The notes beneath the pieces are model-generated. The model did not search any database and was not told where the DNA came from. It saw only the letters and a program-made list of their open reading frames with translations. Positions 1 through 64,000 of a stretch of DNA of 64,000 bases are shown in pieces (position 1 is the stretch's first letter; each line of letters opens with the position of its first letter). Both the position numbers and the translations under genes were made by a program. Origin of the DNA: Streptomyces sp. NBC_00683 (GTDB lineage Bacteria; Actinomycetota; Actinomycetes; Streptomycetales; Streptomycetaceae); contig NZ_CP109013.1 of assembly GCF_036226745.1 (NCBI RefSeq), forward strand, positions 6,386,001 to 6,450,000, in the 5' to 3' direction.

Positions 1-30
1 GGCACCCTGTTCGGCGTGGCCGTCGGCTGA
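1..30 (+). CDS. 3' end of a protein-coding gene, product unknown
   Basis: Reading in frame 1, the first nine codons give GTLFGVAVG and then TGA at 28-30. This is followed by a strong terminator at 61-105, which fits the end of a plus-strand gene that starts outside the window. The short hydrophobic, glycine-rich tail would suit a membrane protein, but nine residues are too few to name a family. Confidence 0.45.
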   Translation, partial: GTLFGVAVG

Positions 31-60
31 CGGGCCGCCCTCCAGCGGGGGCTCTTCGGA

Positions 61-105
61 TACGGCGATGGCACGGCCCCGTCTTGGGGCCGTGCCATCG
101 CCGTA
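61..105. terminator. Bidirectional terminator hairpin
   Basis: A perfect 20-bp inverted repeat (61-80 and 86-105) with a 5-nt loop lies between the end of the plus-strand gene at 30 and the stop of the minus-strand gene at 119. It is placed to end transcription from both sides. There is no long T tract, as is usual in Streptomyces. Confidence 0.85.
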
Positions 106-118
106 CTCGTGCGGACCG

Positions 119-2257
119 CTACTGGATGCCGGCGAAGCTCTTCCAGCCGGTGCCGATCTTGACGCCGGAGCCGATACCGCCGGTGCCGTTGCCGGCGTAG
201 CGGTAGAGGTCGCCGGTGGTCGTGCGGCCGAGGATGTCGTCCTTGCCGTCGCCGGTGAGGTCGCCGATGCCGACGAAGTCGGCCATGCCGCCCCAGCCGG
301 AGCCGATCTTCGTGCCGGAGGAGATGGTGCCCTTGCCGGTGCCGTAGTACCGGTACAGGTCGCCGTTGGTGGTGCGGGCGACGATGTCGGCGTGCTTGTC
401 GCCGTTGAGGTCGCCCGCGCCGACGATGGTCAGGCTCTTCCAGCTGGTGCCGATCCGGCCGGTGCGGGTCAGGCCGCCCGCCTCGGTGCCGGCGAACAGG
501 TACAGGTCACCGGTCGCGGTCTGCCGGGCCACCAGGTCCGGGATGCCGTCGTCGGTGAGGTCGCCCGAGTAGGTCAGGCCGTCGAAGGCCGTCCAGCCGC
601 CGCCGAACTTCACGGAGGGGGATTGGGGCGTCACGGCGGTGCCCCGCTGCGGGCTGTAGCGGGACAGGTTGCCCGCCCCGTCGGTGACCAGGGTGTCGTT
701 CGCACCGTCACCGTTGAGGTCCCCGAAGGGAACCAGGGTGGACGTCGTGGGCCAGGTCCCGCCGTCGGCCGTCGCCGACACCGTCCCGGCCGAGTTGCCC
801 TGGTACACGAGCAGCGAACCGTCGGTCCGGCGCGCGTACAGGTCAGGGAAACCGTCGTTGCCGACGTAGTCCCGGCGCGCGGCCGGGACTCCCGGCTTCG
901 CGGCACCCGTGGCCGTCGTCCAGACCTGGTCGATGCGGTAGTAGTCGTCCGTCAGCCCGAGCTCCTTGTTCCACACCGCGACGGCACGGCCGTCCGCACC
1001 GGTGGCCACGGAGCCCTGCGCGTGGAGGTCGACCTGGCCCACGTGCACGGGATCGCCCCAGGTGCCCTCGGAGCGCACCACGGCCCACAGCTCGCCCTCG
1101 AGAGTCGTCCACACGGCGGCGAGCGAGCCGTCGTGACCGACGCTCGGGTCCCAGAGGTTGAGCACGTGGGTCCCGGCGACCACGGTGCCGGGCTGCGACC
1201 AGGTGCCGCCCACCGCGCGGGTCGCCGTCCGGAGCAGGGTGCTGTCCCCGGCCCACAACGCCGTCACCCGGCCGTCGGGTTCCAGCTGCGGCGGTGAGGT
1301 GGTGCCCCTGTTCGGGTCGGCGGGGAGGTACTCGGTCCTGCCCCACGTCGCGCTGCCGGCCGGGCGGTAGACGAGGGAGCGGGTGGAGTTGCCCTCCCAC
1401 CAGCTGACCAGGGCCGCGCCGTCGGCAGACGCCTGTACGTCCAGTTCGATCGGCGACGACCCGCCGGTCGTGACGGTCCCGGGGGCGCTCCAGCCGGCCG
1501 AGCCCGCCGGCCGCGTCGACACCCGGATCGCCGCCGTCCCGGAGACGTCGGCCTGCCAGGCGACGGTCACCGCGCCGTCGTCCGCCGCGGCCGCGTCCAG
1601 CTCGTAGACGCTCCCGCCTCCGACGTGGACCGCGTCGGACCAGGCGGCTCCCGGTGCCGCCAGATCGGAGGCGTAGACCCCCACGTCCGTCTCGTCCTCC
1701 CCGGGCGTCGGGTTGCCGTTCCAGACGGCGGTGAGGCCGCTGCCGGGCCCCGGCACCAGCACGAGGTCGTTCGCGAACGGCGCGGACGTGATCGGCAGGG
1801 GAGCCGTCCACGCCTCGGCACCGGGCAGAAGCGTCGAGGTGCTGTGCCTGTCGAAGCGCTCCGTCGTGAAGCGGTTCCAGGAGACCGTGGCCGAACCGTC
1901 CCTGCCGGTGACCAGGTACACGTCGGACAGGTACTTCTGGTCGGCGGCTATGCGCACCGGGGCGTTCCACGCGGTGGCGTCGGCAGGACGGGTCGCGCCC
2001 CACAGCTCCTGCGGGCCTTCCCCGGTGCCACGCGTCCATACCGTGACGGCGGTGCCGTCCGAGGTGACCTTCACGCCCGCGGCGGAGTTGGCACCGTTCT
2101 CGGCGGTGAGCGGGGCTGGTGCCTCCCACCCCCGCTCGGCCGCCGAGGCCGCCGGCGCCCCCACCACGAGCGCCGTGGTGAGGCCCGCTCCGACAAGGAC
2201 CGGCGTGAGTGTGAGCGTGGGCATCAGAGCGATGGCGATGATCTTGGTTCTGCGCAT
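119..2257 (-). CDS. Secreted beta-propeller / FG-GAP repeat protein
   Basis: A 712-residue exported protein of unknown function, probably a cell-surface or extracellular binding protein. The start at 2257 is chosen because a GGGGGGA ribosome site lies just upstream and a signal peptide begins there (basic MRRTK, long hydrophobic core, ASAA cleavage-like site). The N-terminal half has about eight repeats ending in DG-x-A-x-x-x-W (for example DGTAVTVW, DGSATVSW, DGAVTVAW, DGRAVAVW), spaced about 50-60 residues apart, as in propeller blades. The C-terminal third has FG-GAP/VCBS-type repeats with calcium-binding-like D-x-x-G-D-G-x-x-D motifs (GDLNGDGAND, GDLTGDGKDD) and recurring GDLYRY blocks. 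No catalytic residues are evident. It converges with the gene ending at 30. Confidence 0.8.
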   Translation of the reverse strand: MRRTKIIAIALMPTLTLTPVLVGAGLTTALVVGAPAASAAERGWEAPAPLTAENGANSAAGVKVTSDGTAVTVWTRGTGEGPQELWGATRPADATAWNAPVRIAADQKYLSDVYLVTGRDGSATVSWNRFTTERFDRHSTSTLLPGAEAWTAPLPITSAPFANDLVLVPGPGSGLTAVWNGNPTPGEDETDVGVYASDLAAPGAAWSDAVHVGGGSVYELDAAAADDGAVTVAWQADVSGTAAIRVSTRPAGSAGWSAPGTVTTGGSSPIELDVQASADGAALVSWWEGNSTRSLVYRPAGSATWGRTEYLPADPNRGTTSPPQLEPDGRVTALWAGDSTLLRTATRAVGGTWSQPGTVVAGTHVLNLWDPSVGHDGSLAAVWTTLEGELWAVVRSEGTWGDPVHVGQVDLHAQGSVATGADGRAVAVWNKELGLTDDYYRIDQVWTTATGAAKPGVPAARRDYVGNDGFPDLYARRTDGSLLVYQGNSAGTVSATADGGTWPTTSTLVPFGDLNGDGANDTLVTDGAGNLSRYSPQRGTAVTPQSPSVKFGGGWTAFDGLTYSGDLTDDGIPDLVARQTATGDLYLFAGTEAGGLTRTGRIGTSWKSLTIVGAGDLNGDKHADIVARTTNGDLYRYYGTGKGTISSGTKIGSGWGGMADFVGIGDLTGDGKDDILGRTTTGDLYRYAGNGTGGIGSGVKIGTGWKSFAGIQ

Positions 2258-2834
2258 GTGTTCCCCCCACTTGTGCGTCGACAAACGCCCCGAACCTAAC
2301 AGCGTTAACGGCGCCCCCACCAACGTATTAGCGGCTCCTTGCGGCGCCCTGTCGGCAGGGGCGCGGTCGCCCCCGCACGGGTTGCGGACCGCTGCTGACC
2401 GTGTCCGTCCGACGACCTTCGGTGAACGCTTGCGTCGGCCTCCCTCTGCCGAAGCCCGAAGGGCGCGGATCCGGTGTGACATACGTCTTGACGCACGTCA
2501 CTGGGCGGATGGGGTCTCCGAGCCGTAAAATGAGACACTATGCAGCGCTACACATAAGTAGCCGTTACTCAGCGGTTTCGATTCCATGACCGCCGGGCAA
2601 GAGCCGTACACACCGCGGGCAACGACGCCTGCTCTCTGCGGTCTCCCCGGACGGTGATCCACAAGGATCCGTCCGATCGTGACCCACCTCCACCACGACT
2701 CCGTGGTGTCCGCATGTTGGAACGGACTATTCGCTTTTTGAGAAGCGTTCCATCATGTAACCTGCACGAAATTTCGCAGAGGGCCAACGTCGTCCCTCGG
2801 CACAGCACATGCCACGACGACGACGGGAGAGCCG
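2258..2834. other. Intergenic region with divergent promoters (FG-GAP gene and gltB)
   Basis: This 577-bp stretch lies between two divergent genes. Short ORFs here have no credible start sites or family features. Near the minus-strand gene there is a small inverted repeat, TAAC-AGC-GTTA, at 2297-2307. Near gltB the DNA becomes AT-richer and contains overlapping small hairpins around 2715-2752 (GGAACG/CGTTCC and CGCTT/AAGCG arms), the GlnR-like element and the 10-bp palindrome CGAAATTTCG at 2767-2776. Both promoters are probably inside, but I cannot place clear -35/-10 pairs. Confidence 0.6.
2757..2772 (+). promoter_or_regulatory. Candidate GlnR binding site upstream of gltB
   Basis: GTAAC, six bases, then GAAAT matches one a-site/b-site pair of the published actinobacterial GlnR pattern (gTnAc-n6-GaAAc). 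It lies 62 bp before the gltB start, a sensible place for nitrogen control of glutamate synthase. Only one pair is obvious; strong GlnR operators usually have two. The b-site also overlaps the palindrome CGAAATTTCG (2767-2776). Confidence 0.45.
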
Positions 2835-8847
<6,013 letters not shown>

Positions 8848-8890
8848 TCACGGCACACACACGTCCCGTACAACGGCGTACGGAACTGAA

Positions 8891-8935
8891 CACGGCGCCC
8901 GCCTCGTCCCCGACCGGACCATGGCGGGCGCCGTG
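8891..8935. terminator. Bidirectional terminator after gltD
   Basis: Perfect 13-bp arms (8891-8903 and 8923-8935) separated by 19 bases, in the 141-bp gap between the convergent gltD and rhomboid genes. The loop is long, but the position fits shared termination. Confidence 0.7.
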
Positions 8936-8988
8936 GCGCGTCCCGGGCTCCCCGGAGCGCGTCGACGGGGCCGCAGCCGTACGGGCCG

Positions 8989-9903
8989 TCAGGCCACGCC
9001 CGTCAACGACGCCGTCCTCAGGGCCACCACCACGGCCAGCAGGGCGACCAGCACCACACCGCCGGCCAGCTGCATCGCCGAGGTCCGCAACTTCGCCGGG
9101 GCGTACGCGAGCCCGTACGTCACCAGGCCACCGGTCAGCAGTCCGCCGAGGTGCCCCTCCCACGACGTGAACGCGGCCGAGATGACCATCCACAGCAGAA
9201 AACCGGCCATGAAGCGATTGACCGCGTGCATGTCGCTGCGCAGACGCCGGTTGATGACGTAGAACGACGCCGCCAGACCGAAGACCGCCCCCGAGGCACC
9301 GACCACCATGTCCTCCGGCGAGACCAGGTACACCAGCACCGAACCGCCCACCGCGGACAGCAGGTACAGCGCCAGATACCGGGCCCGGCCGAGGTGCCCC
9401 TCGACGACCCGGCCCAGATTCCAGAGCGCGAACATGTTGAAGACGAGGTGCATCACACCGAACGACGTGTCGGGCGGCAGATGCAGGAAGGCACCGGTCA
9501 GCAACCGGTACCACTCACCGTCGACCACCCCGACCAGATCGAACCCCGGGACCTGCTCACCCCGGTAGTAGTACTGCCCGCCCGCCGGATCGACGAGAAC
9601 CGCACCGAGCATCCCGAACCGGTCCACCGTCTCGGAACGCGCCACCTCGACGACGTACGCCACGATGTTCAGCGCCATCAGCACATACGTCACCACGGGT
9701 GCCGCGGTCGCCGAAACCGCACCGCCGAAGAGCGAGCGCGCCTGACGGACCGAGCGCTGCCCCTCCTTCACGCACTCCACGCAGTGATGGCCCACCGACG
9801 CCTCGCGCATGCAGTCGGGGCAGATGTACCGGTCGCAGCGCGTGCACCGCACATACGTCTCGTACGACGGGTGGCGGTAACACGAGGTGGCGGCGGCCTC
9901 CAT
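8989..9903 (-). CDS. Rhomboid-family intramembrane serine protease with N-terminal zinc-binding region
   Basis: A 304-residue membrane protease likely to cut transmembrane substrates. The N-terminus has paired Cys/His residues (CYRHPSYETYVRCTRC, CPDC, HHCVEC) resembling a B-box-type zinc site. Then come about six to seven hydrophobic segments with the rhomboid catalytic serine in GASGAVFGL and the catalytic histidine in EGHLGG near the C-terminus. The start at 9903 is preferred because AAGGAG lies 6 bases upstream; an earlier in-frame ATG at 9918 has no ribosome site. It is a single-gene unit divergent from the HutD-like gene, with a 14-bp tandem repeat in its promoter region. The substrate is unknown. 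Confidence 0.92.
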   Translation of the reverse strand: MEAAATSCYRHPSYETYVRCTRCDRYICPDCMREASVGHHCVECVKEGQRSVRQARSLFGGAVSATAAPVVTYVLMALNIVAYVVEVARSETVDRFGMLGAVLVDPAGGQYYYRGEQVPGFDLVGVVDGEWYRLLTGAFLHLPPDTSFGVMHLVFNMFALWNLGRVVEGHLGRARYLALYLLSAVGGSVLVYLVSPEDMVVGASGAVFGLAASFYVINRRLRSDMHAVNRFMAGFLLWMVISAAFTSWEGHLGGLLTGGLVTYGLAYAPAKLRTSAMQLAGGVVLVALLAVVVALRTASLTGVA

Positions 9904-9922
9904 GGCCGGCTCCTTCATTCGT

Positions 9923-9964
9923 GGCGGAGATTCATGGGCGGAGATTCATGGGCGGAGATTCGTG
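9923..9964. repeat. Three tandem 14-bp repeats upstream of the rhomboid gene
   Basis: The unit GGCGGAGATTCATG occurs twice exactly (9923-9936, 9937-9950) and once with one change (9951-9964, ...CGTG). Partial copies flank it on both sides. It sits 20 bp upstream of the rhomboid start, so it is in the promoter or 5' leader. It could bind a regulator or simply be slippage. Confidence 0.8.
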
Positions 9965-10093
9965 GGCGGGGAGGAGGGCCGCCGGGGCGGCGGCGCTCAA
10001 GATAGCGAACGCCGGGGGAGACGGGCACATCCGGGTACGGGACAGCCCGTAGTCTCGGAAGTCCCGCAGCCGGAACCCCGATCGGAGAGCGAC

Positions 10094-10663
10094 ATGGCCT
10101 TGCGCGTACTGAGGGCGGCAGGCCGTGCGGCTACGCCCTGGCACAACGGCGGGGGAGTCACCCGGGAGATCGCCGCGGCTCCCGAGGGCGCGACGACGGA
10201 CACCTTCGACTGGCGGATCAGCCTCGCCGAGGTGTCGGCGGACGGCCCGTTCTCCTTCTTCCCCGGCATCGACCGCACCCTGACCGTCGTCGAGGGCGAG
10301 GGGATGGACCTGATGGTCGGCGGCGAACACCACATCGTCGACGAACCGTTGTGGCCCCACGACTTCCCCGGAGACCTGGAGACCGACGGCCGCCTCCTCG
10401 GGGGACCGGTCGTCAACCTCAACGTGATGTACCGCCGCGGCCGTGAGGCGGCATCGACCGCCGTCGTACGCGGCACCGTTCGGCTGACCCCGCCGGACGG
10501 CGGTGCGGTCGTCGCTGTCGCGCTCGAGGACGGTGCGGTGGCCGAGGGACCCACCGAGGACGTCGAACTCGCCTGCTACGACGCGGTACTGGCCACCGGG
10601 GACTCACCGGGCGTCCTGCGCACCCGGGGTTACGCGGTGGTGGTCACCCTGCCGGGCCGGTGA
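10094..10663 (+). CDS. HutD family cupin-like protein
   Basis: A 189-residue cytoplasmic protein of the HutD/Ves family, whose members are linked to histidine utilisation in some bacteria; the biochemical role is not settled. Family features are the N-terminal stretch around TPWHNGGGVTREIA, the segment FDWRISLAEVSADGPFS followed by FFPGIDR, and a beta-rich body as expected for a bicupin. The ATG at 10094 is preceded by GGAGAGCGAC. No hut genes are nearby, so histidine catabolism cannot be inferred from context. It stands alone, with divergent and convergent neighbours. Confidence 0.85.
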   Translation: MALRVLRAAGRAATPWHNGGGVTREIAAAPEGATTDTFDWRISLAEVSADGPFSFFPGIDRTLTVVEGEGMDLMVGGEHHIVDEPLWPHDFPGDLETDGRLLGGPVVNLNVMYRRGREAASTAVVRGTVRLTPPDGGAVVAVALEDGAVAEGPTEDVELACYDAVLATGDSPGVLRTRGYAVVVTLPGR

Positions 10664-10708
10664 AGGAGCACGCGCCGCCCGGCACGGGTGACAGCGGGCG
10701 GTGAACGG

Positions 10709-10996
10709 TTACGCGCCGGGCACCCAGTAGCGGTGCACCGGGGAGACCGCAGGAGGCCCGGAAGCGGAAGGCATGCCGTGCTTCTCCGCGATGGGCATGA
10801 TCAGCGCGCCGAACGTGTCCATGGCCTCCTGGGACTCCCAGAGGTCATAGATCTCCAGGCCCGCATCGGTCGGCACGCACACATGCGACAGGCACCCCGC
10901 GAAGGTGTCACCGGGAAGTGCCTGCAGCTCGGCGTTGAGGGCGTCGTACTGCTCGACCGTGGTGCCGGGCAGGACGGCCTTCATGAAGACTGCCAT
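10709..10996 (-). CDS. Small dimeric alpha/beta-barrel (ABM-like) protein
   Basis: A 95-residue protein with the look of the dimeric alpha/beta-barrel superfamily that includes small monooxygenases and stress proteins. It begins MAVFMKAVLPG, followed by an amphipathic helix (VEQYDALNAELQAL), then LEIYDLWESQEAMDTF and a helix ending in a PIAEKHGM-type segment, a layout common in these proteins. Substrate and reaction cannot be told. A GGTGATTT-type sequence precedes the ATG. It is convergent with the HutD-like gene. Confidence 0.65.
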   Translation of the reverse strand: MAVFMKAVLPGTTVEQYDALNAELQALPGDTFAGCLSHVCVPTDAGLEIYDLWESQEAMDTFGALIMPIAEKHGMPSASGPPAVSPVHRYWVPGA

Positions 10997-11147
10997 CTGA
11001 AATCACCTCGGGCGGGGTCCTCCCCGCCGTCCGGGCGACGGCTCCACCCCTTCCAGCACACCACGATTGCAACAAGGCGGCATCCGATCCGGTGACGTCC
11101 GGCGAATCCCGACAGAAGGTGTCGGGATTGAAGGGTTCGATGGCCCC

Positions 11148-11648
11148 ATGACATCGAGTTCGTGGCAAGACTTCCGGGCCGCGGAGCCGGCCTTCGCCGA
11201 CACCGTGCAGAAGCGGTTCCAGCAGTACAAGCACCATGTCCTTGCGACCCTCCGCAAGGACGGCTCCCCCCGCGTCACCGGCCTGGAGGCGGAGTTCCGG
11301 CTGGACGAGCTGTGGCTCGGCATGATGCCGGGCTCCCGCAAGGCGCTCGACCTGCGGCGCGACCCGCGCTTCGCCATCCAGGCCAACCCGGGACCCGACG
11401 CCGAGATGGCCGACGGCGACGTCCGGATCTCCGGCCGGGCCGTGGAGGTGACCGACCCCGCCGTCCTGGCGCGCTTCGCCGAGGCGGTGACCCCGCCGGA
11501 GCCGTTCCTCCTCTTCCGCGCCGAGCCGGCGGAAGTGGTCCGCACCGGGCTCGACGGCGACGACCTGGTCGTACAGGTCTGGCGTCCGGGCCACGCGCTG
11601 CGCACGATCCGCCGGGGGAACGACGACAGTCCGCCCCGCGAGATGTGA
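11148..11648 (+). CDS. Pyridoxamine 5'-phosphate oxidase-like FMN/F420-binding protein
   Basis: A 166-residue split-barrel flavin-type protein. The pattern (an opening helix, HHVLATLRKDGSPRVTGLEAEF, then WLGMMPGSRKALDLRRDPRFAIQ) is typical of the PPOX-like group, many of which in actinobacteria use F420 rather than make PLP. The substrate is unknown. The start MTSSSWQDF at 11148 is chosen because the family fold begins there. No good ribosome site precedes it (only AAGGG 14-18 bases upstream), so it may be leaderless or weakly translated. It has no operon partners. Confidence 0.8.
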   Translation: MTSSSWQDFRAAEPAFADTVQKRFQQYKHHVLATLRKDGSPRVTGLEAEFRLDELWLGMMPGSRKALDLRRDPRFAIQANPGPDAEMADGDVRISGRAVEVTDPAVLARFAEAVTPPEPFLLFRAEPAEVVRTGLDGDDLVVQVWRPGHALRTIRRGNDDSPPREM

Positions 11649-12147
11649 AGTCCCTGCCGGGCGGCCGCACGGTCCCGTGGCGTCACCCGCTCGGCGCAAC
11701 CCGCACCGGGTTCCTGACGGCATTCCCGCACGGGCCGACACGGGGCCGGACGCGAGTCCTGTGACATTCGGGTGAATGACTCCCGTCGGGCGGCTCCGGC
11801 GGACCACGGGGTTCCGCTCGCCGCCGCCCAAGGGCCCGCAACCCTTGGGAGAACGGCTCGGGAAGCATCCGGGAACGATTCCGGAACCCGGGCCGAACGG
11901 CTGCCGCGACCCCCCTGGTCAGCCAACCTCTCCATCCGGCGGCGTGGCGGGAGCTGCCGCAGGACGACAGAACGTGCTACGGTTGCCCAGTTGCAGTTTT
12001 GGTACCCATGAACTTTATGTGCGCCTGACGGGAACCCTCCTCAGGCGCTTTATTGTTTTCCGGCTTTCTCCGGATGGGGCTCAATGCGGCGACTTGGAAT
12101 TCGTAAAGTGCGGATTTCCGGCACTGCACCTCTTTTAGGAGAATGAC
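11649..12147. other. Intergenic region and long cold-shock leader
   Basis: No credible gene in these 499 bp. An 8-bp inverted repeat (CCCAAGGG 11827-11834 and CCCTTGGG 11842-11849) may end transcription of the upstream gene. From about 11960 the base composition drops sharply in GC, which marks the promoter and untranslated leader of the cold-shock gene, including the hairpin at 12021-12048. I cannot fix the transcription start. Confidence 0.6.
12021..12058 (+). promoter_or_regulatory. Terminator-like hairpin in the cold-shock gene leader
   Basis: GCGCCTGA (12021-12028) pairs with TCAGGCGC (12041-12048) around a 12-nt loop and is followed directly by TTTATTGTTTT. That is the form of an intrinsic terminator, but it lies 90 bp upstream of the cold-shock start codon in its presumed leader. 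It could be an attenuator or temperature-sensitive RNA element. Cold-shock mRNAs in other bacteria have structured leaders. Confidence 0.5.
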
Positions 12148-12351
12148 ATGGCTACTGGAACCGTGAAGTGGTTCAACTCGGAAAAGGGCTTCGGCTTCAT
12201 CGAGCAGGACGGCGGCGGCGCCGACGTCTTCGCCCACTACTCGAACATCGCCACCCAGGGCTTCCGTGAGCTCCAGGAGGGCCAGAAGGTCTCCTTCGAC
12301 GTCACGCAGGGCCAGAAGGGCCCGCAGGCGGAGAACATCGTCCCGGCCTAA
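12148..12351 (+). CDS. Cold-shock protein (CspA family RNA chaperone)
   Basis: A 67-residue single cold-shock domain protein that binds single-stranded RNA/DNA and melts mRNA structure. Both RNA-binding motifs are present: RNP1 as KGFGFI and RNP2 as DVFAHY, with the usual start [16 protein letters not shown] lies 7 bases before the ATG. The long AT-rich leader with a hairpin suggests post-transcriptional control. A strong terminator follows, and the next gene is a DEAD-box helicase, a common functional partner in RNA remodelling. Confidence 0.97.
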
Positions 12352-12373
12352 TTGCCGGACGCGTACCTCGCAG

Positions 12374-12406
12374 CCGGGGCCCGCACCGTGAAGGTGCGGG
12401 CCCCGG
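12374..12406 (+). terminator. Intrinsic terminator after the cold-shock gene
   Basis: Perfect 14-bp arms (12374-12387 and 12393-12406) with a 5-nt loop, followed by TTTGTGCTGTTT. It lies 22 bp after the cold-shock stop and separates it from the helicase gene. Confidence 0.9.
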
Positions 12407-12533
12407 TTTGTGCTGTTTCCGGTTTGCTCTGTCTCCGGGGACACCTGCTCTGTGCTTGCATCCTGGGGCGCACATCAAGCAGTCCACAGCAGTCGGCAGT
12501 AACCCCAGGAATCCCCCAGGAGGGCAATTCCGT

Positions 12534-14219
12534 ATGACCCGCTCCGAACGCCAGGACCGACCGACCCGCAGCCGCCCGATAAGGGGGCGCGGCACGGACC
12601 GGGCACAGGTGAACGCCAGAGGCTCCGCCAAGGCGCCGGCCCGCCGCCGTCCCGCGCCGTCGCAGGGTGGCGAATTCGCCCTGCCGGAAACCCTGACCCC
12701 CGCGCTGCCCGCCGTCGAGGCGTTCGCAGAGCTCGACATGCCCGCCGCGCTGCAGAAGACCCTCACCGCGCAGGGTGTGACCGAACCCTTCCCCATCCAG
12801 GGCGCCACCCTGCCGAACTCGCTGGCCGGCCGGGACATCCTCGGCCGTGGCCGCACCGGCTCCGGCAAGACCCTGGCCTTCGGCCTGGCCATGCTCGCGC
12901 GCACCGCCGGACGCCGCTCCGAGCCGCACGCCCCGCTGGCGCTCGTCCTCGTACCCACCCGTGAACTCGCGCAGCAGGTGACCGACGCCCTCACGCCGTA
13001 CGCGACGTCCGTGAACCTGCGGATGGCGACCGTGGTCGGCGGCATGTCGATCAGCAAGCAGTCCGGCACGCTGCGCCGTGGCGCCGAGGTGCTCGTCGCC
13101 ACGCCGGGACGGCTCAAGGACCTCATCGAACGCGGCGACTGCCGGCTCGACCAGGTCGCCATCACCGTCCTCGACGAGGCCGACCAGATGGCCGACATGG
13201 GCTTCATGCCGCAGGTCGTCGCCCTGCTCAAGCAGGTCGAGCCGGACGGGCAGCGCATGCTGTTCTCCGCGACCCTGGACAAGAACATCGACCGGCTGGT
13301 CAAGATGTTCCTCACCGACCCCGTCGTGCACTCGGTCGACCCGTCCGCGGGCGCCGTCACCACCATGGAGCACCACGTGCTGCACGTGGCGGACGAGACC
13401 GACAAGAAGGCCGTCGCCACGAAGATCGCCGCCCGCGAGGGCCGGGTGATCATGTTCGTGGACACCAAGCGCGCCGCGGACCGCTTCGCCAAGCGGCTGC
13501 TCGCCAGTGGCGTACGGGCTGCCGCACTGCACGGCGGCCGGTCCCAGCCGCAGCGCAACCGGACGCTGGACCAGTTCAAGACCGGCGAGGTCACCGCGCT
13601 CGTCGCGACGAACGTCGCCGCCCGCGGCATCCACGTCGACGACCTGGACCTGGTCGTCAACGTGGACCCGCCGACCGACCACAAGGACTACCTCCACCGC
13701 GGCGGGCGCACGGCGCGCGCCGGGGAGTCCGGCAGCGTCGTCACGCTGGTGCTGCCCGAGGAGAAGCGGGACATGACCCGGCTGATGGCGGACGCGGGTA
13801 TCGCACCGCGTACCACCCGGATCAAGTCCAGCGACGAGGAGCTCAGCCGGATCACCGGTGCGCGTGAGCCGTCCGGCATCGCGATCGTCATCGCCGTGCC
13901 GGAGCCGACGCCGCCCAAGCCGCGTACGCGCGGCACGGGTTCGGGTGCGGCTGCCGGCGGGTCCTTCCGCTCGGGCAGCCGGGGCCGGGGCCGTCGCGGC
14001 GGTGCGGGCGCGGGTGCCGGCGCCGGTGCGGGTGCCGGCTCGGCCGCGGGTGGCTCGGCGCGCGGTGCCGGTTCGGGCGGCTCGGCCCGCGGTGCGGGTT
14101 CGGGCGGCTCGGCCCGCGGTGCGGGTTCGGGTGGCTCGGGCCGTGGTGCCGGGGCCGGGCGGACCGGGAGCGCCGGCGGGCGCAGCGGTGCGCCTTCGCG
14201 GGGACGTCGGGCCGCTTAG
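12534..14219 (+). CDS. DEAD-box ATP-dependent RNA helicase with glycine/arginine-rich tail
   Basis: A 561-residue RNA helicase, probably for cold-related RNA unwinding or ribosome assembly. Motifs in order: Q-motif region EPFPIQ, motif I GRTGSGKT, PTRELA, VATPGR, motif II DEAD (LDEADQMADMGF), motif III SAT, then the second RecA domain with IMFVDTKR, ARGIHVDDL and HRGGRTARAG. The tail (about residues 465-561) is low-complexity Gly/Ala/Ser/Arg, encoded partly by 27-bp tandem repeats. The start MTRSERQ at 12534 has AGGAGGG 10 bases upstream; the longer frame back to 12408 overlaps the preceding terminator region and is rejected. It lies just after a cold-shock gene. Confidence 0.95.
   Translation: MTRSERQDRPTRSRPIRGRGTDRAQVNARGSAKAPARRRPAPSQGGEFALPETLTPALPAVEAFAELDMPAALQKTLTAQGVTEPFPIQGATLPNSLAGRDILGRGRTGSGKTLAFGLAMLARTAGRRSEPHAPLALVLVPTRELAQQVTDALTPYATSVNLRMATVVGGMSISKQSGTLRRGAEVLVATPGRLKDLIERGDCRLDQVAITVLDEADQMADMGFMPQVVALLKQVEPDGQRMLFSATLDKNIDRLVKMFLTDPVVHSVDPSAGAVTTMEHHVLHVADETDKKAVATKIAAREGRVIMFVDTKRAADRFAKRLLASGVRAAALHGGRSQPQRNRTLDQFKTGEVTALVATNVAARGIHVDDLDLVVNVDPPTDHKDYLHRGGRTARAGESGSVVTLVLPEEKRDMTRLMADAGIAPRTTRIKSSDEELSRITGAREPSGIAIVIAVPEPTPPKPRTRGTGSGAAAGGSFRSGSRGRGRRGGAGAGAGAGAGAGSAAGGSARGAGSGGSARGAGSGGSARGAGSGGSGRGAGAGRTGSAGGRSGAPSRGRRAA
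14052..14132 (+). repeat. Three 27-bp tandem repeats in the helicase tail
   Basis: Units at 14052-14078, 14079-14105 and 14106-14132 differ by only a few bases, and a degenerate fourth copy follows. Each encodes GGSARGAGS-like residues, extending the RNA-binding-type tail. Copy number may vary between strains by slippage. Confidence 0.85.
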
Positions 14220-14229
14220 CAGTCCTAGC

Positions 14230-14272
14230 AGGCCGTCGCGGTGACCAGGGTTCCTGGTCACCGCGACGGCCT
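14230..14272. terminator. Bidirectional terminator
   Basis: A near-perfect 20-bp hairpin (14230-14249 and 14253-14272, 3-nt loop) between the convergent helicase and ankyrin-repeat genes. Confidence 0.9.
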
Positions 14273-14331
14273 GTCGTCATTCTCAGGGCGGCCTCGACGT
14301 GTGCCGCCCGGCATGATCCGAACGACAGGCG

Positions 14332-15813
14332 CTACGTGCCTGGGACGTCCTCCATGGCGGCCGCGGCCGTCGTGCCCGCATAGCTGTCCGCCGGTTCTTC
14401 GGCCAGGAGGCGTGCCAGGGCCTCGGCCGCGCGTGGGTCACCGCGTCGTGCCAGGCCTCGCGCCGCCTCCGCCACCGTGTCGGGATCCGCGTCGTCCAGG
14501 CGCACTGCCAGGGCTTCCCGGATCTCCGCAGTGTCGTCGTCCGCTGCGGCCAGCGCCGTCGTCGCCCAGTCGCGGACCCCCTCGTCGGTGTCCCCGCTCA
14601 GGGTGATCAGTGCCGCGACGGCTTCCGGCCGGTCCGTCGCCGCCGGGCCGAACAGCGCCAGCGTCACCGCGCGCCGCACCGACCGGTCCGGATGCTCCGC
14701 GTGGCGCAGGATCTCCGGCAGGGCGGCCGGATCCTCATGGTGGCCGAGGCCCAGCACCGCGGACTGGATCAGCTCCGCGTCCACGGCCTCCCGCGCCAGT
14801 TCCCGCAGCAGTGGCACCGACCGTGCGGCGAACGGCTTGGCCCCGGTACGGAATCCGAGCTGCGCCAGCACATCCGCGCCGAAGGCCTGGCGCAGCGGAT
14901 CTCCGCTCGCCGTCCACGCGGCCGCCGCCTGGAACGTCTCCTCGTCGCCGCGCAGCCACAGCGCTTCGACCGACTCGTGCCAGTCGTCCAGCTCCGGGTC
15001 CGCACCCCGCAGCGCACGGGCCGCCAGCTCCTCGAACGGAGCCCGCAGACCCAGCTCGTTCTCCAGGAGCGTCGCGATCGCGCCGTGTCCCGTCTGCCGG
15101 TCCTGGGACGCGAAGGGCTCGCCGTCCCGCCGGAGTTCGACCGTGACCGTCACTCCGCCGTCCACCGGGGTGCGGCGCACCACCGTCGTGAAGCCGCCGT
15201 CGATGCCGCCGCTGCCGGCGCCGTCGCCGTACAGCGCGGACAGGGCGTCGCGCAGTTCCCGCTCGATGTCCAGCCGCAGGCAGCGCCTGGCCTCCTCCAG
15301 CGCCCGGGCCAGGTCGGCAGCCCCGTGCCGGAGCAGGGTGCGGACCGTGTGCACCGATCCCCGCCGGGCCGCGAGTACCAGCGGGGACTCACCCTCCGGG
15401 CCGGGCAGGCCGGGATCCGCACCGTGGGAGAGCAGGGTCTCCGCGATCCGTGCGTGTCCCAGGCCGACCGCCCACCGCAGTGCGGTGAAGCCGAACTCCT
15501 CGCGCAGATCCGGTTCCGCGCCGGCCGCGAGGAGCGCCTCGACGACCTCTCCGTGGCCGCCGCACGCCGCGCCGCACAGCGGCAGGTCGCCCGCTTCCGG
15601 GCCGCTCGCCCGGTTGGGATCCGCCCCTGCGGCGAGCAGCAGCCGCACCGCGCCCGGCAGGTCCTCCACCGACGCCAGGTACAGCGCCGTGGTCCCGTCC
15701 GTGTCGCTCGACTCGGCGGACGCACCTGCCCGGAGCGCTCGTACGACGGCGTTCTCACCGTCGTACAACGCCTCGAAGAGGTTGCCCGCGTCCCCGGCCG
15801 GATCTTTCGTCAT
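14332..15813 (-). CDS. Ankyrin-repeat protein with HEAT-like C-terminal repeats
   Basis: A 493-residue protein, apparently cytoplasmic (no signal or membrane segments). The N-terminal ~170 residues hold about five ankyrin repeats (TALYLASVEDLPGAVRLLLAAGADPN, with similar units ending in AAGAEPD and SHGADPG). A middle region with a few beta segments (VTVTVELRRDGEPFASQD) follows, and the C-terminal ~200 residues look like HEAT/PBS repeats (AVLGLGHHEDPAALPEILRHAE, RSVRRAVTLALFG, ARRGDPRAAEALARLLAEE). Both repeat types serve in protein binding, so a scaffold role is likely; no enzyme motif is seen. It is a single-gene unit. Confidence 0.8.
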   Translation of the reverse strand: MTKDPAGDAGNLFEALYDGENAVVRALRAGASAESSDTDGTTALYLASVEDLPGAVRLLLAAGADPNRASGPEAGDLPLCGAACGGHGEVVEALLAAGAEPDLREEFGFTALRWAVGLGHARIAETLLSHGADPGLPGPEGESPLVLAARRGSVHTVRTLLRHGAADLARALEEARRCLRLDIERELRDALSALYGDGAGSGGIDGGFTTVVRRTPVDGGVTVTVELRRDGEPFASQDRQTGHGAIATLLENELGLRAPFEELAARALRGADPELDDWHESVEALWLRGDEETFQAAAAWTASGDPLRQAFGADVLAQLGFRTGAKPFAARSVPLLRELAREAVDAELIQSAVLGLGHHEDPAALPEILRHAEHPDRSVRRAVTLALFGPAATDRPEAVAALITLSGDTDEGVRDWATTALAAADDDTAEIREALAVRLDDADPDTVAEAARGLARRGDPRAAEALARLLAEEPADSYAGTTAAAAMEDVPGT

Positions 15814-15845
15814 ACTTCGACCCTACGGCGCATCCGGGACGAACC

Positions 15846-16757
15846 TCAGGTGTCGCACTCCAGGACCGTGCGGCACAGCCCGCACCTGGCCCGTACCCGG
15901 CCGCGGACCGGGACCCGGATGCGCTGGTTGCAGGTCGGGCAGGCGAAGGCGACCCGCAAGCCCGCGTCACCGTGCTCGAAGGTGTAGGGAACGTCCGGGC
16001 CGGGCCCGGTGCCGGGGTTGTCCCGGGCGCCACGGCGGTCCTTGGCGTAGCGGCGGCGGCCCGCCCATCCCGCGGCCGTCAGCGGTGGCCGGTCGAGGTC
16101 CCGCAGGGCCTGGGCCCTGCCCTTGGTGTAAGCCGCGTACGCCTGCGGGCTGGTGAACCACACGGAGGGGTCCTCGCCGAAGACGAGCGCACGCTTGGCG
16201 AGCACGTACCCGAACTCCTCCGGTGTGAGGTAGCCGAGCTTCTGGCTCGATGTGGCGTCCTCCCGGAAGGCGTCCAGCAGGAGCCAGCCCGCGCCGAGGT
16301 AGGCCGTCACCGTGTCGGTGAGGATCTCGTTGTCGCGGGTGCCGGGGAACTCGAGGCCCAGGCGGTGCAGCAGGACATGCGTGATCTCGTGTGCGAGCGC
16401 TGCCCCGATGTCCCTGCGGTGCGTCCTGAACCGGTCGTTGAGCTCGATGAAGTACTCCGGGCCCGCGGCGAGTTCGACGCTCGCGGCATGCTCCATCTCC
16501 CGGAAGCCGACGATCATCCGTGCCTGGGGCAGATGCAGGTGCTCCACGAGGGCGTGCGCCACGCGCTGGGAGCCGAGGTGCAGATCGTCCGCGTCGGCGA
16601 ACGCGGCGTCGGCGGGGACGAGGCTCGTGGCGTAGCTGTGTACGCCGTCGTAGGAGATCCGCCGGTAGAGCGCGGTGATCGCGGACCGGACGGTGTCCAG
16701 ATGCGGAAACCCGTGGACGACCGGACTGCCACTGCTGCCGTTACTGCCGTCTCTCAC
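15846..16757 (-). CDS. Zinc metalloprotease-like protein (HEITH motif) with C-terminal zinc ribbon
   Basis: A 303-residue probable metalloprotease. AALAHEITHVLLHRLG carries the HExxH zinc site, and a downstream EILTDTVTAYLG could supply the third ligand and the rest of the active site. The C-terminus has a four-cysteine ribbon (CPTC...CGLC). There is no signal peptide, so it is probably cytoplasmic. The GTG at 16757 is chosen because GGGGGT lies about 7 bases upstream and no ATG fits; the open frame continues further upstream without a ribosome site. The substrate is unknown. It is divergent from the trypsin gene across 255 bp. Confidence 0.65.
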   Translation of the reverse strand: MRDGSNGSSGSPVVHGFPHLDTVRSAITALYRRISYDGVHSYATSLVPADAAFADADDLHLGSQRVAHALVEHLHLPQARMIVGFREMEHAASVELAAGPEYFIELNDRFRTHRRDIGAALAHEITHVLLHRLGLEFPGTRDNEILTDTVTAYLGAGWLLLDAFREDATSSQKLGYLTPEEFGYVLAKRALVFGEDPSVWFTSPQAYAAYTKGRAQALRDLDRPPLTAAGWAGRRRYAKDRRGARDNPGTGPGPDVPYTFEHGDAGLRVAFACPTCNQRIRVPVRGRVRARCGLCRTVLECDT

Positions 16758-16874
16758 GTCCGAACCCCCATCAATGACGCTCAACGGACCTTCACTGTAG
16801 GCCGAGCCGCGGGGGAGGGACCCGCGGGCAGCCTGATGATCTTGGCTGGAAAGTCCGCCTTGTGGGAGCGGTGA

Positions 16875-17789
<915 letters not shown>

Positions 17790-17796
17790 CCCGCAG

Positions 17797-19599
17797 TCAC
17801 CGCTGACCGTCCCCGGGGGTGCCCGTCCTGACGGGTGCCCCCGGGCCCAGCTCCACGAACGGCTCCCCGGCGTCCTCCAGCTCCAGCACCCACACCTCGT
17901 TGGCGCCCTCGCGGAGCACCGGCCCCGGAACGTACAGCGTCCGCTGCGGCCCCGCCGACCAGTAGCGCCCCAGGCAGAAGCCGTTCACCCACACGAACCC
18001 CCGTGTCCAGCCCGGCAGTTCGAGCCCCGCATGACCGGTCTCCGCAGCGCCCGTCACCTCGAAGAACCCCCGGAACAGACCCGTCCGCCCGGCCTCCCCG
18101 ACACTCCCGAACCGCAGCCCGGCCACCGCACCCGCATCGTCGAACGCGTCCAGCCGCAGCGCCCGGGCCCGCACCCCGTGCAGATACTGCCGCTCGTGGA
18201 CCACCCCGACCGTGATGCCCTTCTGCTCACCCAGCCGCGGACCGTAGTTCACCCGGCCCAACGACTCCACCCACAGCTCGACCTCCGCGGGCCCCGCGAC
18301 CGGCTCGACCAGGACAGGGTGCTCCTCGGTGAGCACACCCGCCCGCACCCCGTCCACGTACACCACCGCCCGGTCCCGCAGACCCACCGCACCCAGCGGA
18401 TACGGCTGCCGCGGCCCCGGCACGCCGACCCGGTAACGCACCAGGCCCCGGTCCACACCGAGATCCTCGAACGTCGGCGGAACACCCGACTCGGCCGTCT
18501 CCGGATCGCCCAGCCCCTCCAGCACCCCGGCCAGCGCAACCCCCTGCGTCAGCTCGACCCGCACCGGGGAAAGCCCCACCGGCTCCGGCGGCAACTCCGC
18601 AAGAGGACCGACCGCATACTCGGCCAGCACCTCCCGCAACAGCCGGAACTTCTCCGTGGGCCGCCCGTACTCATCGACCGGAGCGTCGTAGTCGTACGAC
18701 GTCACCGTCGGCAAGAACTCCTGGTCCTGCAACGGACCACCACGATTGGCACCCGCCCAGCCCGCGAAATTCGTACCGCCGTGCGCCATGTAGATATTGA
18801 CCGAAGCACCGCACTGAAGGATCTCGCGCAACGCATCCGCGGTCTCCGCCGGATCCCGCACGACAGGCCCGGCACCCCAGTGATCGAACCAGCCGCACCA
18901 GAACTCCATGCACATCAGCGGCCCCCGCCGCCGGTGCCGGCGCATCACCTCGAACGCCCCACGCGCCCCCGAACCGAAATTCCCCGTAGCCAGCAGACCC
19001 GGCACCGAACCACCCGTCAGCATGTGGTCCTCGGGCCCGTCGGAAGTGAACAGCGGCACCGTCACCCCGCACCGGCGCAGCAACCCCGCCAGCTCCTCCA
19101 GATGCACCCGGTCCGAACCGTAACTCCCGTACTCGTTCTCCGCCTGCACCATGATCACCGGACCGCCGCGGTTGACCTGGCGCCGCACCACCTGTGGAAG
19201 CAGCTCCCCGAACCAGCGCTCCACCACCGCCGTGTACTGCGCATCCCGGGTCCGCACCCGCCGGCCGAACCGCCCCGTCACCCAGACCGGCAGCCCACCG
19301 TTCTCCCACTCGGCACAGATGTACGGCCCCGGACGCACGATCGCCATCAGCCCCGCCCGGTCCACCGCGTCCAGGAACCGGCCCAGCGCCCCCACATCAC
19401 GGAACTCGCCGGGACGCGGCTCATGGAGATTCCACGGCACATACGTCTCGACACAGTTGAGGCCCATCGCCCGCAGCATCGACAGCCGGTGATCCCACTG
19501 CGCCTCATGCACCCGGAAATAGTGCAACGCCCCCGACAACAGCCGCACCGGCTCCCCGTCCAGCCGGAAATGGTCGTCCCCCACGGTGAAATCAATCAT
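17797..19599 (-). CDS. Glycoside hydrolase family 35 beta-galactosidase
   Basis: A 600-residue GH35 enzyme that releases terminal galactose from oligosaccharides. The (beta/alpha)8 domain opens with LLSGALHYFRVHEAQW. The acid/base glutamate is in AENEYGSYG (about residue 152) and the nucleophile glutamate in CMEFWCGWFDHWG (about 230). Jelly-roll-like beta domains fill the C-terminal half (WVNGFCLGRYW, YVPGPVLREGANEVWVLE). No signal peptide is seen at MIDFTVGD, so it is likely cytoplasmic and acts on imported sugars. AGGAGCG precedes the start by about 12 bases; the longer open frame to 19671 has no better site. The divergent AraC-type gene next to it is the probable regulator. Confidence 0.93.
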   Translation of the reverse strand: MIDFTVGDDHFRLDGEPVRLLSGALHYFRVHEAQWDHRLSMLRAMGLNCVETYVPWNLHEPRPGEFRDVGALGRFLDAVDRAGLMAIVRPGPYICAEWENGGLPVWVTGRFGRRVRTRDAQYTAVVERWFGELLPQVVRRQVNRGGPVIMVQAENEYGSYGSDRVHLEELAGLLRRCGVTVPLFTSDGPEDHMLTGGSVPGLLATGNFGSGARGAFEVMRRHRRRGPLMCMEFWCGWFDHWGAGPVVRDPAETADALREILQCGASVNIYMAHGGTNFAGWAGANRGGPLQDQEFLPTVTSYDYDAPVDEYGRPTEKFRLLREVLAEYAVGPLAELPPEPVGLSPVRVELTQGVALAGVLEGLGDPETAESGVPPTFEDLGVDRGLVRYRVGVPGPRQPYPLGAVGLRDRAVVYVDGVRAGVLTEEHPVLVEPVAGPAEVELWVESLGRVNYGPRLGEQKGITVGVVHERQYLHGVRARALRLDAFDDAGAVAGLRFGSVGEAGRTGLFRGFFEVTGAAETGHAGLELPGWTRGFVWVNGFCLGRYWSAGPQRTLYVPGPVLREGANEVWVLELEDAGEPFVELGPGAPVRTGTPGDGQR

Positions 19600-19725
19600 G
19601 GTGCTCGTACGCTCCTGTATACGGATCCTCGCCGGCCACCAGCTTCGGCCTCTGGCGCCCGGCCGGTCCATGGAGAAAGATCACTGCTGTTTGGACACAA
19701 CACCCGACAGGGAGGTGGAGAGCCG

Positions 19726-20604
19726 ATGTACCACACCTGGATGCGCTTCTTCACACCCAGCGCACTGCACCACCGCCTGGGACTGGCCTGCCTCGGCGTC
19801 GGCCTGCAGCACGGCGCCCTGCCCACCGTCGGCCCCCGCACCCTCGACCACCACGTCGCCGTCGTCATCACCTCGGGCAGCGGCTGGTACAGCGGAACGG
19901 ACGGCCGACGCCAGACCGTCAAAGCACCCAGCCTCATCTGGCTCACCCCCGGCACCCCGCACCACTACGGCGCCGACCCCACCGGCTGGGACGAAAGCTT
20001 CGTCGACTTCACCGGTCCCGCCACCACCACCTACACCGAACTCGGCTACATCGAAGCGGACCGCCCCCTCGTCCCGCTCTCCGACACCGCAGGACCACGC
20101 GCCGCCATCGGCCGCATCGTCCGCGCCGCACGCCGCGGCAACCCCCTGCTCGAAGTCGAGACGGGCGCCGCCGTCCACGAACTCCTCGTAGCCCTGCGCC
20201 GAGCCCGCGCAGACATAGGCCCCGACGGCTCCCCGGTACTCCAGGCCCTGGCACGCGACGCCTTCCAGCCGCTCTCCGTCGCCGAACACGCCGCCCGGCA
20301 CGGCATGACACCCGCCGAACTGCGCACCGCGGTACGACGCGGAGCAGGATGCAGCCCCAAGGACTACCTGCTGACCATCCGGCTCGGCCGCGCCAAGGAA
20401 CTCCTCGCCGCCACCGACCTCCCCGTCGCCGCAGTCGCCCGCCGCGTCGGATACGACGACCCCGCCTACTTCTCCCGCCTCTTCGCCCGCCGCGTCGGCA
20501 CAGCCCCCGTCCGCTTCCGCGAACAACAGGGCCGCAGCGTCCCCGGCGGCTGGAGCGACCGGATCCCCGACCCGGACCACCCACCCACGATCACCGCCCA
20601 GTAG
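19726..20604 (+). CDS. AraC-family transcriptional regulator
   Basis: A 292-residue regulator. The N-terminal ~130 residues form a cupin-like sugar-sensing domain (LDHHVAVVITSGSGWY, SLIWLTPGTPHHYG). The C-terminal ~100 residues form the double helix-turn-helix of the AraC family (LSVAEHAARHGMTPAELR, then LPVAAVARRVGYDDPAYFSR with FARRVGTAPVRFR). GGAGGTGGAG lies just before the ATG at 19726; the much longer open frame back to 17728 runs antisense through the beta-galactosidase and is a shadow. It is divergent from the GH35 gene across 126 bp, which suggests control of that gene by galactosides. Confidence 0.92.
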   Translation: MYHTWMRFFTPSALHHRLGLACLGVGLQHGALPTVGPRTLDHHVAVVITSGSGWYSGTDGRRQTVKAPSLIWLTPGTPHHYGADPTGWDESFVDFTGPATTTYTELGYIEADRPLVPLSDTAGPRAAIGRIVRAARRGNPLLEVETGAAVHELLVALRRARADIGPDGSPVLQALARDAFQPLSVAEHAARHGMTPAELRTAVRRGAGCSPKDYLLTIRLGRAKELLAATDLPVAAVARRVGYDDPAYFSRLFARRVGTAPVRFREQQGRSVPGGWSDRIPDPDHPPTITAQ

Positions 20605-20611
20605 GTGCGTC

Positions 20612-20617
20612 TAAGCT
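20612..20617 (+). promoter_or_regulatory. Leaderless-type -10 element of the chorismate mutase gene
   Basis: TAAGCT lies 8 bases before the ATG at 20626 and begins 8 bases after the AraC stop codon. The spacing suggests transcription starting at or next to the start codon. No Shine-Dalgarno sequence is present. Confidence 0.45.
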
Positions 20618-20625
20618 CGTTGCCC

Positions 20626-20961
20626 ATGACCACGAGCGACATCGACGAGTCCGTACGCGCCGAACTGAACCGGCTGCGCGAAAGCATCGACAACATCGAC
20701 GCCGCAGTCGTCCACATGCTCGCCGAACGGTTCAAAGCCACCCAGCAGGTCGGCCACCTCAAGGCCGAACACCACCTGCCGCCCGCCGACCCCGCCCGCG
20801 AAGCCCGCCAGATCGCCCGGCTGCGGCAACTCGCCGAGAGCGCCAAACTCGACCCCGCGTTCGCCGAGAAACTCCTGAACTTCATCGTGGCCGAAGTCAT
20901 CCGGCACCACGAACGCATCGCGGAGGAATCAGCCGGGGACACCCCCGCCACCGGCCTCTGA
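20626..20961 (+). CDS. Chorismate mutase (AroQ type)
   Basis: A 111-residue all-helical chorismate mutase that converts chorismate to prephenate for phenylalanine and tyrosine synthesis. Features: ELNRLRESIDNIDAAVVHMLAERF, the Arg/Asp pattern of the first AroQ helix, then VGHLKAEH with the conserved lysine, and a last helix EKLLNFIVAEVIRHHERI. It has no signal peptide, so it is the cytoplasmic form. The start MTTSDIDES is preceded by a leaderless-type -10, not a ribosome site; the frame could extend 7 codons upstream but overlaps the promoter. It follows the AraC gene by 21 bp. Confidence 0.93.
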   Translation: MTTSDIDESVRAELNRLRESIDNIDAAVVHMLAERFKATQQVGHLKAEHHLPPADPAREARQIARLRQLAESAKLDPAFAEKLLNFIVAEVIRHHERIAEESAGDTPATGL

Positions 20962-21019
20962 CACCCCGCCGTCAGCCCTGCGAGAACCCCACTGCACGCC
21001 CCACCGGCCGTACGGCAGC

Positions 21020-23581
21020 ATGGGCGGCATGTCCGTACTGACGCGCAACGAAGCGCAGACCCGAGCCCAGCTCCTCGACGTACACCGGTACACGGTCGAC
21101 CTCGACCTCACCACAGGCGAGGACACCTTCGACTCCCGTACCGTCATCCAGTTCACCGCCCACGCGGCCGGAGACACCTTCGTCGAGGTCAAGCCCCAGA
21201 ACCTGCGCTCGCTCAGCCTCGACGGACAGCCCCTGGACCCCGCACGCCTCACCGAGAACCGCTACCCCCTCGACCGGCTCACCGCGGGAACCCACGAACT
21301 GCGCATCGACGCCACCATGCGCTACTCCCGCACCGGCGAAGGCATGCACCGCTTCACCGACCCCGCCGACGGCGAAACCTACGTCTACACCCAGCTCTTC
21401 ATGGAAGACGTCCAACGCGTCTTCGCCGCCTTCGACCAACCCGACCTCAAATCCGTCTTCGACATCACCGTCACCGCACCCGAGAACTGGACCGTCCTCG
21501 GAAACGGCACCGCCCACCAGACCACCCGAGGCCGCTGGAGCATCGCCGCCACCCCACCGATCTCCACCTACCTCGTCGCCGTCGCCGCAGGCCCCTGGCA
21601 CACCGTGACCACCGAACACGCCGGCCTGCCCTTCGGCATCCACTGCCGCCGCTCCCTCGCACCCCACCTCGACGCAGACGCCGACGAGATCCTCTCCATC
21701 ACCCGCGACTGCTACGACCGCTACCACGAGAAGTTCGACGAGCCCTACCCCTTCGACTCCTACGACCAGGCCTTCGTCCCCGAATTCAACGCCGGCGCCA
21801 TGGAGAACCCCGGACTCGTCACCTTCCGCGACGAATTCATCTACCGCTCCGCGGTCACCGACGCCGAACGCCAGACCCGCGCCATGGTCATCGCCCACGA
21901 AATGGCCCACATGTGGTTCGGCGACCTCGTCACCCTCACCTGGTGGGACGACATCTGGCTCAACGAGTCCTTCGCCGAATACATGGGCTACCAGACCCTC
22001 ACCGAAGCCACCCGCTTCACCGACACCTGGGTCGACTTCGGCGTCGCCCGCAAGGGCTGGGGCTACGACGCGGACCAACGCCCCTCCACCCACCCCGTCG
22101 CACCCGACCCCGACGCCGTCCCCGACACCGCATCCGCCCTGCTCAACTTCGACGGCATCTCCTACGCCAAGGGCGCATCCGCCCTGCGCCAACTCGTCAC
22201 CTGGCTCGGCGAAAAAGACTTCCTCGCCGGAATCAACACCCACTTCGCCCGGCACAAATTCGCCAACGCCACCCTCGCCGACTTCATCGACAACCTCGCA
22301 TCCGCCACCGACCGCGACGTCCACGCCTGGGCCGACACCTGGCTCCGCACCACCGGCATCGACACCCTCACCGCCCACGCCGAAGACACCGACCGCGCCT
22401 GGACCCTCACCGTCGACCACCACGGCAACCGCCCCCACCGCATCGCCGTCGGCACCTACGACCACACCCTCGACACCCGGTCCGGCGCCGCCGAACTCGT
22501 CCTGCGCGACCGCTTCGACCTCGACATCCCGCACACCGGCGAACCCACCACCCTGCCCGGCCGACGCCCCGCCCTCGTCGTCCTCAACGACAACGACCTC
22601 ACCTACGCCAAGATCCGCCTCGACCCCGCCTCCTGGGACACCGCCCTCAGCAGCCTCTCCGGCATCCCCGACGCCCTCACCCGCGCCCTCATCTGGAACA
22701 CCGCACGCGACATGGTCCGCGACGGCGAACTCCACCCCACCACCTACCTCACCACCGCCCGCACCCACCTCCCCCACGAAACCGACCTCGCCCTCGTCAA
22801 CGGCGTCCTCGGCTTCGCCGCCACCCAGATCGCCGACCGCTACCTCACCCCCCACGACCGCCCCGCCGCACTCGCCACCCTCACCTCCCTCTGCCGCGAC
22901 CTGCTCCGCCGCACCGAAGGCCTCACCGCCAAGGACTGGGAACACCACCCCGACAACAACCCGCCCGCCGGCGCCGACCCCGGCCTCCGCCTCACCGCCG
23001 TACGCCACTTCATCGACGCCGCCACCCAGCCCGACACCATCCAGGACTGGCTGGCCGACGGCACCGTCCCCGGCGGACCCGAACTCGACCCCGAACTGCG
23101 CTGGCGCATCCTCACCCGCCTCGCCGTCCTCGGCGCCACCGACGAAAACGCCATCGACGCCGAACTCGCCCAGGACCCCAGCGCCACCGGCCAGGAAGGC
23201 GCCGCCCGCTGCCGCGCCGCCCTCCCCACCCCCGAGGCAAAAGCCGCCGCCTGGCACGCCATGTTCACCGACGACACCCTGTCCAACTACCTCTTCACCG
23301 CCACCGCCCAAGGCTTCTGGCAACCCGAACAGGGCGAACTCCTCCAGGACTACGTCGCCCGCTACTACCCCGACGCCACCGCACTCGCCCTACGCCGCGG
23401 CCCCGCCATCGCCGAAGCAGCAGGCCGCCACGCCTTCCCCGCCCACCACGTCGACGCCGACAGCCTCCGCCTCGGCACCGACGCCCTCGACGACAAGGCC
23501 CTCATCCCCGCCCTCCGCCGCAAACTCACCGACCAGCTCGACGACCTGCGCCGCGCCCTCGCCGTACGCAACGCCCACTGA
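21020..23581 (+). CDS. pepN: Aminopeptidase N (M1 family zinc metallopeptidase)
   Basis: An 853-residue cytoplasmic aminopeptidase that trims N-terminal residues from peptides. The exopeptidase motif GAMEN is near residue 258 and the zinc motif HEMAHMWFGDLVT near residue 293, followed by WLNESFAEY with the third zinc ligand Glu. The C-terminal ERAP1-like helical domain is complete. The start could be 21020 (MGGMSVL) or the ATG at 21029 (MSVLTRN); neither has a strong ribosome site. The codons are extremely C-rich at third positions. A strong terminator follows at 23595. Confidence 0.96.
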   Translation: MGGMSVLTRNEAQTRAQLLDVHRYTVDLDLTTGEDTFDSRTVIQFTAHAAGDTFVEVKPQNLRSLSLDGQPLDPARLTENRYPLDRLTAGTHELRIDATMRYSRTGEGMHRFTDPADGETYVYTQLFMEDVQRVFAAFDQPDLKSVFDITVTAPENWTVLGNGTAHQTTRGRWSIAATPPISTYLVAVAAGPWHTVTTEHAGLPFGIHCRRSLAPHLDADADEILSITRDCYDRYHEKFDEPYPFDSYDQAFVPEFNAGAMENPGLVTFRDEFIYRSAVTDAERQTRAMVIAHEMAHMWFGDLVTLTWWDDIWLNESFAEYMGYQTLTEATRFTDTWVDFGVARKGWGYDADQRPSTHPVAPDPDAVPDTASALLNFDGISYAKGASALRQLVTWLGEKDFLAGINTHFARHKFANATLADFIDNLASATDRDVHAWADTWLRTTGIDTLTAHAEDTDRAWTLTVDHHGNRPHRIAVGTYDHTLDTRSGAAELVLRDRFDLDIPHTGEPTTLPGRRPALVVLNDNDLTYAKIRLDPASWDTALSSLSGIPDALTRALIWNTARDMVRDGELHPTTYLTTARTHLPHETDLALVNGVLGFAATQIADRYLTPHDRPAALATLTSLCRDLLRRTEGLTAKDWEHHPDNNPPAGADPGLRLTAVRHFIDAATQPDTIQDWLADGTVPGGPELDPELRWRILTRLAVLGATDENAIDAELAQDPSATGQEGAARCRAALPTPEAKAAAWHAMFTDDTLSNYLFTATAQGFWQPEQGELLQDYVARYYPDATALALRRGPAIAEAAGRHAFPAHHVDADSLRLGTDALDDKALIPALRRKLTDQLDDLRRALAVRNAH

Positions 23582-23594
23582 CCCACCACCACCC

Positions 23595-23628
23595 GTGCCC
23601 GGCCCCCGAACCAACAGGGGCCGGGCAC
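23595..23628 (+). terminator. Terminator after pepN
   Basis: Perfect 12-bp arms (23595-23606 and 23617-23628) with a 10-nt loop, 13 bp after the pepN stop. Confidence 0.85.
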
Positions 23629-23796
23629 AGCCATGCGAACAACGCACTCCTATAGCAGCCCCACCCCGCACACCCCACCCACACCACGGAGCAATACCCC
23701 TTTCGGGGTCAGATCGTCGGTCTCCTCGGCCGGGGTTCCAGAAACCCGGACAAGCTGGTACGTCCGCCCCCGCGCACCCGAAGGACCACACCGACC

Positions 23797-25194
23797 ATGC
23801 CCATCCCGCCCCTCGCCGGAGGCACCGCAGGCCCCACCCACCTGCGCCCCCTCCTCGACACCGTGCTCACCGCACTCCACGACGGCGCGGCCCACCGCAA
23901 CGGCCCCCTCCCCGCCGGCGGCCCCGACACCGTCACCCCCCACACCCACCACACCACCGGCCCACTCATCCCCGACCACGGCACCGGCCCCCACCACGCC
24001 CTGCGCACCCTCGTCACCGCACTCACCGAAGGCGCCGCAGACCCCGCACACCCCCACTGCGCCGCCCACCTGCACACCCCGCCCCTCGCCGTCGCAGCAG
24101 CAGCCGACCTCGCCGCATCAGCACTCAACCCCTCCATGGACTCCTGGGACCAGGCCCCCGCCGCCTCAGCCCTCGAAACCACCCTCACCAGCACACTCGC
24201 CGCCGAGATCTACCCCCACACCCCCCACCCCGACGCCCTCATCACCACCGGCGGCACCGAAGCCAACCAACTCGCACTCCTCCTCGCCCGCGAACGCCAC
24301 GGCCCCGTACAGACCATCTGCGCCGCCAACGCCCACCACAGCATCACCCGCGCCGCCTGGCTCCTAGGCCTCCCCGCCCCCGTCGTCATCCCCGCCCCCA
24401 CCGGCGTCATGGACCTCCCAGCCCTCCACGACGCCCTCACCCGACACCAAGGCCCCCTCCTCGTCACCGCCACCGCCGGCACCACCGACACCGGCCAGAT
24501 CGACCCCCTCGACGCCATCGCCGACCTCACGACAACCCACGGCGCCGAACTCCACATCGACGCCGCCTACGGCGGCCCACTCCTCCTCAGCCCCACCCAC
24601 CGCCACCTCGTCCAAAGCCTCCACCGCGCCCACAGCGTCACCCTCGACCTGCACAAACTCGGCTGGCAACCCGCCTCCGCCGGCATCCTCGCCGTCCCCC
24701 ACCACCACGACCTCGACGCCCTCCACCACCAAGCCCCCTACCTCAACGCCGACGACGACACCGACGCAGGCCTCCCCGACCTCCTCGGCCGCTCCCTGCG
24801 CACCACCCGACGCCCCGACGCCCTCAAGATCGCCGTCACCCTCCAGGCACTCGGCCGCGACGGACTCGCCGACCTCATCGACCGCACCCTCGCCGCCGCC
24901 CACCACCTCGCCGACATCATCACCGCAACCCCCCACCTCGACCTCTACGCCCGCCCCACCATCAGCACCGTCCTCTTCCGCCCCACCGACGCCGACGACA
25001 CCACCGTCGCCACCATCCGCCGCACCCTCCTCACCCAAGGCCACGCCGTACTCGGCCGCGCCCACGCCGACAACCGCCTCTGGCTCAAAGCCACCCTCCT
25101 CAACCCCCACACCACCCCCGACGACCTCCACCGACTCACCGACCTCGTCACCCACGCCGTCACCGGCCTCACGGAAGGCAGCACCCCCCGATGA
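23797..25194 (+). CDS. PLP-dependent amino acid decarboxylase (group II; DesA-like)
   Basis: A 465-residue pyridoxal-phosphate decarboxylase. Visible residues are the cofactor-pocket segment TTGGTEANQLALLLAR, the PLP-binding Asp in HIDAAYGGP and the Schiff-base lysine in LDLHKLGWQ. It resembles lysine, diaminobutyrate or tyrosine decarboxylases of siderophore clusters. The following gene is an amine N-hydroxylase, which points to a diamine precursor such as cadaverine or putrescine for a hydroxamate. ACCACACCGACC precedes the ATG with no clear ribosome site. The usual DesC/DesD partners are absent. No convincing iron box is seen upstream. The exact substrate cannot be assigned. Confidence 0.85.
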   Translation: MPIPPLAGGTAGPTHLRPLLDTVLTALHDGAAHRNGPLPAGGPDTVTPHTHHTTGPLIPDHGTGPHHALRTLVTALTEGAADPAHPHCAAHLHTPPLAVAAAADLAASALNPSMDSWDQAPAASALETTLTSTLAAEIYPHTPHPDALITTGGTEANQLALLLARERHGPVQTICAANAHHSITRAAWLLGLPAPVVIPAPTGVMDLPALHDALTRHQGPLLVTATAGTTDTGQIDPLDAIADLTTTHGAELHIDAAYGGPLLLSPTHRHLVQSLHRAHSVTLDLHKLGWQPASAGILAVPHHHDLDALHHQAPYLNADDDTDAGLPDLLGRSLRTTRRPDALKIAVTLQALGRDGLADLIDRTLAAAHHLADIITATPHLDLYARPTISTVLFRPTDADDTTVATIRRTLLTQGHAVLGRAHADNRLWLKATLLNPHTTPDDLHRLTDLVTHAVTGLTEGSTPR

Positions 25195-26612
25195 CAGACC
25201 GGCCCACCCCCGACCAGCCGCACGACCTCATCGGCATCGGCATCGGCCCCTTCAACCTCTCCCTCGCCGCCCTCGCCCACACCATCCCCACCACCCCCGA
25301 CCACCCCCGCCCCACCACCGCCTTCTACGAACAACGCCCCGCCTTCCACTGGCACCCCGGCCTCCTCATCGACGGCGCCACCCTCCAAGTCCCCTTCCTC
25401 GCCGACCTCGTCACCCTCGCCGACCCCACCAACCCCTGGACCTTCCTCAACTACCTCCGCACCCAGAACCGCCTCTACCCCTTCTACTTCGCCGAGCGCT
25501 TCCACATCCAACGCACCGAATACGACGCCTACTGCCGATGGGTCAGCGAACAACTCCCCGCACTCCACTTCAGCCACCAGGTCGACGCCATCCGCTGGAA
25601 CCCCGACCAAGCCCACTTCGAAGTCGACTACACCCAACTCGACAACGACGGCGAAGCAGAAGCACTCGGCCGCGCCCACACCCGCCACATCGCCCTCGGC
25701 GTCGGCACCGAACCCTTCATCCCCGAACCCCTGCGCCCCCTCGCCGAAGCCCCCAACATCCCCGTCATCCACTCCGCCGACTACCTCCACCACCGACAGA
25801 AACTCCTCGACGCCGACCACGTCACCGTCATCGGATCCGGCCAGTCAGGCGCCGAAATCTTCCTCGACCTCCTCCGCGCCCGCCCCCGAGGAGCCGAAAA
25901 GCTCCACTGGCTCGCCCGCACCCAGGCCTTCGCCCCCATGGAGTACTCAAAACTCGGCCTCGAACACTTCACCCCCGACTACACCCGCTACTTCCACGCA
26001 CTCCCCGAAGCCGTACGCGACACACTCGTCCCCAGCCAATGGCAACTCCACAAAGGCATCGACACCGACACCATCACCGCCATCCACGACGAGCTCTACC
26101 GACGCACCCTCCACGGCGGCTGGCCCGACGCCACCCTCACCCCCGGCGTCCACGTACGCACCGCCGGCCGACTCTCCGGCACCCGCATCGAACTCCACCT
26201 CGAACACACCCAGCAACACACCCGCACCAGGCTCACCACCGACGCCGTCGTCCTCGCCACCGGCTACCGCGAACGCCCCCTCGACACCCTCCTCACCGGC
26301 CTCACCCCCCACATCCACCGCGACGCCTCCCGACGCCCCCACATCGACGACACCTACCGCCTCGGCCTCGACCCCGCCATCACCGGCCACATCTACGTAC
26401 AGAACGCCGAACGCCACACCCACGGAGTCGGCGCCCCCGACCTCGGACTCGCCGCCTGGCGCAGCGCCACGATCCTCAACGACCTCACAGGCACCACCCC
26501 CTACCCCCTCCCGCACCGCACCGCCTTCACCACCTTCGGCCTCACCCCCCACCCCGCACCGAAAATCCCCCAACAGGGCCCCGCACTCACCCCCCTCGTA
26601 CAGGGCCACTGA
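25191..26612 (+). CDS. Lysine/ornithine/diamine N-monooxygenase (DesB-like)
   Basis: A 473-residue flavin N-hydroxylase that oxidises an amine (ornithine, lysine or cadaverine) to a hydroxylamine using FAD, NADPH and O2. The FAD site is near the N-terminus (GIGIGPFNLSLAALAH), the NADPH site mid-protein (VTVIGSGQSGAEIFLD) and the family signature VLATGYRER near residue 360. The ATG overlaps the decarboxylase stop (ATGA), so the two genes form a translationally coupled operon. A terminator follows directly, so the operon ends here without the acyltransferase and NIS synthetase that complete a desferrioxamine cluster. Confidence 0.92.
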   Translation: MTDRPTPDQPHDLIGIGIGPFNLSLAALAHTIPTTPDHPRPTTAFYEQRPAFHWHPGLLIDGATLQVPFLADLVTLADPTNPWTFLNYLRTQNRLYPFYFAERFHIQRTEYDAYCRWVSEQLPALHFSHQVDAIRWNPDQAHFEVDYTQLDNDGEAEALGRAHTRHIALGVGTEPFIPEPLRPLAEAPNIPVIHSADYLHHRQKLLDADHVTVIGSGQSGAEIFLDLLRARPRGAEKLHWLARTQAFAPMEYSKLGLEHFTPDYTRYFHALPEAVRDTLVPSQWQLHKGIDTDTITAIHDELYRRTLHGGWPDATLTPGVHVRTAGRLSGTRIELHLEHTQQHTRTRLTTDAVVLATGYRERPLDTLLTGLTPHIHRDASRRPHIDDTYRLGLDPAITGHIYVQNAERHTHGVGAPDLGLAAWRSATILNDLTGTTPYPLPHRTAFTTFGLTPHPAPKIPQQGPALTPLVQGH

Positions 26613-26654
26613 CCCCCGCAACCGCCCGAACCCGGCCGCCCCCGGACACACGAA

Positions 26655-26686
26655 GGCGGCCGCCCTCCCGAAGGAGAACGGCCGCC
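26655..26686. terminator. Terminator between convergent genes
   Basis: 8-bp arms (GGCGGCCG 26655-26662 and CGGCCGCC 26679-26686) with a 16-nt loop, between the N-monooxygenase gene and the convergent nucleotidase gene. Confidence 0.65.
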
Positions 26687-26714
26687 CCACAGCAAGCGGG
26701 TCAGAACAACCCGG

Positions 26715-28526
26715 TCAGAACACCGGCACACCGTCCCGCGTCAGACGCCAGCCCACCGACGCGAACTCCGCCGGATCCACCGAACCCTTCGCCTGCACCC
26801 ACCCGATGATCGTGTTCCGGATCTCGTCCGAATTCGCCCACAGCTGCTTCGCACCCGGCACATGCGGGAAATTGCCCCCACCGCTCGCCCGGTAGTTGTT
26901 CACCGCCAGCACGAACTGCGCAGCCGGATCAACCGCCTGCCCCTCGAACGACAGCCCCACAATCCGCGAACCCGCAGGCTTCGCGATGTCGATGTCGTAC
27001 GACACCCCCGACACCGCGTCATAGTTGTAATCCGGCGTACCGCCCGCATTCGTCAGCTTCGACGTGTCCACCGGACCACCCGCCGCCGTCTGCACGTAAT
27101 ACCGCGCCGAATACTCCAGATAATCCTTCAGCTGCGCACCCGTCACCAAACGCGCCTCAAGCGTGTTCTCGAACGGATACAGCCCCGCCGCATCCTTGAT
27201 CGTCACCTGACCGGCCGGGATCCCCGCCGTACGCGAGAAGCACGACGCCTGCGACAGCACCGGCAACGCCGCATACTCGCCCGAAGCCAACGCCGCCTTC
27301 ACCGTGTCCGCCTGCACCTGGTTGATCAGATCGATGATCGGCTCGTCCTTCCACGGAGCCTCCACCGTCGTCATCGCCACCACCGACGAACCGATGACCT
27401 GATTCACATAGGCCACCACCTTCGTGTGCTCATCCCCGAGCAACGACGTGATCCGCGGGTCCTCCGCCACCGTGTTCGAGTTCAGCACCTCGGCGCCGAC
27501 CTTCTCCACCGACCAGCGGCCCTTCTCCCACACCAGGTCGAAGTCGAACAACGTCAACCGCTGCCCCCACTTCAACGGCTCCGAAAGAACGACCTGCTTA
27601 CCCGTCTCCTTGTTCGTCACGAAGTACTCAGGAATCTCCGAGTGCGCATGACCCACCAGGATCGCGTCAATACCCGGAACCTGCTCCGCCACCAGACCCG
27701 CCGCGTTCTCCACGTACGGCAGCTGATCCCCGTACGACGACGTACCCGACGAACCCGAATGCGCCGAAACGATCACCACATCCGCACCCATCGAACGAAG
27801 CTTCGGCACCCACTTCGCCGCCTGCTCCTCAAGCCCCGGGAACACCATCTTCCCGCCCACATTCGCCTTGTCCCAGATCGCGATACCAGGATTCGTCAAC
27901 CCCAGCACCGCCACCCGCACATCCGGCCCGTGCGGCGTACGCAAACGCTTGATCACATACGGGGCGAACGCCGGCCGCAACGTCTTCGCATCCAGCGCGT
28001 TCGCACCCAGCAGCGGGAAATCACACTGCTCCTCGAACTTCCGCAGCACCGGAATGCCGTAATTGAACTCATGGTTGCCGAGCGCCGCCGCGTCGTACCC
28101 GATCTTGTTCATCGCCTGCGCCATCGGATGCACCGGACCACGCTTCGCAGTGATCGGATCGATCTTCGCGTAGTAGTACGACAGCTGGGTGCCCTGGATC
28201 GTGTCACCCGCATCGATCAGCAGCGTGTTCCCGCGCCCGCGCTCCTCGCGGATCTGCTCCACCAACGTCGAGATCTTCGCCAGGCCCACATCGTTGTGCG
28301 CCTTGTCGTCGAACTCCTTGTCCGTGAAGTAGTCCCAGTTGAAGACGTTGCCGTGCAGGTCCGTCGTCCCCATCACGGTGAACGAGTACCGCTTGGCCGG
28401 GCGGCCGTGCCCGTGCCCCTTCGACTCCGCGGCCCCGGCAGGACCGGCAACGGCCCCGCCCGCCAGCGCCACACCCGCACCCGCGGCAGCCGACCGGCCC
28501 AGAAAGTTCCTACGGTTCAACGGCAT
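26715..28526 (-). CDS. Tat-exported 5'-nucleotidase / cyclic phosphodiesterase
   Basis: A 603-residue secreted metallophosphatase likely to release phosphate and nucleosides outside the cell. A Tat signal is clear: NRRNFLGRSAAAG, then a hydrophobic, alanine-rich stretch to GPAGAAES. The metal-site motifs follow in order: TTDLHGN, IDAGDTIQG, LGNHEFNYG, and GHAHSE. A C-terminal nucleotidase domain (ENTLEARLVTGAQLKDYLE) is present. The sequence most resembles the 2',3'-cyclic nucleotide phosphodiesterase (CpdB) branch. Start at 28526 with GAGGAGT about 6 bases upstream. It is divergent from pyk. Confidence 0.92.
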   Translation of the reverse strand: MPLNRRNFLGRSAAAGAGVALAGGAVAGPAGAAESKGHGHGRPAKRYSFTVMGTTDLHGNVFNWDYFTDKEFDDKAHNDVGLAKISTLVEQIREERGRGNTLLIDAGDTIQGTQLSYYYAKIDPITAKRGPVHPMAQAMNKIGYDAAALGNHEFNYGIPVLRKFEEQCDFPLLGANALDAKTLRPAFAPYVIKRLRTPHGPDVRVAVLGLTNPGIAIWDKANVGGKMVFPGLEEQAAKWVPKLRSMGADVVIVSAHSGSSGTSSYGDQLPYVENAAGLVAEQVPGIDAILVGHAHSEIPEYFVTNKETGKQVVLSEPLKWGQRLTLFDFDLVWEKGRWSVEKVGAEVLNSNTVAEDPRITSLLGDEHTKVVAYVNQVIGSSVVAMTTVEAPWKDEPIIDLINQVQADTVKAALASGEYAALPVLSQASCFSRTAGIPAGQVTIKDAAGLYPFENTLEARLVTGAQLKDYLEYSARYYVQTAAGGPVDTSKLTNAGGTPDYNYDAVSGVSYDIDIAKPAGSRIVGLSFEGQAVDPAAQFVLAVNNYRASGGGNFPHVPGAKQLWANSDEIRNTIIGWVQAKGSVDPAEFASVGWRLTRDGVPVF

Positions 28527-28761
28527 TCCTGACTCCTCGTTCAATTGAACAACGCGCGTAGATTCTGGCCCAGCCACCGTGCCCCGCAACACCCCACGCA
28601 GGTTTCGATCTGATGACCACGGCGCACACCCACCCGGCCACCCACCCGCGCGCACCCCCGGCACCGCACCCGAACACGCTCATCAGAGCGACCCGCTGCA
28701 CAATTCAACACTTGTCAATAAGCTTTCACCCAAAGGTTGTTGGGGAGTCACGCAGGGACAA

Positions 28762-28789
28762 TTACCTACCCGTAGGTAAGGTCTAGGCT
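28762..28789 (+). promoter_or_regulatory. pyk promoter with overlapping palindromic operator candidate
   Basis: TAGGCT at 28784-28789 is a good -10 six bases before the pyk ATG, so the transcript is probably leaderless. Directly upstream is a perfect inverted repeat TTACCTA-CCCG-TAGGTAA (28762-28779), which covers the -35 region and part of the spacer. A repressor bound there would block RNA polymerase. The regulator is unknown; the site does not match the DtxR/DmdR iron box. Confidence 0.6.
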
Positions 28790-28795
28790 CGAACC

Positions 28796-30229
28796 ATGCG
28801 CCGAGCGAAAATCGTTTGTACCCTGGGACCCGCAACCGACACATACGAGCAGATCAAGGCACTCGTCGAAGCGGGAATGGACATTGCCCGCCTCAACCTC
28901 AGCCACGGCACCTACGCCGAACACGAGCAGCGATACCACCACGTACGCAAAGCATCCGAAGAGACCGGACGCAGCGTCGGAATCCTCGCCGACCTTCAAG
29001 GCCCGAAGATCCGCCTCGGACGCTTCACCGAAGGCCCCGTACTCCTTGAACGCGGCGACGACTTCACCATCACCGTCGAAACCGTAGAAGGCGACCGCCA
29101 CACCTGCGGAACCACCTACGACGGCCTCGCCGCCGACGTCACCACAGGCGAACGCATCCTCGTCGACGACGGCCGCGTCACCCTCGAAGTCACCCAGGTC
29201 GACGGACCACGCGTCCACACCACCGTCATCGAAGGCGGCATGGTCTCCGACCACAAAGGACTCAACCTCCCCGGCGTCGCCGTCTCCGTCCCCGCACTCT
29301 CCGAAAAGGACATCGACGACCTCCGCTGGGCCCTGCGCACCGGCGCCGACATCATCGCCCTCTCCTTCGTACGCAGCGGACGCGACATCCACGACGTCCA
29401 CCGCATCATGGACGAGGAGGACCGCCGCCTCCCCGTCATCGCCAAGGTCGAAAAGCCCCAGGCCGTCGACAACATCGACGACATCGTCGCCGCCTTCGAC
29501 GGCATCATGGTCGCCCGCGGAGACCTCGGCGTCGAAATGCCCCTGGAACAGGTCCCGATCGTCCAGAAGCGCGCCATCAAACTCGCCAAGCGCAACGCCA
29601 AGCCGGTCATCGTCGCCACCCAGATGCTCGACTCGATGATCGACAACTCACGCCCCACCCGCGCCGAAGCCTCCGACGTCGCCAACGCCGTCATCGACGG
29701 CACGGACGCGGTGATGCTCTCCGGCGAGACCAGCGTCGGCAAGTACCCGATCGAAACCGTCCGCACGATGGCCCGCATCGTCGAAGCGGCCGAGGAGGAC
29801 ATCCTCGCCAAGGGCCTCCCGCCCCTCACCGACCGCAACAAGCCCCGCACCCAGGGCGGCGCGGTCGCCCGCGCGGCAGCCGAGATGGGCGACTTCCTCG
29901 GCGCCAAATTCCTGGTCGCCTTCACCCAGAGCGGCGACACGGTCAAGCGGCTCTCCCGCTACCGCTCCCCGATCCCGCTCCTGGCCTTCACCCCGGACGA
30001 GGCCACCCGCGCCCAGCTGAACCTCACGTGGGGCGTGGAGACGTTCCTCGGGCCGCACGTGGACTCGACGGACGCGATGGTGGCGCAGGTGGACGAGGAG
30101 CTGCTGCGGATCGGGCGGTGCCAGAAGGGGGACGTCGTCGTGATCACGGCCGGCTCCCCGCCCGGAGTCGCGGGCTCGACGAACCTGGTGCGGGTGCACC
30201 ACATCGGCGAGGACGACAGCCCGAAGTAG
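28796..30229 (+). CDS. pyk: Pyruvate kinase
   Basis: A 477-residue glycolytic enzyme that makes pyruvate and ATP from phosphoenolpyruvate and ADP. It starts MRRAKIVCTLGPAT. The substrate motif MVARGDLGVEMPLEQVP is near residue 240, followed by KRNAKPVIVATQMLDSM and TDAVMLSGETSVGKYP. The full C-terminal regulatory domain is present (GDVVVITAGSPPGVAGSTN). There is no ribosome site; the -10 six bases upstream suggests leaderless transcription. Codon choice changes sharply at about 30,020 from C-ending to G-ending codons within the gene. It is convergent with an HTH/LAGLIDADG gene, 13 bp apart. Confidence 0.98.
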   Translation: MRRAKIVCTLGPATDTYEQIKALVEAGMDIARLNLSHGTYAEHEQRYHHVRKASEETGRSVGILADLQGPKIRLGRFTEGPVLLERGDDFTITVETVEGDRHTCGTTYDGLAADVTTGERILVDDGRVTLEVTQVDGPRVHTTVIEGGMVSDHKGLNLPGVAVSVPALSEKDIDDLRWALRTGADIIALSFVRSGRDIHDVHRIMDEEDRRLPVIAKVEKPQAVDNIDDIVAAFDGIMVARGDLGVEMPLEQVPIVQKRAIKLAKRNAKPVIVATQMLDSMIDNSRPTRAEASDVANAVIDGTDAVMLSGETSVGKYPIETVRTMARIVEAAEEDILAKGLPPLTDRNKPRTQGGAVARAAAEMGDFLGAKFLVAFTQSGDTVKRLSRYRSPIPLLAFTPDEATRAQLNLTWGVETFLGPHVDSTDAMVAQVDEELLRIGRCQKGDVVVITAGSPPGVAGSTNLVRVHHIGEDDSPK

Positions 30230-30242
30230 GGGCGGACTCGGC

Positions 30243-31022
30243 TCAGTATTTCGGCCCGACGTGAGCATCCATGAGCGCGACGGATGCCCGTCGGGCGACG
30301 GAGATGTTGTACTTCTTGCCCGCGCGGGTGCAGTGCGTCCACTCGATGCCGAGCTTGTCGAGGGTGTCCGTGTACAGCTCCCGGATGTCGTCCGAGACGT
30401 TGGTGAACCAGTACCGCGGATACTCGTACCGCTTCCGTACGCCGCCGACCATCCGGGTCGTCCAGTTCATGTTCCGGCAGCCGTCGGAGTGGATGAGGCC
30501 GCGGATGAAGTCCCAGGGGTGCGCGTCGACGATTTCCTGCTGCCACGGTTCGAGGATGATGCGGCGTTCGTGCTTCTTGCCGGGTCCGTGCTGCGGGAAG
30601 ACGCATGTCCAGTGTTTCGTATAGGACTTGACCTCGACGCAGCCGCTCCTGTGGCGCCGTCCGGTGCGCGGCATGGGCATCACCCGACGCATGGCCGACT
30701 CCGCCTCATCGATCAGGCCGGCCCATGTTTCACCACAGAAGATCGACAGGTGGTTCTGCTTCGGCTTGGCGATGATGTGGCCGTCTCCGAGGTAGAGCCC
30801 CAGGAGATATGCGTACGCGACGCGGTCGACGTCCCGGCCGGTGCACACCGGGCAGTCGGTGGCCTGCACGTACTCCACGCCACGGCGCTTGCGGTCCTCG
30901 TGGAGCCACCAGCCGATTGTTCCGCGAGGCACATTGAGGAGTTCTGCAACTACTCGATTTGTGGTCCCGCCCCTCAGAAGGGCAAGCGCTTCGTCACGTA
31001 TCGATGGATTGTGCTGTCCCAT
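30243..31022 (-). CDS. HTH + LAGLIDADG-like homing-endonuclease-type protein
   Basis: A 259-residue protein not embedded in an intron or intein. An N-terminal helix-turn-helix (SIRDEALALLRGGTTNRVVAELLNVPRGTIGWWLHEDR) is followed by a short CPVC segment. Two LAGLIDADG-type helices come next: AYLLGLYLGDGHI (about residues 78-90) and FIRGLIHSDGCR (about 175), each with the metal-binding aspartate. An active double-motif endonuclease, or a domesticated DNA-binding regulator, are both possible. ATG 31022 is used; an in-frame GTG at 31079 adds 19 residues, and neither has a strong ribosome site. It lies 111 bp downstream of, and on the same strand as, the unusual tRNA, so the two may be co-transcribed. 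Confidence 0.8.
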   Translation of the reverse strand: MGQHNPSIRDEALALLRGGTTNRVVAELLNVPRGTIGWWLHEDRKRRGVEYVQATDCPVCTGRDVDRVAYAYLLGLYLGDGHIIAKPKQNHLSIFCGETWAGLIDEAESAMRRVMPMPRTGRRHRSGCVEVKSYTKHWTCVFPQHGPGKKHERRIILEPWQQEIVDAHPWDFIRGLIHSDGCRNMNWTTRMVGGVRKRYEYPRYWFTNVSDDIRELYTDTLDKLGIEWTHCTRAGKKYNISVARRASVALMDAHVGPKY

Positions 31023-31133
31023 GAAGTGGAGTCTTCTGCGGCCTTCGCTGGCGTGCACCAGATTCGAAGGAGCGTTCACCGGGAGGGGTGAAGATCGCCA
31101 ACATGCGAATCAACCTTGGAAACGAAGGAGAAG

Positions 31134-31206
31134 TGCCCCGAGTCGGATTCGAACCGACGCTGTATGGGTTTTGAATCCATGGCCTCTGCCGCTGGGCTAC
31201 CGGGGC
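31134..31206 (-). tRNA. tRNA with anticodon CAA but a short variable loop (atypical Leu-type tRNA)
   Basis: A full cloverleaf can be drawn on the minus strand: 7-bp acceptor (GCCCCGG with TCGGGGC), D arm with AGCGGCAGA loop, 5-base anticodon stem with loop TTCAAAA, a 5-nt variable loop ACAGC, and T arm GTCGG-TTCGAAT-CCGAC, A73. The loop gives anticodon CAA (31171-31173), which reads the leucine codon UUG. Bacterial tRNA-Leu normally has a long variable arm, so this is not a standard tRNA-Leu. The last anticodon-stem pair is A31-C39, a mismatch. CCA is not encoded. Its amino acid cannot be told. Confidence 0.85.
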
Positions 31207-31306
31207 CCCTTCGAAACGAAGGATCCGCGGGACCCTCCGTGCCTCAAACATACCGCAACTAGGTAGGCTCTTGGGAGCTGCACCCCTGTCTTGACCAAGG
31301 AGCCCC

Positions 31307-31963
31307 GTGACCACCCCCGAGTCGCCCCAGCCCGTAGACGCCGCCGACGACGACAAGTCGCACGTCCCGCCGCTGACGACCCGTGTCGTCATCGCCGAGG
31401 ACGAGGCGCTCATCCGTCTCGACCTCAAGGAGATGCTGGAGGAGGAGGGCTACTCGGTCGTCGGTGAGGCCGGCGACGGCCAGCAGGCCATCGAGCTCGC
31501 CCGGGAGCACAAGCCGGACCTGGTCATCCTCGATGTGAAGATGCCGGTCCTCGACGGGATCTCCGCTGCCGAGAAGATCACGGAGGAGTCCATCGCCCCC
31601 GTGCTGATGCTCACCGCGTTCTCGCAGCGCGACCTCGTCGAGCGGGCCAGGGACGCCGGTGCGATGGCGTACCTGGTGAAGCCGTTCAGCAAGAGCGACG
31701 TCGTGCCGGCCATCGAGATGGCCGTGTCCCGTTTCTCGGAGCTGAAGGCGCTGGAGAACGAGGTCGCCGACCTCTCGCAGCGGCTGGAGACCCGGAAGCT
31801 GGTGGACCGGGCGAAGAGCATTCTGCAGACGGATTACGGCCTCTCCGAGCCCGCCGCGTTCCGGTGGATCCAGAAGACGTCGATGGACCGCCGGCTCTCC
31901 ATGCAGCAGCTCGCCGAGGCGCTGATCGAGGACGCCGAGGAGAAGAAGAAGGCGGCCGAGTAA
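31307..31963 (+). CDS. pdtaR: ANTAR-domain response regulator (PdtaR type)
   Basis: A 218-residue two-component response regulator that acts on RNA. The N-terminal receiver domain has the phosphorylated Asp in LVILDVKMP (about residue 75), the acidic pocket AEDE and the lysine in LVKPF. A coiled linker (ELKALENEVADLSQRLETRKLVDRAK) leads into the ANTAR helical domain (SEPAAFRWIQKTSMDRRLSMQQLAEAL), which binds paired RNA hairpins to prevent termination. GTG start with AAGGAG just upstream; a -10 TAGGCT lies at 31264-31269. No histidine kinase is adjacent. A strong terminator separates it from livF. Confidence 0.95.
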   Translation: MTTPESPQPVDAADDDKSHVPPLTTRVVIAEDEALIRLDLKEMLEEEGYSVVGEAGDGQQAIELAREHKPDLVILDVKMPVLDGISAAEKITEESIAPVLMLTAFSQRDLVERARDAGAMAYLVKPFSKSDVVPAIEMAVSRFSELKALENEVADLSQRLETRKLVDRAKSILQTDYGLSEPAAFRWIQKTSMDRRLSMQQLAEALIEDAEEKKKAAE

Positions 31964-31978
31964 GCCCCGTAGGGACAT

Positions 31979-32027
31979 ACGAAGGAGGCCCGCACCCCGG
32001 ATCGATCGGGGTGCGGGCCTCCTTCGT
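31979..32027. terminator. Bidirectional terminator
   Basis: Very strong hairpin: 21-bp arms (31979-31999 and 32007-32027) with a 7-nt loop, between the convergent pdtaR and livF genes. Confidence 0.92.
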
Positions 32028-32045
32028 GTGCGGGTGCGGAGGGTG

Positions 32046-32762
32046 TCAGTCCTCGCCGAGGTAGGCCTTGCGGACCGACTCGTCGTGGAGGAGGTCCGCG
32101 CCGGTGCCCGAGAGGACGACCTTGCCGACCTCCATGACGTGGCCCTGGTCCGCGAGGGAGAGGGCCGCCTGGGCGTTCTGCTCGACGAGCAGGATCGTGG
32201 TGCCTGCCGCCTTGAGCTCGACGATGGTCTCCATGATCTTCTGCATCATGATCGGCGAGAGTCCCATGGACGGCTCGTCGAGCATGAGCAGCTTGGGCTG
32301 GGACATGAGTGCGCGTCCCATGGCGAGCATCTGCTGCTCGCCGCCGGAGAGGGTTCCTGCGGCCTGCTTGCGGCGTTCCCCGAGGATGGGGAAGAGGTCG
32401 TAGGCGCGCTGGATGTCCTTCTCGATGCCTGCCTTGTCGTTGCGGAGGTAGGCGCCGAGGAGGAGGTTCTCGGTGATCGTCAGCCGGGGGAAGATGTGGC
32501 GTCCCTCGGGGGAGTGGGCGAGGCCCAGGGAGACGATCTTGTGTGCGGGGATGTCGGCGAGCGGCTTGCCGTCGAAGGTGATGCGTCCGCTGGTCGGCTT
32601 GAGGAGTCCGGACAGGGTGCGCAGGGTGGTGGTCTTGCCCGCACCGTTGGTGCCGATGAGGGTGACGACCTGGCCGGCCTCGACGCTGAAGGAGATGCCC
32701 TTGACGGCTTCGATCTTGCCGTAGGCGACGCGGAGGTCCTCGACCTCGAGCAGTGCGGTCAT
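32046..32762 (-). CDS. livF: Branched-chain amino acid ABC transporter ATP-binding protein
   Basis: A 238-residue cytoplasmic ATPase, one of the pair that powers uptake through LivHM. It carries Walker A GTNGAGKTT, the Q-loop region (LAHSPEGRHIFPRLTITENL), the signature LSGGEQQMLAMGRAL, Walker B LLMLDEPSMGLS and the H-loop LVEQN. The ATG at 32762 overlaps the livG stop (ATGA), with GAGGAGGA upstream inside livG, so translation is coupled. It is the last gene of a five-gene operon (livK-H-M-G-F). Confidence 0.95.
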   Translation of the reverse strand: MTALLEVEDLRVAYGKIEAVKGISFSVEAGQVVTLIGTNGAGKTTTLRTLSGLLKPTSGRITFDGKPLADIPAHKIVSLGLAHSPEGRHIFPRLTITENLLLGAYLRNDKAGIEKDIQRAYDLFPILGERRKQAAGTLSGGEQQMLAMGRALMSQPKLLMLDEPSMGLSPIMMQKIMETIVELKAAGTTILLVEQNAQAALSLADQGHVMEVGKVVLSGTGADLLHDESVRKAYLGED

Positions 32763-33799
32763 CGGGTGTCCTCCTCCTCGGTGCGGGTGGTGTCGGCCTC
32801 GGGTGCGCTGTCTGCGTCCGTGGTGCCTTCGGTTTCCGGGGTGCTTTCGGCGTCCGCGGAGGTGTCGGTTTCCGTGGTGCTTTCGGCTTCCGGGGTGGTG
32901 TCCGGTTCCGGCGTGACCGTCTTCGCGGTGGCGTCGGCCGCGGCCGAGGCTTCCGCTTCGGCGGCTTCGACCTCGGCGACTTCTTCGGCGCCGGGGGCGC
33001 CTTCGAAGGGGGTGCCGAGGTAGGCGGCGATGACGCGTTCGTCGCCCTGGACGACTTCGGCGGTGCCTTCGACGAGCTTCTCGCCCTGGACGAGGACGGA
33101 GACGCGGTCGCAGAGGTTGAAGATGAACCGCATGTCGTGCTCGATGACGAGTACGGCGATGCCCTGGTCCCGGATCGCGAAGATGAGCTCTTCGGTGACG
33201 CGGGTTTCCTGGGGGTTCATGCCGGCGGTGGGCTCGTCCAGGAGGAGGAGACCGGGGTCGCTGGCGAGTGCGCGGGCGATTTCGAGCTTGCGCTGGTCTC
33301 CGTAGGGGAGGTTGCGCGCGAGGTGGTCGGCCTTGTCCTGGAGGCCGATGAACTCGAGGAGTTCCATGCACCGTTCGCGGCTGGCGTTCTCGGCCTTCTT
33401 GTAGCCGGGGAGGCGCAGCAGTGCGGACCAGAGGCCTTCTTTGGTCCTGGTGTGGCGTCCGACGAGGACGTTTTCCAGGACGGTCATGTTGGCGAAGAGC
33501 CGGATGTTCTGGAAGGTGCGGGCGATGCCTGCCTGGGTGACGAGGTGGGGCTTGGGCGGCAGGACGGTGCCCTTGTAGCTGACCTTGCCCTCGGTGGGGA
33601 CGTAGAGGCCGGTGAGGCAGTTGAAGAAGGTGGTCTTGCCGGCTCCGTTGGGGCCGATGAGGCCGACGATCTCGCCTGCGTTGACGGTGAGGTCGACGTT
33701 GCGTACGGCGGTGAGGCCGCCGAAGCGCATGGTGACGCCGCTGGCGTCGAGGACCGCGGTGCCGGTGGTGGGTGTGGCTGTTGTCGTCATGGTGGTCAC
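32759..33799 (-). CDS. livG: Branched-chain amino acid ABC transporter ATP-binding protein with long acidic tail
   Basis: The second ATPase of the transporter, 346 residues. Walker A GPNGAGKTTF, signature YGDQRKLEIARAL, Walker B LLLLDEPTAGMN and LVIEHDM are all present. The core ends near residue 265 (VIAAYLGTPF); the last ~80 residues are a low-complexity acidic tail made of imperfect ESTxETDTSADAESTPE-type repeats, not found in the usual ~255-residue LivG. The GTG at 33799 overlaps the livM stop by 4 bp; an ATG three codons later (33790) is possible. Function of the tail is unknown. Confidence 0.93.
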   Translation of the reverse strand: MTTMTTTATPTTGTAVLDASGVTMRFGGLTAVRNVDLTVNAGEIVGLIGPNGAGKTTFFNCLTGLYVPTEGKVSYKGTVLPPKPHLVTQAGIARTFQNIRLFANMTVLENVLVGRHTRTKEGLWSALLRLPGYKKAENASRERCMELLEFIGLQDKADHLARNLPYGDQRKLEIARALASDPGLLLLDEPTAGMNPQETRVTEELIFAIRDQGIAVLVIEHDMRFIFNLCDRVSVLVQGEKLVEGTAEVVQGDERVIAAYLGTPFEGAPGAEEVAEVEAAEAEASAAADATAKTVTPEPDTTPEAESTTETDTSADAESTPETEGTTDADSAPEADTTRTEEEDTR

Positions 33800-35586
33800 G
33801 CCCCCGCCTTCGTGGTGCCGGCGGCTGTGTCGGTGAGTGGGATGTCCGGCGGCACGTCGAGCTGGCCGGTCTCGTGGAATTCGAGCTGCTTCCTGCGGTC
33901 GGCGACCAGGCCTTCGGGGCGGAAGCGCATCAGGAGGATGAGCGCGAGACCGAAGAGGAACAGCTGGTAGTCCTGCATGAACTGCAGCTTGGCCGGGATG
34001 AGGTAGAGCAGTGCGGCGCCGACGAGGGGTCCGCTGAGGGTTCCCATGCCGCCGAGGATGACGGCGGCGAGGAGGAATGCGGAGTTGGGCGGTACGGAGC
34101 CGGCGAACTGGTACTGCTCGGGGGTGACCGTGTAGGAGACGTGTGCCTGGACGGTTCCCGCGAGTCCGGCGAGGGTGGCGCCGAGGGCGAAGGCGAGCAG
34201 CTTGAGCCGGAAGGCGTTGATGCCCATGGCGGTGGCTGCGGTTTCGTCTTCGCGGATGGCGACCCAGGCGCGGCCGATGCGGGATTCGCCGGAGCGGCGG
34301 AACACCATGACGACGACGGCGGTGAAGACGAGCATCAGCAGGTAGTAGTTGGCGGACCTGCCGAGGGTGAAGCCGCCGATGTCGTGGCTGATCCCGAAGT
34401 CGAACCCGAAGAGGGTGAGGTCGGGGATGCTGGGGATGCCCTGGGAGCCGTTGGTGAGGTCGGGGCCGCTGACGCCGTTGAGGGCGTTGACGGTGAGCCG
34501 GAAGATTTCACCGAATCCGAGGGTGACGATGGCGAGGTAGTCGCCGCGCAGCCGGAGTGTCGGGGCGCCGATGACGACGCCGAAGACGAGTGAGGCTGCG
34601 GCGCCGGTGAGGACTGCTGCCCAGAAGGGGAACTGGACGCCGACGGGTGACAGCGGGGAGCCGGAGACCAGGGCGGCGGCGTAGGCGCCGACGCCGAGGA
34701 ATGCGACGTATCCGAGGTCGAGGAGGCCGGCGAGGCCGACGACGACGTTCAGGCCGAGTGCGACGGTCGCGAAGATGAGGATGTTGGCGCCGATGAGGGC
34801 GTATTCCTCGTTCTGCTGGGTGAAGGGGAAGCAGAACGCTGCGACGAGTGCGGCGGCGAGGGTGACGTTGCGGTGTTTGGCCGTGAGTGCGGTGATCCGG
34901 GCGATGAGCCCGGCTCGGGTGAGTGCGGTGAAGCCGAAGGCCACGGCGATGATGTAGCCGATGAAGAGTTCGGCGTATTCGGTGTCGATGCCGTAGGTGA
35001 AGACGTACAGCGCGACGCCGAATGCTCCGGCGATGATGAGGATCTCGGCCCAGGAGGGGAGTGCCTTGGCGCGGTCCGGTGAGGGGGCGCGGAGGCTGTT
35101 GAGGAACCGGTCCAGGGTGTTGGGCCTGGTGGTGTGCTCGATGGGCTGGTCGCTGGGGAGTCCGAGTGCGGCGATGACGGCGATGATCGCGCCGATGCCG
35201 CTGATCCAGGCGCCGGGTTCCAGGTTGACGACTCCGCCGAGCTTGACGGAGATCGCGCCGATGGCGTAGCCGGTGACGCCGAGGGTTCCGAGTGCGGCGA
35301 GCCGGGTGGGGCTGTTGGTGCCGCCGGGGGTGAGCCAGCGCAGGCCGCGGATGCCGTACCCGGAGAGCGCGAAGAGCAGGGTGAGTGCTGCGCTGATCAG
35401 GGTGAGGACCTGGAGGCCGCCGGGGTATCCGGTGACGGTGAGGTCGCCGGGGAATTCGTCGGTCCAGGTCCAGGCGAGGAAGGTGCCGACGAGTGCGACG
35501 GCTGCGCCCGCGACGGTGAGGGTGCGGGCTGCCGCGGTGGGCAGCGCGAGGAGTGCGCCGGTCTGGGGCGTGGTGTTGGTTGTCAT
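33796..35586 (-). CDS. livM: Branched-chain amino acid ABC transporter permease with N-terminal membrane extension
   Basis: A membrane-spanning permease, 596 residues, much longer than the usual ~350. The C-terminal ~330 residues carry the LivM core (NVVVGLAGLLDLGYVAFLGVGAYAAAL, IGAPTLRLRGDYLAIVTLGFGEI, MGINAFRLKLLAFALGATLAGLAG). The first ~250 residues hold about six extra hydrophobic segments and a linker (SDQPIEHTTRPNTLDRFLNSLR) of unknown role. ATG at 35586 begins 5 bp after the livH stop, so coupling with livH is likely. It probably forms a heterodimer with LivH. Confidence 0.94.
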   Translation of the reverse strand: MTTNTTPQTGALLALPTAAARTLTVAGAAVALVGTFLAWTWTDEFPGDLTVTGYPGGLQVLTLISAALTLLFALSGYGIRGLRWLTPGGTNSPTRLAALGTLGVTGYAIGAISVKLGGVVNLEPGAWISGIGAIIAVIAALGLPSDQPIEHTTRPNTLDRFLNSLRAPSPDRAKALPSWAEILIIAGAFGVALYVFTYGIDTEYAELFIGYIIAVAFGFTALTRAGLIARITALTAKHRNVTLAAALVAAFCFPFTQQNEEYALIGANILIFATVALGLNVVVGLAGLLDLGYVAFLGVGAYAAALVSGSPLSPVGVQFPFWAAVLTGAAASLVFGVVIGAPTLRLRGDYLAIVTLGFGEIFRLTVNALNGVSGPDLTNGSQGIPSIPDLTLFGFDFGISHDIGGFTLGRSANYYLLMLVFTAVVVMVFRRSGESRIGRAWVAIREDETAATAMGINAFRLKLLAFALGATLAGLAGTVQAHVSYTVTPEQYQFAGSVPPNSAFLLAAVILGGMGTLSGPLVGAALLYLIPAKLQFMQDYQLFLFGLALILLMRFRPEGLVADRRKQLEFHETGQLDVPPDIPLTDTAAGTTKAGA

Positions 35587-35591
35587 CGGTA

Positions 35592-36521
35592 TCACGCCCG
35601 ATCCGCGACGCGTTCGCCGAGTAGGCCCTGGGGTCGGATGAGGAGGACGAGGATGAGGAGGACGAATGCCCAGACGTCCTTCCAGGCTCCGCCGCCGAAG
35701 AGTTCCATGCCGGGGACCTCGCTCATGTAGCCGGTGGCGAGGGATTCGGCGACGCCGAGGACGACTCCGCCGAGCATGGCTCCGTAGATGTTGCCGATGC
35801 CGCCGAGTACGGCTGCGGTGAAGGCTTTCAGGCCCATGATGAAGCCCATGCGGAAGCCGATCTGGCCGTTCTTGAGCCCGTAGGCGACGGCGGCGACGGC
35901 TGCGAACGCGGCACCGATGGCGAATGCCATGACGATGATGCGGTCGGTGTTGATGCCCATGAGCTTGGCGGTGTCGGGGTCCTGGGAGGTTGCCTGCATT
36001 CCGCGTCCGGCGCGGGTTTTGGAGACGAAGAAGCCCAGGGCGAGCATGCACACGGGGGCTGCGATGAGGACGAAGAGATCTCCGCGCTGGATGTTGGCGC
36101 CGAAGATTTCGATCGCTTCACCCTTGAACTGGGGGAAGGAGCGGTCCTTCGTGGCGTCGGGGTACCACATCCATACGGCCTGCTGGAGTGCCAGGGAGAG
36201 GCCGATTGCGGTGATGAGGGGGGCGAGACGTGGCGCGCTGCGCAGTGGCCGGTAGGCGAAGCGTTCAGCGGCGACGCTGACGGCGACGGAGCACAGGACT
36301 CCGCCGGCGATCATGAGGGGTATCGCAGCCAGCAGGGAGAGTCCGGACGGAAGCCCGAGGTAGACCGTGAGGGCTCCGAAGCCCCCGATCATGAAGATCT
36401 CGCCGTGTGCGAAGTTGATGAGCTGGATGATTCCGTAGACCATCGTGTAACCGATCGCGATGAGACCGTACATCGCGCCGAGGATGAGTCCATTGGCCAG
36501 CTGTTGCGGCAGTTCGTTCAC
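35592..36521 (-). CDS. livH: Branched-chain amino acid ABC transporter permease
   Basis: A 309-residue permease subunit of normal length. It begins NELPQQLANGLILGAMYGLIAIGYTMVYGIIQLINFAHGE, a typical LivH opening, and has about eight hydrophobic segments; the motif LGINxxxI appears as LMGINTDRIIVMAFA. GTG start at 36521 with GGAGG 7 bases upstream. It is preceded by a 16-bp hairpin that separates it from livK, which should make livK mRNA more abundant than the rest. Confidence 0.95.
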   Translation of the reverse strand: MNELPQQLANGLILGAMYGLIAIGYTMVYGIIQLINFAHGEIFMIGGFGALTVYLGLPSGLSLLAAIPLMIAGGVLCSVAVSVAAERFAYRPLRSAPRLAPLITAIGLSLALQQAVWMWYPDATKDRSFPQFKGEAIEIFGANIQRGDLFVLIAAPVCMLALGFFVSKTRAGRGMQATSQDPDTAKLMGINTDRIIVMAFAIGAAFAAVAAVAYGLKNGQIGFRMGFIMGLKAFTAAVLGGIGNIYGAMLGGVVLGVAESLATGYMSEVPGMELFGGGAWKDVWAFVLLILVLLIRPQGLLGERVADRA

Positions 36522-36554
36522 CGCAGGGCCTCCGTCGAGTGGTTCGGATATGGC

Positions 36555-36589
36555 ACCGCGCGGGAGCGCTCGTAGCGCTCCCGCGCGGT
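36555..36589 (-). promoter_or_regulatory. Stem-loop between livK and livH (likely partial terminator or mRNA stabiliser)
   Basis: Perfect 16-bp arms (36555-36570 and 36574-36589) with a 3-nt loop, 36 bp after the livK stop and 34 bp before the livH start, with no other promoter visible. Such hairpins between a binding-protein gene and its permease genes often protect or partly terminate the mRNA so the binding protein is made in excess. Confidence 0.8.
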
Positions 36590-36624
36590 CTGGTTGCTAT
36601 GTGTGATCGAGGGTCCTTGCGGAC

Positions 36625-37848
36625 CTACTTCACGGCCTCGCTGAGCTTGGAGACCCACTTGCCGCCGGTTACCTGGTAGGCGGTCATGAGGGTGTTGGTG
36701 GTGTCGCCGTACTCGTCGAAGGCGACGGGGCCGGTGACGCCTTCGAAGCTGACCTTGGCCATGGCCTCGAGGACCTTGGCGCGGGCGTCGTCGGGGAGCT
36801 TGCCGTCATTGGCGGCGACGACTGCCTTGACGGCCTCGATGATCGCCCAGGTGGCGTCGTAGGTGCCGCCGCCGTACGCCTCGTAGGCGTCCTTGTAGCC
36901 GGCCGTCTTGTAGTCCGCGATAAACTTCTTGGCGGAGTCGAGCTCTTCGACGGGCTTGCCGACGGAGGTGGCGATGTCGCCTTCGGCCTTCTTGTTGAGC
37001 TTGATGAAGTCGGCGCTGTACATGCCGTCGCCGCCCATGAGCGGGATCTGGACGCTGTCCTTGAGCTGCTGGCTCAGGGGTGCGCCGGCGGGGTACTCGC
37101 CGCCGTAGTAGACGGCCTTGGCGCCGGAGCCCTTGACCTTGGTGACGACGGAGTTGAAGTCACGGTCGTCGGGGTTGACGTGGTCGGTGCCGACGATCTT
37201 GCCGCCGAGCTCCGTGAACGTCGCCTTGAAGGAGGCGGCGAGGCCGGCTCCGTAGGGCTTCTGGTCGTCGATGAGGTAGACGTCCTTGACCTTGGCCGTC
37301 TTGAAGAGGTAGTTCGCGGCGAAGGCGCCCTGGATCGCGTCCGTGGTGGCGGTGCGGAAGTAGGCCGCGTAGGGGCGCTTCTTGTTGCCCGTCTTCCAGT
37401 CGTTGCCCTGGGTCAGCTCGGTGCCGGTGTTGGCGGGGGAGACCTGGGTGAGCTTGGCGTCCGTGAAGGGCTTCTGCATCGACTGGGCGACGCCGGAGTT
37501 CAGGGGGCCGACGACTCCGAGGACGTCCTTGTTGCCGATGAACTTCTGGGCGTTCTGCTGGCCGACGGAGGGCTGTGCCTGGTCGTCGAGGGGCTGGATC
37601 TCGAACTTGATGCCAGGGACGGTCTTGTCCTTGTTGGCGGTCTTCACAGCGAGGTCGGCGGAGTTCTTGATGCCGAGGCCCAGTGCGGAGAGGTCGCCGG
37701 TGAGGGGAGCGTCCAGGCCGATGACGACGGTCTGGGTGTCGCCGCTGCCGCTGCTCTTCTTGTCGTCGTCGCGCGACCCGCAGGCGGTGAGGGTGAGTGC
37801 TCCTGTGGTGAGCACTGCGGTGAGGATAAGCAAAGAACGGTGTCGCAC
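36625..37848 (-). CDS. livK: Branched-chain amino acid ABC transporter substrate-binding lipoprotein
   Basis: A 407-residue surface lipoprotein that captures the amino acid for the LivHMGF transporter. The lipobox LTAC (about residue 23) follows a hydrophobic signal, and a serine/glycine-rich linker (DDDKKSSGSGDTQ) leads to a periplasmic-binding-protein type I domain (VVIGLDAPLTGDLSALG). GTG start at 37848 with AAAGGACC about 5 bases upstream. First gene of the operon; the promoter must lie in the 580-bp region upstream. Confidence 0.95.
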   Translation of the reverse strand: MRHRSLLILTAVLTTGALTLTACGSRDDDKKSSGSGDTQTVVIGLDAPLTGDLSALGLGIKNSADLAVKTANKDKTVPGIKFEIQPLDDQAQPSVGQQNAQKFIGNKDVLGVVGPLNSGVAQSMQKPFTDAKLTQVSPANTGTELTQGNDWKTGNKKRPYAAYFRTATTDAIQGAFAANYLFKTAKVKDVYLIDDQKPYGAGLAASFKATFTELGGKIVGTDHVNPDDRDFNSVVTKVKGSGAKAVYYGGEYPAGAPLSQQLKDSVQIPLMGGDGMYSADFIKLNKKAEGDIATSVGKPVEELDSAKKFIADYKTAGYKDAYEAYGGGTYDATWAIIEAVKAVVAANDGKLPDDARAKVLEAMAKVSFEGVTGPVAFDEYGDTTNTLMTAYQVTGGKWVSKLSEAVK

Positions 37849-38432
37849 GAAAGGTCCTTTCCCTGGCGCGGCCTCCTCTGCTGAGGTGCCGTGACGATCG
37901 CCGGGCCGTTCTGGTGGTTTAAAAGGCTGTGCAGCAGACGCGCCCGGCGGCGCGGTGACTGGCCGTGACTCTAAGGGCAGGTGAGGGGGTGCGGGACAGG
38001 TCCGCTAATGATGTGACTGTCTTGTTATGCCATGGGGAAGGGTTGGTGGGCGCAGTGTGGACATTTACGGCTTGCGAAGTGACCGCATGCTGAGAACGTG
38101 CAGCTCTGCTAAGGCGCTTGACCCGATCTTGGTGCTGTCGCACGAATCGGGGCGCAAGGGGCGCGGCGAGGCTGTCCCTCCGGACCGGGGACGCGGCGCG
38201 CGGTATTTTTCGTGTATTGCACACCTGTTACGCAGTGTTACATCTGGGTGATGTGTTCGATTTGCTGCGGTGACCGCTGTGGCTGCTGAAGTGGCTCATG
38301 GAACGCGTGGCGCGGTCAAGGGTGTTGACCGAGAGTGGTGGTCAACGTCTCTGCCCTGCTCCGGATATGGGTCTGCCCGGTCCGGAATGCGGTGCGATTT
38401 CCGGGCCGGGCAGGGGGGTTGTGGCGGCCGGT
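37849..38432. other. Intergenic region: liv operon control region, no gene
   Basis: No credible coding region in these 584 bp; short frames show no ribosome site or family features. Two landmarks: an AT-rich patch around 38200-38260 containing two copies of TGTTAC ten bases apart (38225-38240), and the cluster of GGTCAA half-sites at 38314-38347. The liv promoter is most likely in here, but I cannot place its -35/-10 with confidence. Confidence 0.6.
38314..38347. promoter_or_regulatory. Cluster of GGTCAA/TTGACC half-sites, operator candidate
   Basis: CGGTCAA (38314-38320) and TTGACCG (38326-38332) form a perfect inverted repeat with a 5-bp spacer; a further GGTCAAC at 38341-38347 forms a second inverted repeat with the same GTTGACC. 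Three regularly placed half-sites suggest a dimeric regulator. It lies about 470 bp upstream of livK; whether it serves that operon is a guess. Confidence 0.4.
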
Positions 38433-38903
38433 TCAGTCGGCGGCGGGCCGGGGCATGTCGCGGAGCAGGCAGGTGAGGCGGGCGGTGCAGACGCGCTTGT
38501 CCTGCTCGTCGGTGATGACGATCTCGTACGTGGCGGTGGAACGGCCGCGGTGTACGGGGGTGGCGACGCCCGTGACGAGGCCGCTGCGGACCCCTCGGTG
38601 GTGGGTGCAGTTCAGGTCGACGCCGACGGCAATCTTGGTGGCGCCGCCGTGGAGCATGGTGCCGATGGAGCCGAGCGTCTCGGCGAGGACGGCGGAGGCG
38701 CCACCGTGGAGCAGCCCGTAGGGCTGGGTGTTGCCTTCCACGGGCATGGTGCCCACGACGCGCTCGGCGGAGGCCTCGACGATCTGCACGCCCATACGCT
38801 CGCCGAGGTGTCCGGCGGAGAAGAGGGCGGGGAGGTCGACGCCGAGTGCGGCGTACTCGTCGATGATCTCCTGGGGGAACGTGGGTGCGATGTGCTCGCC
38901 CAT
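38433..38903 (-). CDS. Hotdog-fold thioesterase (PaaI family)
   Basis: A 156-residue acyl-CoA thioesterase-like enzyme. The family core LLHGGASAVLAETLGSIG carries the conserved HGG motif with the catalytic region, followed by VGVDLNCTHHRGVRSGLVTGVATPVHRGRST, and a C-terminal basic CLLRDMPRP. It probably hydrolyses aromatic or other CoA esters; the substrate is unknown. GGAG lies 8 bases before the ATG at 38903. It sits alone between the liv control region and the molybdoenzyme gene. Confidence 0.88.
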   Translation of the reverse strand: MGEHIAPTFPQEIIDEYAALGVDLPALFSAGHLGERMGVQIVEASAERVVGTMPVEGNTQPYGLLHGGASAVLAETLGSIGTMLHGGATKIAVGVDLNCTHHRGVRSGLVTGVATPVHRGRSTATYEIVITDEQDKRVCTARLTCLLRDMPRPAAD

Positions 38904-39000
38904 GGGTCCGGCTCCGTTCGTCTGCGGTCGTTCGTTGCTGTGTGCACTGTTCTTATCAGACGGCTGAGCGAACGCTTAGCCGCTGGTGGGTCCAGGTTTC

Positions 39001-41271
<2,271 letters not shown>

Positions 41272-41509
41272 GGTGCTCCCCTTCGAGCGCTTGCGAACCC
41301 GCGACCCGCGCGTACGCGTCGTGGCGTCCTGTCACGTCTTCCCTGGTGGCGATGCGACTGTCTTTTGATCCTGTCACGCACGGCCGCCGGGGCGCCCGGA
41401 GGGCGGCCGGGGCGCTGCGGTATCGGGCGGGGCGCGCGGCGCAGGGCGCTCGAGCTGTGCTCGACCGGGAGACGAGCGGCGGCCGGTCCGGATTGTCGGT
41501 GGTCCGTGG

Positions 41510-41515
41510 CAGGAT
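41510..41515 (+). promoter_or_regulatory. Leaderless-type -10 element of polA
   Basis: CAGGAT lies 7 bases before the GTG chosen as the polA start, with no ribosome site. The arrangement matches the leaderless promoters of pyk and coaE in this window. Confidence 0.4.
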
Positions 41516-41522
41516 CGGGGGC

Positions 41523-44234
41523 GTGGCTGAGACGGCATCGAAGAAGACGGCAGACAACCGACCGCGCCTGCTCCTGATGGACGGGCACTCCCTGGCGTAC
41601 CGGGCGTTCTTCGCCCTGCCCGCGGAGAATTTCACGACGGCGACGGGGCAGCCGACGAACGCCGTGTACGGCTTCATGTCGATGCTGGCGAACACGCTGC
41701 GCGACGAGGCGCCCACGCACTTCGCGGTCGCGTTCGACGTGTCCCGCAAGACGTGGCGTGCGCAGGAGTTCCCCGAGTACAAGGCGAACCGTTCCAAGAC
41801 CCCCGACGAGTTCAAGGGGCAGGTCGAGCTGATCGGCGAGCTCCTGGACGCGATGCACGCGGACCGGTTCGCGGTGGACGGGTTCGAGGCGGACGACGTC
41901 ATCGCGACGCTGGCCACACAGGCCGAGGCGGCGGGCTTCGAGGTGCTGATCGTCACGGGCGACCGGGACTCGTTCCAGCTGATCACGGACAACGTGACGG
42001 TGCTCTACCCGACGAAGGGCGTCTCGGAGCTGACGCGCTTCACCCCGGAGAAGGTCCAGGAGAAGTACGGGCTCACGCCGGGGCAGTATCCGGATTTCGC
42101 GGCGCTGCGCGGTGACCCCTCGGACAACCTTCCGGGGATCCCTGGTGTGGGTGAGAAGACGGCTGCCAAGTGGATCAACGAGTTCGGGTCGTTCGCGGCG
42201 CTGGTCGAGCGGGCCGACGAGGTCAAGGGCAAGGCCGGCCAGAACTTCCGGGACCACCTGGACGCGGTGAAGATGAACCGCGTGCTGACCGAGATGGTCC
42301 GTGACGTGGAGCTGCCGAAGGTCCCGGCCGAGCTCGAGCGTGCTCCGTACGACCGCACGGCCGTCACGGGTGTGCTGGACGTTCTGGAGATCCGCAACCC
42401 GAGCCTGCGCGAGCGGCTGCTCGCCGTCGACCCGGGTGCGGAGGAGGCCGGTCCGCCGGAGCCCGCGGCCGGCATCGAGCTGGACGGAGCGGTCCTGGGC
42501 TCGGGTGAGGTCGCCCCGTGGCTGGAGGCCCATGGCGGGCAGCCGCTCGGCGTGATGACCGTCGACACCTGGTCGCTGGGCACCGGCACGGTCACGGAGG
42601 TCGCGCTCGCAGCCGCTGACGGGGCCGCCGCCTGGCTGGACCCGGCCGAGCTCGACGAGGCCGACGAGCGGGCTCTGGCCGCCTGGCTCGCGGACCCGGA
42701 GCGCCCGAAGGTCCTGCACAACGCCAAGAACGCCCTGCGGGTCTTCCCGGAGCAGGGCTGGCGGCTGGACGGCATCGCCATGGACACCGCGCTCGCCGCC
42801 TATCTCGTCAAGCCCGGCCGCCGCTCCTTCGCGCTGGACGCGCTGGCCGTGGAGTACCTCGGCCGTGAGCTGGCCCCGGCCCCCGCATCCGACGGGCAAC
42901 TGGCCTTCGGCGCCGACGACCGTGCGGAGGCCGATGCCCTGATGGCGCAGGCCCGCGCGGTGCTGGACCTCGGGGACGCGTTCACGACGCGCCTGAAGGA
43001 GGTCGGTGCCACCGAGCTGCTGTACGACATGGAGCTGCCCACCTCGATCATGCTGGCCCGGCTGGAGCGGCACGGCATCGCCGCCGACCGGGCCCATCTG
43101 GAGGGCATGGAGCAGCAGTTCGCCGGTGCGGTGCAGCAGGCGGTGAAGGAGGCGCACGCCGCGGTGGGCCGTGAGTTCAACCTCGGCTCGCCCAAGCAGC
43201 TCCAGGAAGTGCTCTTCGGCGAGCTGGCCCTGCCGAAGACGAAGAAGACGAAGACGGGCTACACGACCGACGCGGACGCGCTGGCGTGGCTGGCCGCGCA
43301 GACCGAGCACGAGCTGCCGGTCATCATGCTGCGCCACCGTGAGCAGGCGAAGCTGCGGGTCACGGTCGAAGGCCTGATCAAGACGATCGGTGCGGACGGC
43401 CGTATCCACACCACGTTCAACCAGACGGTCGCGGCGACGGGCCGGCTCTCCTCCACCGACCCCAACCTGCAGAACATCCCCGTCCGTACGGACGAGGGGC
43501 GGGCGATCCGCCGGGGCTTCGTCGTCGGCGAGGGTTTCGAGACGCTGATGACGGCGGACTACAGCCAGATCGAGCTGCGGGTGATGGCCCATCTCTCCGA
43601 GGACGCCGGTCTGATCGAGGCGTTCACCTCCGGCGAGGACCTGCACACGACGGTCGCCTCGCAGGTGTTCGGTGTCGAGAAGTCGGCCGTCGACGCGGAG
43701 ATGCGCCGCAAGATCAAGGCGATGTCGTACGGGCTGGCCTACGGGCTCTCCGCGTTCGGACTCTCCCAGCAGCTGAACATCGAGGCCGGTGAGGCGCGCG
43801 GTCTGATGGACACCTACTTCCTGCGGTTCGGCGGGGTGCGCGACTACCTTCACCGGGTCGTGGAGGAAGCCAGGTCCACCGGGTACACGGAGACGGTCTT
43901 CGGCCGGCGCCGCTACCTCCCGGACCTGAACAGCGACAACCGTCAGCGGCGCGAGACGGCTGAGCGGATGGCGCTCAACGCCCCGATCCAGGGGACGGCC
44001 GCCGACATCGTGAAGGTCGCGATGCTGCACGTGGACCGTGCGCTGACGGAGGCGAAGCTGACGTCGCGGATGCTGCTCCAGGTCCACGACGAAATCGTCC
44101 TGGAGATCGCGAAGGGCGAGCGGGAGCAGGTCGAGGAGATCCTGCGCCGGGAGATGTCCACGGCGGTCGAGCTCCGTGCGCCGCTGGACGTCTCCGTGGG
44201 TGTCGGCACGGACTGGGAGACGGCTGCGCACTGA
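41523..44234 (+). CDS. polA: DNA polymerase I
   Basis: A 903-residue polymerase for Okazaki-fragment processing and repair. The 5'-3' exonuclease domain starts RLLLMDGHSLAYRAFFALPAENF. The 3'-5' exonuclease region (about residues 310-490) has lost the expected catalytic D-x-E: the motif reads VDTWSLG, so proofreading is probably absent, as is usual in actinobacterial PolA. The polymerase domain is intact: motif A DYSQIELRVMAH (about 678), motif B KAMSYGLAYGLS (about 731) and motif C LLQVHDEIVLE (about 853). The GTG at 41523 is chosen because the protein family starts there and a -10 CAGGAT lies just upstream; the open frame extends 59 codons further. Confidence 0.96.
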   Translation: MAETASKKTADNRPRLLLMDGHSLAYRAFFALPAENFTTATGQPTNAVYGFMSMLANTLRDEAPTHFAVAFDVSRKTWRAQEFPEYKANRSKTPDEFKGQVELIGELLDAMHADRFAVDGFEADDVIATLATQAEAAGFEVLIVTGDRDSFQLITDNVTVLYPTKGVSELTRFTPEKVQEKYGLTPGQYPDFAALRGDPSDNLPGIPGVGEKTAAKWINEFGSFAALVERADEVKGKAGQNFRDHLDAVKMNRVLTEMVRDVELPKVPAELERAPYDRTAVTGVLDVLEIRNPSLRERLLAVDPGAEEAGPPEPAAGIELDGAVLGSGEVAPWLEAHGGQPLGVMTVDTWSLGTGTVTEVALAAADGAAAWLDPAELDEADERALAAWLADPERPKVLHNAKNALRVFPEQGWRLDGIAMDTALAAYLVKPGRRSFALDALAVEYLGRELAPAPASDGQLAFGADDRAEADALMAQARAVLDLGDAFTTRLKEVGATELLYDMELPTSIMLARLERHGIAADRAHLEGMEQQFAGAVQQAVKEAHAAVGREFNLGSPKQLQEVLFGELALPKTKKTKTGYTTDADALAWLAAQTEHELPVIMLRHREQAKLRVTVEGLIKTIGADGRIHTTFNQTVAATGRLSSTDPNLQNIPVRTDEGRAIRRGFVVGEGFETLMTADYSQIELRVMAHLSEDAGLIEAFTSGEDLHTTVASQVFGVEKSAVDAEMRRKIKAMSYGLAYGLSAFGLSQQLNIEAGEARGLMDTYFLRFGGVRDYLHRVVEEARSTGYTETVFGRRRYLPDLNSDNRQRRETAERMALNAPIQGTAADIVKVAMLHVDRALTEAKLTSRMLLQVHDEIVLEIAKGEREQVEEILRREMSTAVELRAPLDVSVGVGTDWETAAH

Positions 44235-44253
44235 GGCGTCCGCCGCCCGGAAC

Positions 44254-44293
44254 GGGCCGCCTTCGAGGGGTGGGTCCTCCTCGAAGGCGGCCC
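44254..44293. terminator. Bidirectional terminator
   Basis: Perfect 15-bp arms (44254-44268 and 44279-44293) with a 10-nt loop, between polA and the convergent DUF4184 gene. Confidence 0.88.
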
Positions 44294-44295
44294 CT

Positions 44296-45162
44296 TCAGC
44301 GCGCGTCCTCGTTCGCCGGGCGGGTCCGTGTTCCGGGCCTGTCCGGGGGCCGGGGGCGGCGCGGTGCCCGCAGCCGCATCCACGCCCCGTACAGCACGAG
44401 TCCGACCGCCAGACCTGCTCCGGCCCCGAAGCACGCGGTCGGGATGATGTCGAGCGGGGTGTTGATCTGTCCGAAGTAGGCGTACCAGCGGGCACACCGG
44501 TGGACGACACCGAGCAGCACGCACACGGCGAGCAGGACGCCCGCCCACCGGCGCTCCGTCCGGCCGAGGACCGGTACGGACTCCGGGACGGCCGCCGGTC
44601 CTGTCCGGCGCAGGCCCGTGTACGTGAACCAGGCCAGGACCGTCAGGGCCACGGCCGAACTCCCGTACTGGACGACCTGGAACACCGGGAAGCCGCCGAT
44701 GCTGCGGTTGAGCACGGGAACGAGTTCGGTGCCCCACCGGTCGTGATGGGTGAAGGCGTCCCACACGACATGGGTGCCCGCCCCGATGACCGCGGACCGG
44801 ACGAACCACAGAACTTCGGACACGGTCGGCGGCGTGCCGGGTTCCCGTCGCCGGCCCCGTACGAAGGTGTGCACGCGCCCCTGCCACGCCGTGGGCAGGA
44901 GCGCGACGAGCGGTTCGCGCAGCAGCAGCCAGAGTGCGACCAGGGCCGAGGCGATGGCCACGTCCACCGTGAACACACCCCACACCGCGTGGGTGACCGC
45001 GCCGAATTCCATCGCCCCGGGAATGGCCGTGTCCGCGAAGTAGGGCATGTCGGGTGCGAACGAACCCGCGACGAGCGCTGAGGCGGACAGCGGGCCACGG
45101 CCCGTCCCGGACCTGCGGATGCCCGGCAGTACGGCTGCGGCATGGCTGAGGGTGAACGGCAT
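44296..45162 (-). CDS. DUF4184 family membrane protein
   Basis: A 288-residue membrane protein of unknown function. It opens MPFTLSHAAAVLPGIRRSG, and the sequence SHA-x-A-x-L, FAPDMPYF, GTHVVWDAFTHHDRWG and a His-rich spread are typical of DUF4184, which resembles metal-dependent hydrolases of the LexA-binding/inner membrane type. About five to six hydrophobic segments are seen, with a basic proline-rich C-terminal tail (RAPRRPRPPDRPG). Start at 45162; no strong ribosome site is visible. It is convergent with polA. Confidence 0.85.
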   Translation of the reverse strand: MPFTLSHAAAVLPGIRRSGTGRGPLSASALVAGSFAPDMPYFADTAIPGAMEFGAVTHAVWGVFTVDVAIASALVALWLLLREPLVALLPTAWQGRVHTFVRGRRREPGTPPTVSEVLWFVRSAVIGAGTHVVWDAFTHHDRWGTELVPVLNRSIGGFPVFQVVQYGSSAVALTVLAWFTYTGLRRTGPAAVPESVPVLGRTERRWAGVLLAVCVLLGVVHRCARWYAYFGQINTPLDIIPTACFGAGAGLAVGLVLYGAWMRLRAPRRPRPPDRPGTRTRPANEDAR

Positions 45163-45349
45163 GACGGCAAGTATGCGTGAGCCCCCGTCACCTGCCCGAA
45201 CCTCCCGTGCAAGGTGTCGGCGGCTTCGTGAAAAGTCGGTAAGAACCGGTCATGTGCCAGTGTTCGGGCGGCACAAGTTGCCGTAGGGTCGCCTGAGTCC
45301 CGCGCTGGGGAGAGCGCGAACAGCCGTCGACGGGGAGGGACCAGAACGT

Positions 45350-47041
45350 ATGGCAGCGCAATTCGGCCGACGGCTTCGCAGGGGGGCCACCACGACCGCG
45401 GTGGCGGCAGCCGCTGTTGCGGCCCTCTCCGCTTCGCAGGCTCCCGGTGCCCCGCTCGCCGACGGCGGCGGTGACCCGGCGGCGTCCGGTTCCGCATCGC
45501 CCGGCGACAGCGCGGCCACCGGCAACTCGCCGTACTACACGGACCTGCCGCCGCTCAACACGCCCAACAAGCCCGGTTCGTCCGTGAATCTACCGGTCAC
45601 GGGCAGTGCGGAAGCGGGCATACCGGCCTCGATCCTGGCGGCGTACAAGAAGGCCGAGCAGGACCTCGCGGGCACCGACGCGGCCTGCCGGCTGCCCTGG
45701 CAACTCCTCGCGGCGATCGGCAAGGTCGAGTCCGGCCAGGCACGCGGCGGCAAGGTCGACGCCAACGGCACCACGTTCTCCCCGATCCTCGGCCCGGCCC
45801 TCAACGGCCAGGGCTTCGCGCTGATCAAGGACACCGACGGCGGAGCGTACGACGGCGACTCCACCCACGACCGTGCGGTCGGCCCGATGCAGTTCATCCC
45901 GCAGACCTGGGCCACCTGGGGCCAGGACGGGAACGGCGACGGACGCAAGGACCCCAACAACATCTACGACGCGGCACTGGCCGCCGGGCGCTACCTCTGC
46001 GCGGGCACCCGGAACCTGGCCGTCGCGGCGGACCTCGACCGGGCGGTGCTGAGCTACAACCACTCGCAGGAGTACCTGCGGACGGTTCGCTCCTGGTTCG
46101 AGTTCTACAAGCGCGGCACCCACGAGGTCCCCGACGGCACGGGCGTCCTCCCCTCGGGCAACACCAGCGGCTCCGGCGCCGGCTCGTCGCCGGACCCCAG
46201 CCCCTCCCCGTCAGGGACGGGCGGCAGCGGTGCGACCCCGAGCCCCTCCCCGACCCCGCCCAAGCCGGGCGGCAGCGGTTCGCCCAGCCCCACGCCGACG
46301 CCGCCCCCCGAGCCGTCGCCCACCCCCACGCCGTCCCGGACGCTGGGCAGCCTCGAGAACGCGGGCACCGGCCCCCTCGCCGCCACGGCGGGCGAGGCGT
46401 TCGCCGAACGCGTCAAGGTGCGGGCCAGGAACACGCTCGGGTCGCCGCTCGCCAAGGCCTCGGTCACCTTCACGATCACCGGCGACACCGACACCCGCTT
46501 CTCCGGCGGGCGGAGCACGGTCACGCTGCCCACCGCGGCGGACGGCATCGCCACCGCGCCCGTCCTCAACGCGGGTGAGAAGACCGGTGAGTTCAAGGTG
46601 ACGGCCGTGGCGGGCACCAACAAGCCGCGCGTCCTCACCTACACGGCGGCCGTCGCCGCCCGGCAGGCCGACACGATCGCCCGGACCGACGAGAAGGCCC
46701 TGACGGCCGCCCCCGGCACCGAGTTCGCCGACACCGTCGAGGTCAAGGCGACGTACAAGGGCATCGCGGTGGCGGGCACCGCCGTCACCGCCACGATGAT
46801 CACCGGCGGGGAGACGCCCGCCGAGAACGACAAGGGTCCCCACTTCAAGGACGCGGACGGCAACGCGGTCAGGACCCTGACGGACCTGAAGACCGGCGCC
46901 GACGGAGTCCTGAAGCTCCCGAAGATCTACGCCGACGACACGGCGGGCACGTTCCTGCTGCGTCTCACGACCGCGAGCGGCGCCACGCTCGTCGTCGAAC
47001 TCAAGGTCGAGGCATCCGCTGCCGAGGCGCCCGCCGCCTGA
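45350..47041 (+). CDS. Secreted lytic transglycosylase with Ig-like repeats
   Basis: A 563-residue exported cell-wall enzyme. The N-terminal signal is basic then alanine-rich, ending near ALSASQAPGAP. The catalytic domain (about residues 105-250) is of the MltB/SLT-like kind: LLAAIGKVESGQARGG holds the catalytic glutamate, with AVGPMQFIPQTW and DPNNIYDAALAAGRYLC. A long Pro/Ser/Thr/Gly linker (PSPSPTPPKPGG, PTPSRT) leads to two invasin/Big-like Ig-type modules (TFTITGDTDTRFSGG; VTATMITGGETP). It probably cleaves peptidoglycan while anchored or held by the Ig modules. GGGAGGGA precedes the ATG by 11 bases. Confidence 0.88.
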   Translation: MAAQFGRRLRRGATTTAVAAAAVAALSASQAPGAPLADGGGDPAASGSASPGDSAATGNSPYYTDLPPLNTPNKPGSSVNLPVTGSAEAGIPASILAAYKKAEQDLAGTDAACRLPWQLLAAIGKVESGQARGGKVDANGTTFSPILGPALNGQGFALIKDTDGGAYDGDSTHDRAVGPMQFIPQTWATWGQDGNGDGRKDPNNIYDAALAAGRYLCAGTRNLAVAADLDRAVLSYNHSQEYLRTVRSWFEFYKRGTHEVPDGTGVLPSGNTSGSGAGSSPDPSPSPSGTGGSGATPSPSPTPPKPGGSGSPSPTPTPPPEPSPTPTPSRTLGSLENAGTGPLAATAGEAFAERVKVRARNTLGSPLAKASVTFTITGDTDTRFSGGRSTVTLPTAADGIATAPVLNAGEKTGEFKVTAVAGTNKPRVLTYTAAVAARQADTIARTDEKALTAAPGTEFADTVEVKATYKGIAVAGTAVTATMITGGETPAENDKGPHFKDADGNAVRTLTDLKTGADGVLKLPKIYADDTAGTFLLRLTTASGATLVVELKVEASAAEAPAA

Positions 47042-47058
47042 CCCGTACCGCGAGCACA

Positions 47059-47094
47059 GCCGCCCCCCTGCCGCACCCGCGGCAGGGGGGCGGC
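47059..47094. terminator. Bidirectional terminator
   Basis: Perfect 16-bp arms (47059-47074 and 47079-47094) with a 4-nt loop, between the transglycosylase gene and the convergent hrpB. Confidence 0.92.
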
Positions 47095-47112
47095 CGCGTG
47101 CCGGACCAGGTT

Positions 47113-49614
47113 CTACTCGCGCCGCAGCCGCGCCGAGGTGAAGCGCGTCGCCTCCACCGTCGTCGGGTCCTCGGGCCACGGGTGCTTCGGGTACCGGCCG
47201 CGCAGCTCGGCCCGTACCGCCTTGTACCCCTCCCGCCAGAACGACGCCAGATCCGCCGTCACCGCCGCGGGCCGCCCGGCGGGGGAGAGCAGATGGACCA
47301 GGACGGGCACCCCGGCCACCCGGGGCGTCTCCCGCAGCCCGAACAGCTCCTGGAGCTTCACCGCGAGGACCGGCTGCTCGCCGCCGTACTCCACCCTGAT
47401 CCGCGACCCGCTCGGCACCGCGATCCGCTCCGGGGCCAGCTCGTCGAGCCGGGCGGCATCGCCCGTCGCCCACGGCAGCAGCCGCCGCAGCGCCTGCCCG
47501 GCGTCGATCCGCGCGAGGTCCGAGCGGCGCCTGGCCCGCGACAGCTCGGGCTCCAGCCACTCCTCGGTACGCGACAGCAGCGCGCCGTCCGACACATCGG
47601 GCCAGGGAGCCCCCAGCTCCCGGTGCAGGAACGCGAGCCGAAGCCGCAGCTGCTCGCTGTCCCGGGTCCACCGCAGCAGCCCCGTGCCCTCGCGCCGCAG
47701 ACCGTCCAGCAGGGCACCGCGCACCAGTTCGGGCGCCGGCTGCTTCAGTGCGCGCACCGACAGCTCTACGGCCCCCAGCCGCTCCACGGAACGGGCCACC
47801 ACATCGCCGTCCACCCAGCGGACCTCCTCGCCGGAGAACCGCAGATGCCCGGCCGCCAGCCGCGCGGTGTCCTCGTCGACGACCGCCGCCAGACGCACCC
47901 GGGCGGACGCCGAGTGTGCGGGCCGGTCGGCGACCGCGACGGCCAGCCACGGTGCGCTGCGCAGCCGTGAGCCGTCCCGGAGCTCCGCCCCGGTCCCCGA
48001 CGCCATCAGGAACGCCCCCTCGCCCCTGGCCCGTGCCACCCGCTCGGGGAACGCCAGCGCCGCCACGAGTCCCGCGGCCGCGTCGTCCGACCCCGTACCC
48101 GGGCCTGCGGCCCTGCCGAGCGAGGACGACAGCCGCCGCACCTCCTGCCGCCAGCGGGCCGCGTAACCGTCGCCGCCCCGCCGCGCGGTGCGCAGCGCGG
48201 CCGCCAGATCGTCCCCGTACTCCCGCGGCGGTTCCTCGCTCAGCAGCGCCACGACCTCCGCGGCACGGCGCCCGCCCACCTCGTCCGCACCGTCCAGCAG
48301 GGCCCGCGCGAGGCGCGGGTGCAGACCCAGGCGGGACATCCGCACACCCCGGTCCGTCACCCGCCCCGACGCGTCCACCGCGCCCACCGCGGTCAGGACC
48401 TCCCGTGCCGCGCCCATCGCCCCGGCCGGCGGCGGATCCAGCAGCGCGAGCCCCGAGGCGTCGGGATCGCCCCAGCACGCCGCCTGCAGTGCGAACGCGG
48501 CCAGATCGGCCACCTTGATCTCGGGGGACGGGAACCGGGCGAGCCGCCCGTCCTCGGCCTGCTCCCAGCAGCGGTACACGGCGCCCGGCGCCTCGCGCCC
48601 CGCCCGGCCCGCGCGCTGCCGTCCGGCCGCCTGGGACGCCCGTACGGTCGTGAGCGCGCTCAGACCCCGCGCATGGTCGGTACGCGGCTCCCTGGCCAGC
48701 CCGCAGTCCACGACGACCCGCACCCCCGGCACCGTCAGCGACGACTCCGCCACCGATGTCGCGAGGACCACCCGGCGCCCCTGCGACGACCCGGCGAGCA
48801 CCGCGTCCTGCACGGCCGCGGGTGCCCGGCCGTGCACCTGGAGCACCTCGGCACCCACGCCCGCGAGCTGCCCGGCCACCCGGCCGATCTCCCCGACCCC
48901 GGGCAGGAAGCACAGCACGTCGCCGTCACGCTCGGCGAGCGCGCGGCGCACCACGGCGGCCACGTGCGTCAGCAGTGCCGGATCGACCCTCATGCCGTGC
49001 GGCGGACGCACGGACCCGGGCGGCGGCGCCCACACCACCTCGACCGGATGGGACACCCCCTGTGCCTCGATCACGGGAGCGCCGCCCAGCAGACGGGCCC
49101 AGCCCTCCGCGTCCGTCGTCGCCGACGCCGCGACCAGTCGCAGGTCCGGCCTGATGGCCGCCCGCACGTCGAGGAGGAACGCGGCGACCGTGTCGGCGTC
49201 CAGATGGCGCTCGTGGCACTCGTCGATGATCACGACATCGACGCCGGCCAGCTCCTGGTCGCGCTGCAGCCGCTGGAGCAGCACCCCGGTGGTCACGACC
49301 TCGACCACCGTGTCGCGCCCCACCACCCGTTCCCCGCGCACGGTGAAGCCGACCCGGCCGCCCGGCTGCTCGCCGATCAGCCAGGCCATCCGCCGTGCCG
49401 CCGCCCGGGCCGCGATCCGCCGGGGCTCGGCGACCACCACCCGGCGCACCGGACCGCCGCCGGTGAGGCCGGCGAGCACCAGGGGCACGAGGGTCGTCTT
49501 GCCGGTCCCGGGCGGTGCGCAGAGCACCGCGACCCCCCGGTCGTCGAGTGCCCGCTCCAGAGCGGGCACAGCGGTGCGTACGGGCAACTGGCCGAGGGCG
49601 TCGGTACGGATCAC
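47113..49614 (-). CDS. hrpB: ATP-dependent helicase HrpB
   Basis: An 833-residue DEAH/RHA-type helicase of the HrpB family, thought to act on RNA. P-loop APPGTGKTT (about residue 33), VVAEPRRIAARAAARRM, motif II DECHERHL (DECH, about 131), SATTD and the second RecA domain with LVVDCGLAREPR-type QRxGRAGR motif (AGRQRAGRAGREAPG). The HA2 and C-terminal HrpB-specific domain (LPWATGDAARLDELAPERIAVPSG) are complete. GTG at 49614; GGGGG lies too close for a normal ribosome site and TACGAG lies about 9 bases further up, so it may be leaderless. Confidence 0.95.
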   Translation of the reverse strand: MIRTDALGQLPVRTAVPALERALDDRGVAVLCAPPGTGKTTLVPLVLAGLTGGGPVRRVVVAEPRRIAARAAARRMAWLIGEQPGGRVGFTVRGERVVGRDTVVEVVTTGVLLQRLQRDQELAGVDVVIIDECHERHLDADTVAAFLLDVRAAIRPDLRLVAASATTDAEGWARLLGGAPVIEAQGVSHPVEVVWAPPPGSVRPPHGMRVDPALLTHVAAVVRRALAERDGDVLCFLPGVGEIGRVAGQLAGVGAEVLQVHGRAPAAVQDAVLAGSSQGRRVVLATSVAESSLTVPGVRVVVDCGLAREPRTDHARGLSALTTVRASQAAGRQRAGRAGREAPGAVYRCWEQAEDGRLARFPSPEIKVADLAAFALQAACWGDPDASGLALLDPPPAGAMGAAREVLTAVGAVDASGRVTDRGVRMSRLGLHPRLARALLDGADEVGGRRAAEVVALLSEEPPREYGDDLAAALRTARRGGDGYAARWRQEVRRLSSSLGRAAGPGTGSDDAAAGLVAALAFPERVARARGEGAFLMASGTGAELRDGSRLRSAPWLAVAVADRPAHSASARVRLAAVVDEDTARLAAGHLRFSGEEVRWVDGDVVARSVERLGAVELSVRALKQPAPELVRGALLDGLRREGTGLLRWTRDSEQLRLRLAFLHRELGAPWPDVSDGALLSRTEEWLEPELSRARRRSDLARIDAGQALRRLLPWATGDAARLDELAPERIAVPSGSRIRVEYGGEQPVLAVKLQELFGLRETPRVAGVPVLVHLLSPAGRPAAVTADLASFWREGYKAVRAELRGRYPKHPWPEDPTTVEATRFTSARLRRE

Positions 49615-49639
49615 GCCCCCAGTCTCGTACGCCCGCCCC

Positions 49640-50464
49640 TCACCAGGTCCGGCGGTCCCGCTCGCACACGAAGATCGCGGTCCCGGGGATGAGGTTGCCG
49701 CGCAGGGGGGACCAGCCGCCCCACTCCTGGTTGTTCCAGGCGGGCCACTCGGGCTCCACCAGGTCCGTCAGCCGGAAACCGCCCGCCACCACGTCGCGCA
49801 CCCTGTCGCCGAGTGTCCTGTGGTGCTCCACGTACACGGCGTCGCCCTGCTCGTCCTGCTCCACGTACGGGACCCGGTCGAAGTAGGAGGCGGCGACCGA
49901 GAGCCCCTCGGGGCCCGGCTCGTCGGGAAACGCCCAGCGGACCGGGTGCGTCACCGAGAAGACCCAGCGGCCCCCGGGCCTCAGCACCCGGTGCACCTCA
50001 CGGAACACCTGTCCGGGGTCCGCGACGAAGGGCACCGCCCCGTAGGCGGAACAGGCCAGGTCGAAGGAGCCGTCCCGGAACGGGAGCCTGCCCGCGTCGG
50101 CCTCCACGAGGGGGACGTCGTCGCCGATCCGCAGCGCGTGCTGGAGCTGGCGGTGCGAGAGGTCCAGGGCCACCGGGCGGGCGCCCTGTGCGGCCAGCCA
50201 GCGCGAGCACTGGGCCGCGCCGGCACCGATCTCCAGGATGTCCAGGCCCTTCAGCCCGGCGGCGGGGCCCAGCAGGCCCGCCTCGGCCTCGTCCAGGCCC
50301 TCCGGACCCCAGATGAAGCGGTCGTCCCCCAGGAAGGCCCCGTGGTCGCTCTGGTACTCGTCGGCGTTCCGGTCCCACCAGCCGCGACTTGCCCGGCTGC
50401 TCTCCGATTCCCCGGCCTCCCGGCGGGTCGCTTCAGGTTCGGACCCGCGGATCTCTTGGCTCAT
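49640..50464 (-). CDS. SAM-dependent class I methyltransferase
   Basis: A 274-residue cytoplasmic methyltransferase. The SAM-binding motif I is LDILEIGAGAAQCSRWLA (about residues 72-90), followed by the acidic VALDLS, LVEADAGRLPF and the post-motif VFREVHRVLRPGGRWVFS. A tryptophan-rich N-terminal segment (SRGWWDRNADEYQSDHGAFLGDD) is common in this subgroup. The target molecule is unknown. ATG at 50464 with TACAAC about 10 bases upstream and little ribosome-site character. It is divergent from rpsA. Confidence 0.87.
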   Translation of the reverse strand: MSQEIRGSEPEATRREAGESESSRASRGWWDRNADEYQSDHGAFLGDDRFIWGPEGLDEAEAGLLGPAAGLKGLDILEIGAGAAQCSRWLAAQGARPVALDLSHRQLQHALRIGDDVPLVEADAGRLPFRDGSFDLACSAYGAVPFVADPGQVFREVHRVLRPGGRWVFSVTHPVRWAFPDEPGPEGLSVAASYFDRVPYVEQDEQGDAVYVEHHRTLGDRVRDVVAGGFRLTDLVEPEWPAWNNQEWGGWSPLRGNLIPGTAIFVCERDRRTW

Positions 50465-50860
50465 CGTGCCCGTCGTTGTAGTTTGCCTTCACCCGCCGCA
50501 CACGGTGCCCGATCGGGCTGTACGGGTGAGTACGGCCGCGTGCGTGCGGAACGGTGCCGTGGCCGATGTGGCCTCGGACAACATGAGTTGTGCCGGGAAT
50601 GGGGCGTTGTGCCCCGCGTGTGCGCCTTCGCGCATTGACCGCTTCCGGCTGCCCCCGTATGCTACAAGTTGCGCCGCGAGCCTGCGCGCTTCAGACCTAG
50701 CAGGCCGCGCTCGCGTCTGTCGTATGTCCCCTCGGTTGTCGAGGCGCCTTCCGGAATCCGGTCGGGTGCTTTCAAAGCTGTCCGGAGTCTTCAGAGGCGA
50801 TACGGGCTTACGGCGTAGCAGTAACTTCGACTCTCTGTCCGTACCGGAGCCCTTTCCCAC
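50465..50860. other. Intergenic region with the rpsA promoter and leader
   Basis: A 396-bp region with no gene. It contains a near-consensus vegetative promoter for rpsA (50635-50663) and then about 190 nt of untranslated leader with several short GC-rich inverted repeats and a weak GGAG site ending 11 bases before the rpsA ATG. The promoter of the divergent methyltransferase lies at the other end. Confidence 0.65.
50635..50663 (+). promoter_or_regulatory. Vegetative (HrdB-type) promoter of rpsA
   Basis: TTGACC (50635-50640) and TATGCT (50658-50663) with an exact 17-bp spacer give one of the best sigma-HrdB promoters in the window. Transcription should begin near 50670, leaving a leader of about 190 nt. 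Confidence 0.8.
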
Positions 50861-52375
50861 ATGACGAGCAGCACCGAGACCACCGCCACCACTCCGCAGG
50901 TTGCGGTCAACGACATCGGCGACGCGGACGCGTTCCTCGCGGCGATCGACGAGACGATCAAGTACTTCAACGATGGCGACATCGTTGACGGCGTCATCGT
51001 CAAGGTTGACCGGGACGAGGTTCTCCTCGACATCGGTTACAAGACCGAAGGCGTCATCCCGAGCCGCGAGCTCTCGATCAAGCACGACGTCGACCCGAAC
51101 GAGGTCGTCAAGGTCGGCGACGAGATCGAGGCCCTGGTTCTCCAGAAGGAGGACAAGGAAGGCCGCCTGATCCTCTCGAAGAAGCGCGCTCAGTACGAGC
51201 GTGCCTGGGGCACCATCGAGAAGATCAAGGAAGAAGACGGCATCGTCACCGGTACCGTCATCGAGGTCGTCAAGGGTGGTCTCATCCTCGACATCGGCCT
51301 CCGTGGCTTCCTGCCGGCGTCCCTCGTCGAGATGCGTCGTGTCCGCGACCTCCAGCCCTACGTGGGCAAGGAGCTCGAGGCCAAGATCATCGAGCTGGAC
51401 AAGAACCGCAACAACGTGGTCCTGTCCCGCCGCGCCTGGCTCGAGCAGACCCAGTCCGAGGTGCGCCAGACGTTCCTCACGACCCTGCAGAAGGGTCAGG
51501 TCCGCTCCGGCGTCGTCTCCTCGATCGTCAACTTCGGTGCCTTCGTGGACCTGGGTGGCGTCGACGGTCTCGTGCACGTCTCGGAGCTCTCCTGGAAGCA
51601 CATCGACCACCCCTCCGAGGTTGTCGAGGTCGGCCAGGAAGTCACCGTCGAGGTTCTCGACGTGGACATGGACCGCGAGCGTGTCTCCCTGTCGCTCAAG
51701 GCGACGCAGGAAGACCCGTGGCAGCAGTTCGCCCGTACGCACCAGATCGGGCAGGTCGTCCCCGGTAAGGTCACCAAGCTCGTTCCGTTCGGTGCGTTCG
51801 TTCGCGTCGACGAGGGCATCGAGGGCCTGGTCCACATCTCCGAGCTGGCCGAGCGCCACGTGGAGATCCCGGAGCAGGTCGTCCAGGTCAACGACGAGAT
51901 CTTCGTCAAGGTCATCGACATCGACCTCGAGCGCCGTCGCATCAGCCTCTCGCTGAAGCAGGCCAACGAGGCCTTCGGTGGCGACCCGGCTTCGGTCGAG
52001 TTCGACCCGACGCTGTACGGCATGGCCGCGTCGTACGACGACCAGGGCAACTACATCTACCCCGAGGGCTTCGACCCCGAGACCAACGACTGGCTCGAGG
52101 GCTTCGAGGCTCAGCGCGAGGTCTGGGAGACCCAGTACGCCGAGGCGCAGACGCGCTTCGAGCAGCACCAGGCCCAGGTCATCAAGTCCCGCGAGGCCGA
52201 CGAGGCCGCTGCTGCCGAGGGCGCTGCTGCCCCGGCCGCCGGCGTCCCGGCTGCCTCCGGCGGCAGCGGTGGCGGCGGCTCGTACTCCTCGGAGTCCGAC
52301 GACAACTCCGGCGCCCTGGCGTCGGACGAGGCGCTGGCTGCCCTGCGCGAGAAGCTGGCCGGTGGCCAGAGCTGA
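50861..52375 (+). CDS. rpsA: Small ribosomal subunit protein S1
   Basis: A 504-residue ribosomal protein that binds mRNA and helps initiation. Four S1 repeats are visible: first VDGVIVKVDRDEVLLDIGYKTEGVIP (about residues 40-110), then VTGTVIEVVKGGLILDIGLRGFLPAS, VRSGVVSSIVNFGAFVDLGGVDGLVH, and VPGKVTKLVPFGAFVRVDEGIEGLVH. E. coli S1 has six; four is normal in actinobacteria. The C-terminus (about 420-504) is an acidic, Ala/Gly/Ser-rich tail. Many copies of codons with T at the third position, relative to neighbours, suggest high expression tuning. Leader of ~190 nt; a terminator follows at 52425. Confidence 0.98.
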   Translation: MTSSTETTATTPQVAVNDIGDADAFLAAIDETIKYFNDGDIVDGVIVKVDRDEVLLDIGYKTEGVIPSRELSIKHDVDPNEVVKVGDEIEALVLQKEDKEGRLILSKKRAQYERAWGTIEKIKEEDGIVTGTVIEVVKGGLILDIGLRGFLPASLVEMRRVRDLQPYVGKELEAKIIELDKNRNNVVLSRRAWLEQTQSEVRQTFLTTLQKGQVRSGVVSSIVNFGAFVDLGGVDGLVHVSELSWKHIDHPSEVVEVGQEVTVEVLDVDMDRERVSLSLKATQEDPWQQFARTHQIGQVVPGKVTKLVPFGAFVRVDEGIEGLVHISELAERHVEIPEQVVQVNDEIFVKVIDIDLERRRISLSLKQANEAFGGDPASVEFDPTLYGMAASYDDQGNYIYPEGFDPETNDWLEGFEAQREVWETQYAEAQTRFEQHQAQVIKSREADEAAAAEGAAAPAAGVPAASGGSGGGGSYSSESDDNSGALASDEALAALREKLAGGQS

Positions 52376-52424
52376 CGCTCTGACCCCAGTCGCTCATCGG
52401 CCGTAGAGCTGTAGAGCTTGTCGG

Positions 52425-52456
52425 TAAGGCCCGCTCCCTTCGGGGGGCGGGCCTTA
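52425..52456. terminator. Bidirectional terminator after rpsA
   Basis: 10-bp arms (52425-52434 and 52447-52456), extended by TCCC/GGGG pairing around a TTCG loop, between rpsA and the convergent beta-helix gene. Confidence 0.85.
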
Positions 52457-52504
52457 CTCGTATCCGCGAACACAACGGGCCCGGGGGCCGGCCCGACAAG
52501 GGCC

Positions 52505-53467
52505 CTACGGGGTGACGGCGATGTTCGTCAGCCCCTTGCCGCCGGTGACCGTGTTGTCACTGTGGACGGTCGTGCCGCAGGTGGAGCTCTGGTTGGTGAC
52601 GTTGACGGCGAGCTGCTTGTCACCGGTGGCACCGGTCAGGTCCGAGGCGTTGTCGCGGAACACCGTGCCGCAGCCCCAGCCGCTCTGCTGGGTGTGCGTC
52701 TCGTACCCTTTGTTCGTCGTACGGGAGCCCCTGTTGCCCTGGACCAGGACGTCGTTCCCCTTCACGTCGACCCAGGAGTCGTCGTAGTTGGCACCGGTCA
52801 GCCCGCTGCCGTCGAAGGTGTTGCCGATGATCCGCGCCCCGGTCGTGCCTTCCTTGATGTCGATGTTCTCGCCGCCGACGCCGGGCCCGATGGTGTTGTC
52901 GAGGATCTGCACCGCGTCGCTGCGGTCGGAGAGATCGCCCGCGGACCCGACGTACACGCCCTCGCCCATGCCGCGCCCGTCGTGCCCCGTGTCGTAGATC
53001 CGGGAGTTCTTGATGACGCCGTCCCTGCTGGACTTACGGAAGTGGACGCCTTCCATGTCGAGGTCGTGCACGGTCACACCGTCGATGACGACACCGGTGG
53101 CGGCGTCGGCCATGATCCCCTTCTGGCCGCCGGTGACGGTGATGCCCCGCACGGTCCAGTAGGACGCTCCGTTGAGGTGCAGTCCGTAGCCGCCGCCGGC
53201 GGTGAGGACCGCCTTGTCGGAGCCGGTGAGGGTGATCCGGGCGGAGGAGGTGGCGGCGACGGTCGCCTTGAAGTTGCCCGTGTACGTGCCGTCGGCAAGC
53301 CGGATCGTATCGCCGGGAGCCGCGGCCGTGAGTGCCGCCTTGAGCTGGGCCGCTGTGGTCACGTCGATGACCGCCTCCGCCGACGCGCTGCCGGCGGAGG
53401 CGAGGGACAGGCCTCCGGCGGCGAGCGCGGCGGCCAGCAGGGTGGGGAGCAGTGTGCGGGTGCGCAT
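52505..53467 (-). CDS. Secreted right-handed parallel beta-helix protein
   Basis: A 320-residue exported protein. The N-terminus has a signal peptide (RTRTLLPTLLAAALAAGGL...ASAGSASAEA). The rest is a run of short beta-turns with repeated G-x-x-x-x-x-N/D motifs (VRGITVTGGQKGIMAD, VIKNSRIYDTGHDGRG, VQILDNTIGPGVGGENIDI, GARIIGNTFDGSG), as in pectate lyase and other polysaccharide-binding helices. A C-terminal CGTVF...STCGTTV pair could form a disulfide. No lyase catalytic residues are clear, so the activity is unknown. GGGAAGG lies 7 bases before the ATG. Confidence 0.85.
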   Translation of the reverse strand: MRTRTLLPTLLAAALAAGGLSLASAGSASAEAVIDVTTAAQLKAALTAAAPGDTIRLADGTYTGNFKATVAATSSARITLTGSDKAVLTAGGGYGLHLNGASYWTVRGITVTGGQKGIMADAATGVVIDGVTVHDLDMEGVHFRKSSRDGVIKNSRIYDTGHDGRGMGEGVYVGSAGDLSDRSDAVQILDNTIGPGVGGENIDIKEGTTGARIIGNTFDGSGLTGANYDDSWVDVKGNDVLVQGNRGSRTTNKGYETHTQQSGWGCGTVFRDNASDLTGATGDKQLAVNVTNQSSTCGTTVHSDNTVTGGKGLTNIAVTP

Positions 53468-53663
53468 GGGGGTGCCTTCCCGTCGAAGGGTTCAGAGGTT
53501 CCCGCAAAGGGTGTTCTCGTACATGAACATGGGGCGAGTTTCTGAATCTACTGCCCAGTGACGCTAGGGATGGGATGTGGCCATGTCAAGGTCTGGACCA
53601 TTGCCCGTCCGGTGGTGAACGGAGGGAAACCTGCGGGATACACGAGTAACTGATGGCCTGTAA

Positions 53664-53673
53664 CAAGCGCTTG
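53664..53673. promoter_or_regulatory. LacI-type operator candidate between divergent genes
   Basis: The perfect palindrome CAAGCGCTTG sits in a wider TAACAAGC-GCTTGCCA setting, close to the operator form used by LacI-family regulators (central CG, half-sites near TGNNAANC). It lies 30 bp upstream of the flavin oxidase start and about 200 bp from the beta-helix gene. No LacI-type gene is seen in the window. Confidence 0.35.
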
Positions 53674-53702
53674 CCAAGATCCCGGCAACCTCAGGAACGA
53701 AG

Positions 53703-55349
53703 GTGAGCCAGGACATGACATACACGTCGAACACCTCGCGCGACGCGCAGACTTCCCCCGTGGCGGCCGGTGCCAGCCGTCGGAGTTTCCTGCGCAACGT
53801 CGGCATCACCGGCGGCGCGGGCGCGATGTTCGCCACCATGGGGGCGCTCGGTCTCGCGCCCACAGCCCAGGCCGCAGGCCGTGAACCCGCCTTCCGGGCG
53901 CCGAGCAAAGGGGACTTCAACCTCAAGGGGAGGGCGGCGGCGAAGGTCGTCGTGGTCGGCGGAGGCATCGCCGGCCTGGCCGCCGCGTACGAGCTGGGAA
54001 AGGCGGGCTACGACTGTACGGTCCTGGAGGCCCGGGGCCGCACGGGCGGTCGTAACTTCACCGTGCGCGGCGGGGATTCGACCGTCGACACCTACGGCAA
54101 CAAGCAGACCGCCGCTTTCCACGACGGGCAGTACATGAACGCCGGCCCCGGCCGGATCCCGCAGTGGATGGTCACCCTCGACTACTGCCGTGAACTCGGT
54201 GTACCCATCGAGGTGTTCACCAACGTGAACGCCAATGCCTATATATACAACGAAACAGCGGGCATGAAGGCCCCCGTGCGCTACCGCACCGCGAAGGCCG
54301 ATATGTACGGCTATGTCGCCGAACTCCTTGCGAAGGCCACCGACAAGGGCGCCCTCGACCGGCAGATCACCGTCGAGGACCAGGAGCGGCTCCTGGAGTT
54401 CCTCAAGGACTTCGGGGACATCGGCGACAGCCTCGACTACACCGGAAGCCCGCGCCGCGGCTACCGCGTCGACCCGGCGGCGGCCGGCACCCCGGGCGAG
54501 GAGCTCGGCTCCGTACCCACCGCGTCCGAGGTGTTCGCGAGCGGTGTCGGCCGGTACTTCTCCTTCGAGTTCGAGTACGACCAGGCCATGCTGATGTTCC
54601 AGCCGGTCGGCGGCATGGACCGGATACCGGCCGCACTCACCCGGGCCGTCGGGGAGCGCCGGATCAGGACGGGCGCCGCGGTCACCGACATCACCGACAC
54701 GGCGCACGGCGTCACCGTGACCTACACCCAGTCAGGACGCACCCGGACCATCGACGCCGACTACTGCATCGCCGCACTGCCGCCCAACATCCTCGCCAAG
54801 ACCGCTCACAACCTCGGCCCCGCGGTCCAGACCGCCCTGGAGGCGTGCAAGCCGTCCTCGGCCGGAAAGATCGGGCTGGAGTACCGCAGCCGCTGGTGGG
54901 AGAGCGACCACCGGATCTACGGCGGCATCACGGAGACGGACCTGGACCTGTCCCACATCTGGTACCCGTCCTACGGTCACAACGGGGACCGGGGACTCGT
55001 CATCGGGTACTACAACTACGGCTCCCAGGCCGACTCGTACGCCGCGCTCGCCCCGCGTGAGCGTGAGGCGCGCGCCGTCGCCCAGGGCGTCAAGATCCAC
55101 GGCGAGAAGTACCGCACGGAACTCTCCTCGTCGTTCTCCCACCACTGGCGCCAGACCCCCTACCTGGAGGCCGCCTGGCACTCGCTCTCCGGAGGCCCCG
55201 ACGCCCCGGCGTTCGCACCGCTCAACGAGGCCGCAGGGCACGTCTACTTCGCCGGTGACTACCTCAGCCACACGGACGCCTGGCAGCACGGTGCCTTCAC
55301 ATCCGCACGGAAGGCGGTCACCGCGCTCCACAGCCGTGTTCTGACGTAA
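53703..55349 (+). CDS. Tat-exported flavin amine/amino-acid oxidase
   Basis: A 548-residue exported FAD-dependent oxidase. A Tat signal is seen near residue 26 (SRRSFLRNVGITGG) with a hydrophobic stretch to AQAAGRE. The FAD site KVVVVGGGIAGLAAAYELGKAGYDCTVLEARGRTGGR follows, and the C-terminus holds the second FAD contact (HVYFAGDYLSHTDAWQHGAFTSAR). It resembles L-amino acid or L-glutamate oxidases and monoamine oxidases; the substrate cannot be told. The GTG at 53703 has AGGAAC 7 bases upstream; an ATG at 53715 is the alternative. A palindromic operator candidate lies 30 bp upstream. Confidence 0.9.
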   Translation: MSQDMTYTSNTSRDAQTSPVAAGASRRSFLRNVGITGGAGAMFATMGALGLAPTAQAAGREPAFRAPSKGDFNLKGRAAAKVVVVGGGIAGLAAAYELGKAGYDCTVLEARGRTGGRNFTVRGGDSTVDTYGNKQTAAFHDGQYMNAGPGRIPQWMVTLDYCRELGVPIEVFTNVNANAYIYNETAGMKAPVRYRTAKADMYGYVAELLAKATDKGALDRQITVEDQERLLEFLKDFGDIGDSLDYTGSPRRGYRVDPAAAGTPGEELGSVPTASEVFASGVGRYFSFEFEYDQAMLMFQPVGGMDRIPAALTRAVGERRIRTGAAVTDITDTAHGVTVTYTQSGRTRTIDADYCIAALPPNILAKTAHNLGPAVQTALEACKPSSAGKIGLEYRSRWWESDHRIYGGITETDLDLSHIWYPSYGHNGDRGLVIGYYNYGSQADSYAALAPREREARAVAQGVKIHGEKYRTELSSSFSHHWRQTPYLEAAWHSLSGGPDAPAFAPLNEAAGHVYFAGDYLSHTDAWQHGAFTSARKAVTALHSRVLT

Positions 55350-55430
55350 CAACCGCGAAAGGGGCGCGCGCGGGAATGCCGGTGCCGTGCGGGGTGTTCT
55401 TGTCGAGGAACACGAGGAGGAGCGGTAACC

Positions 55431-56369
55431 GTGCCTGATCCGCAGAGTTTGTACGAATGGGAGCCGAAGGGCCTGGCCGTCGTCGACATGGCGCTCGCCC
55501 AGGAGTCGGCCGGCCTGGTCATGCTCTACCACTTCGACGGATACATCGACGCGGGCGAGACCGGCGAGCAGATCGTCGACGGCCTGCTCGAGACCCTGCC
55601 GCACCAGATCGTGGCCCGCTTCGACCACGACAGGCTCGTGGACTACCGCGCACGGCGCCCGCTGCTCACCTTCAAGCGGGACCGCTGGACGGCCTTCGAG
55701 GTTCCGACGCTGGACGTGCGCGTGGTCCAGGACGCGACGGGCGCACCGTTCCTGCTGCTGTCCGGCCCCGAGCCGGATGTGGAGTGGGAGCGGTTCGCCG
55801 CCGCGGTCGAGCAGATCGTCGAGCGGCTCGGCGTCCGCCTCGCGGTCAACTTCCACGGCATCCCGATGGGCGTCCCGCACACCCGCCCGGTCGGAATCAC
55901 CCCGCACGGCAACCGCACCGACCTCATGCCCGGTCACCGCAGCCCGTTCGACGAGGCACAGGTCCCCGGCTCCGCCGAGGCCCTCGTCGAGTACCGGCTG
56001 ATGGAATCGGGCCACGACGTCCTCGGCGTCGCCGCCCATGTCCCGCACTACGTCGCCCGGTCCTCGTACCCGGACGCGGCACTCACCGCGCTCGAGGCGA
56101 TCACCGCCGCGACCGGCCTCGTCCTGCCGAGCATCGCGCACAGTCTGCGTACGGAGGCACACCGCACCCAGACGGAGATCGACCGGCAGATCGGCCAGGG
56201 CGACGAGGAGCTCGTCTCGCTCGTCGAGGGGCTCGAGCACCAGTACGACGCGGTGGCGGGCTCCGAAACGCGTGGCAATCTCGTCGCGGAGCCGGTCGAC
56301 CTGCCGTCGGCGGACGAGATCGGCCTCGAGTTCGAACGTTTCCTGGCCGAGCGCGAAGGCGAGTCCTGA
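55431..56369 (+). CDS. PAC2 family (proteasome assembly chaperone-like) protein
   Basis: A 312-residue cytoplasmic protein of the PAC2 family, related to eukaryotic proteasome assembly chaperones; its bacterial role is not known to me. Core motifs: [76 protein letters not shown]-type C-terminal segment and a charged tail ending [13 protein letters not shown] start with AGGAGGAG 10 bases upstream. A weak hairpin (56370-56376 and 56382-56388) separates it from coaE. Confidence 0.9.
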
Positions 56370-56400
56370 GGGCGGCTCCCTGCCGCCCGTAGGACACCTC

Positions 56401-56406
56401 TAGGCT
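56401..56406 (+). promoter_or_regulatory. Leaderless -10 element of coaE
   Basis: TAGGCT six bases before the coaE ATG, identical in sequence and spacing to the pyk promoter (28784-28789), with no ribosome site between. It suggests coaE is transcribed separately from the PAC2 gene. Confidence 0.55.
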
Positions 56407-56412
56407 CGGCGC

Positions 56413-57015
56413 ATGCTGAAAGTGGGCCTGACCGGCGGGATCGGCGCCGGCAAGAGCGAAGTGTCACGGCTGCTCGTGAGCTACGGAGCCGTACTGATCG
56501 ACGCCGACAGGATCGCGCGTGAGGTCGTCGAGCCCGGCACGCCCGGGCTCGACGCCGTCGTCGAGGCCTTCGGGCCCGGGATCCTCACCCCGGACGGCAC
56601 GCTGGACCGGCCCGCACTCGGCGCGATCGTCTTCGCGGACCCCGAGCGCCTGGCCGCACTGAACGCCATCGTCCACCCGCTCGTCGGTGCCCGGTCCGCG
56701 GAGCTGGAGCGGGCGGCCGGACCCGACGCCGTGGTCGTCCACGATGTCCCCCTCCTCACCGAGAACGGCCTCGCCCCGCTCTACGACCTGGTCGTGGTCG
56801 TGGACGCCACCCCCGGGACGCAGCTCGACCGGCTCGTCACGCTGCGCGGGATGACGGAGTCCGACGCGCGCGCCAGGATGGCCGCACAGGCCACACGCGA
56901 GGAGCGAAAGGCCGTCGCCGACCGGGTCGTCGACAACGACGGGCCGTTGGAGGCCCTGGAGCCGCAGGTCCGCACCCTCTGGTCGGAACTGACCGCGCGG
57001 GCAGAGCGGGGCTGA
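56413..57015 (+). CDS. coaE: Dephospho-CoA kinase
   Basis: A 200-residue kinase that adds the 3'-phosphate to dephospho-CoA, the last step in CoA synthesis. P-loop [16 protein letters not shown] starts at residue 4, and the substrate motif [13 protein letters not shown] and the lid-region [20 protein letters not shown] follow. The length matches single-domain bacterial CoaE. ATG at 56413 without a ribosome site; the -10 six bases upstream suggests leaderless expression. It lies in a cluster of short monocistronic genes. Confidence 0.97.
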
Positions 57016-57094
57016 GCCGCGCCGGGCGCGGAATACCGGGATCCGGCGGGACGTTGAAGTGCCCCGGACGTTGAAGCAGGGGAAGGATGCCGGC

Positions 57095-57463
57095 ATGCCC
57101 GAGCGAAACCCGGAAACCCATGTCATCGATTTCCGCGCGGCGGAGCAGCTCCTTGCCGCGCGGGATCCGAGGGGTGCGGTGAAACTGCTCGACTCGGTGA
57201 TAGCCGCCCATCCGGAGAACACGGCGGCCCGCCTGCTGCGTGCCCGCGCCTTCTTCGCCGCCGCGCAACTCCGCCCGGCCGAGCTCGAGTTCGAGCTGGT
57301 CCTGGAGCGGGAGCCGGACAACGCCTTCGCGCACTTCGCCCTGGCCCGCACCTTCCAGCGCGCCGGCCGTGAGGACCAGGCCACCCGCCACTTCCGGCTG
57401 GCGGCAGCGCTCGACCCGAATCCGGAGTATCTGAAGGCAGCCCGCTTCGACGAGCGCCCCTGA
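57095..57463 (+). CDS. Tetratricopeptide-repeat protein
   Basis: A 122-residue protein made of about three TPR-like helical repeats (DPRGAVKLLDSVIAAHPENTAARLLRARAFF, RPAELEFELVLEREPDNAFAHFALARTFQRAG, REDQATRHFRLAAALDPNPEY). It probably mediates protein contacts. ATG 57095 is used, with GGGGAAGGA upstream; the longer frame from 57059 overlaps direct repeats before the gene. An exact 11-bp direct repeat (GGACGTTGAAG at 57049-57059 and 57066-57076) lies just upstream. Confidence 0.85.
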   Translation: MPERNPETHVIDFRAAEQLLAARDPRGAVKLLDSVIAAHPENTAARLLRARAFFAAAQLRPAELEFELVLEREPDNAFAHFALARTFQRAGREDQATRHFRLAAALDPNPEYLKAARFDERP

Positions 57464-57478
57464 CCCGCCCATCCGGGT

Positions 57479-57763
57479 TCAGCGGCCGAGCCCGCCCCGC
57501 TCGCCGCGGTCGGGCTCGTACGGCGGGACGTCCCTGCCCGGCTGGTAGTGCGAGCCCTGGCGGATGTGGCGGACGACGAAGCAGAAGTCCGTGACCGTCA
57601 CCACGAGAAGCACGCCGCACGCCGCCGCCCAGCCGGCGCGTCCGGTCAGCACGAAGGCCGTCAGGCCGAAAACTGCCCAGATCATGCCCCATAGACTCAG
57701 CCAGAGTCGCATCCGCAGGGGACTGCGCGCGGTGGACGGTTCACTCCCGGTACGCATCGGCAT
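57479..57763 (-). CDS. DUF6343 family small membrane protein
   Basis: A 94-residue protein with two hydrophobic segments (LWLSLWGMIWAVFGLTAFVL and AAACGVLLVVTVTDFCFVV) and charged ends. It matches the DUF6343 type found in actinobacteria, role unknown. ATG at 57763 is preferred because GGAGGAG lies 7-11 bases upstream; the frame extends to 57781. It is convergent with the TPR gene. Confidence 0.75.
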   Translation of the reverse strand: MPMRTGSEPSTARSPLRMRLWLSLWGMIWAVFGLTAFVLTGRAGWAAACGVLLVVTVTDFCFVVRHIRQGSHYQPGRDVPPYEPDRGERGGLGR

Positions 57764-57837
57764 CGCCTCTCCTCCCAGCATGAACCCGCGGTGCGGCGTA
57801 CGGAAACCGATGCCGGACGGATGAGGGGGAGCGGACC

Positions 57838-58986
57838 GTGGACGCCAGGGAACAGGGGAACGCCACCGGGGGAAAGACGTCGTGGGGTGACGTCGTCGCC
57901 CGCCGCGCCCGGGTGCGCGGCGCCCTGCTGGGCGGCGCTGTCGGGGACGCGCTGGGCAACCCGGTCGAGTTCCTCTCGCTCGGCGGCATCCGCCGTGCCT
58001 ACGGGGAGCGGGGCGTGCGGGAGCCCGTCGCGGACGCGGACGGGGTCGTCGGACGGATCACGGACGACACCCAGATGACGCTGTTCACGGTCGAAGGGCT
58101 GATCAGGGCCCATGCCAGGGCCAGGTCGAAGGGGGTCGGCGGCTCGGAGACCGCCCTCGTACGCAATGCCTACCTGCGCTGGCTCGACACCCAGAACCAT
58201 CCCGCCCCGCCGACACGGGGCGGGGAGAACACCGTACGGACCGGATGGCTCAGGCAGCAGCCCTGGCTGTACGCGCGCCGGGCACCCGGCAACGCCTGTC
58301 TGACAGGGCTCGCGGCCGGTCACGTCCCCGGCGCCGACACACCGCTCGACGTGCAAGGTCCCGTCAACCCGCACTCCAAGGGGTGCGGCACGGTGATGAG
58401 GTCGGCACCCTTCGGGCTGCTCGGAGCGGACGCGCCGAAGGCCTTCGAACTGGCCGCCCGGTGCGCGCAGATCACCCACGGCCATCCCACCGGGGCGTAC
58501 GCGGCAGGAGCGCTCGCCGCGATCGTCGCGCACCTGCTGGAGGGCGACTCCCCGGCGGGCGCCGTCCTGCGGGCCATGGACCTGCTGGCCCGCCACCGCG
58601 GTCACGAGGAGACGACGGCCGCGCTGCGTGCCGCCGTCGACCTGGCCGCCCGCGGACGGCCGACCGCCGAGCGGGTGGAGTCACTGGGCGCGGGGTGGGT
58701 CGCCGAGGAGGCCCTCGCCATCGCCGTCCACTGCGCGCTGGTGCTGCCGGGACCGGACGACGTGGCCGAGGCGCTGCTGCTCTCCGTCAACCACTCGGGC
58801 GACAGCGACTCCACGGGCTCGGTCTGCGGCAATCTGCTCGGCGCGCACCACGGGGACGTGGCGCTGCCGGCCTCCTGGCTCGCCCTGACGGAGGGCAGGG
58901 CCGTGATCGCGGAGCTCGCCGACGATCTGTGCATGGAGCTCGAGCAGCCGGTGGTGTGGCCGGACGGCCGCTACCCGCAGTACTGA
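57838..58986 (+). CDS. ADP-ribosylglycohydrolase family protein (DraG-like)
   Basis: A 382-residue enzyme likely to remove ADP-ribose from proteins or nucleic acids. The magnesium-binding acidic motifs of the family are present: the first as GVVGRITDDTQMTLFT near residue 80, and the second near the C-terminus as NHSGDSDSTGSVCGNLLGA. RGALLGGAVGDALGNPVEF is a typical N-terminal core. The GTG at 57838 has GGGGGAGCGG just upstream. No ADP-ribosyltransferase is seen nearby, so its partner is unknown. Confidence 0.9.
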   Translation: MDAREQGNATGGKTSWGDVVARRARVRGALLGGAVGDALGNPVEFLSLGGIRRAYGERGVREPVADADGVVGRITDDTQMTLFTVEGLIRAHARARSKGVGGSETALVRNAYLRWLDTQNHPAPPTRGGENTVRTGWLRQQPWLYARRAPGNACLTGLAAGHVPGADTPLDVQGPVNPHSKGCGTVMRSAPFGLLGADAPKAFELAARCAQITHGHPTGAYAAGALAAIVAHLLEGDSPAGAVLRAMDLLARHRGHEETTAALRAAVDLAARGRPTAERVESLGAGWVAEEALAIAVHCALVLPGPDDVAEALLLSVNHSGDSDSTGSVCGNLLGAHHGDVALPASWLALTEGRAVIAELADDLCMELEQPVVWPDGRYPQY

Positions 58987-59046
58987 CGGGGCACCGTCCG
59001 CAACGGCCCGGGGAACGGGGCCCGGCTGCCGTGCGTTCGGCCAGGT

Positions 59047-59745
59047 ATGAGCGGACGACTGATACGTGAGGGACATTCGGGTACGGGGCCGGGCTCCATC
59101 ACACCGGACGGCTGCGCGGTCGAGCTGTACGCGCGGCTGTCCGCCGGAAACGAACCGGATGTGATCGAGGCGGCCGTGCCCGCCGGAGCGAGCATTCTCG
59201 AACTCGGCTGCGGGGCGGGCCGGGTGACGCACCCCCTGGTCGAACGTGGCTTCGCGGTGACCGCTGTGGACGAGTCGGCGCGGATGCTGGACCACATCGA
59301 AGGCGCACGCACGGTGCGGAGCCCCATCGAGTCGCTGGACCTCGGCGACGAGAGGTTCGACGTGGTCCTGCTCGCGTCGTTCCTGGTGCACACGAGTGAT
59401 CACCGCGTCCGGGAGGGGCTGCTGCGGACCTGCCGCAGGTACGTCAAGGACGGCGGCGTCGTCCTCCTCCAGCGGGAGGGTGCCGACTACCACACCGATC
59501 TGCCGCGGGAACGGGAGGACCGGGCCGCGGGCTGCACCATACGCATCGTGTCGGCGGAGCCCCTGGGCGACGGGGTGAGCGAGGTGCGTGCCGAGTACGT
59601 GTTCGAGGACGCGCGGTGGACCCAGACGTTCCGGTCACGGGCCCTGTCCGTGGAGCAGTTCGAAGCCTGTCTCGAAGCGGCCGGACTGGCCGTCGACCGC
59701 TATCTCACCGATGACGGTGTCTGGGTGCTCGCCCGACCCAAGTAG
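59047..59745 (+). CDS. SAM-dependent methyltransferase
   Basis: A 232-residue class I methyltransferase. SAM motif I is ILELGCGAGRVTHPLVERG (about residues 50-66), with the acidic TAVDESARMLDHI and a later RCRYVKDGGVVLLQREG-type segment. The target is unknown. ATG at 59047; the upstream CAGGTA could be a leaderless -10. It follows the ADP-ribosylglycohydrolase by 60 bp. Confidence 0.85.
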   Translation: MSGRLIREGHSGTGPGSITPDGCAVELYARLSAGNEPDVIEAAVPAGASILELGCGAGRVTHPLVERGFAVTAVDESARMLDHIEGARTVRSPIESLDLGDERFDVVLLASFLVHTSDHRVREGLLRTCRRYVKDGGVVLLQREGADYHTDLPREREDRAAGCTIRIVSAEPLGDGVSEVRAEYVFEDARWTQTFRSRALSVEQFEACLEAAGLAVDRYLTDDGVWVLARPK

Positions 59746-59894
59746 CCCTCGAAGAAAGCGAATCAGTGGTCCGGAACGCGATGAGTTCCGGACCCCGGCA
59801 GGGTCTACCCCTCTGTAAGCGCCGGGAAGGCGAAGCGGCAGGTCCGCCCCCGCACCGGCGCACGTCATCCACGACGCCCCCAGAGGAGACCCCC

Positions 59895-60356
59895 ATGTCA
59901 AAAACCGACGCCGCCGCCGTTTCCCCCGCCACACCGGCCGTCGTGCCGCCGCGCCGCAGCCGGGCTGCCGTCGCCCTGACGGCGGCCCGGATCGTCCTCG
60001 CACTGTTCTTCGGACTGAGCGCGGTGCCCAAGCTCGTCGCCCATGAGTCCGCCGTGGAGTCCTTCGACCGCATGGGCTGGAGCAGCGGCGCGATGTACAC
60101 GATCGGCGGCCTGGAGCTGGCCGGCGCAGTCGCCCTCCTGATCCCCCTGCTGTCCGGGGTGGCCGCCATGGCCTTCGCCGGGCTGCTCGCCGGGGCGTCG
60201 ATCGTGCAGCTGACGCTCCTGGACCCGCCGAACGCGGTCATGCCCGCGCTCCTGATCGCCGTGGTCGTCCTGATCGCCCGGGACCGCAGGGAGCGGACGG
60301 CGGAGCTGGTCGCGCTGGTCCGGGGGCGCGGCCGTACGGGGCGCCGCGGTCAGTGA
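59895..60356 (+). CDS. DoxX family membrane protein
   Basis: A 153-residue membrane protein of the DoxX type, often involved in quinone or thiol redox at the membrane. About four hydrophobic segments are seen (AARIVLALFFGLSAVPKLV, YTIGGLELAGAVALLIPLLSGVAAMAFAGLLAG, ...MPALLIAVVVLIARD), with the conserved FGLSAVPKL. GAGGAG lies about 6 bases before the ATG at 59895; an in-frame upstream extension to 59766 lacks a site. Its 3' end overlaps the next, convergent gene by 7 bp. Confidence 0.9.
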   Translation: MSKTDAAAVSPATPAVVPPRRSRAAVALTAARIVLALFFGLSAVPKLVAHESAVESFDRMGWSSGAMYTIGGLELAGAVALLIPLLSGVAAMAFAGLLAGASIVQLTLLDPPNAVMPALLIAVVVLIARDRRERTAELVALVRGRGRTGRRGQ

Positions 60357-60721
60357 ACGAACCTGTAGCTGCGCCAGGGCAGGCTGCGCGGGGAGTTCGC
60401 GTCGGTCAGCGTGGTGGCGACGTAGGTGGTGCCACCGCCGGTGCAGTCGCGGGTGCGGTACAGGATGATGTCGATCAGGGTCCTGTTGGCGACCTCGTTG
60501 GCGCCCGCGGGCGCCAACCGGTGGCAGCCGTTCGCCGAAGGGCTGTTCACGCTGACGACCCTGTCCCGCTCGGTGGTGTAGATGACCGGTCCGACCGCGG
60601 TACGCCCGAGGCCGGAGCAGCCCGTGAGGCCGAGGGTGAGCAGGGCCGCGCCGACTGCGACGCCGGTGTGTCGGCGGCGTCGGCGGCGGTCGGTGGCGGT
60701 CGCGGTCGCGGTGACGGACAT
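60350..60721 (-). CDS. Small lipoprotein of unknown function
   Basis: A 123-residue lipoprotein. The signal is basic (DRRRRRRHTG) then hydrophobic, with lipobox LTGC (about residue 35); C-terminal RSLPWRSYRFVH. It has several cysteines (NGCHRL, RDCTGGG) that could bind a metal or form a disulfide. GAGGAC lies 9 bases before the ATG at 60721. It converges with DoxX and shares 7 bp with it (60350-60356). No family is recognised. Confidence 0.75.
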   Translation of the reverse strand: MSVTATATATDRRRRRRHTGVAVGAALLTLGLTGCSGLGRTAVGPVIYTTERDRVVSVNSPSANGCHRLAPAGANEVANRTLIDIILYRTRDCTGGGTTYVATTLTDANSPRSLPWRSYRFVH

Positions 60722-60941
60722 GGGCGGGTCCTCGTCTGCTCGTCCGGCTCATCGGTACGGCACGGAGACGTGCTGGTGCTGGTCACCCTGCCTGTTCCGC
60801 GGAGCCCCGGCATCCGGTGCGCGGCCGGCCGGGCCACTGACACCCGGACAGAGGTTCGACGGGTGCACATACCGGGCATACCGTGGTAATAGGGCGTGAT
60901 GGATGGGTGCTGGAACGCACTCTCGGACGCAGGGGGCCGTG

Positions 60942-62000
60942 ATGGTCCAGGAGCTGGTGATCGCAGCGGTGGCGGTCGTCTCGGGCGCGGCGGTGTACGG
61001 GATGGCCGCGGCCCGGGTGGTCAAGCAGTACGAACGCGGAGTGGTGCTCCGGCTCGGCAGGCTCCACGACCGTGTGCGACCGCCGGGATTCACCATGATC
61101 GTTCCGGGTGTGGACCGGCTCCGCAAGGTGAACATGCAGATCGTGACGATGCCGGTGCCCGCACAGGACGGGATCACGCGGGACAACGTGACGGTCCGTG
61201 TGGACGCCGTCATCTACTTCAAGGTCGTGGACCCGGCGAGCGCGGTGATCGCGGTGGAGGACTACCGGTTCGCGGTCTCGCAGATGGCGCAGACGTCCCT
61301 CCGGTCGATCATCGGTAAGAGCGACCTGGACGATCTGCTGTCCAACCGGGAGAAGCTGAACCAAGGACTGGAACTGATGATCGACAGCCCGTCGGTCGGC
61401 TGGGGTGTGCAGATCGACCGGGTCGAGATCAAGGACGTGTCGCTGCCGGAGACCATGAAGCGGTCCATGGCCCGGCAGGCCGAGGCCGACCGTGAGCGGC
61501 GTGCGCGGGTCATCAACGCCGACGCGGAACTGCAGGCCTCGAAGAAGCTGGCCCAGGCGGCCCAGGAGATGTCCAGCCAGCCGGCGGCGCTGCAGCTCAG
61601 GCTGCTGCAGACCGTGGTCGCGGTGGCCGCCGAGAAGAACTCCACGCTGGTGCTGCCGTTCCCCGTCGAGCTGCTCCGCTTCCTGGAGCGCGCGCAGCAG
61701 GGGCAGCCGCCCGCGGAGGTGCAGCAGCCGCAGAGCCCGTCCGTGCCGCCGTCCGTTCCCCAGGCCGTGCCGGAACCCGCGCCGCCGTCCGGGTACGACG
61801 GGTCCTCCCCGCGGGGCGAGTCCCCAGCGCGGACCGAGTCCCGTGCGCGGGGCGAGGACCTCGCACAGGCCGGGTCACGGGCCGCACGCCTCCCGGCGAC
61901 CGATCCTCCCGCTCCGCCCGGCCCCGGAACCGCGCCGCCGGACCCCGCGGAGGAGCGGCAGCCCGGCGGGGCGCACACCGAGCCCCTCGCCCGCCACTGA
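60942..62000 (+). CDS. Slipin / SPFH (band 7) family protein with Pro-rich tail
   Basis: A 352-residue membrane-anchored scaffold of the band 7 (SPFH, slipin) family. An N-terminal hydrophobic hairpin (ELVIAAVAVVSGAAVYGMAA) is followed by the band 7 domain (VVKQYERGVVLRLGRLHDRVRPPGF, IVTMPVPAQDGITRDNVTVRVDAVIYFKV, DLDDLLSNREKLNQ) and a coiled region RQAEADRERRARVINADAELQASKKLAQAAQEM. The last ~90 residues are Pro/Ala/Arg-rich with imperfect repeats (RGESPARTESRARGEDLAQAG). ATG 60942 (or the GTG at 60939) has AGGGGG upstream. A terminator follows. Confidence 0.92.
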   Translation: MVQELVIAAVAVVSGAAVYGMAAARVVKQYERGVVLRLGRLHDRVRPPGFTMIVPGVDRLRKVNMQIVTMPVPAQDGITRDNVTVRVDAVIYFKVVDPASAVIAVEDYRFAVSQMAQTSLRSIIGKSDLDDLLSNREKLNQGLELMIDSPSVGWGVQIDRVEIKDVSLPETMKRSMARQAEADRERRARVINADAELQASKKLAQAAQEMSSQPAALQLRLLQTVVAVAAEKNSTLVLPFPVELLRFLERAQQGQPPAEVQQPQSPSVPPSVPQAVPEPAPPSGYDGSSPRGESPARTESRARGEDLAQAGSRAARLPATDPPAPPGPGTAPPDPAEERQPGGAHTEPLARH

Positions 62001-62006
62001 CGCGGA

Positions 62007-62045
62007 CGCCCGCCCCGCAGCCTGGAGACACGTGCGGGGCGGGCG
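62007..62045 (+). terminator. Terminator after the slipin gene
   Basis: 13-bp arms (62007-62019 and 62033-62045) with a 13-nt loop, directly after the slipin stop. Confidence 0.8.
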
Positions 62046-62119
62046 CTGTCGTACCCCCCGCCTAGACTCGCGAAGACAGGACGTCAGGCACTCGGACCGA
62101 GGCGGGAGGGGCGGTGGAC

Positions 62120-64000
62120 ATGGCACAGCAGACCACGGTCCCGGCCGCCGACCGGCTCGTGCGGTACGCGGCGGTCTTCCTGCCGGCCGCGCTGCCCCGG
62201 GACGGCCGGATCGCCTTCTGGGACCCCGAGGGGGGTAGCCCCTGCGCCGTTGCCGACGGGCCGCCGGGCGACAGCGGGGATCCGCCGTACACCGTCACGG
62301 AGCTGACGGTCGTCGGGCTGCACGGCGCGGGCGCGTCCCGGCGCACGGTGCCCGCGGTGCTGCTGTCCCTCGCGGATGCCGTGCCGCTCCTCGCCCGCGC
62401 CCGGCACCGGGCCTCCACCCACCCCGCCACGCGCGCCTGGGGCGCGGCCGCGCTGCACGCGCTCACCCTGGTGGCGCGCGGCAGGCTCCTGCCCGGTCTG
62501 ACAGCCGACGACCACGACGCATGGCGGGCCGGGCCCCGTGACGCGGAGGACATCGCCCATCTCCGGGCGGTCGCCGCCTCGATGCCCCCCGAGGGGCACG
62601 CGGTCCCGCTGGACGGCACACCGCTGCGGGTCCCGGACCCCCTGGCGCTGCTCGGAGCCTTCCTCGACGCCGTGGCGGACACCCTGCCCCGGACCCCCGC
62701 CGCGGGCCACGCGATGGGCGCGCCGTTCGCCGCGCGCGAGGCCCAGCAGCTGCCCGGCGCCCGCGCCTGGGCCGTCGAGGTGGCCGCCGGACTCGACGCG
62801 GGGGTGCGCGTCTCCCTCCGGCTCGACCTGTCCGTCCACGAACTCTTCGACACCACCGGCCCCACCGCCGGGACGGACGCGGACGGATCCCCGGCAGCCG
62901 CCCGCCACGCCGCCGCGGCCATCACGCAGGTGCACAGCCTGGCCGACCCGACGTACGTCACCGATGCGGCGACGTTGTGGAGCGGCGGGGCAGGGGAGCC
63001 GTTCGGGCCGCGGGCGAGGATCGACGCGGTGCTCGCCCTGCGCCGGGCCGCCCGGATCTGGCCCCCTCTGGAGCGGCTGCTGGACCAGCCCGTCCCCGAC
63101 GTGCTCGCGCTCACCGAGGACGAGCTGTACGAGCTGATCGGCGAAGCGGGACCACGGCTGGCGGCGGCCGGGGTCGCCGTCCACTGGCCCCGGGAGCTCG
63201 CCCGCTCGCTCACCGCCGCGGCCGTCGTCCGGCCCGCGCCGGGATCGGCCACCGACGGCACCTCGTTCTTCGACGCCGAGCACCTCTTCGCGTTCAACTG
63301 GCAGCTGTCCCTGGGCGACGAGCAGCTCACCGAGGCCGAGATGGACACGCTGGCCGAGGCCCACCGCCCGGTGGTGCGGCTGCGCGACCAGTGGGTGGTC
63401 GTGGACCCCGCGCTCGTACGCAAGGCGCGCAAGCGGGAGCTCGGTCTGCTGGACCCGGTGGACGCGCTGGCCGTCGCCCTGACCGGCAGCGCGGAGGTCG
63501 ACGGCGAACAGGTCGAGGCGGTGCCGGCCGGAGCGCTCGCGGCACTCCGCTCGCGCATCCTCGACGAGGACGCCACCCTCCCACCGCCGCCCGGCCTCGA
63601 CGCCACCCTCCGCGACTACCAGCTGCGCGGCCTGGCCTGGCTGGACCGGATGACCTCGCTCGGCCTGGGCGGCTGCCTCGCCGACGACATGGGCCTGGGC
63701 AAGACCATCACCGTCATCGCCCTCCACCTGCACCGCGCCCACGCCGCCCCCACCCTCGTCGTCTGTCCCGCCTCCCTCCTCGGCAACTGGCACCGCGAGA
63801 TCAACCGCTTCGCGCCCGGCGTCCCCGTGCGCCGCTTCCACGGCACCGACCGCACGCTCACCGACCCGGACGGCGGCTTCGTCCTCACGACCTACGGCAC
63901 GATGCGCTCCAGCGCGGACCGGCTCGCCGAACACACCTGGGGGCTGGTCGTCGCCGACGAGGCGCAGCACGTGAAGAATCCGCACTCCTCCACGGCCAAG
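62120..64000 (+). CDS. SNF2 family ATP-dependent helicase (truncated by window end)
   Basis: The first ~627 residues of an SNF2/Swi2-type ATPase that remodels DNA-protein complexes. A bacterial SNF2 N-terminal domain of ~500 residues (WDPEGGSP, LTLVARGRLLPGL, SLRLDLSVHELFD, HLFAFNWQLSLGDEQLTEAEMDTLAEAHRPVVRLRDQW) precedes the helicase core, where LRDYQLRGLAWLDRM, the ATP-binding DDMGLGKTITVIAL, LVVCPASLLGNW, LTTYGTMRS and the DEAQ box VVADEAQHVKNP are all present. The gene continues past 64000. ATG 62120 is preferred (GGAGG 10 bases upstream); an earlier GTG at 62114 is possible. A -10 TAGACT lies at 62063-62068. Confidence 0.95.
   Translation, partial: MAQQTTVPAADRLVRYAAVFLPAALPRDGRIAFWDPEGGSPCAVADGPPGDSGDPPYTVTELTVVGLHGAGASRRTVPAVLLSLADAVPLLARARHRASTHPATRAWGAAALHALTLVARGRLLPGLTADDHDAWRAGPRDAEDIAHLRAVAASMPPEGHAVPLDGTPLRVPDPLALLGAFLDAVADTLPRTPAAGHAMGAPFAAREAQQLPGARAWAVEVAAGLDAGVRVSLRLDLSVHELFDTTGPTAGTDADGSPAAARHAAAAITQVHSLADPTYVTDAATLWSGGAGEPFGPRARIDAVLALRRAARIWPPLERLLDQPVPDVLALTEDELYELIGEAGPRLAAAGVAVHWPRELARSLTAAAVVRPAPGSATDGTSFFDAEHLFAFNWQLSLGDEQLTEAEMDTLAEAHRPVVRLRDQWVVVDPALVRKARKRELGLLDPVDALAVALTGSAEVDGEQVEAVPAGALAALRSRILDEDATLPPPPGLDATLRDYQLRGLAWLDRMTSLGLGGCLADDMGLGKTITVIALHLHRAHAAPTLVVCPASLLGNWHREINRFAPGVPVRRFHGTDRTLTDPDGGFVLTTYGTMRSSADRLAEHTWGLVVADEAQHVKNPHSSTAK

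Follow-up and report, generated by a model that had tools for sequence, protein, structure and literature searches.

The window analyzed here (the whole stretch of 64,000 nucleotides) carries a single tRNA gene according to ARAGORN, and this gene pairs a CAA anticodon, of the leucine type, with a class I tRNA body. Our results indicate that its product is probably a leucine-charged tRNA that reads UUG, and that its locus has probably undergone repeated replacement of the tRNA by mobile alleles, by way of a homing endonuclease and phages. The locus comprises the following features.

31134 to 31206, minus strand: class I tRNA-Leu(CAA) (ARAGORN; Rfam RF00005, 50.2 bits; covariation)
31208 to 31222, minus strand: CCTTCGTTTCGAAGG, a quasi-palindrome directly 5' of the tRNA (sequence; locus survey)
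31114 to 31128, minus strand: CCTTCGTTTCCAAGG, almost the same motif repeated immediately 3' of the tRNA (sequence; locus survey)
30243 to 31079, minus strand: predicted free-standing LAGLIDADG homing endonuclease, 278 aa (ORF, Pfam, alignment, AlphaFold, Foldseek)
28796 to 30229, plus strand: pyruvate kinase (pyk), the neighbor on the endonuclease side (Pfam PK)
31307 to 31963, plus strand: ANTAR response regulator (RR), the conserved neighbor of the tRNA (Pfam Response_reg and ANTAR; synteny)

The tRNA was called by ARAGORN as tRNA-Leu(caa) at 31133-31206 of the minus strand. Over 31134-31206 it scores 50.2 bits with Rfam RF00005 (gathering score 29), which places it within the tRNA family. 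The 73-nt gene has a 7-bp acceptor stem, the anticodon CAA at 31171-31173 in the loop TTCAAAA, and A73 at 31134, and it does not encode CCA. Its variable region measures 5 nt, short of the long arm of 10 nt or more that characterizes class II tRNA-Leu; the sequence-only reading that had described a class I body with a leucine-type anticodon as unusual was thus borne out. The A31-C39 mismatch (31176/31168) that it had singled out is real and recurs in the family, in which 17 of 38 members lack a standard 31-39 pair (14 with A-C and 3 with C-U). The D stem takes 3 bp most naturally, like that of class II tRNAs, a point that the sequence-only reading had not mentioned. An Rfam match to Plastid-ycf2 on the plus strand (31.4 bits, under its own cut-off) was taken as the tRNA read backwards.

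The tRNA set of the own genome (G000, 8.52 Mb, single contig) was obtained by an RF00005 search followed by ARAGORN naming of every match above the cut-off. Among the 69 tRNAs above the cut-off, one of which (tRNA-Gly) was named only at a relaxed ARAGORN setting, the window gene is the only one with a CAA anticodon. The class II tRNA-Leu genes comprise one CAG, two GAG, and one UAA gene; an ordinary class II tRNA-Leu(CAA), the presence of which had been named as an argument against the unusual gene, was looked for and not found in this list. A loop-to-T-loop pattern scan of the same genome yielded no further CAA leucine candidate. One of its matches, at G000:C1:764997-765042 (L069) and missing from the RF00005 list, was rejected as a leucine tRNA, being a selenocysteine tRNA (TCA anticodon) by ARAGORN. 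The search also returned two odd low-scoring tRNAs with CCA and CAT anticodons (5985517-5985591 and 3287308-3287380 of the same contig; 40.6 and 33.3 bits), as well as a partial sub-threshold match at 3939262-3939306, about 10 kb from the tRNA-Thr(TGT) at 3949191, which is perhaps the far end of an integrated element.

The distribution of the same tRNA across relatives, which had been proposed as a check, was determined in 61 genomes. Blastn with the 73-nt gene gave matches in 30 of them (own genome included), and ARAGORN called these 30 loci as 29 CAA and 1 UAA, all class I. A class I CAA pattern scan matched 43 of the same 61 genomes. The early patterns required T32 and missed tRNAs with C32, a requirement that was relaxed in the later pattern. 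Across the phylum, 30 of 396 genomes were matched (own included, some of other bacterial classes), with a pattern so narrow that absence elsewhere is no proof; the matched locus in G280 held no tRNA. Two of these genomes showed paired matches 5-10 kb apart on one contig: G355:C24 at 67364 and 77745, and G418:C19 at 15452 and 20652, where the 15452 copy consists only of the 3' half of the tRNA, as an integrated element at a tRNA would leave behind. Within an alignment of 38 class I sequences, 97.9% of pair cells were standard, 15 of 21 pairs showed two-sided changes, and compensatory (two-sided) changes amounted to 134 cells compared with a shuffle mean of 33. Based on these values, the cloverleaf is not a product of chance. 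A73 and A14 were each invariant (38/38), the GG.AG stretch was kept in 35 of 38 members, and at the 15-48 pair 30 members had A-U while the remaining 8, the window copy among them, had G-C.

The RR gene adjoins the class I gene in most loci, other genera included. The locus of M. tuberculosis leuV and Rv1626 may be the same one. RR was searched for in the 18 of the 61 genomes without a class I match and was found in 15, and next to it 14 of these 15 relatives carry a class II tRNA-Leu(CAA) of 83-87 nt by ARAGORN. The fifteenth (G048) gave no tRNA, its RR match beginning at base 17 of the contig, and three genomes (G032, G051, and G060) had no RR match, hence no class could be read there. The tally over the 61 genomes is 43 class I, 14 class II, and 4 not readable by these searches. 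No genome among the 61 was found to carry both classes, a statement that relies on the tRNA list for the own genome and, for the relatives, on a relaxed class II pattern that still required AGAC in the D loop and caught 9 of the 14 class II genes known at the locus. A second, different class II tRNA-Leu(CAA) was observed away from the RR locus in one relative (G008:C602:950-999; L107). On the far side of RR, a long near-perfect palindrome between the RR and ABC transporter genes (window 31979-32027) is probably a two-way terminator.

The class of tRNA-Leu(CAA) has repeatedly switched at this locus. The RR gene was used as a single-gene proxy for species history. On the RR DNA tree of 42 genus loci, 33 of class I and 9 of class II, 9 class changes were needed, at least 7 of them forced by well-supported branches, compared with an average of 8.3 for shuffled labels, and a single class II clade was rejected (AU p 7.5e-25). 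The tree of 79 named loci needed 20 changes, 16 of them forced, compared with 25.2 for shuffled labels; 8-10 of 500 shuffles were as low, which indicates that class is somewhat clustered. Mean identity over the compared pieces in 33 genomes was 0.674 for tRNA-Leu(CAA), 0.945 for tRNA-Leu(CAG), 0.927 for tRNA-Leu(UAA), and 0.849 for RR. Similarity in the CAA gene did not follow that in RR (rho -0.06), whereas that in the UAA gene did (rho 0.43, 0 of 1000 permutations as high) and that in the CAG gene did so weakly (rho 0.148, 62 of 1000 permutations as high); the corresponding value for the next ABC gene was 0.62 (28 genomes). The closest pair of opposite class by RR (L241/L275) shares 98.5% identity in RR and 96.4% in pyk, against 68% for the tRNA and 69% for the endonuclease. 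The alignment of this pair diverges after the RR leader GAGCCTACCTAG and rejoins at a common terminator-like hairpin ahead of the endonuclease. Wholesale differences in the upstream stretch, acceptor, and D arm lie between near-identical neighbors.

The ORF between the tRNA and pyk was counted from the first GTG, and the true start may be later. It has a helix-turn-helix-like N-terminus followed by two LAGLIDADG-type motifs, with a Pfam LAGLIDADG_3 score of 22.3 bits, just under the 22.5 cut-off. Both motifs recur in an alignment of 19 members, in which D99 and D199, presumably the catalytic Asp residues, are invariant (19/19). The AlphaFold model (pLDDT 87) has I-Tsp061I as its top Foldseek match (E 2.4e-8, TM 0.50 by query), with other LAGLIDADG enzymes among further matches. 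By its motifs and modeled fold, the predicted product is a LAGLIDADG homing endonuclease. The endonuclease dN/dS values of 0.08-0.15 in 11 of 11 chosen pairs indicate purifying selection, while some copies are broken or absent and loci without a detectable endonuclease occur in both classes.

A scan of named genomes gave 582 relatives, of which the best 80 were kept. In all 80 of these loci, which were picked by endonuclease similarity and so say nothing on loci without the gene, tRNA-Leu(CAA) ends 48-125 nt before the matched endonuclease. This best-80 set comprises 32 class I and 48 class II loci, with RR in 79 and pyk in 76. Placed on the endonuclease tree of the same set, class needed 11 changes compared with 25.3 for shuffled labels (0 of 500 as low). 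For the 21 genus loci whose endonuclease is intact, similarity between the tRNAs showed no correlation with that between the endonucleases (Mantel rho 0.054, with 230 of 1000 permutations reaching this value), so strict joint inheritance of the two is not supported there; inheritance of tRNA and endonuclease as one block is supported at the class level in the best-80 set but not in the 21-locus set. Four viral contigs carry endonuclease relatives with 32-37% identity, in three of them behind a tRNA-Leu(UAA), and two of these three look like near-copies of each other. On a viral contig (L285), a well-formed tRNA-Leu(CAA) call at 3109-3182 overlaps an endonuclease-matched reading frame.

The two 15-bp quasi-palindromes on either side of the window tRNA are near-identical. 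The corresponding motif, CCTT-N4-8-AAGG, was found directly upstream and/or downstream of the tRNA in 56 of 65 genus class I loci (downstream in 54) and in none of 57 genus class II loci, in counts that pool two sources with possible overlap of species. Outside the genus, none of 40 loci had it, 35 of them being class I and 5 class II. The motif suggests that the class I alleles of the genus share one origin.

Class I tRNA-Leu genes are also present in viruses. Two Streptomyces phages carry a class I tRNA-Leu(CAA), the gene of phage Alone3 being 79.7% identical to the window tRNA over 69 nt. The class I pattern caught at least 120 viral contigs, and among those 120 the calls were 101 class I tRNA-Leu(CAA), 4 selenocysteine, and 15 none. 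Among the matches listed, the same contigs also had UAG genes (35 class I, 6 class II) and UAA genes (21 class I, 13 class II). One viral contig is identical to the gene of G054, and the other best viral matches to host alleles reach 0.89 or less. In Tsukamurella, an integrase adjoins the tRNA. Among the window ORFs between RR and pyk (three examined with Pfam) no integrase was recognized, and the integrase with attP next to the replacing tRNA that tRNA-dependent lysogeny would call for was thus not found. Mycobacteriophages are reported to integrate at tRNA-Leu-CAA, and phage Gaia, which uses an 8-bp core, to disrupt the M. smegmatis gene and to bring its own tRNA-Leu-CAA (PMC10865867). The Gaia tRNA is class II (83 nt). 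A segment beside the integrase of phage Thibault (Omegavirus) aligns, with no long arm, with 43 of the 45 3'-terminal bases of another genome's class I tRNA at 97.7% identity, and the 44-bp core of the Omega group is reported to be common with the host tRNA-Leu (PMC3706429). Read from this related phage's attachment core, the host tRNA-Leu-CAA of M. smegmatis appears to be class I.

The amino acid inserted at UUG was assessed on alignments of RR, pyk, and the ABC gene, after removal of rows that contained a stop or fell below 60% identity with the gene of the window. Class I genomes contributed 78 UUG codons in 38 columns, which were aligned in class II genomes with Leu in 76.3% of 955 cells, the remaining residues including V (7.4%), I (7.2%), and M (4.9%); conversely, 12 UUG codons (10 columns) in the reverse test were aligned with Leu in 82.1% of 632 cells. 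Control sites were more purely Leu (85.6% for CUG, 89.9% for CUC), and the lower share at UUG may reflect looser positions for a rare codon. Leucylation by E. coli LeuRS is reported to need A73, A14, A15-U48, G18G19, and A20a, with the long variable arm dispensable (PMC9976931). By the same numbering, the window tRNA has A73, A14, G18G19, and A20a, whereas its 15-48 pair is G-C instead of the A15-U48 of E. coli. Leucine is therefore the best reading for the window tRNA, which would perform an ordinary job in an extraordinary body. The sequence-only reading had offered three other possibilities, none of which found support. That UUG is read as another amino acid, or that an unexpected synthetase charges the tRNA, is highly improbable: the class I body, the G15-C48 pair of the window copy, and the slight rise of V, I, and M relative to CUG and CUC sites would fit it, yet the aligned residues are mainly Leu in both directions, a class II tRNA-Leu(CAA) substitutes at the same locus (in 14 of the 15 class-I-negative relatives that gave an RR match), and A73, A14, and in 35 of 38 members the GG.AG stretch are kept. 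Reassignment of UUG was accordingly rejected on the codon-alignment evidence. We likewise consider it very unlikely, if marginally less so, that the gene is silent or has a non-translational job while the UAA tRNA reads UUG. UUG is rare (2.69 per 1000 in the three genes), the genome has a tRNA-Leu with a UAA anticodon that might also read UUG by wobble, and a consensus scan found no sigma-70-type promoter for the window tRNA; against this stand the strong compensatory covariation, the presence of a CAA gene, either class I or class II, in 57 of 61 genomes (with the remaining 4 beyond the reach of these searches), one tRNA-Leu(CAA) gene apiece in six Streptomyces according to Table 1 of PMC4932002, and the replacement carried by Gaia for the tRNA-Leu-CAA that it breaks (PMC10865867), as well as the mainly leucine-aligned UUG sites and the class II genes at the same locus.

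Exchange of classes at one locus by homing and phage-linked replacement is the most likely explanation of these results. The sole CAA tRNA found in the own genome would read UUG and receive leucine from the ordinary LeuRS; its body is class I, with a 3-bp D stem like that of class II. At the RR-pyk locus, an essential tRNA would have been repeatedly replaced by divergent mobile alleles of class I or II, every replacing allele bringing its own upstream stretch. The likely agents would be the LAGLIDADG endonuclease, whose breaks would lead to donor-templated repair that co-converts the tRNA, and phages that integrate in tRNA-Leu(CAA) or bear their own. An account in which prophages and phage-borne tRNAs cause the swaps (tRNA-dependent lysogeny followed by prophage loss), with the endonuclease as a passenger, is quite plausible, though we would put it somewhat below an even chance. 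It agrees with the Gaia case (PMC10865867), the abundance of class I tRNA-Leu in viral contigs, the Tsukamurella integrase, and the separate tRNA 3' half 5 kb from the other match in G418, but class is tracked better by endonuclease lineage than by the neighbor gene, and, bar the contig identical to the G054 gene, the best viral matches to host alleles reach 0.89 or less, with the Alone3 gene at 79.7% identity to that of the window. Escape from nucleases or toxins that cleave a given tRNA-Leu is an unlikely cause of the exchange; phage tRNAs have been proposed to evade tRNA-targeting defences (PMC10264068) and VapC11 cleaves tRNA-Leu(CAG) (PMC6265470), yet the fixed position of the endonuclease would be left unexplained. 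Slightly less probable still is an in situ origin of class I from a class II gene that lost its variable arm, without replacement. Some class I and class II genes do have anticodon-arm and T-arm letters in common (G029 and G036 versus G030), but where the neighbors are near-identical the two classes have entirely different upstream stretches, acceptors, and D arms, and the class I flanking motif, present on at least one side at 56 of 65 loci, is absent from all 57 class II loci.

The following known systems come closest. Bacterial class II tRNA-Leu (E. coli, Streptomyces) has in common with the window tRNA the CAA anticodon, A73, A14, G18G19, A20a, and the 3-bp D stem, and in relatives the chromosomal locus, whereas the class I gene lacks the long arm and has another acceptor stem, T8A9, and a length of 73-77 nt. 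Animal mitochondrial tRNA-Leu, the only exception named in the review PMC9976931, is likewise without the long arm, but the window gene is on a bacterial chromosome and forms a full cloverleaf. A tRNA-Leu(TAG) with a "short variable loop" is described for a mycobacterial tRNA cluster that includes an HNH gene (PMC6582537); that gene is an additional copy next to an ordinary class II one, unlike the window gene, which is the sole one and has another anticodon. This remark is the only mention of a class I tRNA-Leu in actinobacteria or phages, or of an endonuclease behind it, that our searches of the open-licence PMC literature brought to light. In the tRNA-dependent lysogeny of Gaia (PMC10865867), a host tRNA-Leu(CAA) is disrupted and a phage isoacceptor replaces it, the two apparently being of different class. 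That case involves a resident prophage, whereas between RR and pyk of the window nothing beyond the tRNA and the endonuclease was recognized. Free-standing LAGLIDADG enzymes with I-Tsp061I and I-DmoI folds resemble the predicted endonuclease in fold, the two motifs, and the invariant Asp, but the latter lies outside any intron or intein as far as seen, and behind tRNA-Leu(CAA) in all 80 kept loci (best 80 of 582). We propose that what is new here is the locus, with its recurrent replacement of an essential tRNA by mobile alleles. One bacterial genus uses both forms of tRNA-Leu at one locus for an apparently essential tRNA. Its natural allele swaps make it possible to test what the variable arm contributes to leucine identity, and the locus offers many natural instances of essential-gene replacement in association with homing endonucleases and phages.

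The locus may, as a tentative and rather doubtful extension, be a natural cleave-and-rescue system, in which the endonuclease would cut rival alleles of an essential tRNA while linked to a divergent, cut-resistant, functional one. If so, class I and class II tRNA-Leu alleles would circulate in Streptomyces as drive and resistance alleles, and a UAG locus with HNH genes would be a second case. The only tRNA-Leu(UAG) found in the own genome is class I too (G000:C1:5369955-5370029; L199 4952-5031). It is followed by two HNH endonuclease ORFs (Pfam) and flanked by genes that we take to be rdgB-like and peroxiredoxin-like. At the corresponding place, identified by common neighbors, tRNA-Leu(UAG) is class II in G012, G024, G008, and G037, and the G037 locus has one HNH-like homologue that scores just under the Pfam cut-offs.
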